Shown piece by piece: positions 1 through 60,355 of a DNA stretch of 60,355 nucleotides. The notes under the pieces are model-generated. The model had not been told where the DNA came from. It worked only from the letters and a program-made list of their open reading frames with translations, and did no database searches. The stretch spans positions 1 to 60,355 of the forward strand of contig JAAYKU010000182.1 in the NCBI GenBank assembly GCA_012522275.1. Reading direction: 5' to 3'. The first letter of the stretch is position 1. Each line of letters begins with the position of its first letter. A program made the position numbers and the translations under genes. Source of the stretch: Smithella sp. GTDB taxonomy: Bacteria > Desulfobacterota > Syntrophia > Syntrophales > Smithellaceae.

Positions 1-89
1 GTCGAATAACTTGCTTCCGAATCTCATATTGCGTCTGGGGACTGTGTCTGCGTGCATCTGTTTTTTCCATGCAGACCGTATATCACAAC

Positions 90-998
90 TTAACCAATTT
101 TCATATGTTTATTTGCCGTGGTAATAATGAAATGATACAATCCCCGTTTTTTAATTTCTTCCAGCATGGTGTTAATAGCTGTCTTAAATTCGGCGTCATT
201 GAAATTACTTCTTGAGTCTATTAACTGCGCTTCTTTATATTTTTTAATCAGTGCATTGCCAGTAACGTTGTCAAGCCATTTTTTTGTTACAGTATATTTC
301 AATGATGTAATAAAAGCTTTGTCTTGATTCACTCTTTTTTGCTGTTCTTCTTTTCTTTGTTCTTCATTAATTTCTGGATAATCAACATTTATTTTTTCTA
401 TAATTATTTCTGGATTTATGTTTGTGCCAATTACACGAACAGCATTGTTTAGAGCTTTAGCAGCACGCTTGTAACCTGAAAATATTAATTTCTTTGCAAA
501 CGCTATTATTCGCTCATTAGCACCAAAATAGATTTGTAAAAAATCACACTCCATTTTATCAGCTATTATTTCGTATTTATTAAACAATTTAGTTTCTAAC
601 AAGTATGCTCTGTAACCGTGAGCCAATCGCCATGATATTTTAGCTAGTTTAAGTTCAACGCCTTTTAGATGAGGCAAATAACCAACAGCCAATTCCCAAT
701 CACGCTCAAGGGGATCAAATTCAGGTGGAACATCATTTGGTTCTTCATCAAAAAATGAACTGGCATTTTGCGTCCCCCTTCCTCTTTCCTCATCATATTT
801 TTTACGTTTCAATGGATCAGAAAGAATTTCATATGCCTCATTTAGTTCGGCCATACGAAGAGTTGCCTCTTCTTTTTTTCCTTGAAATTTATCTGGATGA
901 TAACGTAAAGCCAACGCCTTGTAAGCCGCATGTATTACAATATCTTCCGCTGTGGGAAGAACACCAAGAATAGCATAATAGTCTTTGTTATTTTTCAT
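90..998 (-). CDS. J-domain (DnaJ-like) protein with unknown C-terminal region
   Basis: N-terminus DYYAILGVLPTAEDIVIHAAYKALALRYHPDKFQGK...AYEILSDPLKRKKYDEERG contains the J-domain HPD motif; AT-rich gene. Confidence 0.85.
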   Translation of the reverse strand: MKNNKDYYAILGVLPTAEDIVIHAAYKALALRYHPDKFQGKKEEATLRMAELNEAYEILSDPLKRKKYDEERGRGTQNASSFFDEEPNDVPPEFDPLERDWELAVGYLPHLKGVELKLAKISWRLAHGYRAYLLETKLFNKYEIIADKMECDFLQIYFGANERIIAFAKKLIFSGYKRAAKALNNAVRVIGTNINPEIIIEKINVDYPEINEEQRKEEQQKRVNQDKAFITSLKYTVTKKWLDNVTGNALIKKYKEAQLIDSRSNFNDAEFKTAINTMLEEIKKRGLYHFIITTANKHMKIG

Positions 999-1618
999 AA
1001 TATTAAAAATTTATTGTCACAACCAAACTATTCTGCTTTGATACGGGAGACGCGAGAAAGGGGACGCAGATACCTTTCCTTTGTTTATGGAGAGTAACCA
1101 CCCGGCCTGGCAGTTCAATCACCGTATCTATGCCTAGACTTAGGTTTTTAACTTTGCATCCCGACTTTTCAGACTGTTCGCCCTTTTCAAGCCTGTGTGA
1201 TTGTCCCAAACGCCAATGTAAAAGTCAAGCCGTTAAAAAGATTCAGTTTTTACAGAATGCAATAGATATACCGACTGTACCGCTCAGTCCCGCCTTATAG
1301 GGTCTCCAGCGCGGGCTTCTCTATTTTCATGGTTTGGATTGTATAAAAGGGCTTGAGTTTTCAGTCTGACTTCCGGAAAAGCCCTCCAGACTGAATCATC
1401 CGGACCTTTTCTCTTTTGAATTTTTCAAAACAATCTTCCAGATAGATTCCGGGTTATATTAGACTTTCAATCCTTGCACCGCCAGAGTCACAGTAGGGTA
1501 TGGCAAAAGGAAAGGGTTTTGGATGAAAATTAACATAAGTGGGGAGAGAATCGGTACTGCAGGAAGAACAAAAAGGGCTTACCGGCCAAACAAAACCATA
1601 TAAACCCTTGATATAACT

Positions 1619-1706
1619 TGGTACCTGGGGCGGGAATTGAACCCGCACAGAGCTATGCTCCGAGGGATTTTAAGTCCCTTGCGTCTACCTGTTCCGCCAC
1701 CCAGGC
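1619..1706 (-). tRNA. tRNA-Leu (anticodon TAA), CCA encoded
   Basis: Reverse complement GCCTGGGTGGCGGAACAGGTAGACGCAAGGGACTTAAAATCCCTCGGAGCATAGCTCTGTGCGGGTTCAATTCCCGCCCCAGGTACCA; class II variable arm, anticodon loop CTTAAAA. Confidence 0.95.
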
Positions 1707-1874
1707 CCGGCTTTTTTTCGCTTACACGAAGAATCTTCGCGGCTTATATTATTTTTGGATTTTCGTGTCAAGAAATTGCTGCCCGCAGTATTGCTTTTTA
1801 AAATCAGTCCTTTTGTTTCTTGAAGCGCCTCCGGATTATGTGATAAGCACTCACCACATGGAAGGAAAAATTAG

Positions 1875-3200
1875 ATGAAAGAGATTGATCTCATCATTTG
1901 CGTTAAAACGGCCCTGCTTATGGATGAGGCGGATACCCGCCTGCACGAGGCGGCCATTGCCGTCGACGGGTCCGTCATTGTGGATGTCGGCAAAAAAGAT
2001 GAACTTCTTTTGAATTATACCGCCTCAAAAACCATCGATGCCGCAAGCTCACTGGCGATGCCCGGTCTGGTCAACACTCACACACACGCTGCCATGACCT
2101 GTTTCAGGGGCATCGCTGACGACCTGGCACTGATGGACTGGCTGAACAATTACATTTTTCCCGCCGAAGCTAAAAATGTAAATCCCCACCTCGCCTACTC
2201 GGGCTCGTTGCTGGCCTGCGCGGAAATGATCAAATCCGGGACAACCACGTTTTGCGACATGTATATTTTCGAAGACGAAACGGCGCGTGCGGCAAAAGAA
2301 ACGGGGATGCGCTGCCTGCTGGGAGAAGTTCTTTTTGATTTCCCCTCCCCCTGCTGTAAAACACCGGAAGAAGGCCTGGCCTGCACGCGGATGCTGGCCG
2401 ACAAATGGCGCGACGACCCTCTGGTTAATATCATCGTTGAGCCTCACTCTTTGTACACCTGCTCTGACTATGTTTTGCGTGAGGCAAAGGCAATCGCCGA
2501 TGAATATGGTTTAATGATCGGTATCCATCTCCTGGAAAACAAGGCCGAGCGTGCCGAGCTGACAGAAAAACTCGGCCGAAGTCCTGTGTCCTTTTTACAG
2601 GAAACAGGCTGGCTGGGAAAAAACCTGCTCGCTTTTCACTGTGTGTGCCTGTCACCGGAAGAAATAAATCTTTTCGCGCGGCACGGCTGTAAAGTGTCGC
2701 ACAACCCGGCCAGCAACATGAAGCTGGCCAACGGCATCGCCCCTGTACCGGAGATGCTCAAAGCCGGCGTAACGGTCGGGCTGGGCACGGACGGCTGCGC
2801 CAGCAACAATACACTGGATATGATCCGTGAGATGAACACGGCGGCCAAGCTTCATAAAGTGGCCCGCCTTGACCCGACCCTGATGGACGCGCGTACGGTG
2901 TTGCGCATGGCGACAATCGAAGGCGCAAAAGCCCTGGGCATGGAAAGACTGACCGGGTCGCTCGAGGTCGGCAAAAAAGCCGACATCATCATTTTGGACC
3001 TCGACAAGCCACATCTCACGCCTGTATACAATGAATACTCACATCTGGCATATGCGGCCGGCGGTGCGGATGTTGACACAGTCATTATTGACGGAAAAGT
3101 AGTAATGGAAAACCGCAGACTTTTAACAATCGATGAATCCGCGGTTATGGAGAACGTCCGGGAGATCGCCTGCGGGATAAGAAAAAGTTTAAACCTGTAA
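1875..3200 (+). CDS. mtaD: Amidohydrolase, S-adenosylhomocysteine / 5-methylthioadenosine deaminase family
   Basis: MPGLVNTHTHAAMTCFRGIADDLALMDWL, GTDGCASNNTLDM metal-site motifs. Confidence 0.85.
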   Translation: MKEIDLIICVKTALLMDEADTRLHEAAIAVDGSVIVDVGKKDELLLNYTASKTIDAASSLAMPGLVNTHTHAAMTCFRGIADDLALMDWLNNYIFPAEAKNVNPHLAYSGSLLACAEMIKSGTTTFCDMYIFEDETARAAKETGMRCLLGEVLFDFPSPCCKTPEEGLACTRMLADKWRDDPLVNIIVEPHSLYTCSDYVLREAKAIADEYGLMIGIHLLENKAERAELTEKLGRSPVSFLQETGWLGKNLLAFHCVCLSPEEINLFARHGCKVSHNPASNMKLANGIAPVPEMLKAGVTVGLGTDGCASNNTLDMIREMNTAAKLHKVARLDPTLMDARTVLRMATIEGAKALGMERLTGSLEVGKKADIIILDLDKPHLTPVYNEYSHLAYAAGGADVDTVIIDGKVVMENRRLLTIDESAVMENVREIACGIRKSLNL

Positions 3201-3213
3201 AGGAGGACAAAAG

Positions 3214-4800
3214 ATGACTCACCATCGTCTGAAACGCCTGTCGGTAACACTGCTGTTCGCGATAAGTTCATGTTTGGTGTTGACTCCCGCACTTTGTCCG
3301 GCTGCCGTAAAAGAAGTGACTCTTTTTCCTGCTTCGGCAAAAGTTGAGGCAAGCGTCAGGATCAGGCCGCAAGCAACTGACACCAACAAGCATAAAATTA
3401 CTCTCCTCTTGCCGTCTCAGGCGGATCCGGAATCGCTCAACGTTTCCCTACCACCTTCAGGCGGGGCTAAAATTGACGACATTCAGATCAAATCTGTTGC
3501 GCGTGTGGACGAAACCAGAATCGCCGGCCTGCGCTCCCGTCTGACCAAAGCTCAAAACGAAAAAAACGAATTGCTGGCCAGGATAAATGCGCTGAATGCG
3601 CAGCTTCAGTTCTGGCAGGCGCAGATTAAAGCAAAAACGAAAACCATTGCTGAAGCAGATCAGCTGGCTGCGGCAATCGGCAAAAACACGAGGCGCATGC
3701 ACTATGAAAAAAACACCGTCGAAGAGGAATCCCGAAAGACGGAAAAGCTGATTAAGGAACTTGAGGCCCTTCTTGATGAGGCGACCGGACAGGGCGAAAA
3801 AGTATATGAGGCTTTAGTTTCTCTGACAGGCTCCGTCCGGCCGGATGCGGAAATCAGCTACAGCTACATACTGAGGGGCTGCGGCTGGCAGCCTGTGTAT
3901 CGTCTCGAGGCGCTGCCTTCCAGCGGAAGTGTAATTTTTTCATGGGACGCGCAAGTCTGGCAGTCCGCGGGTGAGGACTGGCAGAACATCCGGCTGAACC
4001 TGGCCACCCTGCAGCCGGTGCGCACCATCGCCCCCGGGGATCTGCCTGCATGGCTCATCAGACCGAAATCCCCTGTTTTGTACAGGTCAACACGAGCGTC
4101 CAAACCGGCCCCTGCGTCATTGTCGGCGTCTCAGGAAGATGCCGCGACCGCTGATTCTGCGCCTCGGGAATCAATTCATACCACCTACCGCACATGGTCG
4201 GCAGGCACAATCACCCTGCCTGCAGGGCAGAAGCAGCGTTTAAAAATCAAGGACGATGCCTGGCATGCCGTCTTTCTTTTCCTGGCCCGGCCTAGTCTCT
4301 CGCCGCAGGTTTTCGTTCAGGCGAAATTTAAACTTGCCGAACCTGTGGAGATTCCACCCGGTGAGGCGACTTTTCTGATTGACGGAGCGGTTATCGGCAA
4401 GCGCAATTTCACTCTGGCAGGAACAGAGGCAGATATCTATTTTGGAATTTCGCCTCTGGTGACCGTAAAACAGATGACCCTCACCGATAAAACAGGTGCA
4501 TCCGATATTTTCCGCCAAAAGCAGACAAGAAGCTGGACCTGGCGCATGGAAGCCATAAATGCGGGCAGCGCGCCTGTTCGCCTGCGCATCGAGGAGCCGG
4601 TACCTCAGGCCGGCGATGAGAGGATAAAACTTAAATTCAGGCACAATCCTGAGCCTGCACAAAATGATACATCCATGTTTGTCTGGACAATGGATTTGCC
4701 GGGACTGCACACTGAAATCATTGAAACCGGAATAGAGCTCGAAGCTCCGGCGGATATGCCTCTGGATTTCGGCTGGCGCTGGCCCGAGCGCCTGCATTGA
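3214..4800 (+). CDS. Mucoidy inhibitor MuiA-like / DUF4139 domain protein with signal peptide
   Basis: KEVTLFPASAKVEA N-terminal DUF4140-like region, coiled-coil, and DUF4139-like C-terminal beta-rich region. Confidence 0.75.
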   Translation: MTHHRLKRLSVTLLFAISSCLVLTPALCPAAVKEVTLFPASAKVEASVRIRPQATDTNKHKITLLLPSQADPESLNVSLPPSGGAKIDDIQIKSVARVDETRIAGLRSRLTKAQNEKNELLARINALNAQLQFWQAQIKAKTKTIAEADQLAAAIGKNTRRMHYEKNTVEEESRKTEKLIKELEALLDEATGQGEKVYEALVSLTGSVRPDAEISYSYILRGCGWQPVYRLEALPSSGSVIFSWDAQVWQSAGEDWQNIRLNLATLQPVRTIAPGDLPAWLIRPKSPVLYRSTRASKPAPASLSASQEDAATADSAPRESIHTTYRTWSAGTITLPAGQKQRLKIKDDAWHAVFLFLARPSLSPQVFVQAKFKLAEPVEIPPGEATFLIDGAVIGKRNFTLAGTEADIYFGISPLVTVKQMTLTDKTGASDIFRQKQTRSWTWRMEAINAGSAPVRLRIEEPVPQAGDERIKLKFRHNPEPAQNDTSMFVWTMDLPGLHTEIIETGIELEAPADMPLDFGWRWPERLH

Positions 4801-4837
4801 AAAAAGACTCGCAAAACGCAATATTTAAAAACAACAT

Positions 4838-6739
4838 TTATTGTCCGCCGATCATCTGCTCGATGGCGTTTTTCGTGCGTTCAATGATCTTTTCATAGTA
4901 TTTTTTATTGCGCATAATGTAATAATGCACTTCCAGGCCCGGTTTTATATTCACGCTTTTTGCAAAAAAGGACTTCAGCCTGGCGACAGATGAAAAACGT
5001 CTGACGTAGAGCTCCTCCCAGTTGTTCTTGTACACGATGCTGATGGTTTGAATTTCCAGATCGGCCAGTATGTCATCAAAACTTATGATAATAAGCATTT
5101 TATTGACGGCCTCCGGCTCGAGAAACCTGCCGAAATGCACACGGGAGATATCGTAGGTGCCAAACACGTTTTGCAACTTTTTCCCCACGTTGATGATTTC
5201 CTGGACGGTAACCGGTGTGGGATTGGGCCTCATTCTGATCTCCTGCGAATCAAAAATGCCGTTCCATACAATATAGGTCAGACAGAAGATCACATCGTCA
5301 TGGGTAATAATCGTTGAGGAAAGATCTCCGGAGGCCATGACGCGCCATTGTCCCTCATCAAAGGAAAAGGTCATGGACGGCATCTTGATGTTTTCGGTGG
5401 ACATGTGCAAAATGGGCACCTTGAAGTCTTTGACGGTTATGGAGGCGTCCAGTTTCCGCCCGATAATCGTCAGGTCATCCGGAGCGATATAGCCTTCCAT
5501 CCCCTTCTGGATATCGATAATGTCACGATAGATTTGAGAAACATGCTCGAACATCAGGCTGCCGAAATCAACCTGTTCATCGAGGCTCCAGCGGTCGAAT
5601 TCGTTGAGGTCGAATATGGTCTGCCGGTCAATTTTGTGTTTTGTAAACACGTCGAACGCCATGACATCACGCTGGGTCTGCTTTCTGGACATCAGTTTTA
5701 AATCGCAGCGCAAATAGAAGCACTTTTTTATGAACTCAAAGTGCTCTTTTTGCATAAGGGTGGAATAATACTCCAGAATCTCCTGCATCGTGAACACACT
5801 CGGATCCGGCGGCGGCTCTCCCGGCGTGGCGTCGAGCACCAGGGCGCGAAATCTGTTGCACAACAGCTCGTCTTGGGGCCTCTCCAGAAACATCTTCAAA
5901 AGCAGCATCTTGATAATGGACTTGAGCGGATGGGTCAAAGACTTGTTGAGCTGCCACAGTGCAGCTCCGTAAAATTCAGACTGCTGCACCTCTTCTAGAT
6001 TCCCCAGATCAATCAGATCATACTCACCAAAGCCGCTGTTTAAGTTATTCTCAAAATCCTGCCTGTAATCCACCGGAGCATGCGGGTCGAAAGCAACCCA
6101 CCAGAAGGGGATCCTGCCGCAGATGACAATGGAGGTGCGGTAAAATTCTTCTTTCAAAACATTTTTCTGAGTCGAGCCGCTTGATTCGAGATCGATCGCC
6201 CCGAAATTGCATTCGCGTATGTCTGTGACGTCCGTCAGGAAAAAATAGACGGGAATTTTGATCTGTTCATCCAGCCAGCCTTTGATGAGATTGAGTTTCT
6301 GGTTCAACTGGTAGTAGATTTCGTCGTTGAACTGCCTTCTGTCGATACAGATCCAAATGTCGCAGTCGGACTGCTTTGTCTGGCTGATCGTGCCGATGGA
6401 GCCGATGGTGTAGATGCCCTGTATGTATGAATCACCGGGAATGCGCCTTACGGAAAACCGCTCATCGGCCATCCCGAGCATTCTTTTGTACTGCCCCTCC
6501 CTTAAAATAATCTGCCTGTTATTTTCAATATCGAAGACCTTGAAAGAATGCTTCTGCCCTTTGATATAGCCGGGCACCGAGCGATGGTTCACGGACAAAA
6601 GCCAGGGCAGCAGATATAAAATGGTATTGGCGTCTTTGGGGGAATTTCGGATAAACAGCTGTTTGCGCCATTCATTATAGCGCAGGAAGTTCCTCTTGTT
6701 GTTCAGTAAAGTGATCGAAAGCAATACCAGCAACCTCAA
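4838..6739 (-). CDS. Class I adenylate cyclase-like protein (TTG start)
   Basis: GIYTIGSIGTISQTKQSDCDIWICID matches the class I cyclase catalytic signature (GS-x10-DxDxW); in-frame stop a short way upstream of the TTG. Confidence 0.75.
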   Translation of the reverse strand: MRLLVLLSITLLNNKRNFLRYNEWRKQLFIRNSPKDANTILYLLPWLLSVNHRSVPGYIKGQKHSFKVFDIENNRQIILREGQYKRMLGMADERFSVRRIPGDSYIQGIYTIGSIGTISQTKQSDCDIWICIDRRQFNDEIYYQLNQKLNLIKGWLDEQIKIPVYFFLTDVTDIRECNFGAIDLESSGSTQKNVLKEEFYRTSIVICGRIPFWWVAFDPHAPVDYRQDFENNLNSGFGEYDLIDLGNLEEVQQSEFYGAALWQLNKSLTHPLKSIIKMLLLKMFLERPQDELLCNRFRALVLDATPGEPPPDPSVFTMQEILEYYSTLMQKEHFEFIKKCFYLRCDLKLMSRKQTQRDVMAFDVFTKHKIDRQTIFDLNEFDRWSLDEQVDFGSLMFEHVSQIYRDIIDIQKGMEGYIAPDDLTIIGRKLDASITVKDFKVPILHMSTENIKMPSMTFSFDEGQWRVMASGDLSSTIITHDDVIFCLTYIVWNGIFDSQEIRMRPNPTPVTVQEIINVGKKLQNVFGTYDISRVHFGRFLEPEAVNKMLIIISFDDILADLEIQTISIVYKNNWEELYVRRFSSVARLKSFFAKSVNIKPGLEVHYYIMRNKKYYEKIIERTKNAIEQMIGGQ

Positions 6740-6858
6740 TCCGGATATTTCAAGTTTATCCGAGTATTTTCATGAAGTCAATCAGTCATTGCCGAAATAC
6801 ATTTCCAAGATTGACAGCCTGTCTCAGGATATGAAATAAAGGCCGCCAGGAGGCCACC

Positions 6859-9800
6859 TTGTCCGCAAAAATTATTTACGGCAATCTCAGAGGGCACATT
6901 AAAGCCCATGCCGACGAAATCATGATTGACGATTACAACCGTCTGCTCGCCGCTGTGAATGCATCAGAAAGGAAGCCGGGTCGGGCGCAGCTGCGCCTGG
7001 CCGGCGTTCAAAACAAGATCGAGGCATCCATGCAGCGCGTGAAACAGCGCGAGAAAGCAGTGCCCCGTTTTGATTTCCCGCCCGAGCTTCCCATCTCAGG
7101 AAAAAGCGAACTCATCATCGAGGCCATCAGGAAGAATCAGGTGCTGGTCATTACCGGCGAAACAGGTTCGGGCAAGACGACGCAAATTCCCAAAATGTGT
7201 CTGGCCGCCGGCCTGGGCCGTAGAGGAATTATAGGGCTGACGCAGCCCCGGCGGATTGCCGCCGTCAGCATCGCGGAACGCATAGCCTGGGAACTGGGAC
7301 AGGCCTGCGGGGAGGCACTCGCCTACAAGACGCGCTTTGAAGAAAAATCGTCGGACGAGCCCCTCATCAAGGTCATGACCGACGGCATTTTATTGGCGGA
7401 AACCGGGCAGGACCGGCAATGGCTGGCCTATGAAGCAATCATTGTAGATGAGGCCCATGAACGCAGTCTGAATATTGACTTCATTTTAGGCTATCTGCGC
7501 ACACTGCTCTCACGAAGAAAGGACCTGAAGCTGATTATCACCTCCGCCACCATTGACACGGCCCGATTCTCGCAGGCTTTCGGCAACGCGCCGGTCATCG
7601 AAGTGTCCGGGCGGATGTATCCTGTCGAGGTGCGCTACCGCCTTGTGGATCCGGTGCGTGAAGAAAAAGGTGAAACCACTTACATCGAAGAAGCAGTATC
7701 ATGCGTGGAGGAACTTCAGCGAAAAAGGCATTTCGGAGACATTCTGATTTTCATGCCCACCGAGCCGGATATCCGCGAGACCTGCCGGCAGCTTGCAAAG
7801 CGATGCAGCGGCCTGATCCTGCCATTGTTTGCCAGGCTCGCCGGTTCCGCCCAGCATCGTGTCTTCAGCCCCTCAGACGGGCAGAAAATCATCGTGGCAA
7901 CCAATATCGCGGAAACGTCGCTTACCATACCGGGCATCACCTGCGTCATTGACACGGGACTGGCGCGCATTGTCGAGTACAATCCGCGCTCTCAGACAAC
8001 CGGGCTCCCGGTCAAGCCCGTTTCCAAAAGCAGCGCCGACCAGAGAAAGGGCCGTGCGGGCCGTGTTCAGGACGGCATCTGCATCCGTCTGTACAGCGAA
8101 GACGATTATGCCGGCCGACCTGTTTATACTGAGCCGGAGATACTGCGCTCCAATCTGGCGGGTGTCATCCTGCGTATGCTGGCGATGAATCTGGGCGATA
8201 TCGACTCTTTCCCTTTCATCGAAAGGCCTCATCCCAAAAACATCCGTGACGGTATCGAAATTTTGCGCGACCTCGGTGCGGTGACGCGCGACGAGAGCGG
8301 CCAGGACGAGCTTCGCTACAGACTGACTCCAAACGGCCGCCTCATGGCGTCCTTCCCGCTGGACCCGCGCGTGTCGCGCATGATTCTCGAAGCGAAAAAA
8401 GAAGGATGCCTCCATGAAACCGCCGTCATCGCGGCGGCGCTGAGCATCCAGGACCCGCGTGAACGTCCTTTTGATAAAATCGACCTTGCGGCGGCGGCAC
8501 ACGCTAAGTTTCAGCATCCGGAATCAGATTTTCTCACATACCTGCAGATCTGGAACCGCTACGGCGGCACCTTCGAAAAAAAACTCTCCCAGGCCAGCCT
8601 CAGAAAGTTCTGCCGTGAACATTTTCTTTCCTACCGGCGCATGATGGAATGGCGCGACATTTATCTCCAGATCCTGAACATCGCAGGCATACGGGGCTCA
8701 AAGAAAAACGCGAAGCACGCGACAATGGAAATTGACCAGGACGTGGCCGACAAAATTCACCGCTCGGTTCTCAGCGGGTGCCTGACAGGCATCGCCCGCA
8801 AAAAAGAAAAGAATTTCTACACGGCCGCCAAAGGCCGCGAGGTCATGCTGCATCCAGGTTCTTCCGTCTTCAACAGAGGCGGCGTCTGGATTGTCGCGGC
8901 CGAAATCAGTCTGACTTCCAGACTGTTCGCCCGTAATACGGCCAATATCAGAAGTGAATGGCTCGAGGAGCTCGGCCGTAGTCATTGCCGCTACACATAC
9001 TCGGCGGCGCGCTGGGAGAAAAGCCGCGGCGAGGTGGTGGCCTCGGAAAAAGTCACGATGTTCGGCCTTATGGTCATTGAAAGCAGAACCGTAAGCTACG
9101 ACAAAATCGATCCACAGGAGGCAAAAAACATCTTCATCCGCGAGGCGCTGGTTACAGGAGACACGGCGCGGAAATTTCCTTTTCTGGAGCATAATCTCTC
9201 CCTCTGGGAAGACGCCAGGTCGATGGAGGACAAACTGCGCAAAAGGGGCATTGCCATCGATGAAGAAAAGATGGCCTCCCTGTATGAGTGCAGACTGCCC
9301 ATGATTTCAGACATACGTTCCTTACAGAAGCTGATTAAAGATGCAGGCAGTGATATTTTTTTACGCTTCACCCCCGATGACTTTGTGGCCGCGCCGCCCG
9401 ATGAAGAAGATCTGGCAAGACATCCGCAACAGATTAAAATCGGCAACGCCGTGCTGGCATGCGATTATCATTTTGAACCGGGCAGTCCCCGCGACGGGGT
9501 GACCGTACGCCTGCCTGCAGGACTATTGTCCAAAGCGGCATCGGACAATATAGAAACACAGCTGCCGTCCCTGCTGGAAGAGAAGGTCCTGCAGATGCTC
9601 AAAAGTCTGCCGGGCAGGGTCAGGCAAAAGCTGCCTCCCGTCGTTCAGATCACGCGGGAATTCATCGCCGGAACGTCGGATGAGAACATTCCCCTCTCCG
9701 CCGCTTTGAGCGGATTTCTCTCACGCAGATACAAACTGACCGTGCCGGCCGATTCGTGGGAGCTTCAGAAACTGCCCGCCTATCTCAACATTCGTTACAG

Positions 9801-10806
9801 CGTCACGGATGAGCGAGGAGCGGAAATCAAAAGCGGCCGCGACATCACCAAGCTGGAAAAAGAGCTGACCGGCCGGCTTGAACAGGCATCAATGGAAGAA
9901 TACCGCCTGAGTTGGGAAAAGCACGACATTCGGGAGTGGAATTTCGGCACACTGCCGGAGAGTATCGAAATGACCGGAAAGTACGGAGTCACAGGGATTG
10001 CCTGGCCGGCTCTTCTCGACAATAACGGAACCGTCAGCCTCAGACTGTTGTCTCGCTCTCAGGAAGCCGCTTTACAGCACCCCAAAGGCGTCGCCGCTTT
10101 GTACCGCATACTGTTTGCCGAAAAACTCAAGCAGCTCAAGAAAAACATCGGCCTGAGCGGCGAGCTGAAAACATGGGCCGGGCGACTGGGAAGCGTACGT
10201 GGGGTGGAGAGCTCCATCGCACAAAGGGTGAATAATGATTTGTTTTACCGGCCCTTACGCACCGCTGAAGAATTTTCCGCCCATGCGGAGGCCATCGGGC
10301 TGGAAATTCTGCCTTATGGACAGAAAGTGATCGCCTCAATTGCGCCGGTCCTGAAAAGTGCAACCGAAACATGTGATGTACTGGACAAGCTGATGCTGAA
10401 AAACCGCGCCAGCGCACCCGTTGCCGGTTTTCTTAAGGCAACCACAGATGAACTGCACAGACTCGTTCCGGTGAATTTCGCCGAGCTCTATTCGTTTGAC
10501 CGCCTGAACAATCTCCCGCGTTATCTGAAAGCCCTGACCATGCGGGCCGAGCGCGGCTGTCTGAATCTGGCGGCTGCTCAAGGCAGGCTCCGGGACGTGT
10601 CCGTTTATACTGAAAAACTTCAGGAATTCATCAATCAGGTTAACGAAAACGCCTCGCGGGAAAAAAGAGAAAAGATCGATGAGCTGTTCTGGATGATTGA
10701 AGAATACAAAGTCTCTCTTTTCGCTCAGGAGCTGAAAACCCCCTATCCCGTCTCACCCAAGAGACTCGGGCAACTGATCCGGGAAATTGAAAACATCGTC
10801 TATTGA
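6859..10806 (+). CDS. hrpA: ATP-dependent RNA helicase HrpA (DEAH box), TTG start
   Basis: GETGSGKTTQIPK, DEAHERSLNIDF, QRKGRAGRVQDGICIRLY; about 1300 aa with HrpA C-terminal region. Confidence 0.95.
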   Translation: MSAKIIYGNLRGHIKAHADEIMIDDYNRLLAAVNASERKPGRAQLRLAGVQNKIEASMQRVKQREKAVPRFDFPPELPISGKSELIIEAIRKNQVLVITGETGSGKTTQIPKMCLAAGLGRRGIIGLTQPRRIAAVSIAERIAWELGQACGEALAYKTRFEEKSSDEPLIKVMTDGILLAETGQDRQWLAYEAIIVDEAHERSLNIDFILGYLRTLLSRRKDLKLIITSATIDTARFSQAFGNAPVIEVSGRMYPVEVRYRLVDPVREEKGETTYIEEAVSCVEELQRKRHFGDILIFMPTEPDIRETCRQLAKRCSGLILPLFARLAGSAQHRVFSPSDGQKIIVATNIAETSLTIPGITCVIDTGLARIVEYNPRSQTTGLPVKPVSKSSADQRKGRAGRVQDGICIRLYSEDDYAGRPVYTEPEILRSNLAGVILRMLAMNLGDIDSFPFIERPHPKNIRDGIEILRDLGAVTRDESGQDELRYRLTPNGRLMASFPLDPRVSRMILEAKKEGCLHETAVIAAALSIQDPRERPFDKIDLAAAAHAKFQHPESDFLTYLQIWNRYGGTFEKKLSQASLRKFCREHFLSYRRMMEWRDIYLQILNIAGIRGSKKNAKHATMEIDQDVADKIHRSVLSGCLTGIARKKEKNFYTAAKGREVMLHPGSSVFNRGGVWIVAAEISLTSRLFARNTANIRSEWLEELGRSHCRYTYSAARWEKSRGEVVASEKVTMFGLMVIESRTVSYDKIDPQEAKNIFIREALVTGDTARKFPFLEHNLSLWEDARSMEDKLRKRGIAIDEEKMASLYECRLPMISDIRSLQKLIKDAGSDIFLRFTPDDFVAAPPDEEDLARHPQQIKIGNAVLACDYHFEPGSPRDGVTVRLPAGLLSKAASDNIETQLPSLLEEKVLQMLKSLPGRVRQKLPPVVQITREFIAGTSDENIPLSAALSGFLSRRYKLTVPADSWELQKLPAYLNIRYSVTDERGAEIKSGRDITKLEKELTGRLEQASMEEYRLSWEKHDIREWNFGTLPESIEMTGKYGVTGIAWPALLDNNGTVSLRLLSRSQEAALQHPKGVAALYRILFAEKLKQLKKNIGLSGELKTWAGRLGSVRGVESSIAQRVNNDLFYRPLRTAEEFSAHAEAIGLEILPYGQKVIASIAPVLKSATETCDVLDKLMLKNRASAPVAGFLKATTDELHRLVPVNFAELYSFDRLNNLPRYLKALTMRAERGCLNLAAAQGRLRDVSVYTEKLQEFINQVNENASREKREKIDELFWMIEEYKVSLFAQELKTPYPVSPKRLGQLIREIENIVY

Positions 10807-10884
10807 TGACTGTTTTGTAAAAAGTCCGGAGGCCGCTTTGCGTTGAGGTTCGGGCTTAATTGATGGTCGGGCTGAAAAGCTGTG

Positions 10885-10928
10885 GGAAACGGTTTCATCC
10901 GGCATCCGCCGGACTAAAAAACCGTTCC
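10885..10928. repeat. Hairpin-forming dispersed intergenic repeat, copy A
   Basis: ggaaacggtttcatccggcatccgccggactaaaaaaccgttcc; 37/44 identical to 50648-50691; imperfect palindrome. Confidence 0.7.
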
Positions 10929-11014
10929 CTGACTTCTATTGACAATCCACTTCCTGCCTGCGGATGTTTACGAAACCGCCTTAATTTGCCCTTAGTGACC
11001 GGTTACCGGGCCTT

Positions 11015-12196
11015 TCACACGCATTCACGTATGGCAGCGGCAAACCCCTCCATGGAGCCGGCAATGACCTTATCGTCAACACAATAGGCAATGCGGAAGT
11101 ACCCCGGTGCGCCGAAGCCGCTGCCCGGAACAGCCAGAATATTCTGCTCAATAAGTTTTTCGGTGAATTTTACGTCATCCGCAAGCGGGCTTTTGACAAA
11201 AAGGTAAAAAGCGCCCTGCGGCAACGCAAACTGATAACCTGCTTTCGACAGCCCCCCGCACAGCAGATCCCGTTTTTTCTGATATACTTCGACATCTACT
11301 TTAGTATCCTGCAGCCTGGCAATGACCCGTTGCATCAGAGCCGGCGCGTTGACAAAGCCGGAAATGCGCGTGCACAAAATTATGGCGTCGATCAGATCAC
11401 TAGACTCATCGATGGCGGGGTTGACGGCGATGTAGCCGATTCTCTCTCCCGGCACGGACAGCGTTTTGGAATAAGAATAGGCCAGGATACTGTCGGGGTA
11501 TGCTTTTAAAACGCTGGGCACTTTGATTCCGTCGAAGACTATTTCGGCATACGGCTCATCAGAAATAAGATAGATGGTTTTCCCGTATTCCCTTCCCTTT
11601 TGGGCAAGCAGCTTCGCCAGCGCGGTTATTTCATTCTCTGCGTACACCCTGCCTGTCGGGTTGTTGGGCGAGTTGATGATCACGGCTTTTGTCCTGCCGG
11701 TGATTGCACCGGCCATAGATGAAATGTCGAGCGAAAAATCTTCAGCCGTTTTTGCTTTTGTGAGCACACCGCCGTAATTTTCGACATAAAACGCGTACTC
11801 CACAAAATACGGCACAGGCACGACCACTTCGTCGCCCGGGTCGAGTAGGGCCTTGAGGATGACATTGAGCGCGCCGCCCGCCCCGCAGGACATGACGATG
11901 TGCCCGGCCTCCATCTTGAGGCCTGTTGTTTTGCTTATCTTGTCCGCCACTGCCTGCCTGACTTCGGCAATCCCCGCATTAGGCGGGTAGCCGTGCTTAA
12001 AGGGAATTTCCTCGCGGATAAGACCGATAAGCTCGTTTTTGAATGCCTCAGGGGGAGGCAGATTGGGATTGCCGAGGCTGAAGTCGTAAACCTTGTCCGC
12101 CCCGAACTTCTTTTTCAGTTCGACCCCCTGTTCGAACATTCTGCGGATCATGGAAGACTGAGAAATGGATGCCTTGATTTTTTTGGATATCGCCAT
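11015..12196 (-). CDS. PLP-dependent aminotransferase, class I/II
   Basis: INSPNNPTGRVY and SYSKTLSVPGERIGYIAV (PLP lysine region). Confidence 0.9.
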   Translation of the reverse strand: MAISKKIKASISQSSMIRRMFEQGVELKKKFGADKVYDFSLGNPNLPPPEAFKNELIGLIREEIPFKHGYPPNAGIAEVRQAVADKISKTTGLKMEAGHIVMSCGAGGALNVILKALLDPGDEVVVPVPYFVEYAFYVENYGGVLTKAKTAEDFSLDISSMAGAITGRTKAVIINSPNNPTGRVYAENEITALAKLLAQKGREYGKTIYLISDEPYAEIVFDGIKVPSVLKAYPDSILAYSYSKTLSVPGERIGYIAVNPAIDESSDLIDAIILCTRISGFVNAPALMQRVIARLQDTKVDVEVYQKKRDLLCGGLSKAGYQFALPQGAFYLFVKSPLADDVKFTEKLIEQNILAVPGSGFGAPGYFRIAYCVDDKVIAGSMEGFAAAIRECV

Positions 12197-12242
12197 AACA
12201 GGCTCCCTGCCGGCAGCGCAATCACCGGCCTTGGTGAAGTTT

Positions 12243-12905
12243 TTAAAAATTGTTTTTTAAATATTCCGTGACCGTGCTGAAATTTTTAAAAGGATGGTAC
12301 TGCGTCCGGCCCTCTTCCCCGCATTTCTTTAAAAGTACATCTTTTGCAAAAACCACGTCCGCATATCTTGAAGGACAGACATCGGATTGGCCGTTGCCGA
12401 CATAGATAATTTTATCATACAAAAGGCGATGCTCATGCAGAATTTTATTTTTGCATGTACCGCAGCGGCCGCACAAGTGGTTCAGCTCGGGGAAATGAAA
12501 CGTAAGTGAATCCCCGGGAGCGAATGCTATACGGTTCGAGAATGACTCAATTTCGCCGAGGCGGTGTTTTTCCATGATCGTACGGATGTAAAAATCAAGG
12601 CCGTCGGAAACGATCTTCACATCCACCTTCTTTTTCTTCGCCAGGCGGTAAAAACCGGCAAAGGACGGGTCGATGCCGGAGTGCTTCAAAACAAAGGATT
12701 TCAGGCTTTCCCTGCCGGCGGCCATCAGCGGCGCTATCCTTAAGTAGGCCTGTCTGGAGCCGGTGTCGTCCGGAACGCATTTTGCACAGGAACCGGCCGG
12801 ACTTTTCAGCATAAAGTGCTTTAAAACCAGCTTCCCGACATCTTTAATAGAAATCGTTCCGTCAAAGTCACACAGAAACAGCGCCGCTTTTTGTTGAAGG
12901 TGCAT
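12243..12905 (-). CDS. HAD-IB family phosphatase, MtnX-like
   Basis: FLCDFDGTISIKDVG HAD motif I, KIVSDGLDFYI motif II, YVGNGQSDVCPSRYADVVFA motif IV. Confidence 0.8.
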   Translation of the reverse strand: MHLQQKAALFLCDFDGTISIKDVGKLVLKHFMLKSPAGSCAKCVPDDTGSRQAYLRIAPLMAAGRESLKSFVLKHSGIDPSFAGFYRLAKKKKVDVKIVSDGLDFYIRTIMEKHRLGEIESFSNRIAFAPGDSLTFHFPELNHLCGRCGTCKNKILHEHRLLYDKIIYVGNGQSDVCPSRYADVVFAKDVLLKKCGEEGRTQYHPFKNFSTVTEYLKNNF

Positions 12906-12926
12906 CAGAAATCTGCGGCCTTCCCG

Positions 12927-13244
12927 TCAGCGCTTTCGGCGCTTCACTAAAACATAGGCACCCAGCAATATCACCACAACAGGTAAAACAAACTGGGAAT
13001 ACCGGTACAGATCGAATCCGTAAAACTCGATGAACAGGAAAACCACACCGACCATCGCGATGAACCAGCCTTCGATGGCTTTCAAGCTGTAGATCAGTGT
13101 GCTGACACCGATCACAATCAGAAGAACAGGCCAGGTCTTTGCGAAACTGCAGCTGGTGGTTTTGCTCAGAAAGATCAGCACCCCCAGTGTAATTAAAATC
13201 AGTCCGCCGGTAATAATATTTCGTTTTTCATTTGACATAAACAA
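12927..13244 (-). CDS. Small membrane protein, LiaI/LiaF-like TM region (DUF5668-like)
   Basis: GLILITLGVLIFLSK...TWPVLLIVIGVSTLIYS hydrophobic repeats. Confidence 0.6.
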   Translation of the reverse strand: MFMSNEKRNIITGGLILITLGVLIFLSKTTSCSFAKTWPVLLIVIGVSTLIYSLKAIEGWFIAMVGVVFLFIEFYGFDLYRYSQFVLPVVVILLGAYVLVKRRKR

Positions 13245-13295
13245 TCTCCTTTATGATTTTTTAGCTGTTATCAAAATGAATCCCGACCTTAAAAA

Positions 13296-14057
13296 TTACT
13301 TTTCCATCAGTTTCAAAAACGGCTTGAACAAATCGATTGGTATGGGAAAGACAGTGGTGGAGTTGTTTTCCGATGCGATCTGGTTTAGCGTCTGCAGATA
13401 ACGAAGCTGCAGCGACATGGGCCGTGTCTCCATGAGCGCCGCCGCGTCGATCAACCTTTGGGCGGCCTGATACTCGCCTTCCGCGTTGATCACTTTGGCG
13501 CGTCTTTCACGTTCCGCTTCCGCCTGCTTGGCCATGGCGCGCTTCATCTCTTCAGGCAGGTCGATGTGCTTGACCTCCACCAGAGACACTTTAATGCCCC
13601 ATGGGTCTGTGCTGCGGTCGAGAATTTCCTGAAGGTGCAAATTGATTTTTTCCCTCTCTGAGAGCAGCTCATCGAGCTCCACCTGGCCACACACGCTGCG
13701 CAGCGTCGTTTGCGCCAGCTGAGAGGTGGCAAACAGGTAATTTTCAACATTGACCACTGCGTCATTGGCGTTGAGAACACGGAAATAAACAACTGCATTG
13801 ACTTTAATAGACACGTTGTCTTTAGTGATCACGTCCTGAGGAGGCACATCCATCGTGATGGTCCGCATATCGATCCTGACGATTTTATCGATGCCGGGAA
13901 TGATGATGATCAGGCCCGGCCCTTTGATATTGCGTACTCTGCCCAGACGAAAAAGAACCGCCCGTTCATATTCATTGAGCACCTTTATAGCTGAAACAAG
14001 AAACATGACCACCAGCACGACAATGACAATCAGGGGAATAGGTAGCGTACTTACCAT
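13296..14057 (-). CDS. Slipin (stomatin/SPFH) family protein
   Basis: [45 protein letters not shown] signature. Confidence 0.92.
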
Positions 14058-14084
14058 AACAAGCCTCCTTAATATTCAATATGT

Positions 14085-15389
14085 TCAATTTTTTTCTTTA
14101 ACTTCTTCGACGGCCAGATTCAATCCTTCCACGGCTTTGACTCTGACTTTCGCACCTTTGGGGATAAACTCTGCACTTTTTGCCGTCCAGTATTCGCCCT
14201 GGAAAAACACCTTTCCCTCGCCGTCAATGGCGGTTGCGGCTTCGCCCATGCCGCCTTCCATCGATTCCGACCCTGAATAATGTCTGCGCATCTGCGCTTT
14301 CACCGCCAGCCAGATCACGACGATGAAGAAAAGGGAGGCAAGACCAACTGCCGGTATCAGCACCTGCAAAGAGATACGCAGCGCCGGCTCCGGTGTGTCA
14401 AAAAGCATAAAGGAACCCAGCCCCAGAGATACGACCCCGGCTACAGCCAGCATACCGTGACTCATAACTTTTATCTCCGCAATAAACAAAATTATGCTGA
14501 ACAAAATCAGCAAAACCCCCGTATAGCTCACCGGCAGCGTGGAAAGACCGTAAAAAGCCAGCAAAAGAGAGATGCCCCCCACTACCCCCGGCAAAATTGC
14601 GCCCGGTGTGGAAAACTCGAAGTACAGACCCGCCAGGCCGATGAGCAAAAGAAGATAGGCGATATTCGGATTGGAAATGGCGGCCAGTATCCCCTGCCTC
14701 ATCCCGGGTTTTTTGGTATCCGTTACGGCATGCGCCGCCGATATCTTTTTTTTGGTTCCGGCAACCGTAACTTCCCTTTGGTCTATGGCGGCCAGAAGCT
14801 TTTCGATATCCGGGGCAACCACATCGATCACCCGCAGCTTCAGCGCCTCGTCCGCCGTGATAGACTCACTTTTGCGCACCGCCTTTTCCGCCCATTCTTC
14901 GCTGCGCCCCCTGGTTTTTGCTATGGAACGGGCATATGCCGCGGCGTCATTTTCCATTTTTTCGGACATCGTCTTATCCATTTCACCTGAGCCCCCGATG
15001 CCGATGGCCACGGGGTGCGCCGCACCGATATTGGTGCCCGGCGCCATGGCCGCGATATGCGCCGCCTGGGTGATAATGACGCCTGCCGATGCGGCGCGTG
15101 CGCCGGAAGGAGAGACATAAACGATGACCGGCAGGGGCGCGTTGAGGATACTTTTAGCAATGTCGCGCATGGCGGTATCCAGACCGCCGGGGGTGTCCAG
15201 CAGAATAATCAGTCCCTCCGCTCCTTCTTTTTGCGCTTCTTCAATACTGTCGGCGACATATTTTGCCGAAGGGGATGTAATCACCCCTTCGAGGCTGATC
15301 ACCTTGAACACGGGCCTTGGGCTGTCCGCTCCCGCGATCCCCGCGGCCAGGACAACGGCCATCAACAAAAGGCAGATTTTTTTTAACAT
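14085..15389 (-). CDS. NfeD-family membrane-bound ClpP-class serine protease
   Basis: LLDTPGGLDTAMRDI, SPSGARAASAGVIIT catalytic region, C-terminal OB-fold; adjacent to slipin as is usual. Confidence 0.92.
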   Translation of the reverse strand: MLKKICLLLMAVVLAAGIAGADSPRPVFKVISLEGVITSPSAKYVADSIEEAQKEGAEGLIILLDTPGGLDTAMRDIAKSILNAPLPVIVYVSPSGARAASAGVIITQAAHIAAMAPGTNIGAAHPVAIGIGGSGEMDKTMSEKMENDAAAYARSIAKTRGRSEEWAEKAVRKSESITADEALKLRVIDVVAPDIEKLLAAIDQREVTVAGTKKKISAAHAVTDTKKPGMRQGILAAISNPNIAYLLLLIGLAGLYFEFSTPGAILPGVVGGISLLLAFYGLSTLPVSYTGVLLILFSIILFIAEIKVMSHGMLAVAGVVSLGLGSFMLFDTPEPALRISLQVLIPAVGLASLFFIVVIWLAVKAQMRRHYSGSESMEGGMGEAATAIDGEGKVFFQGEYWTAKSAEFIPKGAKVRVKAVEGLNLAVEEVKEKN

Positions 15390-15412
15390 AAGCAGCGCCT
15401 CATATCACACAG

Positions 15413-16144
15413 CTACAGTATCGGCAGACCGATCTCGTTCATCATCATCTGAACATCTTCCCAGACCTGTTTTTTCGCGGGCGGGTTCCTCAAAAGATAA
15501 GCCGGATGATAGGTCGGTAAAAGCCTGATCCCTTCATAGTCCTGAAAGCGTCCACGCAGTGCAGTAATCGGGGTTTCCGTTTTTAAAAGCACCTGTGCCG
15601 CAAATTTACCCAGGGCGCAAATCACTTGCGGCCTGATCAACTGCAACTGTTGTTTTAAAAACGGCTCGCATTGGCTGATTTCTTCCGTCGAGGGGTTACG
15701 GTTGCCCGGCGGCCGACATTTGAGGATATTGCAGATATAGACATCCTCACGTCTGAGCCTCATTCCCTTGACGATGATGTCGGTAAGCAACTGGCCGGCG
15801 CGACCGACAAAAGGCCGTCCCTGAACGTCCTCATCCGCGCCCGGCGCCTCGCCGACAAAAACGATCTTTGCCTGTACGGCGCCCTCTCCGAAAACGATAT
15901 TTTTTCTGGTTTTGTGCAGTCCGCAGCGCCGGCAGTTCAATACCTCCCGGCAAAGGTCGCCCATGGAAGTTTCTTTATCCGCGTCCGGGGTATTATGATG
16001 CTCTTTTCGTGCCGCCGGTCTTTCACCGTCCACATAAACGTACATGTCTTGTGCACTGATCACCTGCTCCTTAACCGATTTGATAAGATCGAGCAATTCA
16101 TCCCGTGGGCTGCCGCCGGAAGGCTCGCGCAAAGATTGAGTCAT
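15413..16144 (-). CDS. Uracil-DNA glycosylase, type 4/5 family (Fe-S)
   Basis: VFVGEAPGADEDVQGRPFVGRAGQLL, CRRCGLHKTR, TYHPAYLLRNP. Confidence 0.92.
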   Translation of the reverse strand: MTQSLREPSGGSPRDELLDLIKSVKEQVISAQDMYVYVDGERPAARKEHHNTPDADKETSMGDLCREVLNCRRCGLHKTRKNIVFGEGAVQAKIVFVGEAPGADEDVQGRPFVGRAGQLLTDIIVKGMRLRREDVYICNILKCRPPGNRNPSTEEISQCEPFLKQQLQLIRPQVICALGKFAAQVLLKTETPITALRGRFQDYEGIRLLPTYHPAYLLRNPPAKKQVWEDVQMMMNEIGLPIL

Positions 16145-17355
16145 TTCTTCCCGACCGGGCCTTTCTTTTTCTTCAGTGTTTTTACATGATCCAGAATACG
16201 GTGAGCCGTCTCGATCTTCGTCATTTTATCGAGCCTGAGCATTTTGCCGCTTTTGTCGATGATGGTGACGACATTGGTGTCTGTTTGAAAACCGGCCCCT
16301 TCTTCACGCAGACTATTGGCGACAATCATGTCCATGTTTTTTTGTGTAAGCTTACGCCGTGCGTGGGCCAGCAGATCCTGGGTTTCCATGGCAAACCCGA
16401 CCACAATGCCTTTATGTTTTTTAGCGCCGATGGCGGCGATAATATCAGGGTTGGGCGCCAGACTGATGCCGGCAAGTCCTTTGTTTTTTTTAATTTTTTC
16501 ATCAGACACGGATTTTGGGCGATAGTCGGCCACCGCTGCGGCCTTGATGATCAACGTTGCTTTCGCGTAGCGTTCCATCACCGCTTCATACATCTGCAAG
16601 GCCGTGCGCACGAAAATGATTTCATCCACCTGTGGAGCGGCCAGAGTACAGGGACCGGAAATCAGCGTCACGCGTGCTCCGCGATGGTGCGCGGCGGCGG
16701 CCAGCGCGTATCCCATCTTGCCGGATGAAAGATTCGTAATGTAGCGCACGGGGTCAAGCGGTTCCTGCGTGGGGCCGGCTGTGACCAATACCTGCTCGCC
16801 TGCAAAATCCTTGGGCGACAAAAGCGATTCGATCGCGTCCATGATCACAGGTATGTCCGGCAGTCGTCCGGCCCCGGAAGTTTTACAGGCCAGCTCGCCT
16901 GTCGCGCTTTCCATTACCTCGTAACCATGGTGGCGTAGTTTTTTGATGTTGTCTTGCACTATGGGATTGGCGAGCATTTTGTCGTTCATGGCCGGACAAA
17001 TCAGTGTCGGTCTGTCTTGCGCCATCAGGGTTGTCGTCAAAAGATCATCGGCGATGCCCGAGGCCAGTTTTCCAATGAGATTGCCTGTTGCCGGGGCCAC
17101 CACAAACGCGTCGGCAAAATCCGCAAGCGAGATATGAGCCATGTCAAATTCACCGGCCGGGGAAAACATATCAGTATAAACAGGCCCCTGCGAAAGGGTC
17201 TGCATGGTCAAAGGCGTGATGAACTTCGTCGCGCTTTTTGTCATGATGACCCGGACCTGCGCGCCGGCCTTAATCAGCCCACGCGTCAGCTCCGCAGCCT
17301 TGTAGGCGGCGATGCCTCCGGTAATTCCCAGAACAATTTTTTTATCTTTCAGCAT
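16141..17355 (-). CDS. coaBC: Bifunctional phosphopantothenoylcysteine decarboxylase / phosphopantothenate-cysteine ligase
   Basis: MLKDKKIVLGITGGIAAYKAAELTRGL start at 17355; the ORF track start at 17655 is an overextension; 4-bp overlap with the UDG gene. Confidence 0.93.
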   Translation of the reverse strand: MLKDKKIVLGITGGIAAYKAAELTRGLIKAGAQVRVIMTKSATKFITPLTMQTLSQGPVYTDMFSPAGEFDMAHISLADFADAFVVAPATGNLIGKLASGIADDLLTTTLMAQDRPTLICPAMNDKMLANPIVQDNIKKLRHHGYEVMESATGELACKTSGAGRLPDIPVIMDAIESLLSPKDFAGEQVLVTAGPTQEPLDPVRYITNLSSGKMGYALAAAAHHRGARVTLISGPCTLAAPQVDEIIFVRTALQMYEAVMERYAKATLIIKAAAVADYRPKSVSDEKIKKNKGLAGISLAPNPDIIAAIGAKKHKGIVVGFAMETQDLLAHARRKLTQKNMDMIVANSLREEGAGFQTDTNVVTIIDKSGKMLRLDKMTKIETAHRILDHVKTLKKKKGPVGKK

Positions 17356-17505
17356 GCACTTACATTGCCTTTGATTTTCGCGGAATATAACAATGTTTAT
17401 CAGCAATATCAAGGCATATGTCTTGGACGGCAATGCGATTTGGCTTGCATTGCGAACCATAAATGAATATGAGAGTCGCACTGAAAAAAACCCGCATAAA
17501 GGAGT

Positions 17506-18831
17506 ATGCTGATGAGAAAAGTTGGTCTTTACGTAACGCTTGCGATAGTCGTTGTTCTGGCTGCGACACTGGGATGGCTTTATTTTACAGATCGGCTGGA
17601 AAGAGAAAAACCGGTCATTAAACTGAATCAGGATATCTCCGCCATCGGCAGGCAAAAAGACATCGGAATTACTTTCACAGACCGCAAAAGCGGTCTGGCG
17701 AAACTGTCGGTTGAAATCATTCAGGATGAAAAATCATACCCGGTATCCAAAGAAACCATCGCCCGCCGGGGCGAGAGGGAAAAAATATTAAAGCTCACCG
17801 TCAACACAGAGGAATTAAAGCTGAAAAACGGTCCGGCCGTCATCCGGATGAGCGCGGCCGACCACTCTGTTTTCAAAAATGAAACGATCCTGGCTGCACA
17901 GGTCAAAATTGACACTGTCCCCCCGCAGATTTACATCCTCAACCCCGTCAACTATATAAACCAGGGGGGAACGGGATTCATCACTTACCGTACATCAAAG
18001 CCGGCCGCTCTTACAGGGGTTTATGTGGACGACATTTTTTTTCAGGGCTACACCACGCTGATCAACAACAGGCCCGTATCGAGCGTATATTTCGCTGTCG
18101 GCCCGGATTCATCGGGGGCAAAGACCAGGATAACTGTTTTCGTCCGGGATGATGCAGGTAATGAAACCACAAGTCTCCTGCCTTTTACGTTGAAACAAAA
18201 GAAATTTCGCTCCGACAAGGTCAATTTAAGCGACACGTTCTTGCAGAAAATCGTGCCTGAATTTCAGGCGACAAACTCTCACCTGCAGGGGAAAACACCA
18301 TCTGAAGTTTTTGCCTACGTCAACAGGCAGCTTCGCGAAGACAATGACAGGACCATTCGGCGGGTCTGCGCCAAATCCATCAACAAAAGGCTCTGGGATG
18401 GAGCCTTTCTGCGGATGCGCAACGCCAAACCTACAGCCTTGTTCGGCGACCGGCGCACCTATCTGGCAAACGGCGCGGCACTGGGCGATTCGGTGCATTT
18501 GGGCGTTGACCTGGCCTCGACCGCCGGCGCGCCCATTGAAGCCGCCAATAATGGAATCATCATCTTTGCCGGCCCCCTGGGGATATATGGAAATGCCGTC
18601 ATCATCGACCATGGTCAGGGGCTGTTCAGCCTGTACGGACACTTGTCCTCCATTGAAACAGAAGTCGGCGCACAGGTGCGTAAAGAGGAAAGGATCGGTT
18701 TTTCGGGACTTACCGGCCTGGCCGGCGGTGATCACCTGCATTTCAGTGTGATGATCGGCGGACATTTCGTCAATCCCGTGGAATGGTGGGATCCTCACTG
18801 GATTCAGGACAATGTTTTAGCAAAGATGTGA
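17506..18831 (+). CDS. M23 family metallopeptidase, membrane anchored
   Basis: HLGVDLASTAGAPIEAANNGIIIFAG...LYGHLSSIE...GGDHLHFSVM; SD AAAGGAG upstream. Confidence 0.9.
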   Translation: MLMRKVGLYVTLAIVVVLAATLGWLYFTDRLEREKPVIKLNQDISAIGRQKDIGITFTDRKSGLAKLSVEIIQDEKSYPVSKETIARRGEREKILKLTVNTEELKLKNGPAVIRMSAADHSVFKNETILAAQVKIDTVPPQIYILNPVNYINQGGTGFITYRTSKPAALTGVYVDDIFFQGYTTLINNRPVSSVYFAVGPDSSGAKTRITVFVRDDAGNETTSLLPFTLKQKKFRSDKVNLSDTFLQKIVPEFQATNSHLQGKTPSEVFAYVNRQLREDNDRTIRRVCAKSINKRLWDGAFLRMRNAKPTALFGDRRTYLANGAALGDSVHLGVDLASTAGAPIEAANNGIIIFAGPLGIYGNAVIIDHGQGLFSLYGHLSSIETEVGAQVRKEERIGFSGLTGLAGGDHLHFSVMIGGHFVNPVEWWDPHWIQDNVLAKM

Positions 18832-18857
18832 TGTCAGGACAGGTGCTGTGGGTGTCG

Positions 18858-19724
18858 TCAGCTTTTGCTGATATCCCGGTGGGTGGCGTGTACAACGTAT
18901 TTCATTTCCTGTAGGTGTGAGGTGAACTGATTGGCCATTACCACGGATCTGTGCCGTCCACCGGTGCACCCGACGGCGATATTGAGACGGACTTTTCCTT
19001 CTTTTGCATACAGGGGAATAAGAAAGTTCATCATATCCAGAGACCTCTTCAGAAATTCCTTGCTTTCCGGATTGTCCAGAACGTATTTTTCCACCGCTCC
19101 GTGATGACCGTTAAAACTCTTGAGACCTTCCACATAATACGGGTTGGGCAGAAATCTCACATCCATGACTATATCCGCATCGGCGGGCAGGCCGTAGCGG
19201 TATCCAAAAGATATCACACTTACAAACATCTTTTTCCGACTGGAAACAGAGTAATACTGCCGCTGAACTGCGTCTTTGAGTTGGTGGACGTTGGTCTGCG
19301 TGGTGTCTATGATCTTATCCGCCATCTGCCTGAGCGGTGAAAGTTTTTCCACCTCCTTGCGAATTCCGTCCATGATGGAGCTTTTCGCGGACAGCGGGTG
19401 GTTGCGCCTTGTTTCACTAAAACGACGCAGCAGAGATTCTTCGGTGGCCTCGAGAAAAAGGATTTCAATTTTGTATCCCTTTTCTTTTAGTCCTTTGAAG
19501 ATATTTTTATATTTATCGAGAAAGCTCTTCTGGCGCAAATCCATGACCATCGCCACCTTTTTTATCTCCGGCGAGGACTGGACGGTAAGGGAAAGCAGCT
19601 TCGGCAATAAAACAACCGGCAGGTTGTCCACGCAAAAAAAACCGACGTCTTCCAGCGCGCGAAGAGCCGTGCTTTTACCGGATCCGGACAAACCGGTAAT
19701 GATCACCACGCGAAGGTTTTTCAA
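18858..19724 (-). CDS. rapZ: RNase adapter protein RapZ (YvcJ family P-loop)
   Basis: [43 protein letters not shown]. Confidence 0.95.
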
Positions 19725-19730
19725 TTGCTT

Positions 19731-20624
19731 TTACCTTTCAAGAGTTTGTAGTGCCCTGATTAACATATTTTTGTCAAAAAAACTACCGTCGGGAACGCGG
19801 ACACACACGCGCGGCAGAGATTTGCCCATAATAATTTTTCTGCCGGCGGAAAAGCCGCAAGCTTCATTACCGGCTTGTATCACATCTATAATGCCGCCCA
19901 ACTCAGCCTTCCTTCTTATTCGCGCATATTTTAATGCAGAGCCTACAGGAACAATACCTGTTTCAGACGTATGCAGGTAATCTCTGACACGGGGGTGTCC
20001 GCCGGCCCACAGGCGGCCTTCGCTGTTTTTTCTTATCACTACCGTGTCGTCAGCGATCCAGCAGCCTCCGGTGCGCATCAAATGCATAACGGCGGTTGTT
20101 TTTCCTATTCCGCTGGGCCCCGTGACAAGCACAGCTTTTCCCTGATGTCCGAAGGCAACTGCGTGCAATGTGATGCGGCCTTGGAATTTTTCCTGAATAA
20201 CCGCGCAAAGCCTGCCCTCCAGAGTGCTCTCATGGAGGGTCGAAAGCATCACCGGGAGACGATGGCGCAAAAACTCATTTTTAAGCTCATCAGAGGGCCC
20301 CTTACACCGGGCAAATATCACCGCTGCTGCTTTGGAGGAAGCGAGATTAAGAATATAATCCCGGCAGCGTGCCGGCTGGACAGACGCAAGCCTTTCGCGA
20401 ACCCGGGGGGACAAAATCACAATCGTGCCGATGTTGTGGCGCCCCCTTGTGATGTAATTTTGGGTTTTCACATGAGGCCCCACCACCTTGCCTTCCCAGC
20501 CCAAAGGAGCGTGAGTTTCGTAAATGCCCAGCATTATTAACCGGCCATGCAAAATTTTTTTGAGTGTTATTGAGCGGCAAAGCTGAGTGCTTGAATCAGG
20601 CCAGACAGGTTTCATCTTGCTCAA
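19731..20624 (-). CDS. hprK: Divergent HPr kinase/phosphorylase-like protein (start could be downstream, for example 20534)
   Basis: LHAVAFGHQGKAVLVTGPSGIGKTTAVMHLMRTGGCWIADD aligns with the HprK P-loop and ADD motif; lies between ptsN and rapZ. Confidence 0.65.
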   Translation of the reverse strand: MSKMKPVWPDSSTQLCRSITLKKILHGRLIMLGIYETHAPLGWEGKVVGPHVKTQNYITRGRHNIGTIVILSPRVRERLASVQPARCRDYILNLASSKAAAVIFARCKGPSDELKNEFLRHRLPVMLSTLHESTLEGRLCAVIQEKFQGRITLHAVAFGHQGKAVLVTGPSGIGKTTAVMHLMRTGGCWIADDTVVIRKNSEGRLWAGGHPRVRDYLHTSETGIVPVGSALKYARIRRKAELGGIIDVIQAGNEACGFSAGRKIIMGKSLPRVCVRVPDGSFFDKNMLIRALQTLER

Positions 20625-21063
20625 CGATCGCTTTATATAAATCGTTTCGGGTTTCAGCCTCGAGAAGTGTCTTGCGGAAATTGGGGGTTTTCAGCATTTT
20701 GGAAATCCGCGCCAGCGCCTTAAGGTGCTGTCCGGTAGAGCCTTCCGGCGCCAGCAGGAGAAAAAAAAGATGCACCGGCTTACCGTCGATGGCATCAAAG
20801 TCAATGCCCTTTTTGCTGCGCCCAAAAGCGACGACCAGCTCCTGCAGGTCGGATACTTTACCGTGTGGAATGGCCACTCCTTCTCCGATACCGGTCGATC
20901 CCAGCTTTTCCCGCTGCAGCAGCACATCAATTGCTTTAGCCGAATCGATCTTCAGACCGCTTTCGATCATCACCTCGATCAATTCCCCCAGCACATCTCT
21001 TTTGTTGCTGGAGGCAAGGCTCTCTACGAGAAATTCTGTTTTGAATATCTGATCCAGTCGCAT
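20596..21063 (-). CDS. ptsN: PTS IIA-like nitrogen regulatory protein
   Basis: GIGEGVAIPHGKV active-site His, HLFFLLLAPEGSTGQHLKALARIS. Confidence 0.93.
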   Translation of the reverse strand: MRLDQIFKTEFLVESLASSNKRDVLGELIEVMIESGLKIDSAKAIDVLLQREKLGSTGIGEGVAIPHGKVSDLQELVVAFGRSKKGIDFDAIDGKPVHLFFLLLAPEGSTGQHLKALARISKMLKTPNFRKTLLEAETRNDLYKAIVEQDETCLA

Positions 21064-21101
21064 GCCAAGCCTGACCCTGAAATTTGAAACTGTTCAATAA
21101 A

Positions 21102-21133
21102 ATTCTATCCACATCATCTGATGTGGATAGAAT
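21102..21133. other. 15-bp perfect inverted repeat with 2-nt loop in the hpf-ptsN intergenic region
   Basis: attctatccacatca tc tgatgtggatagaat; on the minus strand followed by TTTATTG. Confidence 0.85.
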
Positions 21134-21171
21134 ACTTAAAATCTATGCAACCGCAGAAAAATAGCGGTAAG

Positions 21172-21705
21172 TTAACTGTTTGTCTCGATATGACCGAAAC
21201 TGCCGTCATCGAGTCGATGAACCACGCTGACCTTATCTGACAGAGTGTCCCGGTAGACAAGAAAACGGGCCTTGCTCTCCTCCAGCTCGAGAATCGCTTC
21301 CTCCAGTGACATCGGCTTTAAGACGATTTTTCTTGTTTCCACTACTTTTGCAGTACCTTCGTCATCACCTTCCGTCCCTTCAGCATTTTTTTCACCCGCG
21401 TGACGGATACTCGCCGGCTTATGCTGCCTGTTCTTTTCCCGTTGTTTTTTAAGCTGTTTTTCGATTTTATCAATACAGTTGTCTACGGCCTGGTGAATAT
21501 CTTTTGCTTCTTCCCTGGCGTTAACATTCCAGCCGTTGGCGCTTAAATTTATCTCTACGACATTTCTGAATTTTTCAGTGGAAAGGACAATATGTGCTTC
21601 GGCGGGCGTGTCTAGATATTTTTTTAATTTGGCAATGCGTTCCTCAACGTAAGTTTTTTGCCAGTTCTCACCGTCACCAGTCCTGAACGTCACAGAAATA
21701 TTCAT
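21172..21705 (-). CDS. hpf: Ribosome hibernation promoting factor, long form
   Basis: MNISVTFRTGDGENWQKTYVEERIAKLKKYLD; C-terminal KPMSLEEAILELEESKARFLVYRD dimerisation domain. Confidence 0.92.
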   Translation of the reverse strand: MNISVTFRTGDGENWQKTYVEERIAKLKKYLDTPAEAHIVLSTEKFRNVVEINLSANGWNVNAREEAKDIHQAVDNCIDKIEKQLKKQREKNRQHKPASIRHAGEKNAEGTEGDDEGTAKVVETRKIVLKPMSLEEAILELEESKARFLVYRDTLSDKVSVVHRLDDGSFGHIETNS

Positions 21706-21851
21706 TCTTTTACCTCCCTGTTTGAATAGTGCAGCCGCTTTTTCCGTTCATTCCGGCAGCAAAGGTTAAGTCGTATAGTAGCGTCCAAACCAAATGTCAA
21801 CCGGAATCTCGCACTGTGCCATAAATAAATCGCCACCTTGCGCTATTGACT

Positions 21852-23321
21852 TTAAAAATATTGCTTCCGTTTGGACGAGGACAATATCCCCATCATTTCA
21901 CGGTATTTGGCAACTGTACGCCTTGCTATATCAATTCCTTTGGCATGGAGCAGATCAACAATTTCAAAATCGCTGTAGGGCTTTTTGGGATCCTCCCCGG
22001 CAATGATATTGCTGATTTCCGCTTTCACGCTTTTTGAGGCTATGCTTTCGCCGGAGGTTTTCTGTATCGAGCTGCCGAAGAAATATTTCATTTCAAAAAT
22101 ACCGCGGTGCGAGTGCATATACTTGTTGGTCACCACGCGGCTGATGGTCGATTCATGCATCTCCACGTCATCCGCCACATTTCTCAGGACCAGCGGTTTG
22201 AGGTGCTTGATTCCTCTGTCAAAAAAATCCTTCTGGTGCTTAACGATGCTTTCGGCGACTTTATAAATGGTTTTCTGCCTCTGTTGAATGCTTTTTATCA
22301 GCCAGGTGGCGGACTGCACCTTGTCGCGAATGTACTTTTTACCGTCTTCCTCTTCCTCACCGCGTCCGCCGACACCGGCCATGATTTCGCGATAGAAATT
22401 GCTGATTCTCAAACGGGGCATGCCGTCGTCATTGAGAACTATTTTATAATCGTCGCCGGATTTCACCACGTACACATCGGGAATGATAGTCTGAACTTTC
22501 TCTTCCGAATAAACAGCCCCGGGGCGCGGGTCCATTTTGCTGATGAGCATGACCGCGGCTTCTACGTCACGCAGGGGAACTTTCAGCCTTCTGGCAATGT
22601 GTACATAATTTTTCAGCTCAAGCTCCTTGAGATGGTCCCGGATAATGACCTCCAGAAGCGGATTTTCCTGCGCCATCATACCGGCTTGTATCAGCAGACA
22701 TTCCTGAAGGTTACGCGCGGCCACGCCGGGAGGGTCAAACTCCTGAACCTTTTCCAGAACCTCTTCCACGTACTCCCGAGTGACATTTTCCAGACCGGCA
22801 ATTTCCGCCACGGTCGCACACAGATAACCATTGTGATCAAGGTTGCCGATAATCTGAGCCCCGACACGCACTTCTTCATCGTCAAAGGGTGAGAGCTTCA
22901 TCTGCCACATCAGGTGTTCGGTCAGAGAAGGACTCTGCGTCAGAATATTTTCCAGCGTCGGGGGCTCACCGTCTGCTCTGTTGTAGGAAACGCCGACCGG
23001 CCCGTAGTCCTCCAGGTAATTATTCCAGTCGAACTCCTCGCGACCGTCCCCCTCACCGGTCAGCTCCGCCGTATGCTCCGGCGCCTTGCTCTCTTCTTTT
23101 TCTATGGATTGAACATCGTCGCCCGCCTCGGCGCTTATCTCTTCCGGCGTGCTCTCATCTTGCGCAACTTCTTCCAAAAGAGGATTCTCTTCCATCTCCT
23201 GGTTGATTGTGTCAACCAGCTCCTGGCGCGACAGTATCAGAAGCTTGATCGCCTGCTGCAGTTGAGGCGTCATAATCAGCTGCTGAGAGAGCTTCAAATT
23301 CTGTTTTAATTCGAAAGCCAT
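21852..23321 (-). CDS. rpoN: RNA polymerase sigma-54 factor
   Basis: LKLSQQLIMTPQLQQAIKLL; C-terminal RpoN box ARRTVAKYREMMGI. Confidence 0.96.
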   Translation of the reverse strand: MAFELKQNLKLSQQLIMTPQLQQAIKLLILSRQELVDTINQEMEENPLLEEVAQDESTPEEISAEAGDDVQSIEKEESKAPEHTAELTGEGDGREEFDWNNYLEDYGPVGVSYNRADGEPPTLENILTQSPSLTEHLMWQMKLSPFDDEEVRVGAQIIGNLDHNGYLCATVAEIAGLENVTREYVEEVLEKVQEFDPPGVAARNLQECLLIQAGMMAQENPLLEVIIRDHLKELELKNYVHIARRLKVPLRDVEAAVMLISKMDPRPGAVYSEEKVQTIIPDVYVVKSGDDYKIVLNDDGMPRLRISNFYREIMAGVGGRGEEEEDGKKYIRDKVQSATWLIKSIQQRQKTIYKVAESIVKHQKDFFDRGIKHLKPLVLRNVADDVEMHESTISRVVTNKYMHSHRGIFEMKYFFGSSIQKTSGESIASKSVKAEISNIIAGEDPKKPYSDFEIVDLLHAKGIDIARRTVAKYREMMGILSSSKRKQYF

Positions 23322-23348
23322 GTCCTACCGTCGCAATTGTAAAAGTTC

Positions 23349-24071
23349 TTACAGACAGAAATCCTCGCCGAAATATATTTTTCTGGCCAGCTCGCTTTGA
23401 GCGATCACTTCCGGCTCGCCTTGCACAAGGATCGTTCCCTCATTGACAATGTAAGCCCGGCCGCAGCAACAGAGTGTTTCCCTTACATTGTGGTCGGAAA
23501 TGATAATCCCGATTCCTTTGTTTTTCAGCTTTTCAATTATCTTCTGTATATCCGCCACCGCCAGCGGGTCGATGCCGGCAAAAGGTTCGTCCAGAAGGAT
23601 GTACTTCGGCGATGTGACCAGCGCCCGCGTGATTTCCACCCTTCTTCTTTCTCCGCCGGAAAGCGAATAGGCGTAATTTTTTGCCAAAGCGCTCAAATCC
23701 AGCTCGCCCAAAAGTTCTTTGAGTCTTTGCTGCCTTTCACCCGCACTTATATCAAGTGTTTCCAGAATAGCCAATATGTTTTCTTCCACTGTCAGTTTCC
23801 GGAAAACAGACGGCTCCTGCGGAAGATAATTCAGCCCCCGGCGCGCCCGTTTATACATCGGAAAGCCGCTGATATCCTCGCCGTCGAGAAAAATCGCCCC
23901 CCCGTCCGGTTTGATCAGGCCGACAATCATGTAAAATGTCGTCGTCTTTCCCGCTCCGTTGGGCCCCAGAAGACCGACGACCTCCCCCGGCGAAATGGTC
24001 AGGTCGATCTGATTGACCACTTTGCGTTTATTGTAAATTTTAATTAAGCCCTTGGCCTCTAAATGACTCAT
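23349..24071 (-). CDS. lptB: LPS export ABC transporter ATP-binding protein
   Basis: GLLGPNGAGKTTTFYMIVGL, YLPQEPSVFRKLTVEENI, YSLSGGERRRVEITRAL. Confidence 0.95.
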   Translation of the reverse strand: MSHLEAKGLIKIYNKRKVVNQIDLTISPGEVVGLLGPNGAGKTTTFYMIVGLIKPDGGAIFLDGEDISGFPMYKRARRGLNYLPQEPSVFRKLTVEENILAILETLDISAGERQQRLKELLGELDLSALAKNYAYSLSGGERRRVEITRALVTSPKYILLDEPFAGIDPLAVADIQKIIEKLKNKGIGIIISDHNVRETLCCCGRAYIVNEGTILVQGEPEVIAQSELARKIYFGEDFCL

Positions 24072-24661
24072 TTGCCTTTAGCATCCTGACTGTTAACCGG
24101 TGCCGGATTATTTTTCCCCTGCGGGTGAATGATTGCCGTAACTCTTTGCGCATCCTCCCCTTCGCATTTGACCACCTCGCCGCGATTTTCATTGACGTAA
24201 ATAATAACCTTGCACCCACTGACCGTATTTTCCCCCTGCTTCAAAACCGGCCGTCCCGTCATCACAAACCGTGCGGCTGCGTGGCTATAAACCGCCTCTT
24301 CACCCGTTGCCGAAAGATCTTTTTGTGTGATAATGACATTGCCCCCGGCTTCGATTCTGTCAAGATCACCCGCCGTCTGAAGTTCCCTGCCGGCGACCTT
24401 TTCCGTCTTTCCTTCCGCTCTTTTATAATAAACTGTGAGACGATCTGTTTTCAAGGTAATGTCACCTTGCCGGGCGACGGCGTTACCCGAAAAAACAATC
24501 GTCTTTTTTTCCTGATAGGCCTCCATTTTGTCGGCGACAATTTCAATCGGCTCATTTTTTCGCAGCGCCTGATTGCGCTCCGCAATCATATCTGTCTGCG
24601 CGGATGCATGCGACGCAAGAAGAATCAGACAGACAAAAAAATATATCACTTTTATTTTCAT
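24068..24661 (-). CDS. lptA: LPS transport periplasmic protein
   Basis: EPIEIVADKMEAYQEKKTIVFSGNAVARQGDITLKTDRLTVYY OstA/LptA signature. Confidence 0.9.
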   Translation of the reverse strand: MKIKVIYFFVCLILLASHASAQTDMIAERNQALRKNEPIEIVADKMEAYQEKKTIVFSGNAVARQGDITLKTDRLTVYYKRAEGKTEKVAGRELQTAGDLDRIEAGGNVIITQKDLSATGEEAVYSHAAARFVMTGRPVLKQGENTVSGCKVIIYVNENRGEVVKCEGEDAQRVTAIIHPQGKNNPAPVNSQDAKGK

Positions 24662-24673
24662 AAATTTCTCTGC

Positions 24674-25228
24674 TTACCTGATGCTGGCTTTGACGCCGGA
24701 AGAGAGGGCGAGCTCCCCTTTGTCAATAAAAATGGACAGACCAGCACCCTGAACCCTGATCCTTTCACTTTCCATGACAACAGGCGCATCCGTATAGATT
24801 TTTTTCATCGAGTCACTGTATTTCAGATAATCAGTGGAAAATTTTTCTCCTGAGTCCGCCGTGATCACCACGTGGCCTGTGATCTCCAAATCCTTTTTAT
24901 CCGTGAGCATCTCCCCGCGGTCACCTGTCATGACAAATACCTTACCGTCGGGTGCCGTCAACTTCACCCAAACCTGATCGAATATTGCAAGGTTATGTTT
25001 TTTTTCATATTGAGCCGTATTTGATTTGACTTCCCAGCGCATATTGTCCCGGCCCACCTCCGTAAAAACAAAATTTTCAATGCGCACATCCGCCTCGCCA
25101 GGCAATATTTTAATGATATTGGCTTTCTTTCCACCTGTGCCATCCAGTACAAGGAAAGCCAGAAATGCCCCCAGTGAAATAACCGCCAGGATCAGAATTA
25201 TCAATTTTTTTTTCTTATTCAGCTTCAT
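24674..25228 (-). CDS. lptC: LPS export protein LptC (start revised to 25228)
   Basis: MKLNKKKKLIILILAVISLGAFL TM helix and DUF1239-like beta-jellyroll repeat; located upstream of lptA. Confidence 0.85.
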   Translation of the reverse strand: MKLNKKKKLIILILAVISLGAFLAFLVLDGTGGKKANIIKILPGEADVRIENFVFTEVGRDNMRWEVKSNTAQYEKKHNLAIFDQVWVKLTAPDGKVFVMTGDRGEMLTDKKDLEITGHVVITADSGEKFSTDYLKYSDSMKKIYTDAPVVMESERIRVQGAGLSIFIDKGELALSSGVKASIR

Positions 25229-25268
25229 CTTTACTTTCGGATCGGCAATTTTGTTGCCTCTTTGTCCT

Positions 25269-25297
25269 TCTATATCACCCGGCCCTGCCTGTGTAAA
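25269..25297 (-). promoter_or_regulatory. Putative sigma-70 promoter driving lptC-lptA-lptB
   Basis: Minus strand TTTACA-N17-TATAGA with extended -10 (TGa TATAGA), located between the gdx-like gene and lptC. Confidence 0.5.
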
Positions 25298-25345
25298 GCA
25301 ATTCGGAAACAAGGCGGCGACTTTGTAAAACGCTCGTACGTTGCG

Positions 25346-25669
25346 TTAAACGGAAAGGCGAAGACCTATCACACCTGTGACAATCAGGAGAAAAGACAAT
25401 ACTCTCATCATGGATGCCGGGTCATGAAACGCGAAAACACCGATGAGAAAAGTGCCGGCCGCACCGATCCCCGTCCAAACCACATAGGCTGTACCGATGG
25501 GAAGCTCTCTTTGCGCCAGCCACAAAAACACACCACTTAATGCCATACACACAGCCGCCATCAGTATGAAAGCGACACGGTGTGAAGTGGTCTGAGACAG
25601 TTTAAAACCAAGCGGCCAGCCGATTTCCAGGACACCCGCGATCAACAAATAAGTCCAGGCAAGTTTCAT
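25346..25669 (-). CDS. SMR family transporter, SugE/Gdx (guanidinium exporter) type
   Basis: IAGVLEIGWPLGFKLSQ, LPIGTAYVVWTGIGAAGTFLIGV; four TM helices. Confidence 0.85.
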   Translation of the reverse strand: MKLAWTYLLIAGVLEIGWPLGFKLSQTTSHRVAFILMAAVCMALSGVFLWLAQRELPIGTAYVVWTGIGAAGTFLIGVFAFHDPASMMRVLSFLLIVTGVIGLRLSV

Positions 25670-25695
25670 CTTAATTTCCGTTACAGCTAAACAAT

Positions 25696-26241
25696 TTATT
25701 TGAGTGCAAATTCCGTAAATTCATAACGGGCGGCCACCTCCGGCCAGAAGCCCTGTGCAACAAGCAGCAGTTCGCAGATTTCACGCACTGCGCCGCGCCC
25801 TCCCTTGTTGACGGTTACATAATCCGCGATTTTTTTGACCATTTCGTCCGCGTCGGCGACGGCAACCGCAAAACCCGCCATTTTCAATACCGGGATGTCA
25901 ACAATATCATCTCCTGCATAGGCTACATCATCCGGCAAGAGATTGTTTTTGTGCAGGATCTGCCCGAAGATCTCCTTCTTGTTGAGCGCTCCCTGGTAAA
26001 CTTCAGTTATTTTCAAGTCGCGCGCCCGGTGTTCCACCACCGGGGAAGTTCTCCCGGTAAGAATGGACACGCTGATTCCGTGGCGCTGCACCAGAACCAG
26101 TCCGTGCCCGTCGCGAACATTGAAAACCTTCGATTCGCGACCTTCAGAGTCCATGATGATGCCTCCGTCGGTCATCACCCCGTCTATGTCCAGCATCAGC
26201 ATTTTTATTTTTTTGAGCTTCTCCAGAATTTTGTTATCCAT
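25696..26241 (-). CDS. kdsC: 3-deoxy-D-manno-octulosonate 8-phosphate phosphatase (start revised)
   Basis: MLMLDIDGVMTDGGIIMDSEGRESKVFNVRDGHGL; ORF-track N-terminus (26400) is an overextension. Confidence 0.92.
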   Translation of the reverse strand: MDNKILEKLKKIKMLMLDIDGVMTDGGIIMDSEGRESKVFNVRDGHGLVLVQRHGISVSILTGRTSPVVEHRARDLKITEVYQGALNKKEIFGQILHKNNLLPDDVAYAGDDIVDIPVLKMAGFAVAVADADEMVKKIADYVTVNKGGRGAVREICELLLVAQGFWPEVAARYEFTEFALK

Positions 26242-26312
26242 CTTGTTCCTTTTGAATTTCTTTTGGCTCACGATCCACACGCTCTGAGCGGTAAATCCTG
26301 ATTTGTAATCTG

Positions 26313-27134
26313 CTAACTTTTTACCACCTCGTCTATCGCCTTGAGTTGTGTCAACAACTTCTCCAGCGAACTCAAATAAACTGAATTTGCCCCGTCGCAA
26401 AGAGCCTGCGGGGGGTCTGGGTGCACTTCCATGAATATTCCATCCACACCGGCTGCAACAGCCGCCCGGGCAAGATAAGGAACCATCTCACGCTGGCCGC
26501 CTGATGCCGTACCGGCGCCGCCGGGCAGTTGCACGCTGTGAGTTGCATCGAAAATAACCGGATAGCCCATCTGCCTCATAATGGGCAGGGCGCGCACGTC
26601 GAAGACCAGATTATTGTAGCCGAAAGAAGCGCCGCGTTCGGTAATGAGCATATCGTCCATCCCGACTGACTTGATCTTCCCGATGATGTTGGCAACATCC
26701 CAGGGGGCCAGAAACTGCCCCTTCTTGACGTTGATTATTTTCGCCTGTCGGGCAACCTCCAGGACAAAATCAGTCTGACGGCACAAAAAGGCGGGTACCT
26801 GCATTATGTCGAGCACGGCCGCGGCCTCGTCTATTTCCTCGAAGCGATGCACATCGGAAATAACCGGCACATCCGCCTCTTTTTTTATTTTTTCCAGCAT
26901 CTTCAATCCACCCGTCAATCCCGGTCCGCGGTACGAATTTATGGAGGTGCGGTTTGCTTTGTCATAAGAGGCTTTGAAGACAAAAGGTATTTTCAGCTTC
27001 GCGGTCAGCTCCTTCAAGTACACGGCGATTTGCATGGCTGCCGTTTCGTTTTCCAGCACACAAGGACCGGCGATCAGTATAAAACCTGCCCCGCCCCCTA
27101 TTGCAAAATCATTGAGTTTAACCTGCTTCATCAT
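26313..27134 (-). CDS. kdsA: 3-deoxy-8-phosphooctulonate synthase
   Basis: FILIAGPCVLEN, FKASYDKANRTSINSYRGPG, FDATHSVQLPGG. Confidence 0.96.
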   Translation of the reverse strand: MMKQVKLNDFAIGGGAGFILIAGPCVLENETAAMQIAVYLKELTAKLKIPFVFKASYDKANRTSINSYRGPGLTGGLKMLEKIKKEADVPVISDVHRFEEIDEAAAVLDIMQVPAFLCRQTDFVLEVARQAKIINVKKGQFLAPWDVANIIGKIKSVGMDDMLITERGASFGYNNLVFDVRALPIMRQMGYPVIFDATHSVQLPGGAGTASGGQREMVPYLARAAVAAGVDGIFMEVHPDPPQALCDGANSVYLSSLEKLLTQLKAIDEVVKS

Positions 27135-27146
27135 AAGCTCCTGTTT

Positions 27147-29150
27147 TTATTTTTTCTCCTTCATCAACTCAATACGCAGACGGGGGATCCGCGGGGCCAC
27201 CTTTGTCTGGGGATTGATCTCATAGGCACTCCTGTAGGCTTTCAGGGCCTCCTTATAAAGTCCTTTTTGTTCATAAGCCAGACCTAAATTTGCGTAGATT
27301 TCGTCATCTTCCCGGTCATACTTGAGCGCCATTAAATAATTCTCGATGGCCTTGTCCCAGTTTTTAGCGGCGCCATGAGCATATCCCAGACTGAAATATG
27401 AGGACGCTTTCCCCGGTTCCAGCTTCACTATCTGCTGATAATATTTTACGGCCTCGGCAAATTGCTTTTTTCTTAAATAATAGCCGGCGATGTAGGCAGA
27501 TGTTTTTTTGTCCGGCGGCGATATTTTTTTATAGTAATTCACTGCCTCTTTTTCTTTGCCGAGCTGCTCATAGGTATAGGCCAGATTGGCATACAGGGTT
27601 TGATCTTTTACGCCCAGTTTTACAGCTTTTTCGTAGCAGCGCGCCGAGTCGGCGTGTTTTTTCAGCTCCCCGTAGGCATAGGCGAGCCTGACGAAAATAT
27701 CCGGCTTTTGTGGAAATTTTCGCCCCAGCTTTTCCAGATAGCCCGTGGCCTGCCCGTAGTTTTTGCTCTGGAATGTAAGCTCCGCCAGGCGCGTCAGGGC
27801 ATCGTCATCTGCAGGATTCTTTGTCAATACATACTGATACTCCCTGACGGCATCGGCCGTCATCTTCCTTCTTTCATAAGCCGCGCCGAGATTGAAATGG
27901 ATAACCGGATCATCAGGCGACAAAGCCAGGGCTTTTTTCAGATACTTCATCTCTTCGTCGCGCCTGCCCAGCCCGGCACTGGCGGTGGCCATGTTCGCGT
28001 AGGCGGCCGCGTCGCCGGGACTGTTTTGAATCACTTTCGCGTATGCTTCCAGTGCCTGGCGGTATTTTTTATCCTTGAGATAGACATCTCCCAGACCGCG
28101 CCACGCGGCCGCGTCAGCCGGCGCGTTTTGCACAACGTGCAGATACTGCTCAATTGCGGCGTCTTTCCGGCCGGCGCGCTCGTAGGCTCCGGCCAGAAGC
28201 AGCCGGAGGCCGTCATTTCCGGGATCCGCCTGCAGCGCCTGCCTGTAATAGTCCACCGCCTTTCCCCAGGTGTTTTTCCGTCCGTAGGCCTGCCCCAGAA
28301 GGGCAAAGGCATCGGCGTCATGTTTTCCGTTTTCGAGAAGACCGGACAAAATCTCAACCGCCTGCTGCATGCGACCACTGTGAATGTACGAGCGGGCCAG
28401 GTCTTTAATAACGCCACTGTCGCCGGGAGTCAGGCGCAGGATGTCTTCATAGACCGCCGCCGCCTCGGCAGCGCGGTTTTGCTTCAGGTAGAGCCCTGCC
28501 AGCACCCGGCGCACACCCGCATCTTCTGTATTTTGCGCTGCCACTTTTTTCAATGATCTGATGCTCTCTTCGGGCGATTTGAACTTTTCTGCAAATCTGA
28601 GCCAATCCTGTGGCGTGATGATGACCCGCAGCGGAATCAGGCCGATTCTTTCCTGTTTATAATAGACGGAAATCTTGTAGGCACCCGACGCCTTGCCCTC
28701 CATATCCATAGCGTCGCCTTGCATGATACCGCTGACAAAGTCCATACCCTTGAGCAAAATGCCCATATGATTGCCCTGGTCACCGATCCCCTCAACCGTC
28801 GCGCCCGTGTATTTTCCCTTCAGATCATCGCTGACGACGGTTTTAATGATAAACTCATCGCGATAGGTTATCTCCAGAGGAACGCCTTCGTCAAAACGCA
28901 TGTCCTTGCCGTTTTTCTCAATAAGGAGATGATAAAATTGTGGTTTTCCTTTCAGAACGTAATAGGAAAAGGCTCCTTCGACGCGGCGCGCCGCCGACAG
29001 GCCGGCAGACAGATCCGCCGGACGAAAATATGCATACAACGCCGCCAGCAAAACAACTGCCGCGACCAGCATGAGGACGACAGGCGTCTTTTTGCCGCCC
29101 GCCCTTCGGTCCGGCCGATCTTTTTTATTGTCTGCATAAATCCTGGGCAT
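27147..29150 (-). CDS. Membrane-anchored TPR-repeat protein (start revised to 29150)
   Basis: MPRIYADNKKDRPDRRAGGKKTPVVLMLVAAVVLLAALYAYF then about 10 TPR units; upstream part of the ORF lies antisense-in-frame over xerD. Confidence 0.85.
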   Translation of the reverse strand: MPRIYADNKKDRPDRRAGGKKTPVVLMLVAAVVLLAALYAYFRPADLSAGLSAARRVEGAFSYYVLKGKPQFYHLLIEKNGKDMRFDEGVPLEITYRDEFIIKTVVSDDLKGKYTGATVEGIGDQGNHMGILLKGMDFVSGIMQGDAMDMEGKASGAYKISVYYKQERIGLIPLRVIITPQDWLRFAEKFKSPEESIRSLKKVAAQNTEDAGVRRVLAGLYLKQNRAAEAAAVYEDILRLTPGDSGVIKDLARSYIHSGRMQQAVEILSGLLENGKHDADAFALLGQAYGRKNTWGKAVDYYRQALQADPGNDGLRLLLAGAYERAGRKDAAIEQYLHVVQNAPADAAAWRGLGDVYLKDKKYRQALEAYAKVIQNSPGDAAAYANMATASAGLGRRDEEMKYLKKALALSPDDPVIHFNLGAAYERRKMTADAVREYQYVLTKNPADDDALTRLAELTFQSKNYGQATGYLEKLGRKFPQKPDIFVRLAYAYGELKKHADSARCYEKAVKLGVKDQTLYANLAYTYEQLGKEKEAVNYYKKISPPDKKTSAYIAGYYLRKKQFAEAVKYYQQIVKLEPGKASSYFSLGYAHGAAKNWDKAIENYLMALKYDREDDEIYANLGLAYEQKGLYKEALKAYRSAYEINPQTKVAPRIPRLRIELMKEKK

Positions 29151-29158
29151 TGAGTTTT

Positions 29159-30046
29159 CTAACCCCTCGGATGAAATTTCCTGTGTACTTGCCTGAGACG
29201 CTCTTTGGTCACATGGGTGTAAATCTGGGTCGTGGAAATGTCGGCATGACCCAGCATAACCTGTACGGCCCGTAAATCCGCCCCCCCTTCCAGAAGGTGG
29301 GAGGCGAATGAATGCCGGAATGTATGCGGATGAACATTTTTTTGCAAGCCCGCTTTTTGCGCGTAACCGCCGATAATTTTCCACAGTCCCTGGCGGGTAA
29401 AGGCGCGACCGAAACGGTTGAGAAACAAAACGTCTGTCGTTTTTGATTTCATAAACACAGGCCTGGCTTCTTCAATATAACGGCGGACACAATCGTAGGC
29501 CTTTTTACCGACAGGTACAACCCTCTCCTTGCTGCCTTTTCCCATGACCACCAGGAAACCTGCCTGCCAGTTGATGCTGTTCATGGTCAATCCCGCGAGT
29601 TCCGAAACACGAAGCCCCGTGGCATAAAGAAGCTCGAGCATCGCCTTGTCGCGCAGGCCGGCCGGAGTCTCGCCGGAAGGCTGCGCAAGGACCAGGTTCA
29701 TTTCCTCGCGGCTGAGTGTGTCGGGAAGCCGCATCCAGACTTTGGCTCGCTCGATGTCGGCCAGAGGTGATTCGTCCACCACTTTTTCTTCTACGAGATA
29801 GTTGTACAATCCCCTCAAAGCGGCAAGCGAGCGGTTCATGGAGTTCGCCGCCAACCCCTCGTCTTTGAGGTGTATGAGAAACTCTATCACGGTTTGCGCG
29901 TTGACAAAGCTCACATCCGTCAGGCCTTTTTTCTCCAAAAAAGAAAGATAGCGGTGCAGGTCCCGCCGGTAGGCCTCCAGCGTGTTGTCGGAGGCGCCTT
30001 TTTCAATGAGAAGGTAATTGAGATATCTGTCTGACATGGCGCGCAT
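29159..30046 (-). CDS. xerD: Site-specific tyrosine recombinase XerD
   Basis: LLYATGLRVSELAGLTM, HTFRHSFASHLLEGGADLRAVQVMLGHADISTTQIYTHV. Confidence 0.93.
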   Translation of the reverse strand: MRAMSDRYLNYLLIEKGASDNTLEAYRRDLHRYLSFLEKKGLTDVSFVNAQTVIEFLIHLKDEGLAANSMNRSLAALRGLYNYLVEEKVVDESPLADIERAKVWMRLPDTLSREEMNLVLAQPSGETPAGLRDKAMLELLYATGLRVSELAGLTMNSINWQAGFLVVMGKGSKERVVPVGKKAYDCVRRYIEEARPVFMKSKTTDVLFLNRFGRAFTRQGLWKIIGGYAQKAGLQKNVHPHTFRHSFASHLLEGGADLRAVQVMLGHADISTTQIYTHVTKERLRQVHRKFHPRG

Positions 30047-30149
30047 AAGAAGTTTCTACGCAAATACTACTGTTATGTAAAGTTTTTTTGTTGACATCGC
30101 CTTACAATTTAGTAGAAGAAAACCATCTCTGTAAAAGCGGAGGAGAGCT

Positions 30150-30599
30150 ATGAAAAAAATTGTCATTGCCGGTGACCACGGCGCGCTTGAATTGAAAGAC
30201 ACGCTCGTCGCTTTCCTGAAAAAAAAATATTTTTCAGTAAACGATCTGGGAACGTTCGGCAGCTCTTCCGTCGATTACCCGGACATGGCTAAAGTCGCCT
30301 GCGATGAATTCAACAAGGGTGGCTACAAATTCGGCATATTGCTTTGCGGCACGGGTATCGGCATTTCCATTGCGGCCAACAAAATAAAGGGCATCCGCTG
30401 CGCCCTGGTCCATAATCTTTTTACTGCGGAAATGGCCAAAGCACACAATAATGCCAACTTCATCGCCTTCGGCGGCCGTGTCCGGTACGACGTCCCGGTT
30501 ACGGAAATGATCGAAAAGTTCATCAGCACTTCCTACGAGGCAGGACGCCACGAAGCGCGCATCGCCAAGATAAACGCACTGGAGAATAACTGCTCCTGA
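30150..30599 (+). CDS. rpiB: Ribose 5-phosphate isomerase B
   Basis: IAGDHGALELKD, GILLCGTGIGISIAANKIKGIRCALV. Confidence 0.95.
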   Translation: MKKIVIAGDHGALELKDTLVAFLKKKYFSVNDLGTFGSSSVDYPDMAKVACDEFNKGGYKFGILLCGTGIGISIAANKIKGIRCALVHNLFTAEMAKAHNNANFIAFGGRVRYDVPVTEMIEKFISTSYEAGRHEARIAKINALENNCS

Positions 30600-30708
30600 G
30601 GCCGCCTTCTGATTCCGGCTGCACAATCGGCTCGACACAAACCACGACATTTGCCCCGGCAGATACTTGTCCGGAAAAACCCTTAGCCGGTCATTTCCCG
30701 AAGCGCCG

Positions 30709-31341
30709 TCAGGCCATTTGTGCGATTTCCCTGTAGCGGAAGCAGTCCGTGACATGGTCATTGACCATGCCTGACGCCTGCATAAAGGCGTAACAGATAG
30801 TCGAGCCGGTAAATTTAAAACCACGTTTTTTTAAATCACGGCTCATCAGGTCCGACTCCCTGGAGGTCGCGGGAAGCATGGATATATTTTTCCACTTATT
30901 TTGCAAAGGCCTGCCGTCAACATAGCGCCACAAAAAAGCGTCAAAGGAGCCGAACTCTTCGCGGATATCGAGCAGTGCTTTGGCATTGACGATCGCCGCT
31001 TCGATCTTGAGGCGGTTGCGGACAATGCCTGTGTCGCCCAGCAGGCGCTCAACATCTTTATTGTCATAGCGGGCGATTCGCCCGAAGTCGAAATTATCGA
31101 ATGCCCGGCGGTAATTTTCTCTTTTTTTCAAAATAGTGAACCAGCTTAGACCCGCCTGCGCCCCATCGAGGATGAGATGCTCGAACAACAGCCTGTCGTC
31201 ATGCACGGGGACGCCCCATTCACGGTCGTGATAGGCAACATACAGAGGATCGCTTCCGCACCAGGAGCATCTTTTGCGATCATCACTTCCGGCGTCTGAA
31301 ACAGTTTTCAATAATTTTTTATTCACAAAGTCGCTCCGCAA
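30709..31341 (-). CDS. tag: DNA-3-methyladenine glycosylase I
   Basis: RCSWCGSDPLYVAYHDREWGVPVHDDRLLFEHLILDGAQAGLSW. Confidence 0.95.
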   Translation of the reverse strand: MRSDFVNKKLLKTVSDAGSDDRKRCSWCGSDPLYVAYHDREWGVPVHDDRLLFEHLILDGAQAGLSWFTILKKRENYRRAFDNFDFGRIARYDNKDVERLLGDTGIVRNRLKIEAAIVNAKALLDIREEFGSFDAFLWRYVDGRPLQNKWKNISMLPATSRESDLMSRDLKKRGFKFTGSTICYAFMQASGMVNDHVTDCFRYREIAQMA

Positions 31342-31430
31342 AACAAAAAATTTGACGCTGCCGTCGGCCGACCCTACAGGTTTGCGCGCATGATGTAAAG
31401 ATTCAGATAAGAAAATTCATTTTAACAGAA

Positions 31431-31472
31431 GCACAAAAAAGGTGCCGGAGCCGCCACAGGGACGGCTCCGGC
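31431..31472 (-). terminator. Rho-independent terminator downstream of hcp
   Basis: Minus strand GCCGGAGCCG-loop-CGGCTCCGGC followed by ACCTTTTTT. Confidence 0.75.
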
Positions 31473-31507
31473 GGAAAGGGAGTGAGAAGAAAGGGGTTGC
31501 TGCTCAC

Positions 31508-33154
31508 TCATCCCAGAATTGCTTTTAAATCCTCATCAGGCGTGGCAATCGGTTTGATTGCGAAATTCTCCACCAGGACATTCAGGACGTTGGGAGTGAT
31601 AAACGCAGGCAGTGACGGCCCCAGGCGGATGTCCTTGATGCCCAGATAAAGCAGGGTCAGTAAAATAGCCACCGCCTTTTGTTCATACCAGGACAGAATC
31701 ATCGACAGGGGCAGATCGTTCACGCCGCAGTTGAAAGCATCGGCCAGAGCAACTGCGATCTGGATGGCGGAATAAGCGTCGTTGCACTGTCCGATATCCA
31801 GAAGCCTCGGGATGCCGCCGATATCGCCTAATTCCATATCGAAGAAACGGAACTTCCCACAGGCAAGCGTCAGCACTACCGTATCTGGAGGCGCTTTTTC
31901 CACAAACTCCGTGTAGTAATTGCGCCCGGGCTTTGCCCCGTCGCAGCCGGCCACCAGGAAGAAATGACGGATCGCTTTGCCCTTGACGGCATCGATCACG
32001 GCTCCGGCGACATTCATCACCGCGTTGTGCCCGAAACCTACCATGACGGACTTCCCTTCGACATCTTCCGGAAATCCTGGCATGGAAAGCGCCTTTTCAA
32101 TCACGGGTGTGAAATCGTGATCTGCAATATGCGTCACGCCGGGCCAGCCGACCAGGCCGCAGGTGAAAATATTGTCTTTATATGAATCGCGCGGTCTTTG
32201 AATACAGTTGGTGGTCATCAGGATCGCGCCTGGAAATTCGGCAAACTCTTTCGCCTGATTCTGCCAGGCCGTACCGTAATGACCGTAGAAGTGCGGATAT
32301 TTTTTCAGTTCGGGGTAGCCGTGTGCAGGCAGCATTTCGCCGTGCGTGTATATGTTGATGCCCTTTCCTTCGGTCTGCTTTAAAAGATCGGATAAATCTT
32401 TCAAGTCATGGCCGGACACAAGTATCGCCTTACCCTTTTTGGCGCCCAGTGGGACCTTTGTCGGTACGGGATGGCCGAAGGCGCCTGTGTTGGCCGCGTC
32501 CAGAAGCTCCATCGTCCGCAGGTTGATCTCGCCGCACTTGAGTACCATGCCGATCCAGCCTTGCAGATCCAGATTTTCCCTGGCGATCGCCGCCAGCGCT
32601 TCATGAACAAAAGCATAAACCGCGTCGTCTTCATGACCCAGAATCTGCGCGTGATCCGCGTAGGCGGCCACGCCTTTAAGACCGAAAAGAACTATGTGCT
32701 TGAGAGATTCAATATCCGCGTTTGCCCCGGCAGCCGGTTTGAGAGACGCCGCGTCCGCCTGGGCAATCAGCCCCTCAACCGTCTTTTCCGGGCGGTAAGT
32801 CACACAGGCTGGTTTTTCATCAACGGCCGCGCCGGCTTTTATTGCTCTGTCTTTCAGGGCATCGCGAAACGCAACCGCCTTGCCGATCAATTCCACAAAA
32901 CGCGCAGGATCAAAATCGACATTGGTAAGGGTCGAAAAAAGAGCTTTGACCGTAAAAACATCGACTTCACGGTCGGTAATGCCTGCTTTACGGGCATCCA
33001 CCGCCACTACCGAAAGCCCCTCCAGAGCGTAAACAAGCAGGTCCTGAAGTGCAGACACTTCGGCATCTTTACCGCACACACCTGCCTTTACGCATGCTTC
33101 TCCTTTTGCCGTCTGTTCGCACTGGTAACAAAACATTGCCAAATTTTCCATCAA
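31508..33154 (-). CDS. hcp: Hydroxylamine reductase / hybrid cluster protein
   Basis: MFCYQCEQTAKGEACVKAGVCGK (CX2CX8CX5C), hybrid-cluster ligands in the C-terminal half. Confidence 0.95.
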   Translation of the reverse strand: MMENLAMFCYQCEQTAKGEACVKAGVCGKDAEVSALQDLLVYALEGLSVVAVDARKAGITDREVDVFTVKALFSTLTNVDFDPARFVELIGKAVAFRDALKDRAIKAGAAVDEKPACVTYRPEKTVEGLIAQADAASLKPAAGANADIESLKHIVLFGLKGVAAYADHAQILGHEDDAVYAFVHEALAAIARENLDLQGWIGMVLKCGEINLRTMELLDAANTGAFGHPVPTKVPLGAKKGKAILVSGHDLKDLSDLLKQTEGKGINIYTHGEMLPAHGYPELKKYPHFYGHYGTAWQNQAKEFAEFPGAILMTTNCIQRPRDSYKDNIFTCGLVGWPGVTHIADHDFTPVIEKALSMPGFPEDVEGKSVMVGFGHNAVMNVAGAVIDAVKGKAIRHFFLVAGCDGAKPGRNYYTEFVEKAPPDTVVLTLACGKFRFFDMELGDIGGIPRLLDIGQCNDAYSAIQIAVALADAFNCGVNDLPLSMILSWYEQKAVAILLTLLYLGIKDIRLGPSLPAFITPNVLNVLVENFAIKPIATPDEDLKAILG

Positions 33155-33219
33155 ATGAGTCTCCTTTTCATTTTCGTTCTTTTGACAGCATTGATTAATG
33201 TATCTCGGGCAGTTGCGCC

Positions 33220-33233
33220 TTGACTTAAGTCAA
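33220..33233. promoter_or_regulatory. Perfect palindrome, candidate Crp/Fnr-family operator between hcp and its divergent regulator
   Basis: ttgacttaagtcaa (TTGAC-TTAA-GTCAA). Confidence 0.7.
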
Positions 33234-33268
33234 ACTTCAGTGCTATTTTTTTTAAAAGGAAATAATTT

Positions 33269-33955
33269 ATGGATATGACATCAATTATCGCGGGGCTTCC
33301 TCTTTTTCAAGGCCTCGCGCCCCATCAAAACGCGACACTGGCCGGCATCGCCCAGAGACGATATTATTCCAAAGGACAGATTTTCTTCTCTGAAGGGGAC
33401 AATGCCGACGGTTTCTACATAATACTTTCCGGCAGAGTAAAAATCTTCAAACTCTCCCCCGACGGGAAAGAACAGATTTTCCACATCCTGGAGGCGCCGG
33501 AACCTTTCGGCGAAGCGGCGGTTTTCTCCGGGGAGAACTTTCCTGCGTCCGCCACGGCACTTGTCGAAACACCCGTTCTTTTCTTTCCGGCCGGAAAATT
33601 CACAGGCCTCATCCGCCAGGACCCCATCTTGGCTTTATCCATGCTCGGTCTTTTGTCATTGAGGCTGCGCAAACTTACCACACTGGTGGAAAACCTGTCT
33701 CTTAAGGAAGTGCCGGCAAGACTGGCAGCCTATCTTCTGTATCAGAGCCGGGACAACGAGCATAAGCCTGTAATCGAGCTGGATGTGTCTAAAAACCAGA
33801 TGGCCGGCCTTCTGGGCACAATTCCGGAAACACTTTCGCGCATTCTCAAGCGCATGGCAGAGGAAAATCTGATAAAAACAGATGCACGAACGATTACTAT
33901 TTTGAACCGAAAGCATCTGACCGACCTGGCAGAGGGATTGAGAAAACTGAGCTGA
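33269..33955 (+). CDS. Crp/Fnr family transcriptional regulator (HcpR-like by context)
   Basis: cNMP-binding domain FFSEGDNADGFYIILSGRVKIFKLSPDGKEQIF; HTH NQMAGLLGTIPETLSRILKRM; divergent to hcp. Confidence 0.85.
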   Translation: MDMTSIIAGLPLFQGLAPHQNATLAGIAQRRYYSKGQIFFSEGDNADGFYIILSGRVKIFKLSPDGKEQIFHILEAPEPFGEAAVFSGENFPASATALVETPVLFFPAGKFTGLIRQDPILALSMLGLLSLRLRKLTTLVENLSLKEVPARLAAYLLYQSRDNEHKPVIELDVSKNQMAGLLGTIPETLSRILKRMAEENLIKTDARTITILNRKHLTDLAEGLRKLS

Positions 33956-33996
33956 TCATCACACACGCCCGACCATTGCCTTTTTATGGATAAAAT

Positions 33997-34857
33997 ATGG
34001 ACGCTCATCCGGACAGAAAAAAAATTCGTCAGGTATTCCGTAACGTGCAAAGGCACCAGCACATCGAAAAACTCATCCGCCAATTCTCCTCAAACAAAAA
34101 CGATATCCGCCACATGGCACTAGACAGGGCAGACACTTCTTCGTGCCGTCAGGTTCTGGAGCTCGGCTGCGCGTTCGGCGCCTTCACCGAGGCTTTGAAA
34201 GGGAGGCTGCACCCTGACGCGTTTATCACCGGTCTGGACATGATTGCCGAATACGAGCCCTTCTTTCTGGAGGCGTGCCGGCGCGCAGGCTACAGGGGCA
34301 CCTTTTCCGCAGCAGGCGTGGAAGCCATAAAAAAGTATCCGCCCGCTTCTTTCGACCTCATTGTCTGCAGCTATGCCCTGTATTTTTTTGTCGAGATGAT
34401 CCCGTATATCTGCCGCATTTTGAAAAAAAACGGTATGTTCATCACCATTACCCACGACGAATGCAATATGCAGGAGCTGATTCACATCACCCGCGCCGTA
34501 CTTAAGGAAAACCACCTGCTCGATAATGACCGCCTTTTGCCGGTCGAAGTAATTATAGGTCAATTTTCAGCAAATAACGCAGAGGATCTGCTTGCGCCCT
34601 ATTTCGGCGGTGTACGCCGGTTTGACTTTCAAAACACGCTTGTTTTTCAGCCGTGGGATATCTTTTTCTTCGTGGACTATTACCAGTTCAAAAGCCCACT
34701 GTTTCTCACAGGAACGGGGGCGCATAAAGAGGAGCTCGTACGCCAGATGCTCGCCAGGGTCCAGGATATGGGGGTGGGACGCAAAGAGATCTCCATGTGT
34801 AAGGACGACGCGATTTTTATCTGTGACAACCCCCTGCACCGAAAGGATATACGATGA
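33997..34857 (+). CDS. SAM-dependent class I methyltransferase
   Basis: VLELGCAFGAFTEALKGR ... FDLIVCSYALYFFVEMI ... ILKKNGMFITITHD. Confidence 0.8.
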   Translation: MDAHPDRKKIRQVFRNVQRHQHIEKLIRQFSSNKNDIRHMALDRADTSSCRQVLELGCAFGAFTEALKGRLHPDAFITGLDMIAEYEPFFLEACRRAGYRGTFSAAGVEAIKKYPPASFDLIVCSYALYFFVEMIPYICRILKKNGMFITITHDECNMQELIHITRAVLKENHLLDNDRLLPVEVIIGQFSANNAEDLLAPYFGGVRRFDFQNTLVFQPWDIFFFVDYYQFKSPLFLTGTGAHKEELVRQMLARVQDMGVGRKEISMCKDDAIFICDNPLHRKDIR

Positions 34858-35942
34858 AAAAAAAGCGCAATTTCTGTCCCCATTGCGGAGGTCGGATCAC
34901 CAAGGAAGAAGAGGATCATGTGGCAAGAGACTGCTGTTCGAGCTGTCACAGCTTTTTTTATGACAACCCTCTGCCGGTTGTTTCAGCGATCGTCGATGAC
35001 AACAGGCAAATCCTCCTGGTGAAACGCGACCGCCCGCCCTCCAAGGGACGATGGTGCCTGCCTACCGGCTTTGCCGAAGCGGGCGAGAGCATCGAAGAGG
35101 CGGTACTGCGTGAATTGCGTGAAGAAACGGGCATAAAGGGAAAAATCAGCCGCCTTCTGGACGTCGATTCCTACAAAAGCCGCTTTTACGGTGATCTCCT
35201 TTTCCTTACCTTTATCGTGGAAAAAAGAACCGGCAAACCGGTGGCGGGAGATGACAGTGCTCAGGCGCGTTTCTTTCCGATTAATAAAATTCCGGCCCTG
35301 GCCTTCAGATCCAACAGGCGGGCGCTCGACAGATATATAAAGATCAAGAAAGACTACTGGGCGGTTGTTGATGCCCTCGACGCCCAGGACGGGAAAAAAG
35401 CTTCCGCCCGGAGCACCGGCAGCCCCATGACGCAGCGCGTGATGAACGTGATCATGAGAAACAGGGAAAAAATGATTCAGCAGTGGATCGAGGATATCAC
35501 CACCAATCCCTCCACACCGGAATATCACGTATATGAAAACAAGGTGCTTTATAAGATATGCGAAAAAGTCATTTCACAAATAACGCTCTGGCTCGGTCAG
35601 GCTTTCAGCATTGACCGCATCCGTACTTTCTACACGAGACTCGGCGCGGAAAGAAAGAAATCCGGCGTTACAATAAGCGGCGTCTTGAGCGGACTTAGCC
35701 TGATCCGCAAACATATCTGGGGTGTCGCCCTGGCCGAAGGAGCGCTCCAGAAAAATCTCGACTTGTACATGACCTTTGAGCTGCAAAGACGCATGACCAT
35801 TTTCTTTGATCTGGCCACTTTCCATATGACACGCGGTTATGAAGGAAATTCAAATATTGAGCGGGAAAAATCCACACCGCCGGAGAAGCCTCATGGCTCC
35901 CGCCGGCGGCGCGTTGGAAAGGAGGGAGTTAAAAATCCTTAA
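34854..35942 (+). CDS. NUDIX hydrolase with N-terminal zinc ribbon fused to a C-terminal RsbRD-like all-helical domain
   Basis: CPHCGG...CCSSC; Nudix box [24 protein letters not shown]-terminus [50 protein letters not shown]. Confidence 0.8.
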
Positions 35943-37161
35943 AGTCGTCATCATCGAAAGGAATGACCTGCTCCGGCCGCCCGACTTTGCCTGACGCAGG
36001 CGGCGCGGCCAGCGCTTTCTTTTTCTGACTTTTTACAGCGGCAGAGGGCTTTGCGGCAGGCCCGGTTATTTTCCCGGTCACCTTTTTAATCATTTTCCCG
36101 CTGGAAATGGCGGGGGCCTGGGAAGAAAAGGAGACGCGGGAGGTAGCGATACTGAGCCTGGTGCCGACCATGCCGGCCAGCTCACCCAATCTTTTTTCCA
36201 TTGTACTCACTTCGGAATTCATTGATTCTGCGGCGGCGGCGGAAGATTCCGCGCTGTGCGCCGTCTGCTGCACAACCTTGTCCATCTCTGCGATGGCCCG
36301 GTTGATCTGCGCGATGCCGTGAGCCTGTTCCTGAGAGGCGGTGGCGATTTCATCGACCAGCTGGCTTATTTTAGCCGATGAAGCGATATTGTCCTTAAAA
36401 GCCTCCTGTGTATAACCGGTAAGTTCATTGCCGTTTTTAACTGCTTTCATTGTGTTTTCAATCAGTTCACTGGTGTTTTTAGCCGCCTCCGCCGAGCGCA
36501 TGGCCAGGTTACGCACCTCATCTGCCACCACGGCGAAGCCTGCCCCTGCCTCACCGGCCCTTGCCGCTTCCACCGCGGCGTTTAGCGCCAGCAGGTTGGT
36601 CTGGAAGGCGATCTCGTCGATCGTTTTGATAATTTTCCCCGTTTCCTCCGATGATTTGGTAATTTCCGCGATGGCCTTGGCCATATCGTCCATGTGACGG
36701 TTCACTTTTTCGACAATCTGGCTTGCCTCGTGCATCATCGCCCTGGCCTGGGTAGCATTGTCCGCATTTTGTTTGGTCATGGCCGAAAGCTCCTCAAGTG
36801 AGGAGGAGGATTCTTCCAGTGAGGAAGCCTGGGAACCGGCCCCTTCCGCAAGCCGGCGCGCCGAAGAAAACACCTGGGCGGAGCCTGCCGACACATTTTG
36901 TATAATATCCACGGCTCCTTTCACGGAATCAACAACCGGCGCCACAATTTTACGGGAAAAATGGAACCCCATACCCACAATAAACGCGATGAACAGGACC
37001 ATAAAGAACCCGGTAACCCGCATGTATCGGTTGACCATGGCGATATTTTCGCTGTCCACATTGTAAAGCTGATAAATGGCCATTAACCCCAGCACCAGGA
37101 TCATCGCCGCCTGCCCCAAAATGGCCACCCTGAGTTTTAATGCAATTGCACCTTGTCCCAT
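35929..37161 (-). CDS. Methyl-accepting chemotaxis protein (start revised to 37161)
   Basis: Hairpin tip [46 protein letters not shown]; two TM segments, minimal extracellular loop; acidic C-terminal tail [11 protein letters not shown]. Confidence 0.93.
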
Positions 37162-37201
37162 AATAAGTCTCCTTGTCCGCAATTATGAACTACAATTCTT
37201 T

Positions 37202-37702
37202 TTATTTCAGGGCGATAATATCGTCCGCGTTCATGACACGGTCGATGTCGAGCAGAATTTTGATCTTACCGCCTGTTTTGGCCATTCCCAGTATGTAGTC
37301 CGTATTGAGGCTGGTTCCGAAATTGGGAGTCTCTTCTATATCCGCCCCCTTTATGTTCAACACCTCGGAAACTGAATCCACAAGGATGCCAATCAGTATA
37401 TTGCCGTTTTCCTTGGCGATTTCTATGACGATAATACAGGTCCTCTCCGTGTATTCCATGTCCGGCAGACCAAACTTCAACCTCAAATCAATGACCGGAA
37501 TGACTTTGCCCCTGAGATTGATCACTCCCTTGATATGGGGCGGTGTCTGAGGCACGGTTGTAATGGCGATCATGCCGATTATTTCTTTGACTTTCAGAAT
37601 CCCGATGCCGTATTCCTCGTCCGCCAGTGTGAAAGTTAAATACTTTCCTTCTGTGGTGTTTGCGCTGCCCCCCCGCAATTCAGTTGCTGCGGCTGTATCC
37701 AT
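37202..37702 (-). CDS. cheW: Chemotaxis coupling protein CheW
   Basis: KYLTFTLADEEYGIGILKVKEIIGM...GVINLRGKVIPVIDLRLKFGL. Confidence 0.92.
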   Translation of the reverse strand: MDTAAATELRGGSANTTEGKYLTFTLADEEYGIGILKVKEIIGMIAITTVPQTPPHIKGVINLRGKVIPVIDLRLKFGLPDMEYTERTCIIVIEIAKENGNILIGILVDSVSEVLNIKGADIEETPNFGTSLNTDYILGMAKTGGKIKILLDIDRVMNADDIIALK

Positions 37703-37732
37703 AGCCCGACCTCCCGTTTTGGTGAAAAAATT

Positions 37733-38041
37733 TTAAGGTAAAGAAGCCTTTACTAGTCTTATAACGGCAAATTTCAGAAATACTTGAGCATCATCATTAC
37801 AATATTTGTTTCTTACTCTTTCTTCGTATAACCATGAATAAATACAAGTGCTTAAAATATCCAGCGACAGCCCGCCCAGTAAACACGCAAAAGACCCCAA
37901 ACCTCCCCCCATGCGCTCAAAAGGGTGGCCGGCCGCATGCAAGCAGTTTTTCCACAGCACAGTTCGGGCCGTCATCTTCAACACTCGCTTTCCATGCCTG
38001 TTTAATGCTATTGACATCAAATCATCTGCCGTGATAGACAT
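37733..38041 (-). CDS. Hypothetical small protein (weak call)
   Basis: 102-aa ORF in the cheW upstream intergenic region; no clear SD; could be spurious. Confidence 0.25.
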   Translation of the reverse strand: MSITADDLMSIALNRHGKRVLKMTARTVLWKNCLHAAGHPFERMGGGLGSFACLLGGLSLDILSTCIYSWLYEERVRNKYCNDDAQVFLKFAVIRLVKASLP

Positions 38042-38126
38042 GGAACGACTTGATCAGACACTGATGGTAATTTTATATTTTCACTGTCAGTTTTAGCCAT
38101 TTTACAAAATTAACAAGGAGCTGCCT

Positions 38127-38501
38127 TTGAAACTTTCCGAAGTAAAAGATATCCTGGATGCGGAAGTTATAGTGGGAGAAGAATGTCTTGACCTGGAGGT
38201 AAAAACCGCCTTCGGCGCCGACCTGATGAGTGATGTGCTCGCTTACGCCAAAGCCGGCAGTATGCTTTTGACCGGCCTGACCAACACTCAGGTGGTACGC
38301 ACCGCCAACGTTCTGGACATAGCCGCAATTATTCTGGTACGCGGCAAAAAGCCCTCGCAGGAAACGGTCAGTCTCGCCCAGGAACTGAAAATCCCCATTC
38401 TGACCACTAAATACATATTATTTGAGACGGCGGGCCGCCTGTATCTGAAAGGTATTGTCGGCTGCCTGCCTAAAGTTGAAAGCACCAGTGGAAGAAACTA
38501 A
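38127..38501 (+). CDS. DRTGG-domain protein (first copy)
   Basis: MKLSEVKDILDAEVIVGEECLDLEVKTAFGADLMSDVLAYAKAGSMLLTGLTNTQVVRTANVLDIAAIILVRGK. Confidence 0.8.
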   Translation: MKLSEVKDILDAEVIVGEECLDLEVKTAFGADLMSDVLAYAKAGSMLLTGLTNTQVVRTANVLDIAAIILVRGKKPSQETVSLAQELKIPILTTKYILFETAGRLYLKGIVGCLPKVESTSGRN

Positions 38502-38925
38502 CCGAAACATCTATTCAGGACAATTTGATATAGAGGGCGGAAATTTCAATGCCGCCGGCACTGTATCGACCAGCATCAAGTCCATTTTAAAAAAACTAAA
38601 CATCCCGGGTGAAATCGTTCGCAAAGCCGCCATTGTCTCCTATGAAGCGGAAATCAATGTCGTATCCTATGCGAAAAAAGCCGTGGTCAGACTGACGGTT
38701 GCCCCGAAAAAGGTGCACATTGAAGTCGATGATACGGGTCCGGGCATCCCGAATATCGAACTGGCCATGCAGGAGGGCTACTCGACCGCCGATCAGCGGA
38801 TACGGGAAATGGGCTTCGGCGCCGGCATGGGATTGAGCAATATCAAAAATTATTCTGATGAATTTCACATTGAATCTGAAGTCGGCAAGGGAACACGCCT
38901 GCAGATGACGATTCAAACGCCATAA
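38488..38925 (+). CDS. Anti-sigma-factor/RsbW-like HATPase (probable GTG start at 38488)
   Basis: VHIEVDDTGPGIPNIELAMQEGYSTADQRIREMGFGAGMGLSNIKNYSDEF N/G1/G2 boxes. Confidence 0.8.
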   Translation: MEETNRNIYSGQFDIEGGNFNAAGTVSTSIKSILKKLNIPGEIVRKAAIVSYEAEINVVSYAKKAVVRLTVAPKKVHIEVDDTGPGIPNIELAMQEGYSTADQRIREMGFGAGMGLSNIKNYSDEFHIESEVGKGTRLQMTIQTP

Positions 38926-38946
38926 CTTGTTGCAAAGGGTTTGATT

Positions 38947-39288
38947 ATGAAAACCGAAAAGATCGTTCAGGAACTGGGGCTGGATGTCAAATGCGGCGGG
39001 GATTATCTGGACAAGAAGGTGACCGGGGGATACACAGGCGATCTGCTCAGCGATGTCATGGGAAATTCCAAAGAGGGGTATATCTGGATTACACGCCAGG
39101 TGCATCAGAATATTGTCGCCGTCGCCTCGCTCAAGGAGCTTGCCGGTATAATACTGATCAACTCGAGTGAACCGACTCGCGAGACGTTGGAAAAAGCCGA
39201 AGCCGAAGGGATTCCCATTATGGTTTCCAATCTGCCCGCCTTTGAAATATCAGGTAAAATTTACAATCTTCTGATGTCCGAAATCTGA
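38947..39288 (+). CDS. DRTGG-domain protein (second copy)
   Basis: LDVKCGGDYLDKKVTGGYTGDLLSDVMGNSKEGYIWITRQVHQNIVAVASLKELAGIILI. Confidence 0.8.
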   Translation: MKTEKIVQELGLDVKCGGDYLDKKVTGGYTGDLLSDVMGNSKEGYIWITRQVHQNIVAVASLKELAGIILINSSEPTRETLEKAEAEGIPIMVSNLPAFEISGKIYNLLMSEI

Positions 39289-39360
39289 TATTGACAAGCT
39301 TTTTACGGGTGGTCAAAGACGACAACCGGTTCATTATCAAACCACCGGTGGGGCGGACTG

Positions 39361-40098
39361 ATGCTGAATCCTTATAACTGCGATCTTCATATCCACACCT
39401 GCCTGTCGCCGTGCGCCGAGCTGGACATGCACCCGCAGACTATCGTACAAAAAGCACTGGAAAAAAAAATCGACATGATCGCTGTAAGCGACCACAATGC
39501 TTCGGCCAACGCACGCTTCGTCATGGCGGCGGCGGCCGGCAAACCGTTGGAAGTCATTCCCGCAATGGAGATCACCACCAGCGAAGAAGTTCATCTGCTG
39601 GCTTTGTTCAGAAGGCTCCTCGATCTTGAGCAAATGCAGGTGATTATTGACGAACACCTCTTTGGCGAAAATGACGAAGAACGTTTCGGCCTTCAGGCCA
39701 TCGTCAACGAGCTGGGAGAAGTGGAAGGGTTTAACAACCAATTGCTCATCGGCGCAACCGATCTGCCTATTGATGATGTTATCGCTGAGATTCACCGCCT
39801 CGACGGCCTGGCCATTGCCGCTCATATCGACCGGGAAAGTTTCAGTGTATTGAGCCAGCTGGGGTTCATCGACGACGGCTGGAGGCTTGACGCACTGGAA
39901 ATCTCGAAAAGAACAGGCCTTAAACGCGGTCGCACGCAATATCCACAATTGCAACACTATCCCTTTATCACCTCTTCCGACGCTCATTTCGTTGACGACA
40001 TCGGCACTTCGATGACCAGAATAATGATGGAAACACCGGGCTTTGACGAATTAAAAATGGCTTTGAGCGGACAAAACGGCCGCCTCGTTGTGGAGTGA
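39361..40098 (+). CDS. PHP-domain phosphoesterase
   Basis: CDLHIHTCLSPCAELDMHPQTIV, AVSDHNASANARFV, SSDAHFVDDIG. Confidence 0.88.
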   Translation: MLNPYNCDLHIHTCLSPCAELDMHPQTIVQKALEKKIDMIAVSDHNASANARFVMAAAAGKPLEVIPAMEITTSEEVHLLALFRRLLDLEQMQVIIDEHLFGENDEERFGLQAIVNELGEVEGFNNQLLIGATDLPIDDVIAEIHRLDGLAIAAHIDRESFSVLSQLGFIDDGWRLDALEISKRTGLKRGRTQYPQLQHYPFITSSDAHFVDDIGTSMTRIMMETPGFDELKMALSGQNGRLVVE

Positions 40099-40100
40099 GG

Positions 40101-40649
40101 ATGCTGACACTTGCCGATCATATTCTGGACATCACGGAAAACTCCGTCCGCGCAGACGCCAGTCTGATTGAAATCAGTATCGATGAAGATACCGGAAAAG
40201 ATCTTCTCAAAGTGGAAATCAGAGATAACGGCAGCGGCATGAGCCCGGAAATGGTCAAAAAAGTGCTGGATCCGTTCTATACTACCAAAACCGTGCGACG
40301 AGTCGGCCTGGGACTTCCCCTTTTAAAAGATGCGGCCGAACGGTCGGGAGGGGGTTTTCACCTGGAATCATACGAAAATTCTGGGACAACGGTGAAAGCG
40401 ACCTTCGGTTTGCGTCATCTGGATCGCCAGCCTATGGGTGCTATAATTAACATAATGATAATTCTCATTATTTCTAATTCAGATGTTGATTTTTTTTACA
40501 AACACAGGCATAATGACCGCCGGTTTGAAATGGATACACGCGAAATTCGCAATGAAATTGAGGACGTGCCCATCAATCATCCCGAAATCATCAAATACAT
40601 AAGGGGCATCATGACCCAGGGTCTCGTCGAGATTCAATCTGAGGCATGA
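40101..40649 (+). CDS. HATPase domain protein, HydD-like accessory protein
   Basis: ILDITENSVRADASLIEI...EIRDNGSGMSPEMVKKVLDPFYTTKTVRRVGLGLPLLKDAAERSGG. Confidence 0.82.
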   Translation: MLTLADHILDITENSVRADASLIEISIDEDTGKDLLKVEIRDNGSGMSPEMVKKVLDPFYTTKTVRRVGLGLPLLKDAAERSGGGFHLESYENSGTTVKATFGLRHLDRQPMGAIINIMIILIISNSDVDFFYKHRHNDRRFEMDTREIRNEIEDVPINHPEIIKYIRGIMTQGLVEIQSEA

Positions 40650-40679
40650 TACTTCCCGCCGAATTTAGGAGGAATACAA

Positions 40680-41174
40680 ATGAAAGCCGAAGACAGGGAA
40701 CTTTTGCAGGAGTTCACACCCGAACAGGTGGCCAAGCTCGACAGTATCATTGAAAAGCACAAAGGACAGGCGGGGGGACTAATCCCTGTGCTGGAAGAAG
40801 CACAGGTTTGTCTGGAATATCTGCCCTTGTCCGTGCAGAAACGCATCGCCGCCGGTTTGAATCTGCCTTTAAGTCGTATCTACGGCGTGGTCACATTTTA
40901 TTCTTTTTTCACCATGACACCGCGTGGAAAATACACGATTCGCGTCTGCCTGGGCACCGCCTGCTATGTACGCGGCGGTAAAGAATTGACGGATGCGCTG
41001 GAAAAACAGTTCGGCATCAAAGACGGGGAGACGACGGCAGACCGTTTGTTTACGCTTGAATCCGTCCGCTGCCTCGGTGCATGCGGTCTGGGTCCGGTTG
41101 TTGTCGTAAACGAGGATGTGCACGGCCGCGTCAAGCCGGCCAAGATCAAGGATGTTTTAAGTCAGTATAATTAA
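40680..41174 (+). CDS. NuoE-like [2Fe-2S] subunit (HydC/Stn-type)
   Basis: TFYSFFTMTPRGKYTIRVCLGTACYVRGG...ESVRCLGACGLGPVVVVN; strong SD aggagg. Confidence 0.92.
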   Translation: MKAEDRELLQEFTPEQVAKLDSIIEKHKGQAGGLIPVLEEAQVCLEYLPLSVQKRIAAGLNLPLSRIYGVVTFYSFFTMTPRGKYTIRVCLGTACYVRGGKELTDALEKQFGIKDGETTADRLFTLESVRCLGACGLGPVVVVNEDVHGRVKPAKIKDVLSQYN

Positions 41175-41203
41175 CCTTTCAAAATATAACGGAGGATACA
41201 CCC

Positions 41204-41587
41204 ATGGCAAAATTAACGATCGATGATTTAAAAAAAATCAAAGAAAAAGTGCATAAAGAAATGGCCTTGCGCGACGGGGACCGCCGTGTCAAAGTCACCG
41301 TTCATATGGGAACCTGCGGCATCGCTTCCGGCGCCAAAGAAGTAATGGATTCACTGCTGGAAGAAATCGAATCCGCAAAAGTAAACGATGTAATCGTTAC
41401 AACATCGGGGTGTATGGGCCTTTGCAGTCGCGAACCTCTGGTCACTGTTGAAGTGGTCAACCAGGAGCCCATCAAATACGAATATGTAAATCCGAACAAA
41501 ATGAGACAGATATTCAAAAGGCACATTCTGGCCGGCGAGGTGCAGACACCTTTCGTGCTGGCCAAGGGCGCAGAGATCGTTAAATAA
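41204..41587 (+). CDS. Thioredoxin-like [2Fe-2S] ferredoxin domain protein
   Basis: VKVTVHMGTCGIASGAKEVMDSL...DVIVTTSGCMGLCSREPLVTVEV. Confidence 0.88.
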   Translation: MAKLTIDDLKKIKEKVHKEMALRDGDRRVKVTVHMGTCGIASGAKEVMDSLLEEIESAKVNDVIVTTSGCMGLCSREPLVTVEVVNQEPIKYEYVNPNKMRQIFKRHILAGEVQTPFVLAKGAEIVK

Positions 41588-41642
41588 AATATGACCGGTC
41601 GCGCGTCAGAGACGCTGACGCGCATGGATCGTTAAGGAGGAT

Positions 41643-44600
41643 ATGGTATCAATGAAAATATTTCGTTCTCACTTGCTGTTGTGCGGCGGCACCGGCTGTC
41701 ACGCATCCGGCAGTCCCGGTGTAAAAAGCGCCCTTCTGGAAGAAATCGTTAAAAGAAAGCTGGCGGATGAAGTGAAGGTCGTGGAAACAGGCTGCAACGG
41801 TTTTTGCGCACTTGGCCCCATCATGGTGGTTTATCCGGAAGGCGTTATTTACATCAGTCTGAAGCCCGAGGACATGCCTGAACTGGTGGAAGAACATCTC
41901 GTCAAAGGACGCGTGGTCGAAAAATTACTTTATCGCGAACCGGGTACGGATAAAACCATCCCCACAATGCAGGACATTCCCTTCTTCGCCCATCAGGAGT
42001 TGAGGGCACTCAAAAACCGCGGTTTGATCGACCCGGAAAAAATTGAAGAATACATCGCCCGCGACGGTTATCAGGGCATGGCCAAGGCGCTCACCGAAAT
42101 GACGCCGGAGCAGGTTGTCCAGGAAATACTCGACTCCGGGCTGCGCGGCCGCGGCGGAGCGGGATTTCCGACCGGCCTGAAATGGAAATTCGCCGCCCAG
42201 TCCAAAGGTGATGTTAAATATGTGCTGTGCAACGCTGACGAAGGCGACCCGGGTGCATTCATGGACCGCTCCATACTGGAGGCGGACCCTCACTCCGTTT
42301 TGGAAGGCATGGTCATCGCCGCCAAGGCCATCGGCTCCAGCCACGGCTACATATACTGTCGCGCTGAATACCCGCTGGCCATTAATCGTTTGAATATCGC
42401 CATCACCCAGGCCAAAGAAGCAGGCCTTCTGGGCAATGACATTTTAGGCACAGGCTTCAATTTCGACCTGGAAATCTATCAGGGCGCCGGCGCCTTCGTC
42501 TGCGGCGAGGAAACAGCGCTGATGACCTCGATTGAAGGCAAGCGCGGCATGCCCCGGCCCCGTCCGCCCTTCCCCGCTGTAGCCGGCCTGTGGCAGAAGC
42601 CCAGCGTCCTCAATAACGTGGAGACACTGGCCAACGTCGGGCAGATCATCCAGCGCGGCGCCAAATGGCACGCGGCCGTCGGCACAGAGAAGAGCAAAGG
42701 CACAAAGGTTTTCGCCCTCACCGGCGACGTCAACAACGTCGGCCTGGTCGAAGTTCCCATGGGCACCACACTGGGCACGATCGTTTACGACATCGGCGGC
42801 GGAATCCCCAATGGCAAAAAATTCAAAGCCGCGCAGTTGGGCGGCCCCTCCGGCGGCTGCATCCCGGTGCAGCATCTGAACGCTTCGGTTGATTACGAAA
42901 AAGTAGCGGAACTCGGCGCTATCATGGGCTCCGGCGGACTCATCGTCATGAATGAGGACAAGTGCGCCGTCGATATGGCACGATTCTTCATGGATTTCTG
43001 TCAGGATGAATCCTGCGGCAAGTGCACCCCCTGCCGTGAAGGCACAAAGCGCATGCTCGATATACTGACGGACATCACCAAAGGAAAAGGCAAACCGGGC
43101 GACATCGAACTTCTGGAAGAAATGGCCGAAGTCATCAAAAACGCGGCCCTGTGCGGTCTGGGGCAGACAGCTCCCAATCCCGTCTTGAGCACCATCCGCT
43201 ATTTCCGTAAGGAATACGAAGATCATATTTTTGAACACCGCTGCCGTGCGACCGTCTGCTCGGCCATGTTCAAATCACCGTGCCAGCACACCTGCCCGAT
43301 CGAAATGGACATCCCCTCCTACATCGCGCTGGTGCGTGAAGGCAGGTTTGAAGACGCATACAAGATTTTGCTTCAGACCAATCCCTTCCCGTCCGTCTGC
43401 GGCCGCGTCTGCGACCACAAATGCCAGGACAAGTGCCGCCGCGCCAACATGGACGAACCGCTGGCCATTAAATTCCTGAAACGCTTCATCACCGACAATG
43501 CGCCGCGTCCGAAAACGGAGCCGGTTCCTGTTACGCGCAAGGAGAGAATCGCCGTCGTCGGCGGCGGCCCGGCCGGCCTGACCGCCGCGCGCGATCTGGC
43601 GCTTCGCGGCTACAAAGTGACGGTGTTTGAAGAGCTCAACAAAGCAGGCGGCATGCTCTACTGGGGCATTCCCTCCTACCGCCTGCCGCGCAACATTCTG
43701 CAGGGAGAAATAGACGACATCACCTCGCTGGGTGTGGAAATCCGTCTCAACACGCGCGTGGGCCGCGACATTACCTTCGAGCAGTTGGAAAAGGATTTTG
43801 ATTACTATTACTTGGCCACCGGCGCCCACAAGAGCACGAAGATGGGAGTTCCCGGCGAAGACCTGGGCAATGTTTTCGGAGGTGTCGAATTCCTGCGCGA
43901 CTTCAACAATAACGAAGATAAATGGATCAAAGGCGAAAAGTCGCTGGGCAAGAAAGTTGCGGTCATCGGCGGCGGCAATTCCGCCATCGACGCGGCCCGT
44001 GTGGCGCTGCGCCTCGGGGCGGAAGTCACCATCCTCTATCGCCGCTTGAGGGCCGATATGCCGGCAGCCGAAGAGGAAATCAAGGCGGCCGAAGATGAAG
44101 GCATCAAAATAGAATATCTGGTGGCCCCTCTGAAAATCGAAGGCGCGAAAGGAAAGGTTCAGTCCATCACCTGCCAGCGCATGCAGCTGGGCGATTTCGA
44201 CTCCAGCGGCCGCAGAAGACCTGTGCCGGTTGACGGTGCGGAATTTACCCTCAATTTGGATGCCGTCATCGCGGCCATCGGCCAGGTGCCCGATATGAGC
44301 TTCATCGACAAGAAAATCGGTGTCGAAATCAACAAGTGGGATTGCTACACAGTCAATAAAGGCTACAAGTCCCGTACCACCAATCCCAGATATTTTGCCG
44401 GTGGTGACGCCGAAACAGGTCCTGACACGGTTATTGCGGCCATCGCCGCCGGCCATCAGGCGGCCGATGATATCGACGCGGCCATCCGCGAGGCCAACGG
44501 CGAACCCGCTTATGAGAAGCCTCCCATCGAAGACATCTATGTGCCGCTGGTCATTGATGATGAAACGACGGAAACGCCGCAGGTGGCGATGCCCGAATTA

Positions 44601-44708
44601 CATCATGACGCACGCAGGGCAAATTTCGCGGAAGTTGAGCTGGGATTTTCCCGTGAGGACGCCATCAAAGAGGCATGCCGCTGCCTGCGGTGCGACGCCT
44701 CTGTTTGA
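41643..44708 (+). CDS. Fusion: TRX-like 2Fe-2S + NuoF + GltD/NfnB-like FAD/NAD(P) oxidoreductase
   Basis: NuoF: GLRGRGGAGFPTGLKW, CNADEGDPGAFMDR, GAGAFVCGEETALMTSIEGKRG, ESCGKCTPCREG; GltD-like: CGRVCDHKCQDKCRR, VVGGGPAGLTAARDLALRGYKVTVFE, VIGGGNSAIDAARVALRLGAEVTILYRR. Confidence 0.93.
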   Translation: MVSMKIFRSHLLLCGGTGCHASGSPGVKSALLEEIVKRKLADEVKVVETGCNGFCALGPIMVVYPEGVIYISLKPEDMPELVEEHLVKGRVVEKLLYREPGTDKTIPTMQDIPFFAHQELRALKNRGLIDPEKIEEYIARDGYQGMAKALTEMTPEQVVQEILDSGLRGRGGAGFPTGLKWKFAAQSKGDVKYVLCNADEGDPGAFMDRSILEADPHSVLEGMVIAAKAIGSSHGYIYCRAEYPLAINRLNIAITQAKEAGLLGNDILGTGFNFDLEIYQGAGAFVCGEETALMTSIEGKRGMPRPRPPFPAVAGLWQKPSVLNNVETLANVGQIIQRGAKWHAAVGTEKSKGTKVFALTGDVNNVGLVEVPMGTTLGTIVYDIGGGIPNGKKFKAAQLGGPSGGCIPVQHLNASVDYEKVAELGAIMGSGGLIVMNEDKCAVDMARFFMDFCQDESCGKCTPCREGTKRMLDILTDITKGKGKPGDIELLEEMAEVIKNAALCGLGQTAPNPVLSTIRYFRKEYEDHIFEHRCRATVCSAMFKSPCQHTCPIEMDIPSYIALVREGRFEDAYKILLQTNPFPSVCGRVCDHKCQDKCRRANMDEPLAIKFLKRFITDNAPRPKTEPVPVTRKERIAVVGGGPAGLTAARDLALRGYKVTVFEELNKAGGMLYWGIPSYRLPRNILQGEIDDITSLGVEIRLNTRVGRDITFEQLEKDFDYYYLATGAHKSTKMGVPGEDLGNVFGGVEFLRDFNNNEDKWIKGEKSLGKKVAVIGGGNSAIDAARVALRLGAEVTILYRRLRADMPAAEEEIKAAEDEGIKIEYLVAPLKIEGAKGKVQSITCQRMQLGDFDSSGRRRPVPVDGAEFTLNLDAVIAAIGQVPDMSFIDKKIGVEINKWDCYTVNKGYKSRTTNPRYFAGGDAETGPDTVIAAIAAGHQAADDIDAAIREANGEPAYEKPPIEDIYVPLVIDDETTETPQVAMPELHHDARRANFAEVELGFSREDAIKEACRCLRCDASV

Positions 44709-44737
44709 TCGGCACAGCAATATACACCGGTTCCATT

Positions 44738-44769
44738 AAAACGGGCGGCGCTCAAGCGCCGCCCGTTTT
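44738..44769. terminator. Bidirectional rho-independent terminator between the NuoF-GltD gene and the metal ABC permease gene
   Basis: aaaacgggcggcgc tcaa gcgccgcccgtttt. Confidence 0.9.
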
Positions 44770-44868
44770 AATTTAAACTGTTTCCATCCCCGCCAGCGCA
44801 TCCGCCGATAACAAACAAGCCGTGCTGACAAACGCCTTGGGTTCAGTTTATCGTTCAGTTTCAGTTTT

Positions 44869-45717
44869 TTAAAGAATGCTTTTGTTTGCGCCCGCCCTTG
44901 TCCTGCGACGCTTAGGGGAAAACACAAAGGCGAGTGCAAAAAGAATCGTCGCGGCCAAAACTACAGCCGCTCCGGAAGGTATGTCAAACACATAGGATGC
45001 GGTCAGGCCGGCCAGGCACGCCAGCATGCCCGTCGCCGCTGATATCCAGAAAAAAGTTTTCAGATTGTAAGTCAGCTGCATGGCCACGGCGCCGGGCTGC
45101 ACCAGCAGGGCGAAAATCAAAAGCCCGCCTACGGTGGCGAGGTTAGAGGAAATCACCGCACCGGTAAAAAAAAGCAGGGTATAGTAAATCGCGCGCTCAG
45201 GCACGCCGCTTGCGGCGGCAAGACGGCGATTGAAGAGGACCGCCCGGATTTCCTTGAAAAACAGGACGATAAAGACTGTTAAAGCAATTGTGACAACAGC
45301 CAGTACAGCAAGATCGGCATTGGAAAGAGTCAGAAGACTCCCCCACATCAGACTCAGCGCTGAGGCTTTGCTCCGTGTGAGAATTCCCATTCCTAAAAAC
45401 GCAACCCCCATCAGAAAGGAAAACATGATACCGAGAATGTTTTCGGGCGCCATGTCCGCCCGATCGGAAAGAGGCCCCAAAACAGCCGCCGCCAGCAGGC
45501 ACAGTATGAACCCGCTTAAAAAGGGGTTGAAACCCATCAGCATCCCCAGCACCGCGCCGGCAAATGCCGCGTGCGACATGGAAACGCCGATCAGCGGCAT
45601 TCTCATCAGCACGACAAAAACGGACAGAAGGGCCGAGCCTGCTCCGCACAGTATGCAGGCGGCAAGCGCGCGCTGTATGGGCGGGCAGCTTAGTATTTCC
45701 AGGATGGACTCAACCAT
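44869..45717 (-). CDS. Zn/Mn-type metal ABC transporter permease (ABC-3 family, start revised)
   Basis: MRMPLIGVSMSHAAFAGAVLGMLMGFNP...ATVGGLLIFALLVQPGAVAMQL. Confidence 0.88.
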   Translation of the reverse strand: MVESILEILSCPPIQRALAACILCGAGSALLSVFVVLMRMPLIGVSMSHAAFAGAVLGMLMGFNPFLSGFILCLLAAAVLGPLSDRADMAPENILGIMFSFLMGVAFLGMGILTRSKASALSLMWGSLLTLSNADLAVLAVVTIALTVFIVLFFKEIRAVLFNRRLAAASGVPERAIYYTLLFFTGAVISSNLATVGGLLIFALLVQPGAVAMQLTYNLKTFFWISAATGMLACLAGLTASYVFDIPSGAAVVLAATILFALAFVFSPKRRRTRAGANKSIL

Positions 45718-46492
45718 AAGAAACAAACCGCCTCCCGTTGCGCTCAAATGTTTCCAGCCGATATTCAAACAGGCGGCTCAATACATCCCCTGTAAGAGCC
45801 AAAGCGGCCTCGCCGTCAAAGAACTTTCGCCCGTCTTTGAGCAAGACGGCGCGGCGCAGGCGTGCGGGAAGCATGTTGAAGTCATGAGTGACAAACAAAA
45901 TCGTCAGGGCGCGACTTTCGGAAATTTCATCGATCAGATTCAGGACTTCTTTCTGGACGGCAATATCCAGATTGGCGGTCGGTTCATCGAGCAGCAGCAG
46001 GTCTGGCTGTTGGACAATCGCACGTGCCAGCAGCACTTTTTGTCTTTCTCCGCCGGAGAGATGTCCGAAAGGACGCCCGGCCAGATGGGCGACACGCATC
46101 ATCTCCATCAGACGCAGGGCCTCCATCTGCTCGTGTTTACCCGGCTTGTTAAAAAGCCCTGTCCTGCCGACAGAGCCGGTCATCACCGCCTGGCCGGCAA
46201 GAATCGGAAATCCCGGATCGATTTGCGCCAGTTGCGGCACATAGCCGATGCTGAGCCGCGCGGCGCGTGAGCGGCGCCATGTTTGCCCTTTCCCGAAAAG
46301 ACGAAGCCCGCCTGAAAATTTTTCAAAACCGGCGATGACGTTTAAAAGAGTGGTCTTCCCCGCTCCGTTGGGGCCGATAACCCCCACAAATTCGTTTTTC
46401 TCAATCCGCAGATTTATACCGGACAGCAGAAAGTTTCCGCTCTTGCGTACCGATACGTCTTCTAAAATCAGGGCATGTTCTGTCATTTGCAC
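45710..46492 (-). CDS. Metal ABC transporter ATP-binding protein
   Basis: GVIGPNGAGKTTLLNVIAGF, HLSGGERQKVLLARAI, LLLDEPTANLD. Confidence 0.93.
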   Translation of the reverse strand: MQMTEHALILEDVSVRKSGNFLLSGINLRIEKNEFVGVIGPNGAGKTTLLNVIAGFEKFSGGLRLFGKGQTWRRSRAARLSIGYVPQLAQIDPGFPILAGQAVMTGSVGRTGLFNKPGKHEQMEALRLMEMMRVAHLAGRPFGHLSGGERQKVLLARAIVQQPDLLLLDEPTANLDIAVQKEVLNLIDEISESRALTILFVTHDFNMLPARLRRAVLLKDGRKFFDGEAALALTGDVLSRLFEYRLETFERNGRRFVSYG

Positions 46493-47304
46493 CCCAGGGC
46501 GTTAAGCACCGCTTCAACATTATTTCGCAAAGCGGCCGGATAACCTTCTTCCGACGGATAATTGGTAAGGACAATATGCGGCCTGCCCAGCGCTTCGGCA
46601 ATTCTTATTCCCGCCTCCGGGCCGGACTGGAGATTGTCCACCACCGCCACAACGCGCTCCGCCTTGCCTGTTTTCACTAACCGGGCCGCATCTCTGGCCG
46701 ACAGAGCTTCCGGCCGTCCGTAAACCCCGGCAACACGAAAACCCATCCATGTCAGAAGTTCTTTTTGCATGGAAGAGGCCAAAACGGGCAGGCCCTCAAT
46801 GCCGGCTTTTTGCATCCTTTCCTTGAGCTTTTGCGCCTCTTCGCGAACAAGACGGGTCACCGCCTGCCTCCTGTGTTCGATTTCCTGTCCGTGTTCGGGA
46901 AAATGTCCGGCCAGTCCCTGCGCCAGACGTTCAACACCCAAAAGATAAGAATCGGGCGCCATCCAGTTACGTCCTTCACTGTCAATGAGCAATCTGCGGG
47001 CTCCCGGCTTGCCCATGAGGGTCATGCTGCGCGAATAAATGACCAGGCCGGCTTTCTGAATTTTCTCTATGTCAGAAAATTTTATGTCGTAATGGCCGGG
47101 ACACTGGCCGGGAGGGAAAATCGCCTCGACTCTGTAGCGCGCGTCGGGAAGAAGAGCACGGGCCATATCGGCTAACAGCTCATCGGATGTGATCACCGTA
47201 CAACGCTCATCGGGCGGCCCGGCGCATGCCTGGTCCGTGACAACCATGGAAAAGACCGTTGTCCAAAAAATGAAAAAAAATGTGAAGAATGCTTTTGTTT
47301 TCAT
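46483..47304 (-). CDS. Metal ABC transporter substrate-binding protein (ZnuA/TroA-like, start revised)
   Basis: MKTKAFFTFFFIFWTTVFSMVVTDQACAG signal peptide; IFPPGQCPGHYDIKFSDIEKIQKAGLVIY. Confidence 0.82.
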   Translation of the reverse strand: MKTKAFFTFFFIFWTTVFSMVVTDQACAGPPDERCTVITSDELLADMARALLPDARYRVEAIFPPGQCPGHYDIKFSDIEKIQKAGLVIYSRSMTLMGKPGARRLLIDSEGRNWMAPDSYLLGVERLAQGLAGHFPEHGQEIEHRRQAVTRLVREEAQKLKERMQKAGIEGLPVLASSMQKELLTWMGFRVAGVYGRPEALSARDAARLVKTGKAERVVAVVDNLQSGPEAGIRIAEALGRPHIVLTNYPSEEGYPAALRNNVEAVLNALGCK

Positions 47305-47335
47305 CAGAACAGCCGTCGGCAGCGTGCCTCTGCGC

Positions 47336-49501
47336 TTATAAGCTCTCACTCGGCGCGTCACCGTGTTTAAATTTCAACGTCAGGCCCGCAAATACCGTGA
47401 CACCGGGCATGGAGTAACCCTTATCATATTCATAATGACGGTTGAAAATATTATTGACCGCCACATAGATTTCCGATCCCTGCAGCGACAGTTTTTTACA
47501 GTCGAACGTATAACCGAGCCGGCCGTTGACCAGCACGAAATCTTTCAGCCTGTTGTCGTCGGTAAGCATGGCGAAATTGAAATTTCCGCTTCTTGTGCTG
47601 GTGGCGGCATAGACCTCCTGCAAATACTGGGCGTCCAGTCTGAATTTGATACGCTCCAGAAACAGCCAGCTGAAACCCGCCTGAGCCTGAAAGCCCGGCG
47701 TGTAGGGCATATGGTCCTGCTCAACGCCGTCGCTGCCTGTGGCTCTGGCCCTGATCCAGGTGGCCCCGGCAAATAATTCCATATCTTTCAGGGGCATAAA
47801 AGTTCCGCTGACCTCCACGCCTCTGATCTTGTAGCGGCCGATTGCGTCGTTAAATGAAACAGGTACCGGGCCGAACATATAGGCCTGGAATCTGTCTTTT
47901 CCTTTGTCCTGGAAATAAGTCAGGTTCACAGCCCCCTTTTGCGGCCAGGTATGTGACAGGCTCGCTTCATAATGATCCACGACTTCCGGTGTAATATTTT
48001 GCCAGTAAGCGGCGGCATTGGCCAGGGGCACATCCGTACGGACCATATTCATCAACACAACGGGTAACGGGTAGTTTACGCCGCGCGCGTAGTTGATATT
48101 TATATCCGTGTGCGCGTAGCCCGTTACAAGGCCCGCCTGATACGACGAGGCTGATTTAAACTCATTGTGCCTCAGATATCTGTAACCAGTGGAAGCAATG
48201 GCGTGAAGTCCGTCAGAGCTGCCAAAGAAGTGACTAACCGCCGCATAAGGGGAGAAAAGTACGGTCACGGGGAAATTCCAGGCACGCTCGGCGCGTCCGC
48301 CGTTGATTCCCGGTACGGCCAGTCCGGTGTAAGTCCGCTGACGGTTTTTCAATTCCGAAAAGTCCAGGTCCGCCCCGACAACAACTTCACCACCAGGCCG
48401 GAAAAAGAATCTTTCTTTCGCCCTCACACCGTACAGGACAATCTTCTGCCGCGACCATAGGCCGCCGCTTTCCTCTCCGTAGCGCACGCCTTTGTTGAGC
48501 TCCTGCAGCAGATCAAAATCAGTGTCATTCAAATAAGCCTTGATGTAACCGCTTGCCTTGTCATAGCGATTGTTCAAAGAAAGCGTGGTAAGAAATGTCC
48601 TCGTGTCGAAGCGCTCGGCCATGGGCCAGTTTACACGGTTGTGCGCGGCCGGCATTGTTTCCGGCATGGGGGCCACGGTCTGGCTGTCCACATAATTGGC
48701 CAGAAAACGCACATTCCAGCTTCGCGCAAGGTCATATCCCGCGTTCAGATAATAGCTGTGCTGCTGGGCGCGCGAATGGTCGCGATGACCAGCGGTGGAA
48801 CCCCAGCTCTGGACGGCATAGACATCATAAGGCCCCTTTTTCATGCCTGCCGCAAGGCTCTGGCCAAAGGTGTGAAAACTGCCGCCGCCGGCATCGACAA
48901 TCACCTCACTGCCCGCTTTGTCCATATATCTGGGTTTGACGTTTACCGAAGCGTAGCCGCTGCCGAACTCGGACGGCTGAGGGCTTTTAAATATTTCAAT
49001 GGAGCCGATTGTGGAAAGGGCGATGCCGTCCCCCATCACCTGCCCGAAAAGAGCGCCGAAACGAGGCACATCATCATATAAAATGGCGAAGTCGGATCCG
49101 GGATGGCTTGCTCCCCTGCCGCGGATATACATGCTGTGGCTCGACTGTCCACCCATCAGGTTTTTGCTTTGAAACATCACGCCCGGCACATTGCGCAGCG
49201 CCGAGAGAAAGTCCGGACTGCTTTGTTCTTTAATCTGCTCTTCGGTAACGACGTTATACTGCGTGGCGTAGCGTGTGGTAACCGGCGTTACCGGATTATG
49301 CAGCCGGCTGGTTGTCACGACAATTTCCTGAAGGCGCGCGACATCGTCATCCGTCGCCCGGTTGATGGTCCCGCCGGCAGTTTTTTGCTGCGGCTTTTCT
49401 TTTAAAGCCGGTGCATCGCTGTTTTCCGCAAACAGTGGATAAGGCAGGACAAGCAATAACAGCAGTAAAATCAGACAGCGCTTCCTACGCATTTCCAACA
49501 C
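47336..49501 (-). CDS. TonB-dependent outer-membrane receptor
   Basis: QEIVVTTSRLHNPVTP TonB-box-like region, plug LRNVPGVMFQSKNLMGGQSSHSMYIRGRGASHPGSDFAILYDDVP, C-terminal barrel. Confidence 0.92.
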   Translation of the reverse strand: MLEMRRKRCLILLLLLLVLPYPLFAENSDAPALKEKPQQKTAGGTINRATDDDVARLQEIVVTTSRLHNPVTPVTTRYATQYNVVTEEQIKEQSSPDFLSALRNVPGVMFQSKNLMGGQSSHSMYIRGRGASHPGSDFAILYDDVPRFGALFGQVMGDGIALSTIGSIEIFKSPQPSEFGSGYASVNVKPRYMDKAGSEVIVDAGGGSFHTFGQSLAAGMKKGPYDVYAVQSWGSTAGHRDHSRAQQHSYYLNAGYDLARSWNVRFLANYVDSQTVAPMPETMPAAHNRVNWPMAERFDTRTFLTTLSLNNRYDKASGYIKAYLNDTDFDLLQELNKGVRYGEESGGLWSRQKIVLYGVRAKERFFFRPGGEVVVGADLDFSELKNRQRTYTGLAVPGINGGRAERAWNFPVTVLFSPYAAVSHFFGSSDGLHAIASTGYRYLRHNEFKSASSYQAGLVTGYAHTDININYARGVNYPLPVVLMNMVRTDVPLANAAAYWQNITPEVVDHYEASLSHTWPQKGAVNLTYFQDKGKDRFQAYMFGPVPVSFNDAIGRYKIRGVEVSGTFMPLKDMELFAGATWIRARATGSDGVEQDHMPYTPGFQAQAGFSWLFLERIKFRLDAQYLQEVYAATSTRSGNFNFAMLTDDNRLKDFVLVNGRLGYTFDCKKLSLQGSEIYVAVNNIFNRHYEYDKGYSMPGVTVFAGLTLKFKHGDAPSESL

Positions 49502-49556
49502 CTTTCCCAGTGTTTTATTTCATGGTCTGCCCTAACCTACCGAAACAGACCGTCAA

Positions 49557-49571
49557 TGATTATTTTAATCA
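49557..49571. promoter_or_regulatory. Inverted repeat upstream of the TonB-dependent receptor gene, candidate metalloregulator operator
   Basis: TGATTA-TTT-TAATCA. Confidence 0.45.
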
Positions 49572-49625
49572 CTGTCCGGGGTGGTCACACAGACATTATC
49601 AGATTATGATTTCTTGTCCTTCTTG

Positions 49626-50384
49626 CTATTGCAGGCGGAACCTTATCGGCAGGAGCGCCCGCGTGGCCACTTTGATTCCGTCGCGGACGCCCGGTGCGTA
49701 AGTTGATTTTTTCACCGCCTCTATCGATGCTTCCGTAAATCCGTATCCGGCGGACTCGACCACTTCGACATTCAACAGCTTTCCGTTGGCGTCAATCAGA
49801 AGCTTAAGTACAACCCTGCCTTCCATCCCCAGTCTGCGCGCCTGCACCGGGTAGGCGGGCATTTCCTGATACAGGAAAAAAGGAGCGCCCGCTTCGCCGA
49901 ATCTCGCCTCGCCGACAAAGGCCGAAATCTGTCCCCCGAAGCCGTCTCCGCCTGATGCTACCTGCCGGCGCGTCTGTGTCTGTGGGGCTTGTGCCGGAAT
50001 CACTGTCGAGCCTGCATCTGCCGGAGCTTCCCCGGACTCATCGCCGTCAACATAAATAGCGGGTGGCATATCGACTTCCACGGCAGGGGACATTTTCTCT
50101 CCGGCAATGCTCTTTTCCGGCTCCTGAAAGACCGTATGCTTTATTATTTTTTTGATGGGTGAAGAATTCAACTGGGTGCGCATCGCCTCCCCGGACACGG
50201 CCTGCCGGACTCCCTCTGACGACGCGAAAGCAGGCAGAAGGGAAACAAAAATCATTTCCTTTTCCAGCGCGCCTTTTACCGGGGAAGAAATTAACAGGGC
50301 AAAAATGATCAGCCCGTGGAAGATAACGGAGAAAACGACAGCCCGGCGGCGAATGTAAAAAAAACCCGTCTGGTTTTGCTTCAT
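49626..50384 (-). CDS. TonB family energy-transducing protein
   Basis: N-terminal TM; YPVQARRLGMEGRVVLKLLIDANGKLLNVEVVESAGYGFTEASIEAVKKSTYAPG. Confidence 0.92.
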   Translation of the reverse strand: MKQNQTGFFYIRRRAVVFSVIFHGLIIFALLISSPVKGALEKEMIFVSLLPAFASSEGVRQAVSGEAMRTQLNSSPIKKIIKHTVFQEPEKSIAGEKMSPAVEVDMPPAIYVDGDESGEAPADAGSTVIPAQAPQTQTRRQVASGGDGFGGQISAFVGEARFGEAGAPFFLYQEMPAYPVQARRLGMEGRVVLKLLIDANGKLLNVEVVESAGYGFTEASIEAVKKSTYAPGVRDGIKVATRALLPIRFRLQ

Positions 50385-50647
50385 ACTTATGCCTTACAAA
50401 TTGTGCGTACCGGTTTTCGTCATTTAATGATTGATTTAATTGAATGAGGTTTTTGAAGCCGCCCGCCCTGCCGGCCCGCCACAGGGCGGCCCGAATATAT
50501 AAAAAGCACAAAGGGCATGTCAAGTTTTTTCACGCAGACAAACAGCATCGCATGCCACAAGGCAAGGGCGGCAAGGCGCAGAACAGAAGGTTGGGTAAAT
50601 CGGAGCTTTGTAGAGCCAGTGCCTGATCAATAGTGAACCGAAACATA

Positions 50648-50691
50648 GGAGACGGTTTCATCCGGCATTCACCGGACTAAGGAATCGTTTC
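50648..50691. repeat. Hairpin-forming dispersed intergenic repeat, copy B
   Basis: ggagacggtttcatccggcattcaccggactaaggaatcgtttc; 37/44 identical to 10885-10928. Confidence 0.7.
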
Positions 50692-50847
50692 TGCCAATGG
50701 GCAAAACATCCGCAGATAATGAGAATGAAGCAAAAATCAGAGCTCAGTAGTCAGATTTCGGGGGTGCCGCCCGCCTTTTGCCTTCAACCTTTCGCCTTTA
50801 TCCTTAAATCTTTGCCCGGCCAGCCGGACACGCTGAAACGTTCTTTT

Positions 50848-51963
50848 CTACAGTGATCCCAGGGCGATGAGCTCTTTTATGTTGATGTGCCTCGACTCAT
50901 CCACTGTCAGACCTTCTTCAATCAGCTCAAGCACACGGCCTTTCTCCTCCGGAAATTTATACCCTTCGTAATCCAGGGAAAAAAGCAGGCCTCCCTGGCG
51001 GTTGGTCCAGGAATTCATGTTATGGTCAAAGCACACCCGCGAGGTGACGTTCAGGTTTTCAATCATCACCTGAAGCTCCTGCAGCCGTTCGTGCGGTGAC
51101 GAAATGTGCAGACGCCCTTCTTCGTATTCACTGAATATTTCCGTTCCCTGACGTGGGACAAACGGGCGCGACCTTATATAATGGGGATTGATTTCGCTCA
51201 GGACACGCGCTGTGTTTTCCGCATGCTGATGCCACCTTTCACGGCCGCCCAGGTCCGGCATCCAGTATTCGGAAAGCTGAAATCCCGCGGCCATCGCTTT
51301 TTTACCGCCCTCGATCTGCTCAGCGCTGGTCACCCCTTTGCGCACCAGTTTCAATATTTCGTCGTCGCCCGACTCCAGGCCGACATGAAGGCGATCAAGC
51401 CCTGCTTCTCGTATGGACACCAATTCTTCGAGCTTCCTTTGAGCGAGTGTTTTGGAGCGTGTATAGGAAGTAACACGCGTGAGGCTGGCGAGTGTCTTGC
51501 GCAAATGCCGTAAAACATCGATAAACTCAGGCGGACGCATAATCATGCTGTTGGCGTCCTGCAGGAAAGCGGTCCTTCCCCCGTAATAAAGCCAGCTGAA
51601 GACATTGGAAAAACAATGATTCTCATTGAGGTAGGGATTAACGCTCAAAAGCGCCCGGAGAACATCTCTGTTGATCTGCCCGTTCTGACCCGCCTTATGT
51701 GAAACTTCTATAATTTCATCGGCCATGGCCTTTACCGTATCGATATCCTTTTTGATATCTTCCACCGGACGGTAAACAAAACGATGCCCTTTGTACATTT
51801 CGCAAAAAGTGCACTTATTCCATGGGCAATTTTCCGTCACACGCAGTAAAAGCGAAGCACTGCCCCCCTCGCTGGGTGGACGGTAAACGCCTACCGCAAA
51901 ATTCAATTTGCTTATTTTCTCAACATTTTCTCTATAAGGGTTATTTCCGGAATTAAACACCAT
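50848..51963 (-). CDS. Radical SAM protein with CX4CX2C cluster motif
   Basis: LRVTENCPWNKCTFCEMYKGHRF; GLDRLHVGLESGDDEILKLVRKG. Confidence 0.88.
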   Translation of the reverse strand: MVFNSGNNPYRENVEKISKLNFAVGVYRPPSEGGSASLLLRVTENCPWNKCTFCEMYKGHRFVYRPVEDIKKDIDTVKAMADEIIEVSHKAGQNGQINRDVLRALLSVNPYLNENHCFSNVFSWLYYGGRTAFLQDANSMIMRPPEFIDVLRHLRKTLASLTRVTSYTRSKTLAQRKLEELVSIREAGLDRLHVGLESGDDEILKLVRKGVTSAEQIEGGKKAMAAGFQLSEYWMPDLGGRERWHQHAENTARVLSEINPHYIRSRPFVPRQGTEIFSEYEEGRLHISSPHERLQELQVMIENLNVTSRVCFDHNMNSWTNRQGGLLFSLDYEGYKFPEEKGRVLELIEEGLTVDESRHINIKELIALGSL

Positions 51964-52342
51964 AAAACACTCCTTTTTTCATTCTGTTGACTAATATAAC
52001 AATCTTTGCATCTTTGACAACACGTCTTTCCGGAAAAACCGCCTGTCGTATGCCCCATTCACATAATATTTATGGTAAGCACTTTACATGTAAAACCAAC
52101 AGGCGCAAAAAGACACCTGTGACTTTTTTCCGCAACCAATTTTTGTGCCTTTCAGACACCAAAATAACGTTAAAAAGACGAATATGTTGCTTGCACAAGA
52201 CATGTTCTTTATGTATAAAGGCGATACATTTTAAAGGCTTTTCCGGCGCGGCAAATGCCTTTTGCGTTTCGTTTCCACAATGCTTTTCGTCGCGTCGCCA
52301 AATACACTGATGCCTGATAACGGCAAGGGAGGAAGTTAAAGT

Positions 52343-53635
52343 ATGGCTAATGAAAATTTGGAGAGTAAGCGTTGGTTTATCGCCATCGCCGCGGTCGTCA
52401 TTCAATTGTGTCTCGGCACCGTTTACGCCTGGTCGGTTTTCAAAAACCCCCTGATGAACATGCATGGCTGGGAAGGTAAAAGCGTTCAATACACCTTCAT
52501 GCTGCTGATGCTCATCATCGGTCTGTCCGCCGCTTTCGGCGGCACACTCGTTGACAAAAAAGGGCCGCGCTTTGTCGCCACCATCGGCGGTATCCTTTTT
52601 GGTATCGGCACACTGATTGCGGGTTATGCCGACCAGGTAGGTAATATCTGGCTGCTTTACCTCGGTTTCGGCGTGATCGCCGCTCTGGGCAATGGTTTCG
52701 GCTATGTCACCCCGATTGCCACACTCATTCGCTGGTTCCCGGATAAACGCGGTCTGGTCACGGGGCTGGCCGTAATGGGCTTCGGCGCGGGTGCTTTTTT
52801 CATGGGTAAAATCGCACCGGCGATGATCAATTCCTTCAAGGAGATCGACGAGGCCGGAAAAGTCATCTCTTCTGGTGTGGCCATGACCTGGTACATCTGG
52901 GGCATTGTCTTTTTGTTTCTGGTAGCCGGCGCAGCCCAGCTTTTCAAGAATCCTCCGGCCGGCTGGCTGCCGAAAGGTTTTAAGCCTGCCGCAACATCCG
53001 TCAGCGCGGCTGATTCCTTCAAACTTGGTGAAGCGATTAAGCGCCCCCAGTGGTGGATGCTGTGGGCCATGCTGTGCCTGAACATATCGGCCGGTCTGGG
53101 TTTAATTTCCCAGCATTCACCCCTGGCGCAGGATGTTTATAAAAAGACAATGGGGCTTCTCGAAAATCTCACACCTGAGCAGATTGCCCTTGTTGCCGCC
53201 GCCGGCGGAACCGTCGTGGCGGTCGCGGCCATCTTCAATGGTCTGGGGCGGCTTTTCTGGGCCAAGATTTCGGACAACATCGGCCGCCGTATGGTCTTTC
53301 TGATCATGTTTGCCACCCAGGCGGTTGTTTACCTGCTGGTCGCGATGGGCTATGTCTCCAACTACTATCTCTTCATCGTTGTTTCCTGCTATCTGCTGGC
53401 CTGCTACGGAGGAGGATTTGCCACCATGCCGGCTTTTGCCGCCGATTCCTTCGGGCCCGGCTACATCGGGAAGGTTTACGGCTTCATGCTGACTGCATGG
53501 AGTGCGGCTGGTCTTATCGGGCCATATGTCTTTGAAACCTTTAAAGACCAGGCTTTGTATATTGCGGCTATCCTTCTGGTGGTGGGCTTCTTCATCGCGC
53601 TTGTTTACAAGCCGCCCAGAGGGAAAAACGCCTAG
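52343..53635 (+). CDS. OFA (oxalate/formate antiporter) family MFS transporter
   Basis: LCLGTVYAWSVFKNPLMNMHGW, 12 TM pattern, RFVATIGGILFGIG, GFGVIAALGNGFGYVTPIATLIRWFPDKRGL. Confidence 0.92.
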   Translation: MANENLESKRWFIAIAAVVIQLCLGTVYAWSVFKNPLMNMHGWEGKSVQYTFMLLMLIIGLSAAFGGTLVDKKGPRFVATIGGILFGIGTLIAGYADQVGNIWLLYLGFGVIAALGNGFGYVTPIATLIRWFPDKRGLVTGLAVMGFGAGAFFMGKIAPAMINSFKEIDEAGKVISSGVAMTWYIWGIVFLFLVAGAAQLFKNPPAGWLPKGFKPAATSVSAADSFKLGEAIKRPQWWMLWAMLCLNISAGLGLISQHSPLAQDVYKKTMGLLENLTPEQIALVAAAGGTVVAVAAIFNGLGRLFWAKISDNIGRRMVFLIMFATQAVVYLLVAMGYVSNYYLFIVVSCYLLACYGGGFATMPAFAADSFGPGYIGKVYGFMLTAWSAAGLIGPYVFETFKDQALYIAAILLVVGFFIALVYKPPRGKNA

Positions 53636-53663
53636 ACTTTAAATTAAATAAGTCGACCATAAC

Positions 53664-53696
53664 AAAACCCCCGCAGACTTTCTGCGGGGGTTTTTT
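53664..53696. terminator. Rho-independent terminator between convergent OFA and asparagine-synthetase-like genes
   Basis: aaaacccccgcagactttctgcgggggtttttt. Confidence 0.95.
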
Positions 53697-53727
53697 ACTT
53701 TTACCCATGAGCCGGTGTACAAATCTG

Positions 53728-55047
53728 CTACGTTGCTGTACGTCCCATCCAGTCAAGATTTTCCAGATCACCCAGTCTTTCACGGAAAAGCCGGTAGTAG
53801 AGCAGTTCCTCCTTGCCGGTCAGCTCCCAGCCGTTGGGAAGTTTTTTTTCACGCGAGAAATCCGCGTCGGTAACAGCCGATGCCGCATACTGAGCCAGCA
53901 TATTTTGCACGCCCGCTCCCTCCCAGAACTTCACTTTAGCCCGCCGCAAAACCGGACACGGCAGCAGGTCGGAAACCGCCTCGCGCAAAATCCACTTCTC
54001 GATGCCGTCGCGAAGCTTCAGGTCAATTGGTATCTGAAGGGCCAGATCCACCACCTCCGGATCCAAAAAAACAATATGCGTGCGAAGTCCGAAGGCGCCC
54101 CCGCACCGGTCCACGCGCTGCAGAGCCGTGTTGGAAAGACTCTTTGTAATGGTGATCAGCTCAGCCGCCAGCCGTCCTCGCGGCAAGTCTTTGAGATAGG
54201 CATAGCCGGCAAACAACTCATCTGCTCCTTCACCGGAAAAAGCCTCCATCGCATAGCGCCGGATGTGCCTTGCCGCCATATAATGCATGATGCTCGAGCG
54301 CACCAACAGTGCGTCGAATGATTCCAGATGGGCGATGATCTCCGGCAGTGTCTGCAGGATATCATCGCGGGTAACGATAACCTCATGATGTTCTGATTCA
54401 ATAAAGTCCGCAACCATGCGGGCAGGTGCGAAATCGGGCGCACCTGCCACCCCGGCCGCAAACGTCCGCAGCTTTTTTACATGCCTGCGCGCCAGGGCGG
54501 CAAGCAGGCTGGAGTCGAGGCCGCCTGATAAAAAACAGGCCGCCTCATCGGCGTGAATCTGGCTCTGGAGCGCCTTTTCCAGGCGCTTGCGCAGTTTGGC
54601 GGTCAACAAGGCGGGGTCTTCATTTAAAGGGGGCTTTTCACGAAGCTCAAAATAGCGTTCAAGAAACTCTCCGTCATAACGGCAACCGGCGGGAAATTCG
54701 CGTATATCATCTGTGGCAGCCTTAAGGCTTTTTACTTCCGAGGCAAAACACAAGGCGCCGTCCTTTCTCCTTCCGTAGTACAGGGGCGCAACGCCGAAAG
54801 GGTCGCGCTCCATGAAAGGCCGGCCGTTTATCAGGCCTGCAGCAGCATATTGATGATCACTTATCCTGTCTTCCACCTTATCTTCACCGGCCGTATGAGT
54901 CTGGGTATCGTTTCTGACGATACCCAGCGTGGCTCCCGGTAATCTGTCAACAGCAATCTCCCCCCGCCCCCGGTAACGTATAAGGTCGAGCATTTTTACA
55001 ACATCATTTTCAGAATTTTCTGCAAAGATACCGGCAATGGCCGCCAT
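53728..55047 (-). CDS. Asparagine synthetase-like ATP-dependent amide/lactam-forming enzyme with degenerate glutaminase domain
   Basis: Starts MAAIAGIFAENSENDVVKMLDLIRYRGRGE (no Cys2); synthetase PP-loop FLSGGLDSSLLA and AFSGEGADELFAGY intact; SD AAGGAG upstream of ATG 55047. Confidence 0.88.
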   Translation of the reverse strand: MAAIAGIFAENSENDVVKMLDLIRYRGRGEIAVDRLPGATLGIVRNDTQTHTAGEDKVEDRISDHQYAAAGLINGRPFMERDPFGVAPLYYGRRKDGALCFASEVKSLKAATDDIREFPAGCRYDGEFLERYFELREKPPLNEDPALLTAKLRKRLEKALQSQIHADEAACFLSGGLDSSLLAALARRHVKKLRTFAAGVAGAPDFAPARMVADFIESEHHEVIVTRDDILQTLPEIIAHLESFDALLVRSSIMHYMAARHIRRYAMEAFSGEGADELFAGYAYLKDLPRGRLAAELITITKSLSNTALQRVDRCGGAFGLRTHIVFLDPEVVDLALQIPIDLKLRDGIEKWILREAVSDLLPCPVLRRAKVKFWEGAGVQNMLAQYAASAVTDADFSREKKLPNGWELTGKEELLYYRLFRERLGDLENLDWMGRTAT

Positions 55048-55050
55048 CAC

Positions 55051-56943
55051 TCAACTCCTTTGGGAACGCTCTTTGAGCGTCTCTTTCCCGGCGATAATGC
55101 CCGCACGCTGTTTCGCGGATATCACCTTGTCGTTTTCGTCCACAAGGCATACCCCTCCATCCATTGCTTTAGTGCGCCATCGGACAGCTTTTTCAAACTC
55201 CTCACGGCATTCCCACAAATAAGGCACAGGGAGAAAGCCCTCCCGGAAAACCCGGTAAAATCCCTTCGCGCTGTACAAATCAGGAACGGCCGACTCTATC
55301 GCTGCCAGGAGAGTCTGCGCCTCCCCCAGCAGATGCTGTGTCCTGCGTCCAACTTCTTCATTGTGTTCCATATTGTCCATATTGCCGTTTCTTTTCTGAT
55401 GGCGGTATTCCTGAAGCGCAAATCGTGTAATCTGAATACTTTCATTGATCACAGACGGGTCGGCCAGGTGCGATGCTTCAGAATAGCTGACCACGTGAAT
55501 CATGGGCGGGCTTCCCGGGTCGTCCGGCTCGATGTCGTCCATCAAAGCGGTGAGAGCCGCAAGCTGCGCTTTAGCTTTTTCCAGATCATGGGAAAAATAG
55601 TCAAGCCCCCCGCGCGGCTGTAAAATCACCGAAAAATGCCTTCCTTCGAGCTGCCTCACCAGTTTGAGCGTCGCACGTGCTTTGGCCAGATCCTGTATGC
55701 CCCAGGTCCAGCGCGGCGTATTGAGCATGTTTTGTAAAACCAGACGGCTGATGCCCATTTTCCCGGCCAAGCGCGCGGCCAGAACCACGGAAACAATGCA
55801 GGTGACATCGTCGGCGCCGCGAAAGGCGAAATGATGAGGCACATTAGGCTCGAAGGGCTTGCCTGTCGCAGCGATATAGCGCAGGGTCTCTACGTGCTGC
55901 TGCAGATTTTCGTGAAGCGTATTCGGGCCACGGCCGTCGATCATGCAAAACCACCACAGAGAAAGGGCGTGCCACGCGATGTTGAGCGAATTTTCATGAA
56001 TCCGGGCAAGCTTGGGGACATTGCTCGTTCCCGCGTATGTCCGCACAAGCATGGGCCGCGCCGCTTCGTTTATCGCTTCATATTCTTGGCCTGAATTGAT
56101 GGGCACGCCCCCGCCGTTGGGTTTTTCTCCCCAGTCTTCACCAAAATTCGATTGGGTGAGCTGCGAGGTTCCGATGGACAACACATCCAGAAAACCGGCG
56201 GCGGCCAGGTTTTTTGTCCAGTCAATAAACAGACGCACCGCCTCATCACGCTTCGGCACAAAAGGCCCGACATGAGCGCGTATCACAGGCGGCAGTCCCC
56301 GCCTGCGGCCGTCGGCGATTCTTGCGGTCAGCGTGTCTTTCTTTGTCGCGTATCCTTCATACCCGCTGCGGTCCACCGGCTTGACGCCAAGATAGTCGCC
56401 CCGGCGGATGAGTTCTCTGGCAAACGACATTCTCCCTTCGTCATAGGCCATGCCGGAAGAAAGCCCGGCAGGCGCCCAGATGCTTTCTACTCCCAGTATG
56501 GAAAGGGTCTCCAGCGGCGTTTCATCCCCGGCAAAAACTCCTGACACTTCCGCTACCATCCGGCGGACGCGCTCGCAGGCGGCCGGCAGGCCGGCAAAAA
56601 ACAGGCCCCGCAAGGGCCCTCCCTGGCGTGCCAGAAGGCGTCTGTCTTTGAGGCGCTCAACCCAGCGGGCAAAAAGCTCCGCTCCCTTCTGCGGATCCAG
56701 ACGGTAGCTGAATCCCAGCATCGTAATACGTCGGGAACGCAGCCACTGCTCAAACTCATCGATAGCTTTTGCATCCTGCGGATGAGCGAGCGCCTCGCAT
56801 ATGCGCGCGTCGGCGATCAGCGCCTCTATCTTGCAGTCCTGCAGCAGCTGATAGACGGAGTAAATGCCCAGCGTGTGAGCTTCCAGGCCCGGACGCACCA
56901 GCCCGAAGCGGTCGGATCGTCTGGTTGTGACAGTCTTCATCAC
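55051..56943 (-). CDS. B12-dependent mutase-like protein (methylaspartate mutase E-like, tentative)
   Basis: N-terminal Rossmann-like region with E-A-H-T-L-G (resembles the DxHxxG cobalamin motif) followed by a barrel-like region (GGGVPINSGQEYEAINEAARPMLVRTYAG...). Confidence 0.45.
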   Translation of the reverse strand: MMKTVTTRRSDRFGLVRPGLEAHTLGIYSVYQLLQDCKIEALIADARICEALAHPQDAKAIDEFEQWLRSRRITMLGFSYRLDPQKGAELFARWVERLKDRRLLARQGGPLRGLFFAGLPAACERVRRMVAEVSGVFAGDETPLETLSILGVESIWAPAGLSSGMAYDEGRMSFARELIRRGDYLGVKPVDRSGYEGYATKKDTLTARIADGRRRGLPPVIRAHVGPFVPKRDEAVRLFIDWTKNLAAAGFLDVLSIGTSQLTQSNFGEDWGEKPNGGGVPINSGQEYEAINEAARPMLVRTYAGTSNVPKLARIHENSLNIAWHALSLWWFCMIDGRGPNTLHENLQQHVETLRYIAATGKPFEPNVPHHFAFRGADDVTCIVSVVLAARLAGKMGISRLVLQNMLNTPRWTWGIQDLAKARATLKLVRQLEGRHFSVILQPRGGLDYFSHDLEKAKAQLAALTALMDDIEPDDPGSPPMIHVVSYSEASHLADPSVINESIQITRFALQEYRHQKRNGNMDNMEHNEEVGRRTQHLLGEAQTLLAAIESAVPDLYSAKGFYRVFREGFLPVPYLWECREEFEKAVRWRTKAMDGGVCLVDENDKVISAKQRAGIIAGKETLKERSQRS

Positions 56944-58604
56944 GTTCCTCCGTGGTGTCCGTGCCTGCCGAATCCCAGCTGCAGTGTATAGTCAATCTCT
57001 TTAGGCTTGCCCGGCTTTAATTCCATATTCTTATTTTCAGCGCCGACAATAAAAAAACGGATATCCTTAACCGACATGCCGGCAATGCCCAGCTTGTCCA
57101 CTGTTCTGCCCAAGGCCATATAATCCACACCGTGCATGATGGAGGCCAGGTGTATAATCGAGCGCATGGCGGGCGTAGGCACGCCGAGCATCTGACCGAT
57201 AGACGCTATAGGTACCAGACTGGCAGGGACATCTTCGGCAATGTAGCGATGGTGAACCGTTGATGTCGCCATGATGCCGCGGTAGCCCGGGTTGGCGCGC
57301 ATCGCCTCCAGAAGCGTTTTTCCTGCCGCGTTGTAGGCCAGATAGAGCCATTCCCGCGCCGTATTGGCGCGGATGCCCAGCGCGGCGGCAACGGCCACGC
57401 GCTCTTCGTCGATCGCCTCCAGAATATCGGCGACAGCGGGCGTCACCCCTTCGAGGTAAAACTGAAAATCGCCGTTTGTGTCCTCGATGCGCCCTGAATT
57501 CAAAATGGTAATCGCAGGATGAAAAACAGCGCCGATATTGTCCAGTCCGGTTTTCAGTACATTATCCCCCGGCACAAACTGCGGCAGCGCGGTTCTGATC
57601 ACAGGCAGAATGTCTGCTGTCTGATAGGAGGGCAAAGCGGCCAGCGGCACGGAATTTTTGATTCCGAAAATATGAACCTGCCCCGGGTTGGTCAGACGCG
57701 ATGCATATATCAGCGTCTGCGCCTCTGCGATATAAGGGTGCACATCGGGATTGATCGTTTTCAGCACCTGCGCGAACTCGAGGGCTCCGCCTGTTCTGCC
57801 GGGATTGAGCACGATAATCTGCCCGTCGCAAATGTGCGGAGCGATAATCTGCGCCACATTGCGATGTGCCGTCGCCGGCACCACCACCATCAAAACATCG
57901 CAGTCCCCGACAGCTTGTGCGGCTTCCGTCGTGACGATATTGAGCTTAGCCAGACCCTGCACTTCACCCGTCACGTCGATCCCCCCGCGGGCTACAATGG
58001 GGGCGAGACGGTCAAAATTCCTTGTGAACAAATTTACTTTCCGTCCCATCAGCGCCAGGTGACCCGCCATCGCCATACCTCCCGCGCCCGCACCCAGTAC
58101 GCAGAAACGCGGGGAACTGGTCTCTTCGACCACCTCGCCTAGCAGCGCCTCCATCATTTCCAGTACGGAAACGATTTCCTGCGGACTTTCCGCCGACAGC
58201 AGACTATGAACAAACTCCTCATGCTCGCACATATTGGCGAGACGGATTAAAACACGCACATAAAGATCGTGTGTTTGCGGAGGGGCAAGTAAAAGAAAAA
58301 TCAGATGCGCGTGTTCACCGGGGGCATCTCCCCACAAAACGCCTTCACGACTGGTGGCCACTGCCAGCAGCGGCTGCTTGCATGCCTGTGAAATGCTATG
58401 CGGTATCGCCACAAAATATTTCCCTGCCTGCATGCGTATAAGATAGCTTCTTTCATGAACGGCGATATCACGGACAGCCAGCTTTTTATCAAGACCCCAG
58501 ACACGGCGTGCAACATCAAGAAGCCGGTCGATGACTTCCTTGCGTCCTTTGGCCTTGATATTGACTATCGCTGATTCCGGTTTCAATATTTCGGCAATTT
58601 GCAT
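56940..58604 (-). CDS. PTS EIIA domain fused to octopine/nopaline-type opine dehydrogenase
   Basis: N-terminus GKYFVAIPHSIS...HLIFLLLAPPQTHDLYVRVLIRLANM (EIIA-Ntr-like, His kept); C-terminus FCVLGAGAGGMAMAGHLALMGRKVNLFTRN...NPGRTGGALEF...NIGAVFHPAITILNSGRIE. Confidence 0.9.
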   Translation of the reverse strand: MQIAEILKPESAIVNIKAKGRKEVIDRLLDVARRVWGLDKKLAVRDIAVHERSYLIRMQAGKYFVAIPHSISQACKQPLLAVATSREGVLWGDAPGEHAHLIFLLLAPPQTHDLYVRVLIRLANMCEHEEFVHSLLSAESPQEIVSVLEMMEALLGEVVEETSSPRFCVLGAGAGGMAMAGHLALMGRKVNLFTRNFDRLAPIVARGGIDVTGEVQGLAKLNIVTTEAAQAVGDCDVLMVVVPATAHRNVAQIIAPHICDGQIIVLNPGRTGGALEFAQVLKTINPDVHPYIAEAQTLIYASRLTNPGQVHIFGIKNSVPLAALPSYQTADILPVIRTALPQFVPGDNVLKTGLDNIGAVFHPAITILNSGRIEDTNGDFQFYLEGVTPAVADILEAIDEERVAVAAALGIRANTAREWLYLAYNAAGKTLLEAMRANPGYRGIMATSTVHHRYIAEDVPASLVPIASIGQMLGVPTPAMRSIIHLASIMHGVDYMALGRTVDKLGIAGMSVKDIRFFIVGAENKNMELKPGKPKEIDYTLQLGFGRHGHHGGT

Positions 58605-58885
58605 TGTTCCTCCTTACAGCTGAAGATAGCTCCACTATAACGGGCTTTCGTCAAAAATAACGCTTCTTGCGCCATTGTGTGCACTTGTTTTTTTGAAATA
58701 ATTAAACAAGGCAGCTTCTATCGAAGCCCGCGCCTCTGCCTTGGGCATCGGCAATCAAATTAGTGATGCTGGGTTGGCGATCCGTTTTTGTCAAATCGCT
58801 GAGTTATCCAGAGAACCGGCTGAAAAGCATGGCACTCCTTTACTTTCGTCGCGGCGGCTGCTGCGTCTGAGCCGCCCGGCTCGAA

Positions 58886-58938
58886 CCGTTTCCATACCCG
58901 CCGTGTGTGATCGTAAAAGTAGAAGGGATGGGAAACGG
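58886..58938. repeat. Inverted repeat in long intergenic region upstream of the opine dehydrogenase operon
   Basis: CCGTTTCCATACCC ... GGGATGGGAAACGG. Confidence 0.6.
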
Positions 58939-59174
58939 CTGACGGCCAAAGGAATTGCTTTAGGTGATCGTTAGTATAGGTAATGCGCCTTGTGATGTCA
59001 ATAAAGAATTCTCTCCAACCTTATCATGATAATCGGCAGTCAGTTTAAAGGGATAGCGGGATTACTCCCTCCGGGCGAAAAATTATTTTCCCAAGGAGAA
59101 GGACCGCCGGTGAATTTGACAGATTCATTTTAGCGCTCTATAATCATTGAAATCATCTGTCACGGGAGTCATGT

Positions 59175-59765
59175 ATGGACATTGCCGCAATTTATCATTC
59201 GGAGATATTCAGAACCGGAATTCTGGCTGCTATGATTTTTCTGGCCCGCATCTGTGACGTTTCGCTGAGCACCCTGCGTATAATCTATACTTCCCGCGGC
59301 ATTAGATTCCTCGCGCCGGTCATCGGTTTTTTCGAAGTTCTGGTGTGGCTTATCGCCATGTCCCAGATTATCAACAATCTCACCAATCCCATACTTTATG
59401 TCGCTTACGCGGGGGGATTCGCGATGGGAAACTTTGTCGGGATTTTCATCGAGGAAAAAATGGCCATCGGAAGTGTGGTCATCCGGATCATCACACAAAA
59501 AGACGCTTCCAATCTTATCGTCCTGCTCAAAGAAGCGGGCTTCGGGATAACACACATTGACGCACAAGGTGCGATGGGCATGGTTAAAATAATTTTCACC
59601 ATTGTACGCAGAAAAGACATAAAACCTGTTTTAAATATTGTCAGCCGGTGCAACCCGATGTCGTTTTACACTATCGAGGACGTCCGCGGCGTTCGCAAAG
59701 GCGTTTTCCCTATTATCAAAAAAGGCAACGGCATAAGCAATATCCTCCACCTGCCGCGGGATTGA
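59175..59765 (+). CDS. UPF0316 / DUF2179-containing membrane protein
   Basis: FLARICDVSLSTLRIIYTSRGIRFLAPVIGFFEVLVWLIAMSQIINNL...YAGGFAMGNFVGIFIEEKMAIG. Confidence 0.88.
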   Translation: MDIAAIYHSEIFRTGILAAMIFLARICDVSLSTLRIIYTSRGIRFLAPVIGFFEVLVWLIAMSQIINNLTNPILYVAYAGGFAMGNFVGIFIEEKMAIGSVVIRIITQKDASNLIVLLKEAGFGITHIDAQGAMGMVKIIFTIVRRKDIKPVLNIVSRCNPMSFYTIEDVRGVRKGVFPIIKKGNGISNILHLPRD

Positions 59766-60000
59766 TTATCATTTATCGATCATCTCCGGATGAAAGGGCC
59801 TCCACGCCGGAAAATGGGCACCGCCCGGAATTGCTCCGGACTTGCTCCTGCACCTCTTCGGTATCTCTTGCGCTTTGGTGATCCCAGACCTTTAGCCCTG
59901 AGTTGTTTTTTTTTGCCATCCGCCATTGCCTGCACAGCATGACCGGCCAACACGTAAAAAATATTTCTTGACATTTACCGGCGAATACTGCAACTTCCAA

Positions 60001-60017
60001 ATCGGAATGGTTCCGAT
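60001..60017. promoter_or_regulatory. Inverted repeat directly abutting the Fur-family start codon
   Basis: ATCGGAA-TGG-TTCCGAT then ATG at 60018. Confidence 0.6.
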
Positions 60018-60355
60018 ATGGATGAAATTGACAAAAAACAGATGATCGGCCGGATGAAAGAAAGAGGCCTCAAGCTCACGCCGCAGCGTCTTGCTGTTGT
60101 TGATGCTCTTGTAGATAATTATCGCGAGCATCCGGGGGCGACGTTGATATACAGCGAGGCACGTAAAAAAGCTCCACATATAAGCCTCTCGACGGTTTAT
60201 GCTACACTGAAGGAATTTTCCGAAAACGGCCTGATCAGACAGTTGGAATTCGATCGCATGGAAAACCGCTATGATATTGATCTTTCCGACCATGTAAATC
60301 TCATCTGCTACCGCTGCGGAAAGATTGTGGACTATTATATGCCGGACTCAATAAA
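60018..60355 (+). CDS. Fur/PerR family transcriptional regulator, truncated by window end
   Basis: Own translation: MDEIDKKQMIGRMKERGLKLTPQRLAVVDALVDNYREHPGATLIYSEARKKAPHISLSTVYATLKEFSENGLIRQLEFDRMENRYDIDLSDHVNLICYRCGKIVDYYMPDS; not in the ORF track because it has no stop in the window. Confidence 0.92.
   Translation, partial: MDEIDKKQMIGRMKERGLKLTPQRLAVVDALVDNYREHPGATLIYSEARKKAPHISLSTVYATLKEFSENGLIRQLEFDRMENRYDIDLSDHVNLICYRCGKIVDYYMPDSI

Follow-up and report, generated by a model that had tools for sequence, protein, structure and literature searches.

A conserved bacterial operon joining an opine dehydrogenase to a putative B12-dependent mutase: a possible route to an amidated compatible solute

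Introduction

What would a bacterium make with an opine dehydrogenase, a relative of glutamate mutase and an asparagine synthetase homologue encoded side by side? The question is raised by a stretch of DNA from Smithella sp. (assembly GCA_012522275.1, contig JAAYKU010000182.1; 60,355 nucleotides, hereafter the window), where three such genes lie in one apparent operon. Opine chemistry has so far been known mostly from crown galls, metallophores and invertebrate anaerobiosis. A first-pass annotation of the window knew of no described pathway with this set of genes, and none was found in the open-access literature (subscription journals being outside the scope), which held no paper on an opine dehydrogenase with a glutamate mutase, or with an asparagine synthetase and a gene cluster.

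Here we argue that the operon most likely encodes a compatible-solute pathway operating under salt stress and ending in an amidated opine-type amino acid, a reading that we hold to be somewhat better than evenly balanced and that takes its function from the genomic context of relatives. If true, it would add a vitamin B12-dependent route to a compatible solute, would link opine chemistry to salt stress in uncultured anaerobes that inhabit digesters and sediments, and would imply an undescribed metabolite as well as a mutase family without a Pfam entry. The enzyme classes, catalytic residues, conservation of the operon and neighbors in related loci are read from sequences or structural models. 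Loci from other genomes are given numbers prefixed by L.

Organization of the operon

Three minus-strand open reading frames, tightly coupled and in the order ODH-MUT-ASN, were confirmed at 53728-58604 of the window. The features of the locus are as follows.

53664..53694, no strand: bidirectional intrinsic terminator with a 14-bp stem (sequence analysis)
53728..55047, minus: ASN, an AsnB-type amide synthetase with a dead, truncated glutaminase (Cys1 to Ala), 439 aa
55051..56940 (ATG start), minus: MUT, a B12-binding domain and a glutamate-mutase-E-like barrel, 629 aa
56940..58604, minus: ODH, an EIIA-fused, CENDH-like opine dehydrogenase, 554 aa (Pfam, phmmer)
58158..58589, minus: EIIA domain of ODH, residues 6-149 (Pfam)
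58973..59001, minus: sigma-70-like promoter, TTGACA-17-TATACT (11/12), about 370 nt before ODH

The TGA of ODH and the ATG of MUT share 1 nt, and the ATG of ASN lies 3 nt past the MUT stop, with an AAGGAG sequence over the 3' end of MUT. The coupling described in the first-pass annotation therefore stands, but its GTG starts do not: the ATGs are most likely the true starts, and the 4-nt overlap that it reported between ODH and MUT would apply only if the GTG at 56943 were used. The strong terminator that it described was recovered between ASN and a convergent OFA/MFS transporter gene, and is common to both.

The leader of the operon (58605-58973) is partly conserved in L012, from the same genus, and in L014. 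It gave no match above chance to Rfam at a permissive E-value, and may be an undescribed regulatory RNA. Divergent from the operon, a DUF5698/DUF2179 membrane protein is encoded at 59175-59765, an arrangement repeated in L012; in L013 a protein of this type (L013:13280-13852) is encoded directly 3' of ASN on the same strand.

The three enzymes

ODH conforms to its first description as an opine dehydrogenase with an EIIA domain. It matches Pfam Octopine_DH (PF02317; E 4.5e-48) together with a Rossmann domain, and its N-terminus matches PTS_EIIA_2 (E 7e-20), with a candidate phospho-His within the motif AIPHS. Its nearest relative in the PDB is CENDH (1bg6; phmmer E 7e-78), and homology to CENDH/ArODH extends over the full length of the dehydrogenase part (profile E 1e-110). 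His202, Arg292 and Asp297 of CENDH, which we take to be its catalytic residues, align with H362, R453 and D458 of ODH, and these positions are invariant in 17 homologues. Unlike CENDH/ArODH, the window protein carries the fused EIIA domain, and the ODH of these loci stands in fixed partnership with a B12 mutase.

MUT is less readily classified. The window protein has no meaningful match in Pfam or NCBIfam, no Pfam family of its own, and no match to Met_asp_mut_E (PF06368) in either collection; a sequence-only search of the PDB likewise returned no match. Its early description as B12-mutase-like is borne out by its homologues and its predicted fold rather than by a Pfam match of its own. Pfam B12-binding matches 14 of the 23 homologues (best E 6e-5; the window protein itself is unmatched), and the AlphaFold2 model of MUT (pLDDT 88) has glutamate mutase E as its top PDB match (1cb7_B; Foldseek E 5e-12), followed by lysine 5,6- and then ornithine 4,5-aminomutase. 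A DxHxxG-like motif near the N-terminus reads E20-A-H22-T-L-G25 in the window; among the homologues its His and Gly are invariant, and the first place is Asp or Glu in nearly all. Judging from the modeled fold and these homologues, we infer that MUT is an AdoCbl-dependent mutase related to glutamate mutase.

How closely it resembles that enzyme bears on its substrate. A MUT profile aligned with ten GlmE sequences over 334 columns, including the C-terminal part, a match that is weak alone (E 0.022). In this weak profile alignment R149, E171 and E330 of GlmE map to R300, D335 and E488 of MUT, R66 probably corresponds to R221, and the position of R100 is held by Gln263. R66, R100 and R149 presumably make up the arginine claw of glutamate mutase, and glutamate is not assured as the MUT substrate because Gln263 stands in the R100 position. 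MUT also differs from glutamate mutase (GlmE/MutE with GlmS) in that its B12 domain is fused N-terminally.

A second protein, MUT2, occupies the middle slot of the operon in L056, L095 and L097 and is 29% identical to the window MUT. That of L056 has a clear Pfam B12-binding match (7.5e-12), and the model of the L097 protein (pLDDT 80) again finds glutamate mutase as its best PDB match (E 2e-14). MUT and MUT2 have in common the polar positions R221/H223/Q260/Q263/R300/D335. That two different mutases fill one operon frame argues that the B12 step belongs to the pathway.

ASN has the PP-loop synthetase domain of AsnB (Asn_synthase, E 1e-57), complete with the SGGLDSS PP-loop and the SGEGxDE motif. 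Its N-terminus reads M-A-A-I-A-G-I-F where M-C-G is expected, Cys1 thus being Ala, and its GATase domain is shortened to about 115 residues, likewise in its homologues; the loss of glutaminase seen on first pass is real. ASN further departs from AsnB in having Leu-Leu-x-Arg in place of a Thr-Thr-x-Arg stretch (D-A-L-L-V-R in the dead ASN versus D-V-T-T-I-R in canonical AsnB).

Sister operons in L095 and L092 encode AsnB-type enzymes that retain Cys1 and a complete GATase domain. In L095 the gene lies inside the operon, between MUT2 and ODH; in L092 it is on the ODH strand, one gene from ODH, which it precedes together with a CitMHS transporter gene. At only 36-45% identity to the dead ASN, these enzymes might be paralogues that were recruited. 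They read D-A-P-L-V-R at the stretch above, a motif that may be general to an AsnB subfamily outside the sequences compared. The intact Cys1 and full glutaminase of these sister operons make plain amidation with ammonia the simplest interpretation of the ASN step, as far as sequence can indicate it, and remove the main support for ring closure. The window ASN would then use free ammonia. Because ASN is not adjacent in six loci (L016, L096, L088, L093, L094 and L030), amidation may be optional or done elsewhere.

Distribution and conservation

Scanning the genomes of about 85,000 species for matches to the MUT alignment yielded 24 loci, to which targeted searches added more. MUT is rare: within the class of the window 7 of 155 genomes encode it, as do 3-5 of about 240-300 genomes in each of four further samples, two of which overlapped. 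Its hosts are mostly uncultured anaerobes. A search of plasmids found no MUT, and ASN matches there were only to ordinary AsnB-type proteins.

The gene-neighborhood search proposed on first pass, in which a set that never recurred would have spoken against a common pathway, found the genes together elsewhere. ODH adjoins MUT in 28 of the 33 loci with readable flanks, across many phyla. Among the 18 loci that make up the window's clade and the MUT2 group, 11 bring together the functions of ODH, MUT and ASN. The recurrence of ODH-MUT-ASN in other genomes means that the gene order is not a product of chance. A tree of 36 MUT and MUT2 proteins, built by a quick method with SH-aLRT support only, separates the window's clade (15 loci, SH-aLRT 94) from clostridial, polysaccharide-cluster and ligase/racemase clades and from MUT2. 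ASN was found only in the window's clade and the MUT2 group, with none in the other MUT clades.

Osmotic-stress context in related loci

The neighbors of the operon in these relatives are what suggest its function, a context that goes beyond the first-pass annotation. A mechanosensitive-channel gene lies in or beside the operon in 11 of 18 loci (15 of the window's clade and 3 with MUT2); the 20 loci from the remaining MUT clades have none, a zero that is slightly generous given that several of their flanks are short. Nine of the channels are PF05552-type proteins encoded inside operons, and a full MscS is encoded beside L013 and L097. The L093 protein falls just below the PF05552 cut-off; the L018 channel, missed in the protein scan, passes in the per-genome PF05552 count and shares 54% identity with the L017 protein. 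Most spacings between genes within the operons fall between -32 and +37 nt. With only 0-3 PF05552 matches per genome, mostly the operon copy, it is implausible that the genes came to be neighbors by chance in different phyla (raw counts, with kinship ignored).

Single loci add to this picture. In L088 a Na_H_Exchanger fused to PTS_EIIA_2, the same module as on the window ODH, is encoded 2 nt after MUT. An nhaA-I riboswitch lies 132 nt upstream of ODH in L018 (a single case); this riboswitch class senses Li+, with Na+-sensing variants (PMC9646797), and Na+ riboswitches precede the osmoprotectant aminomutase genes ablA and eam (PMC9337991). At L011/L014, also a single case, an ectABC-like (ectoine synthase) cluster lies 1.9 kb upstream, with two genes between it and ODH. 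An Rfam scan of seven further loci returned nothing above chance, leaving L018 as the sole positive. In the window itself, neither a channel or exchanger gene nor a known riboswitch neighbors the operon; the osmotic link rests on these relatives.

Separately, a c-di-AMP riboswitch in a clostridial locus (L028:2731-2858; 79 bits) was considered and set aside, as it lies 6 kb upstream of ODH-MUT and not directly before it.

The EIIA domain is fused to ODH in the window and in L012, L013, L014, L016 and L096. When these loci are set against L017, L018, L030 and L088-L095, the EIIA fusion and an in-operon channel protein prove almost mutually exclusive, as if they were alternative regulatory modules.

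Proposed pathway

We infer the substrates, step order, product and function of the operon as follows. ODH would condense an amino acid reductively with a 2-keto acid, most likely pyruvate, to yield an N-carboxyalkyl amino acid. MUT would rearrange the carbon skeleton of either the amino-acid substrate or the opine, and may act before ODH. ASN would adenylate one carboxylate and add ammonia to form a carboxamide, an amidation that would turn a net-negative imino-diacid into a neutral zwitterion, a charge suited to a compatible solute. In relatives, down-shock would let the solute out through the mechanosensitive-channel protein encoded in the same operon. Through the EIIA domain of ODH, synthesis would be linked to the PEP/pyruvate or K+ state (PTS-Ntr).

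The nearest precedent (PMC8070244) is N-acetylglutaminylglutamine amide (NAGGN), an amidated osmolyte whose synthesis involves an AsnB-type enzyme. The two systems resemble each other in the AsnB-type enzyme, the osmoprotectant operon and an amidated amino-acid derivative as product. The GNAT acetyltransferase and peptidase genes of the NAGGN pathway are absent here, however, and an opine dehydrogenase and a B12 mutase are present instead.

Alternative explanations

Two other readings survive best, each of them unlikely. The first is that the operon makes an opine-type acyl group, carried on an amino sugar, for a surface polysaccharide or glycolipid. Alanopine does occur in the O-antigen of Providencia alcalifaciens O35 (PMC10609480), and a separate MUT clade (L009/L032, L027, L089) is found in polysaccharide clusters, among neighbors that include a DegT aminotransferase, an ATP-grasp ligase, glycosyltransferases, and ABC export or NeuB-like genes. 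The ODH-MUT pairs of L009/L032 and L089 may supply surface sugars with opine-type acyl groups. The window's clade is distinct from that clade (SH-aLRT 94), however, having channels and an AsnB-type ASN instead, and in neither the window nor most loci of its clade does a glycosyltransferase or sugar gene adjoin the operon.

Equally improbable, in our estimation, is a catabolic operon, in which MUT would feed a glutamate-mutase-type fermentation, ODH would oxidize an opine, and ASN would be a scavenging amide synthetase. This would suit hosts that are mostly uncultured anaerobes and a MUT fold nearest to the glutamate mutase of methylaspartate fermentation, as well as the ten clostridial MUT loci, some of which have no ODH nearby. 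An amide synthetase that spends ATP would nonetheless be out of place in such a pathway, as would a channel protein, and neither methylaspartase nor citramalate genes were noticed next to the operon.

Less probable than either is a beta-lactam or other lactam product, with ASN closing a ring on the opine. The first-pass annotation had proposed that ASN either amidates or cyclizes; amidation fits the intact glutaminases of L095 and L092, and lactam closure now appears unlikely. The dead glutaminase is a trait of beta-lactam synthetase and CarA alike, and ODH would yield a secondary-amine acid. By profile, ASN is nonetheless far nearer to AsnB (231 bits) than to CarA (82 bits) or beta-lactam synthetase (93 bits), its intact counterparts in the sister operons are AsnB-type, and no resistance, export or tailoring genes lie alongside. 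On chemical reasoning, moreover, an N-(1-carboxyalkyl) alpha-amino acid could close on the opine carboxylate only to a strained three-membered ring.

Least probable is an opine-type metallophore, the role floated on first pass from the TonB receptor and metal-type ABC genes at 44869-49501 and in keeping with the opine dehydrogenase step of staphylopine, pseudopaline and other known opine metallophores (PMC7438024), since those TonB/ABC genes are absent from 20 locus records, including the same-genus L010/L012 (generic ABC ATPases in L093 excepted), no nicotianamine-synthase-type gene was noticed among the neighbors, and known opine metallophore pathways have neither mutase nor amidation.

Variation beyond the window's clade

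If the compatible-solute reading is extended to the family as a whole, it becomes more tentative, and we would put it somewhat below even: an osmolyte pathway that depends on B12, is widespread though rare, and ends in a rearranged, amidated opine. Its ODH-mutase core would make a new amino-acid skeleton, which in other clades would be attached to surface polysaccharides or coupled to a further amino acid. In the clade of L054 and L091, the genes after ODH-MUT encode an Orr-like racemase and an ATP-grasp protein resembling D-Ala-D-Ala ligase, and in L096 an alanine racemase adjoins ODH-MUT. These racemases hint at the possible use of a D-amino acid as substrate. As a minor observation, a T-box leader match (L093:7928-8159, minus strand; 64 bits, below the gathering score) precedes an aminoacyl-tRNA-synthetase-like gene upstream of the MUT operon in L093.
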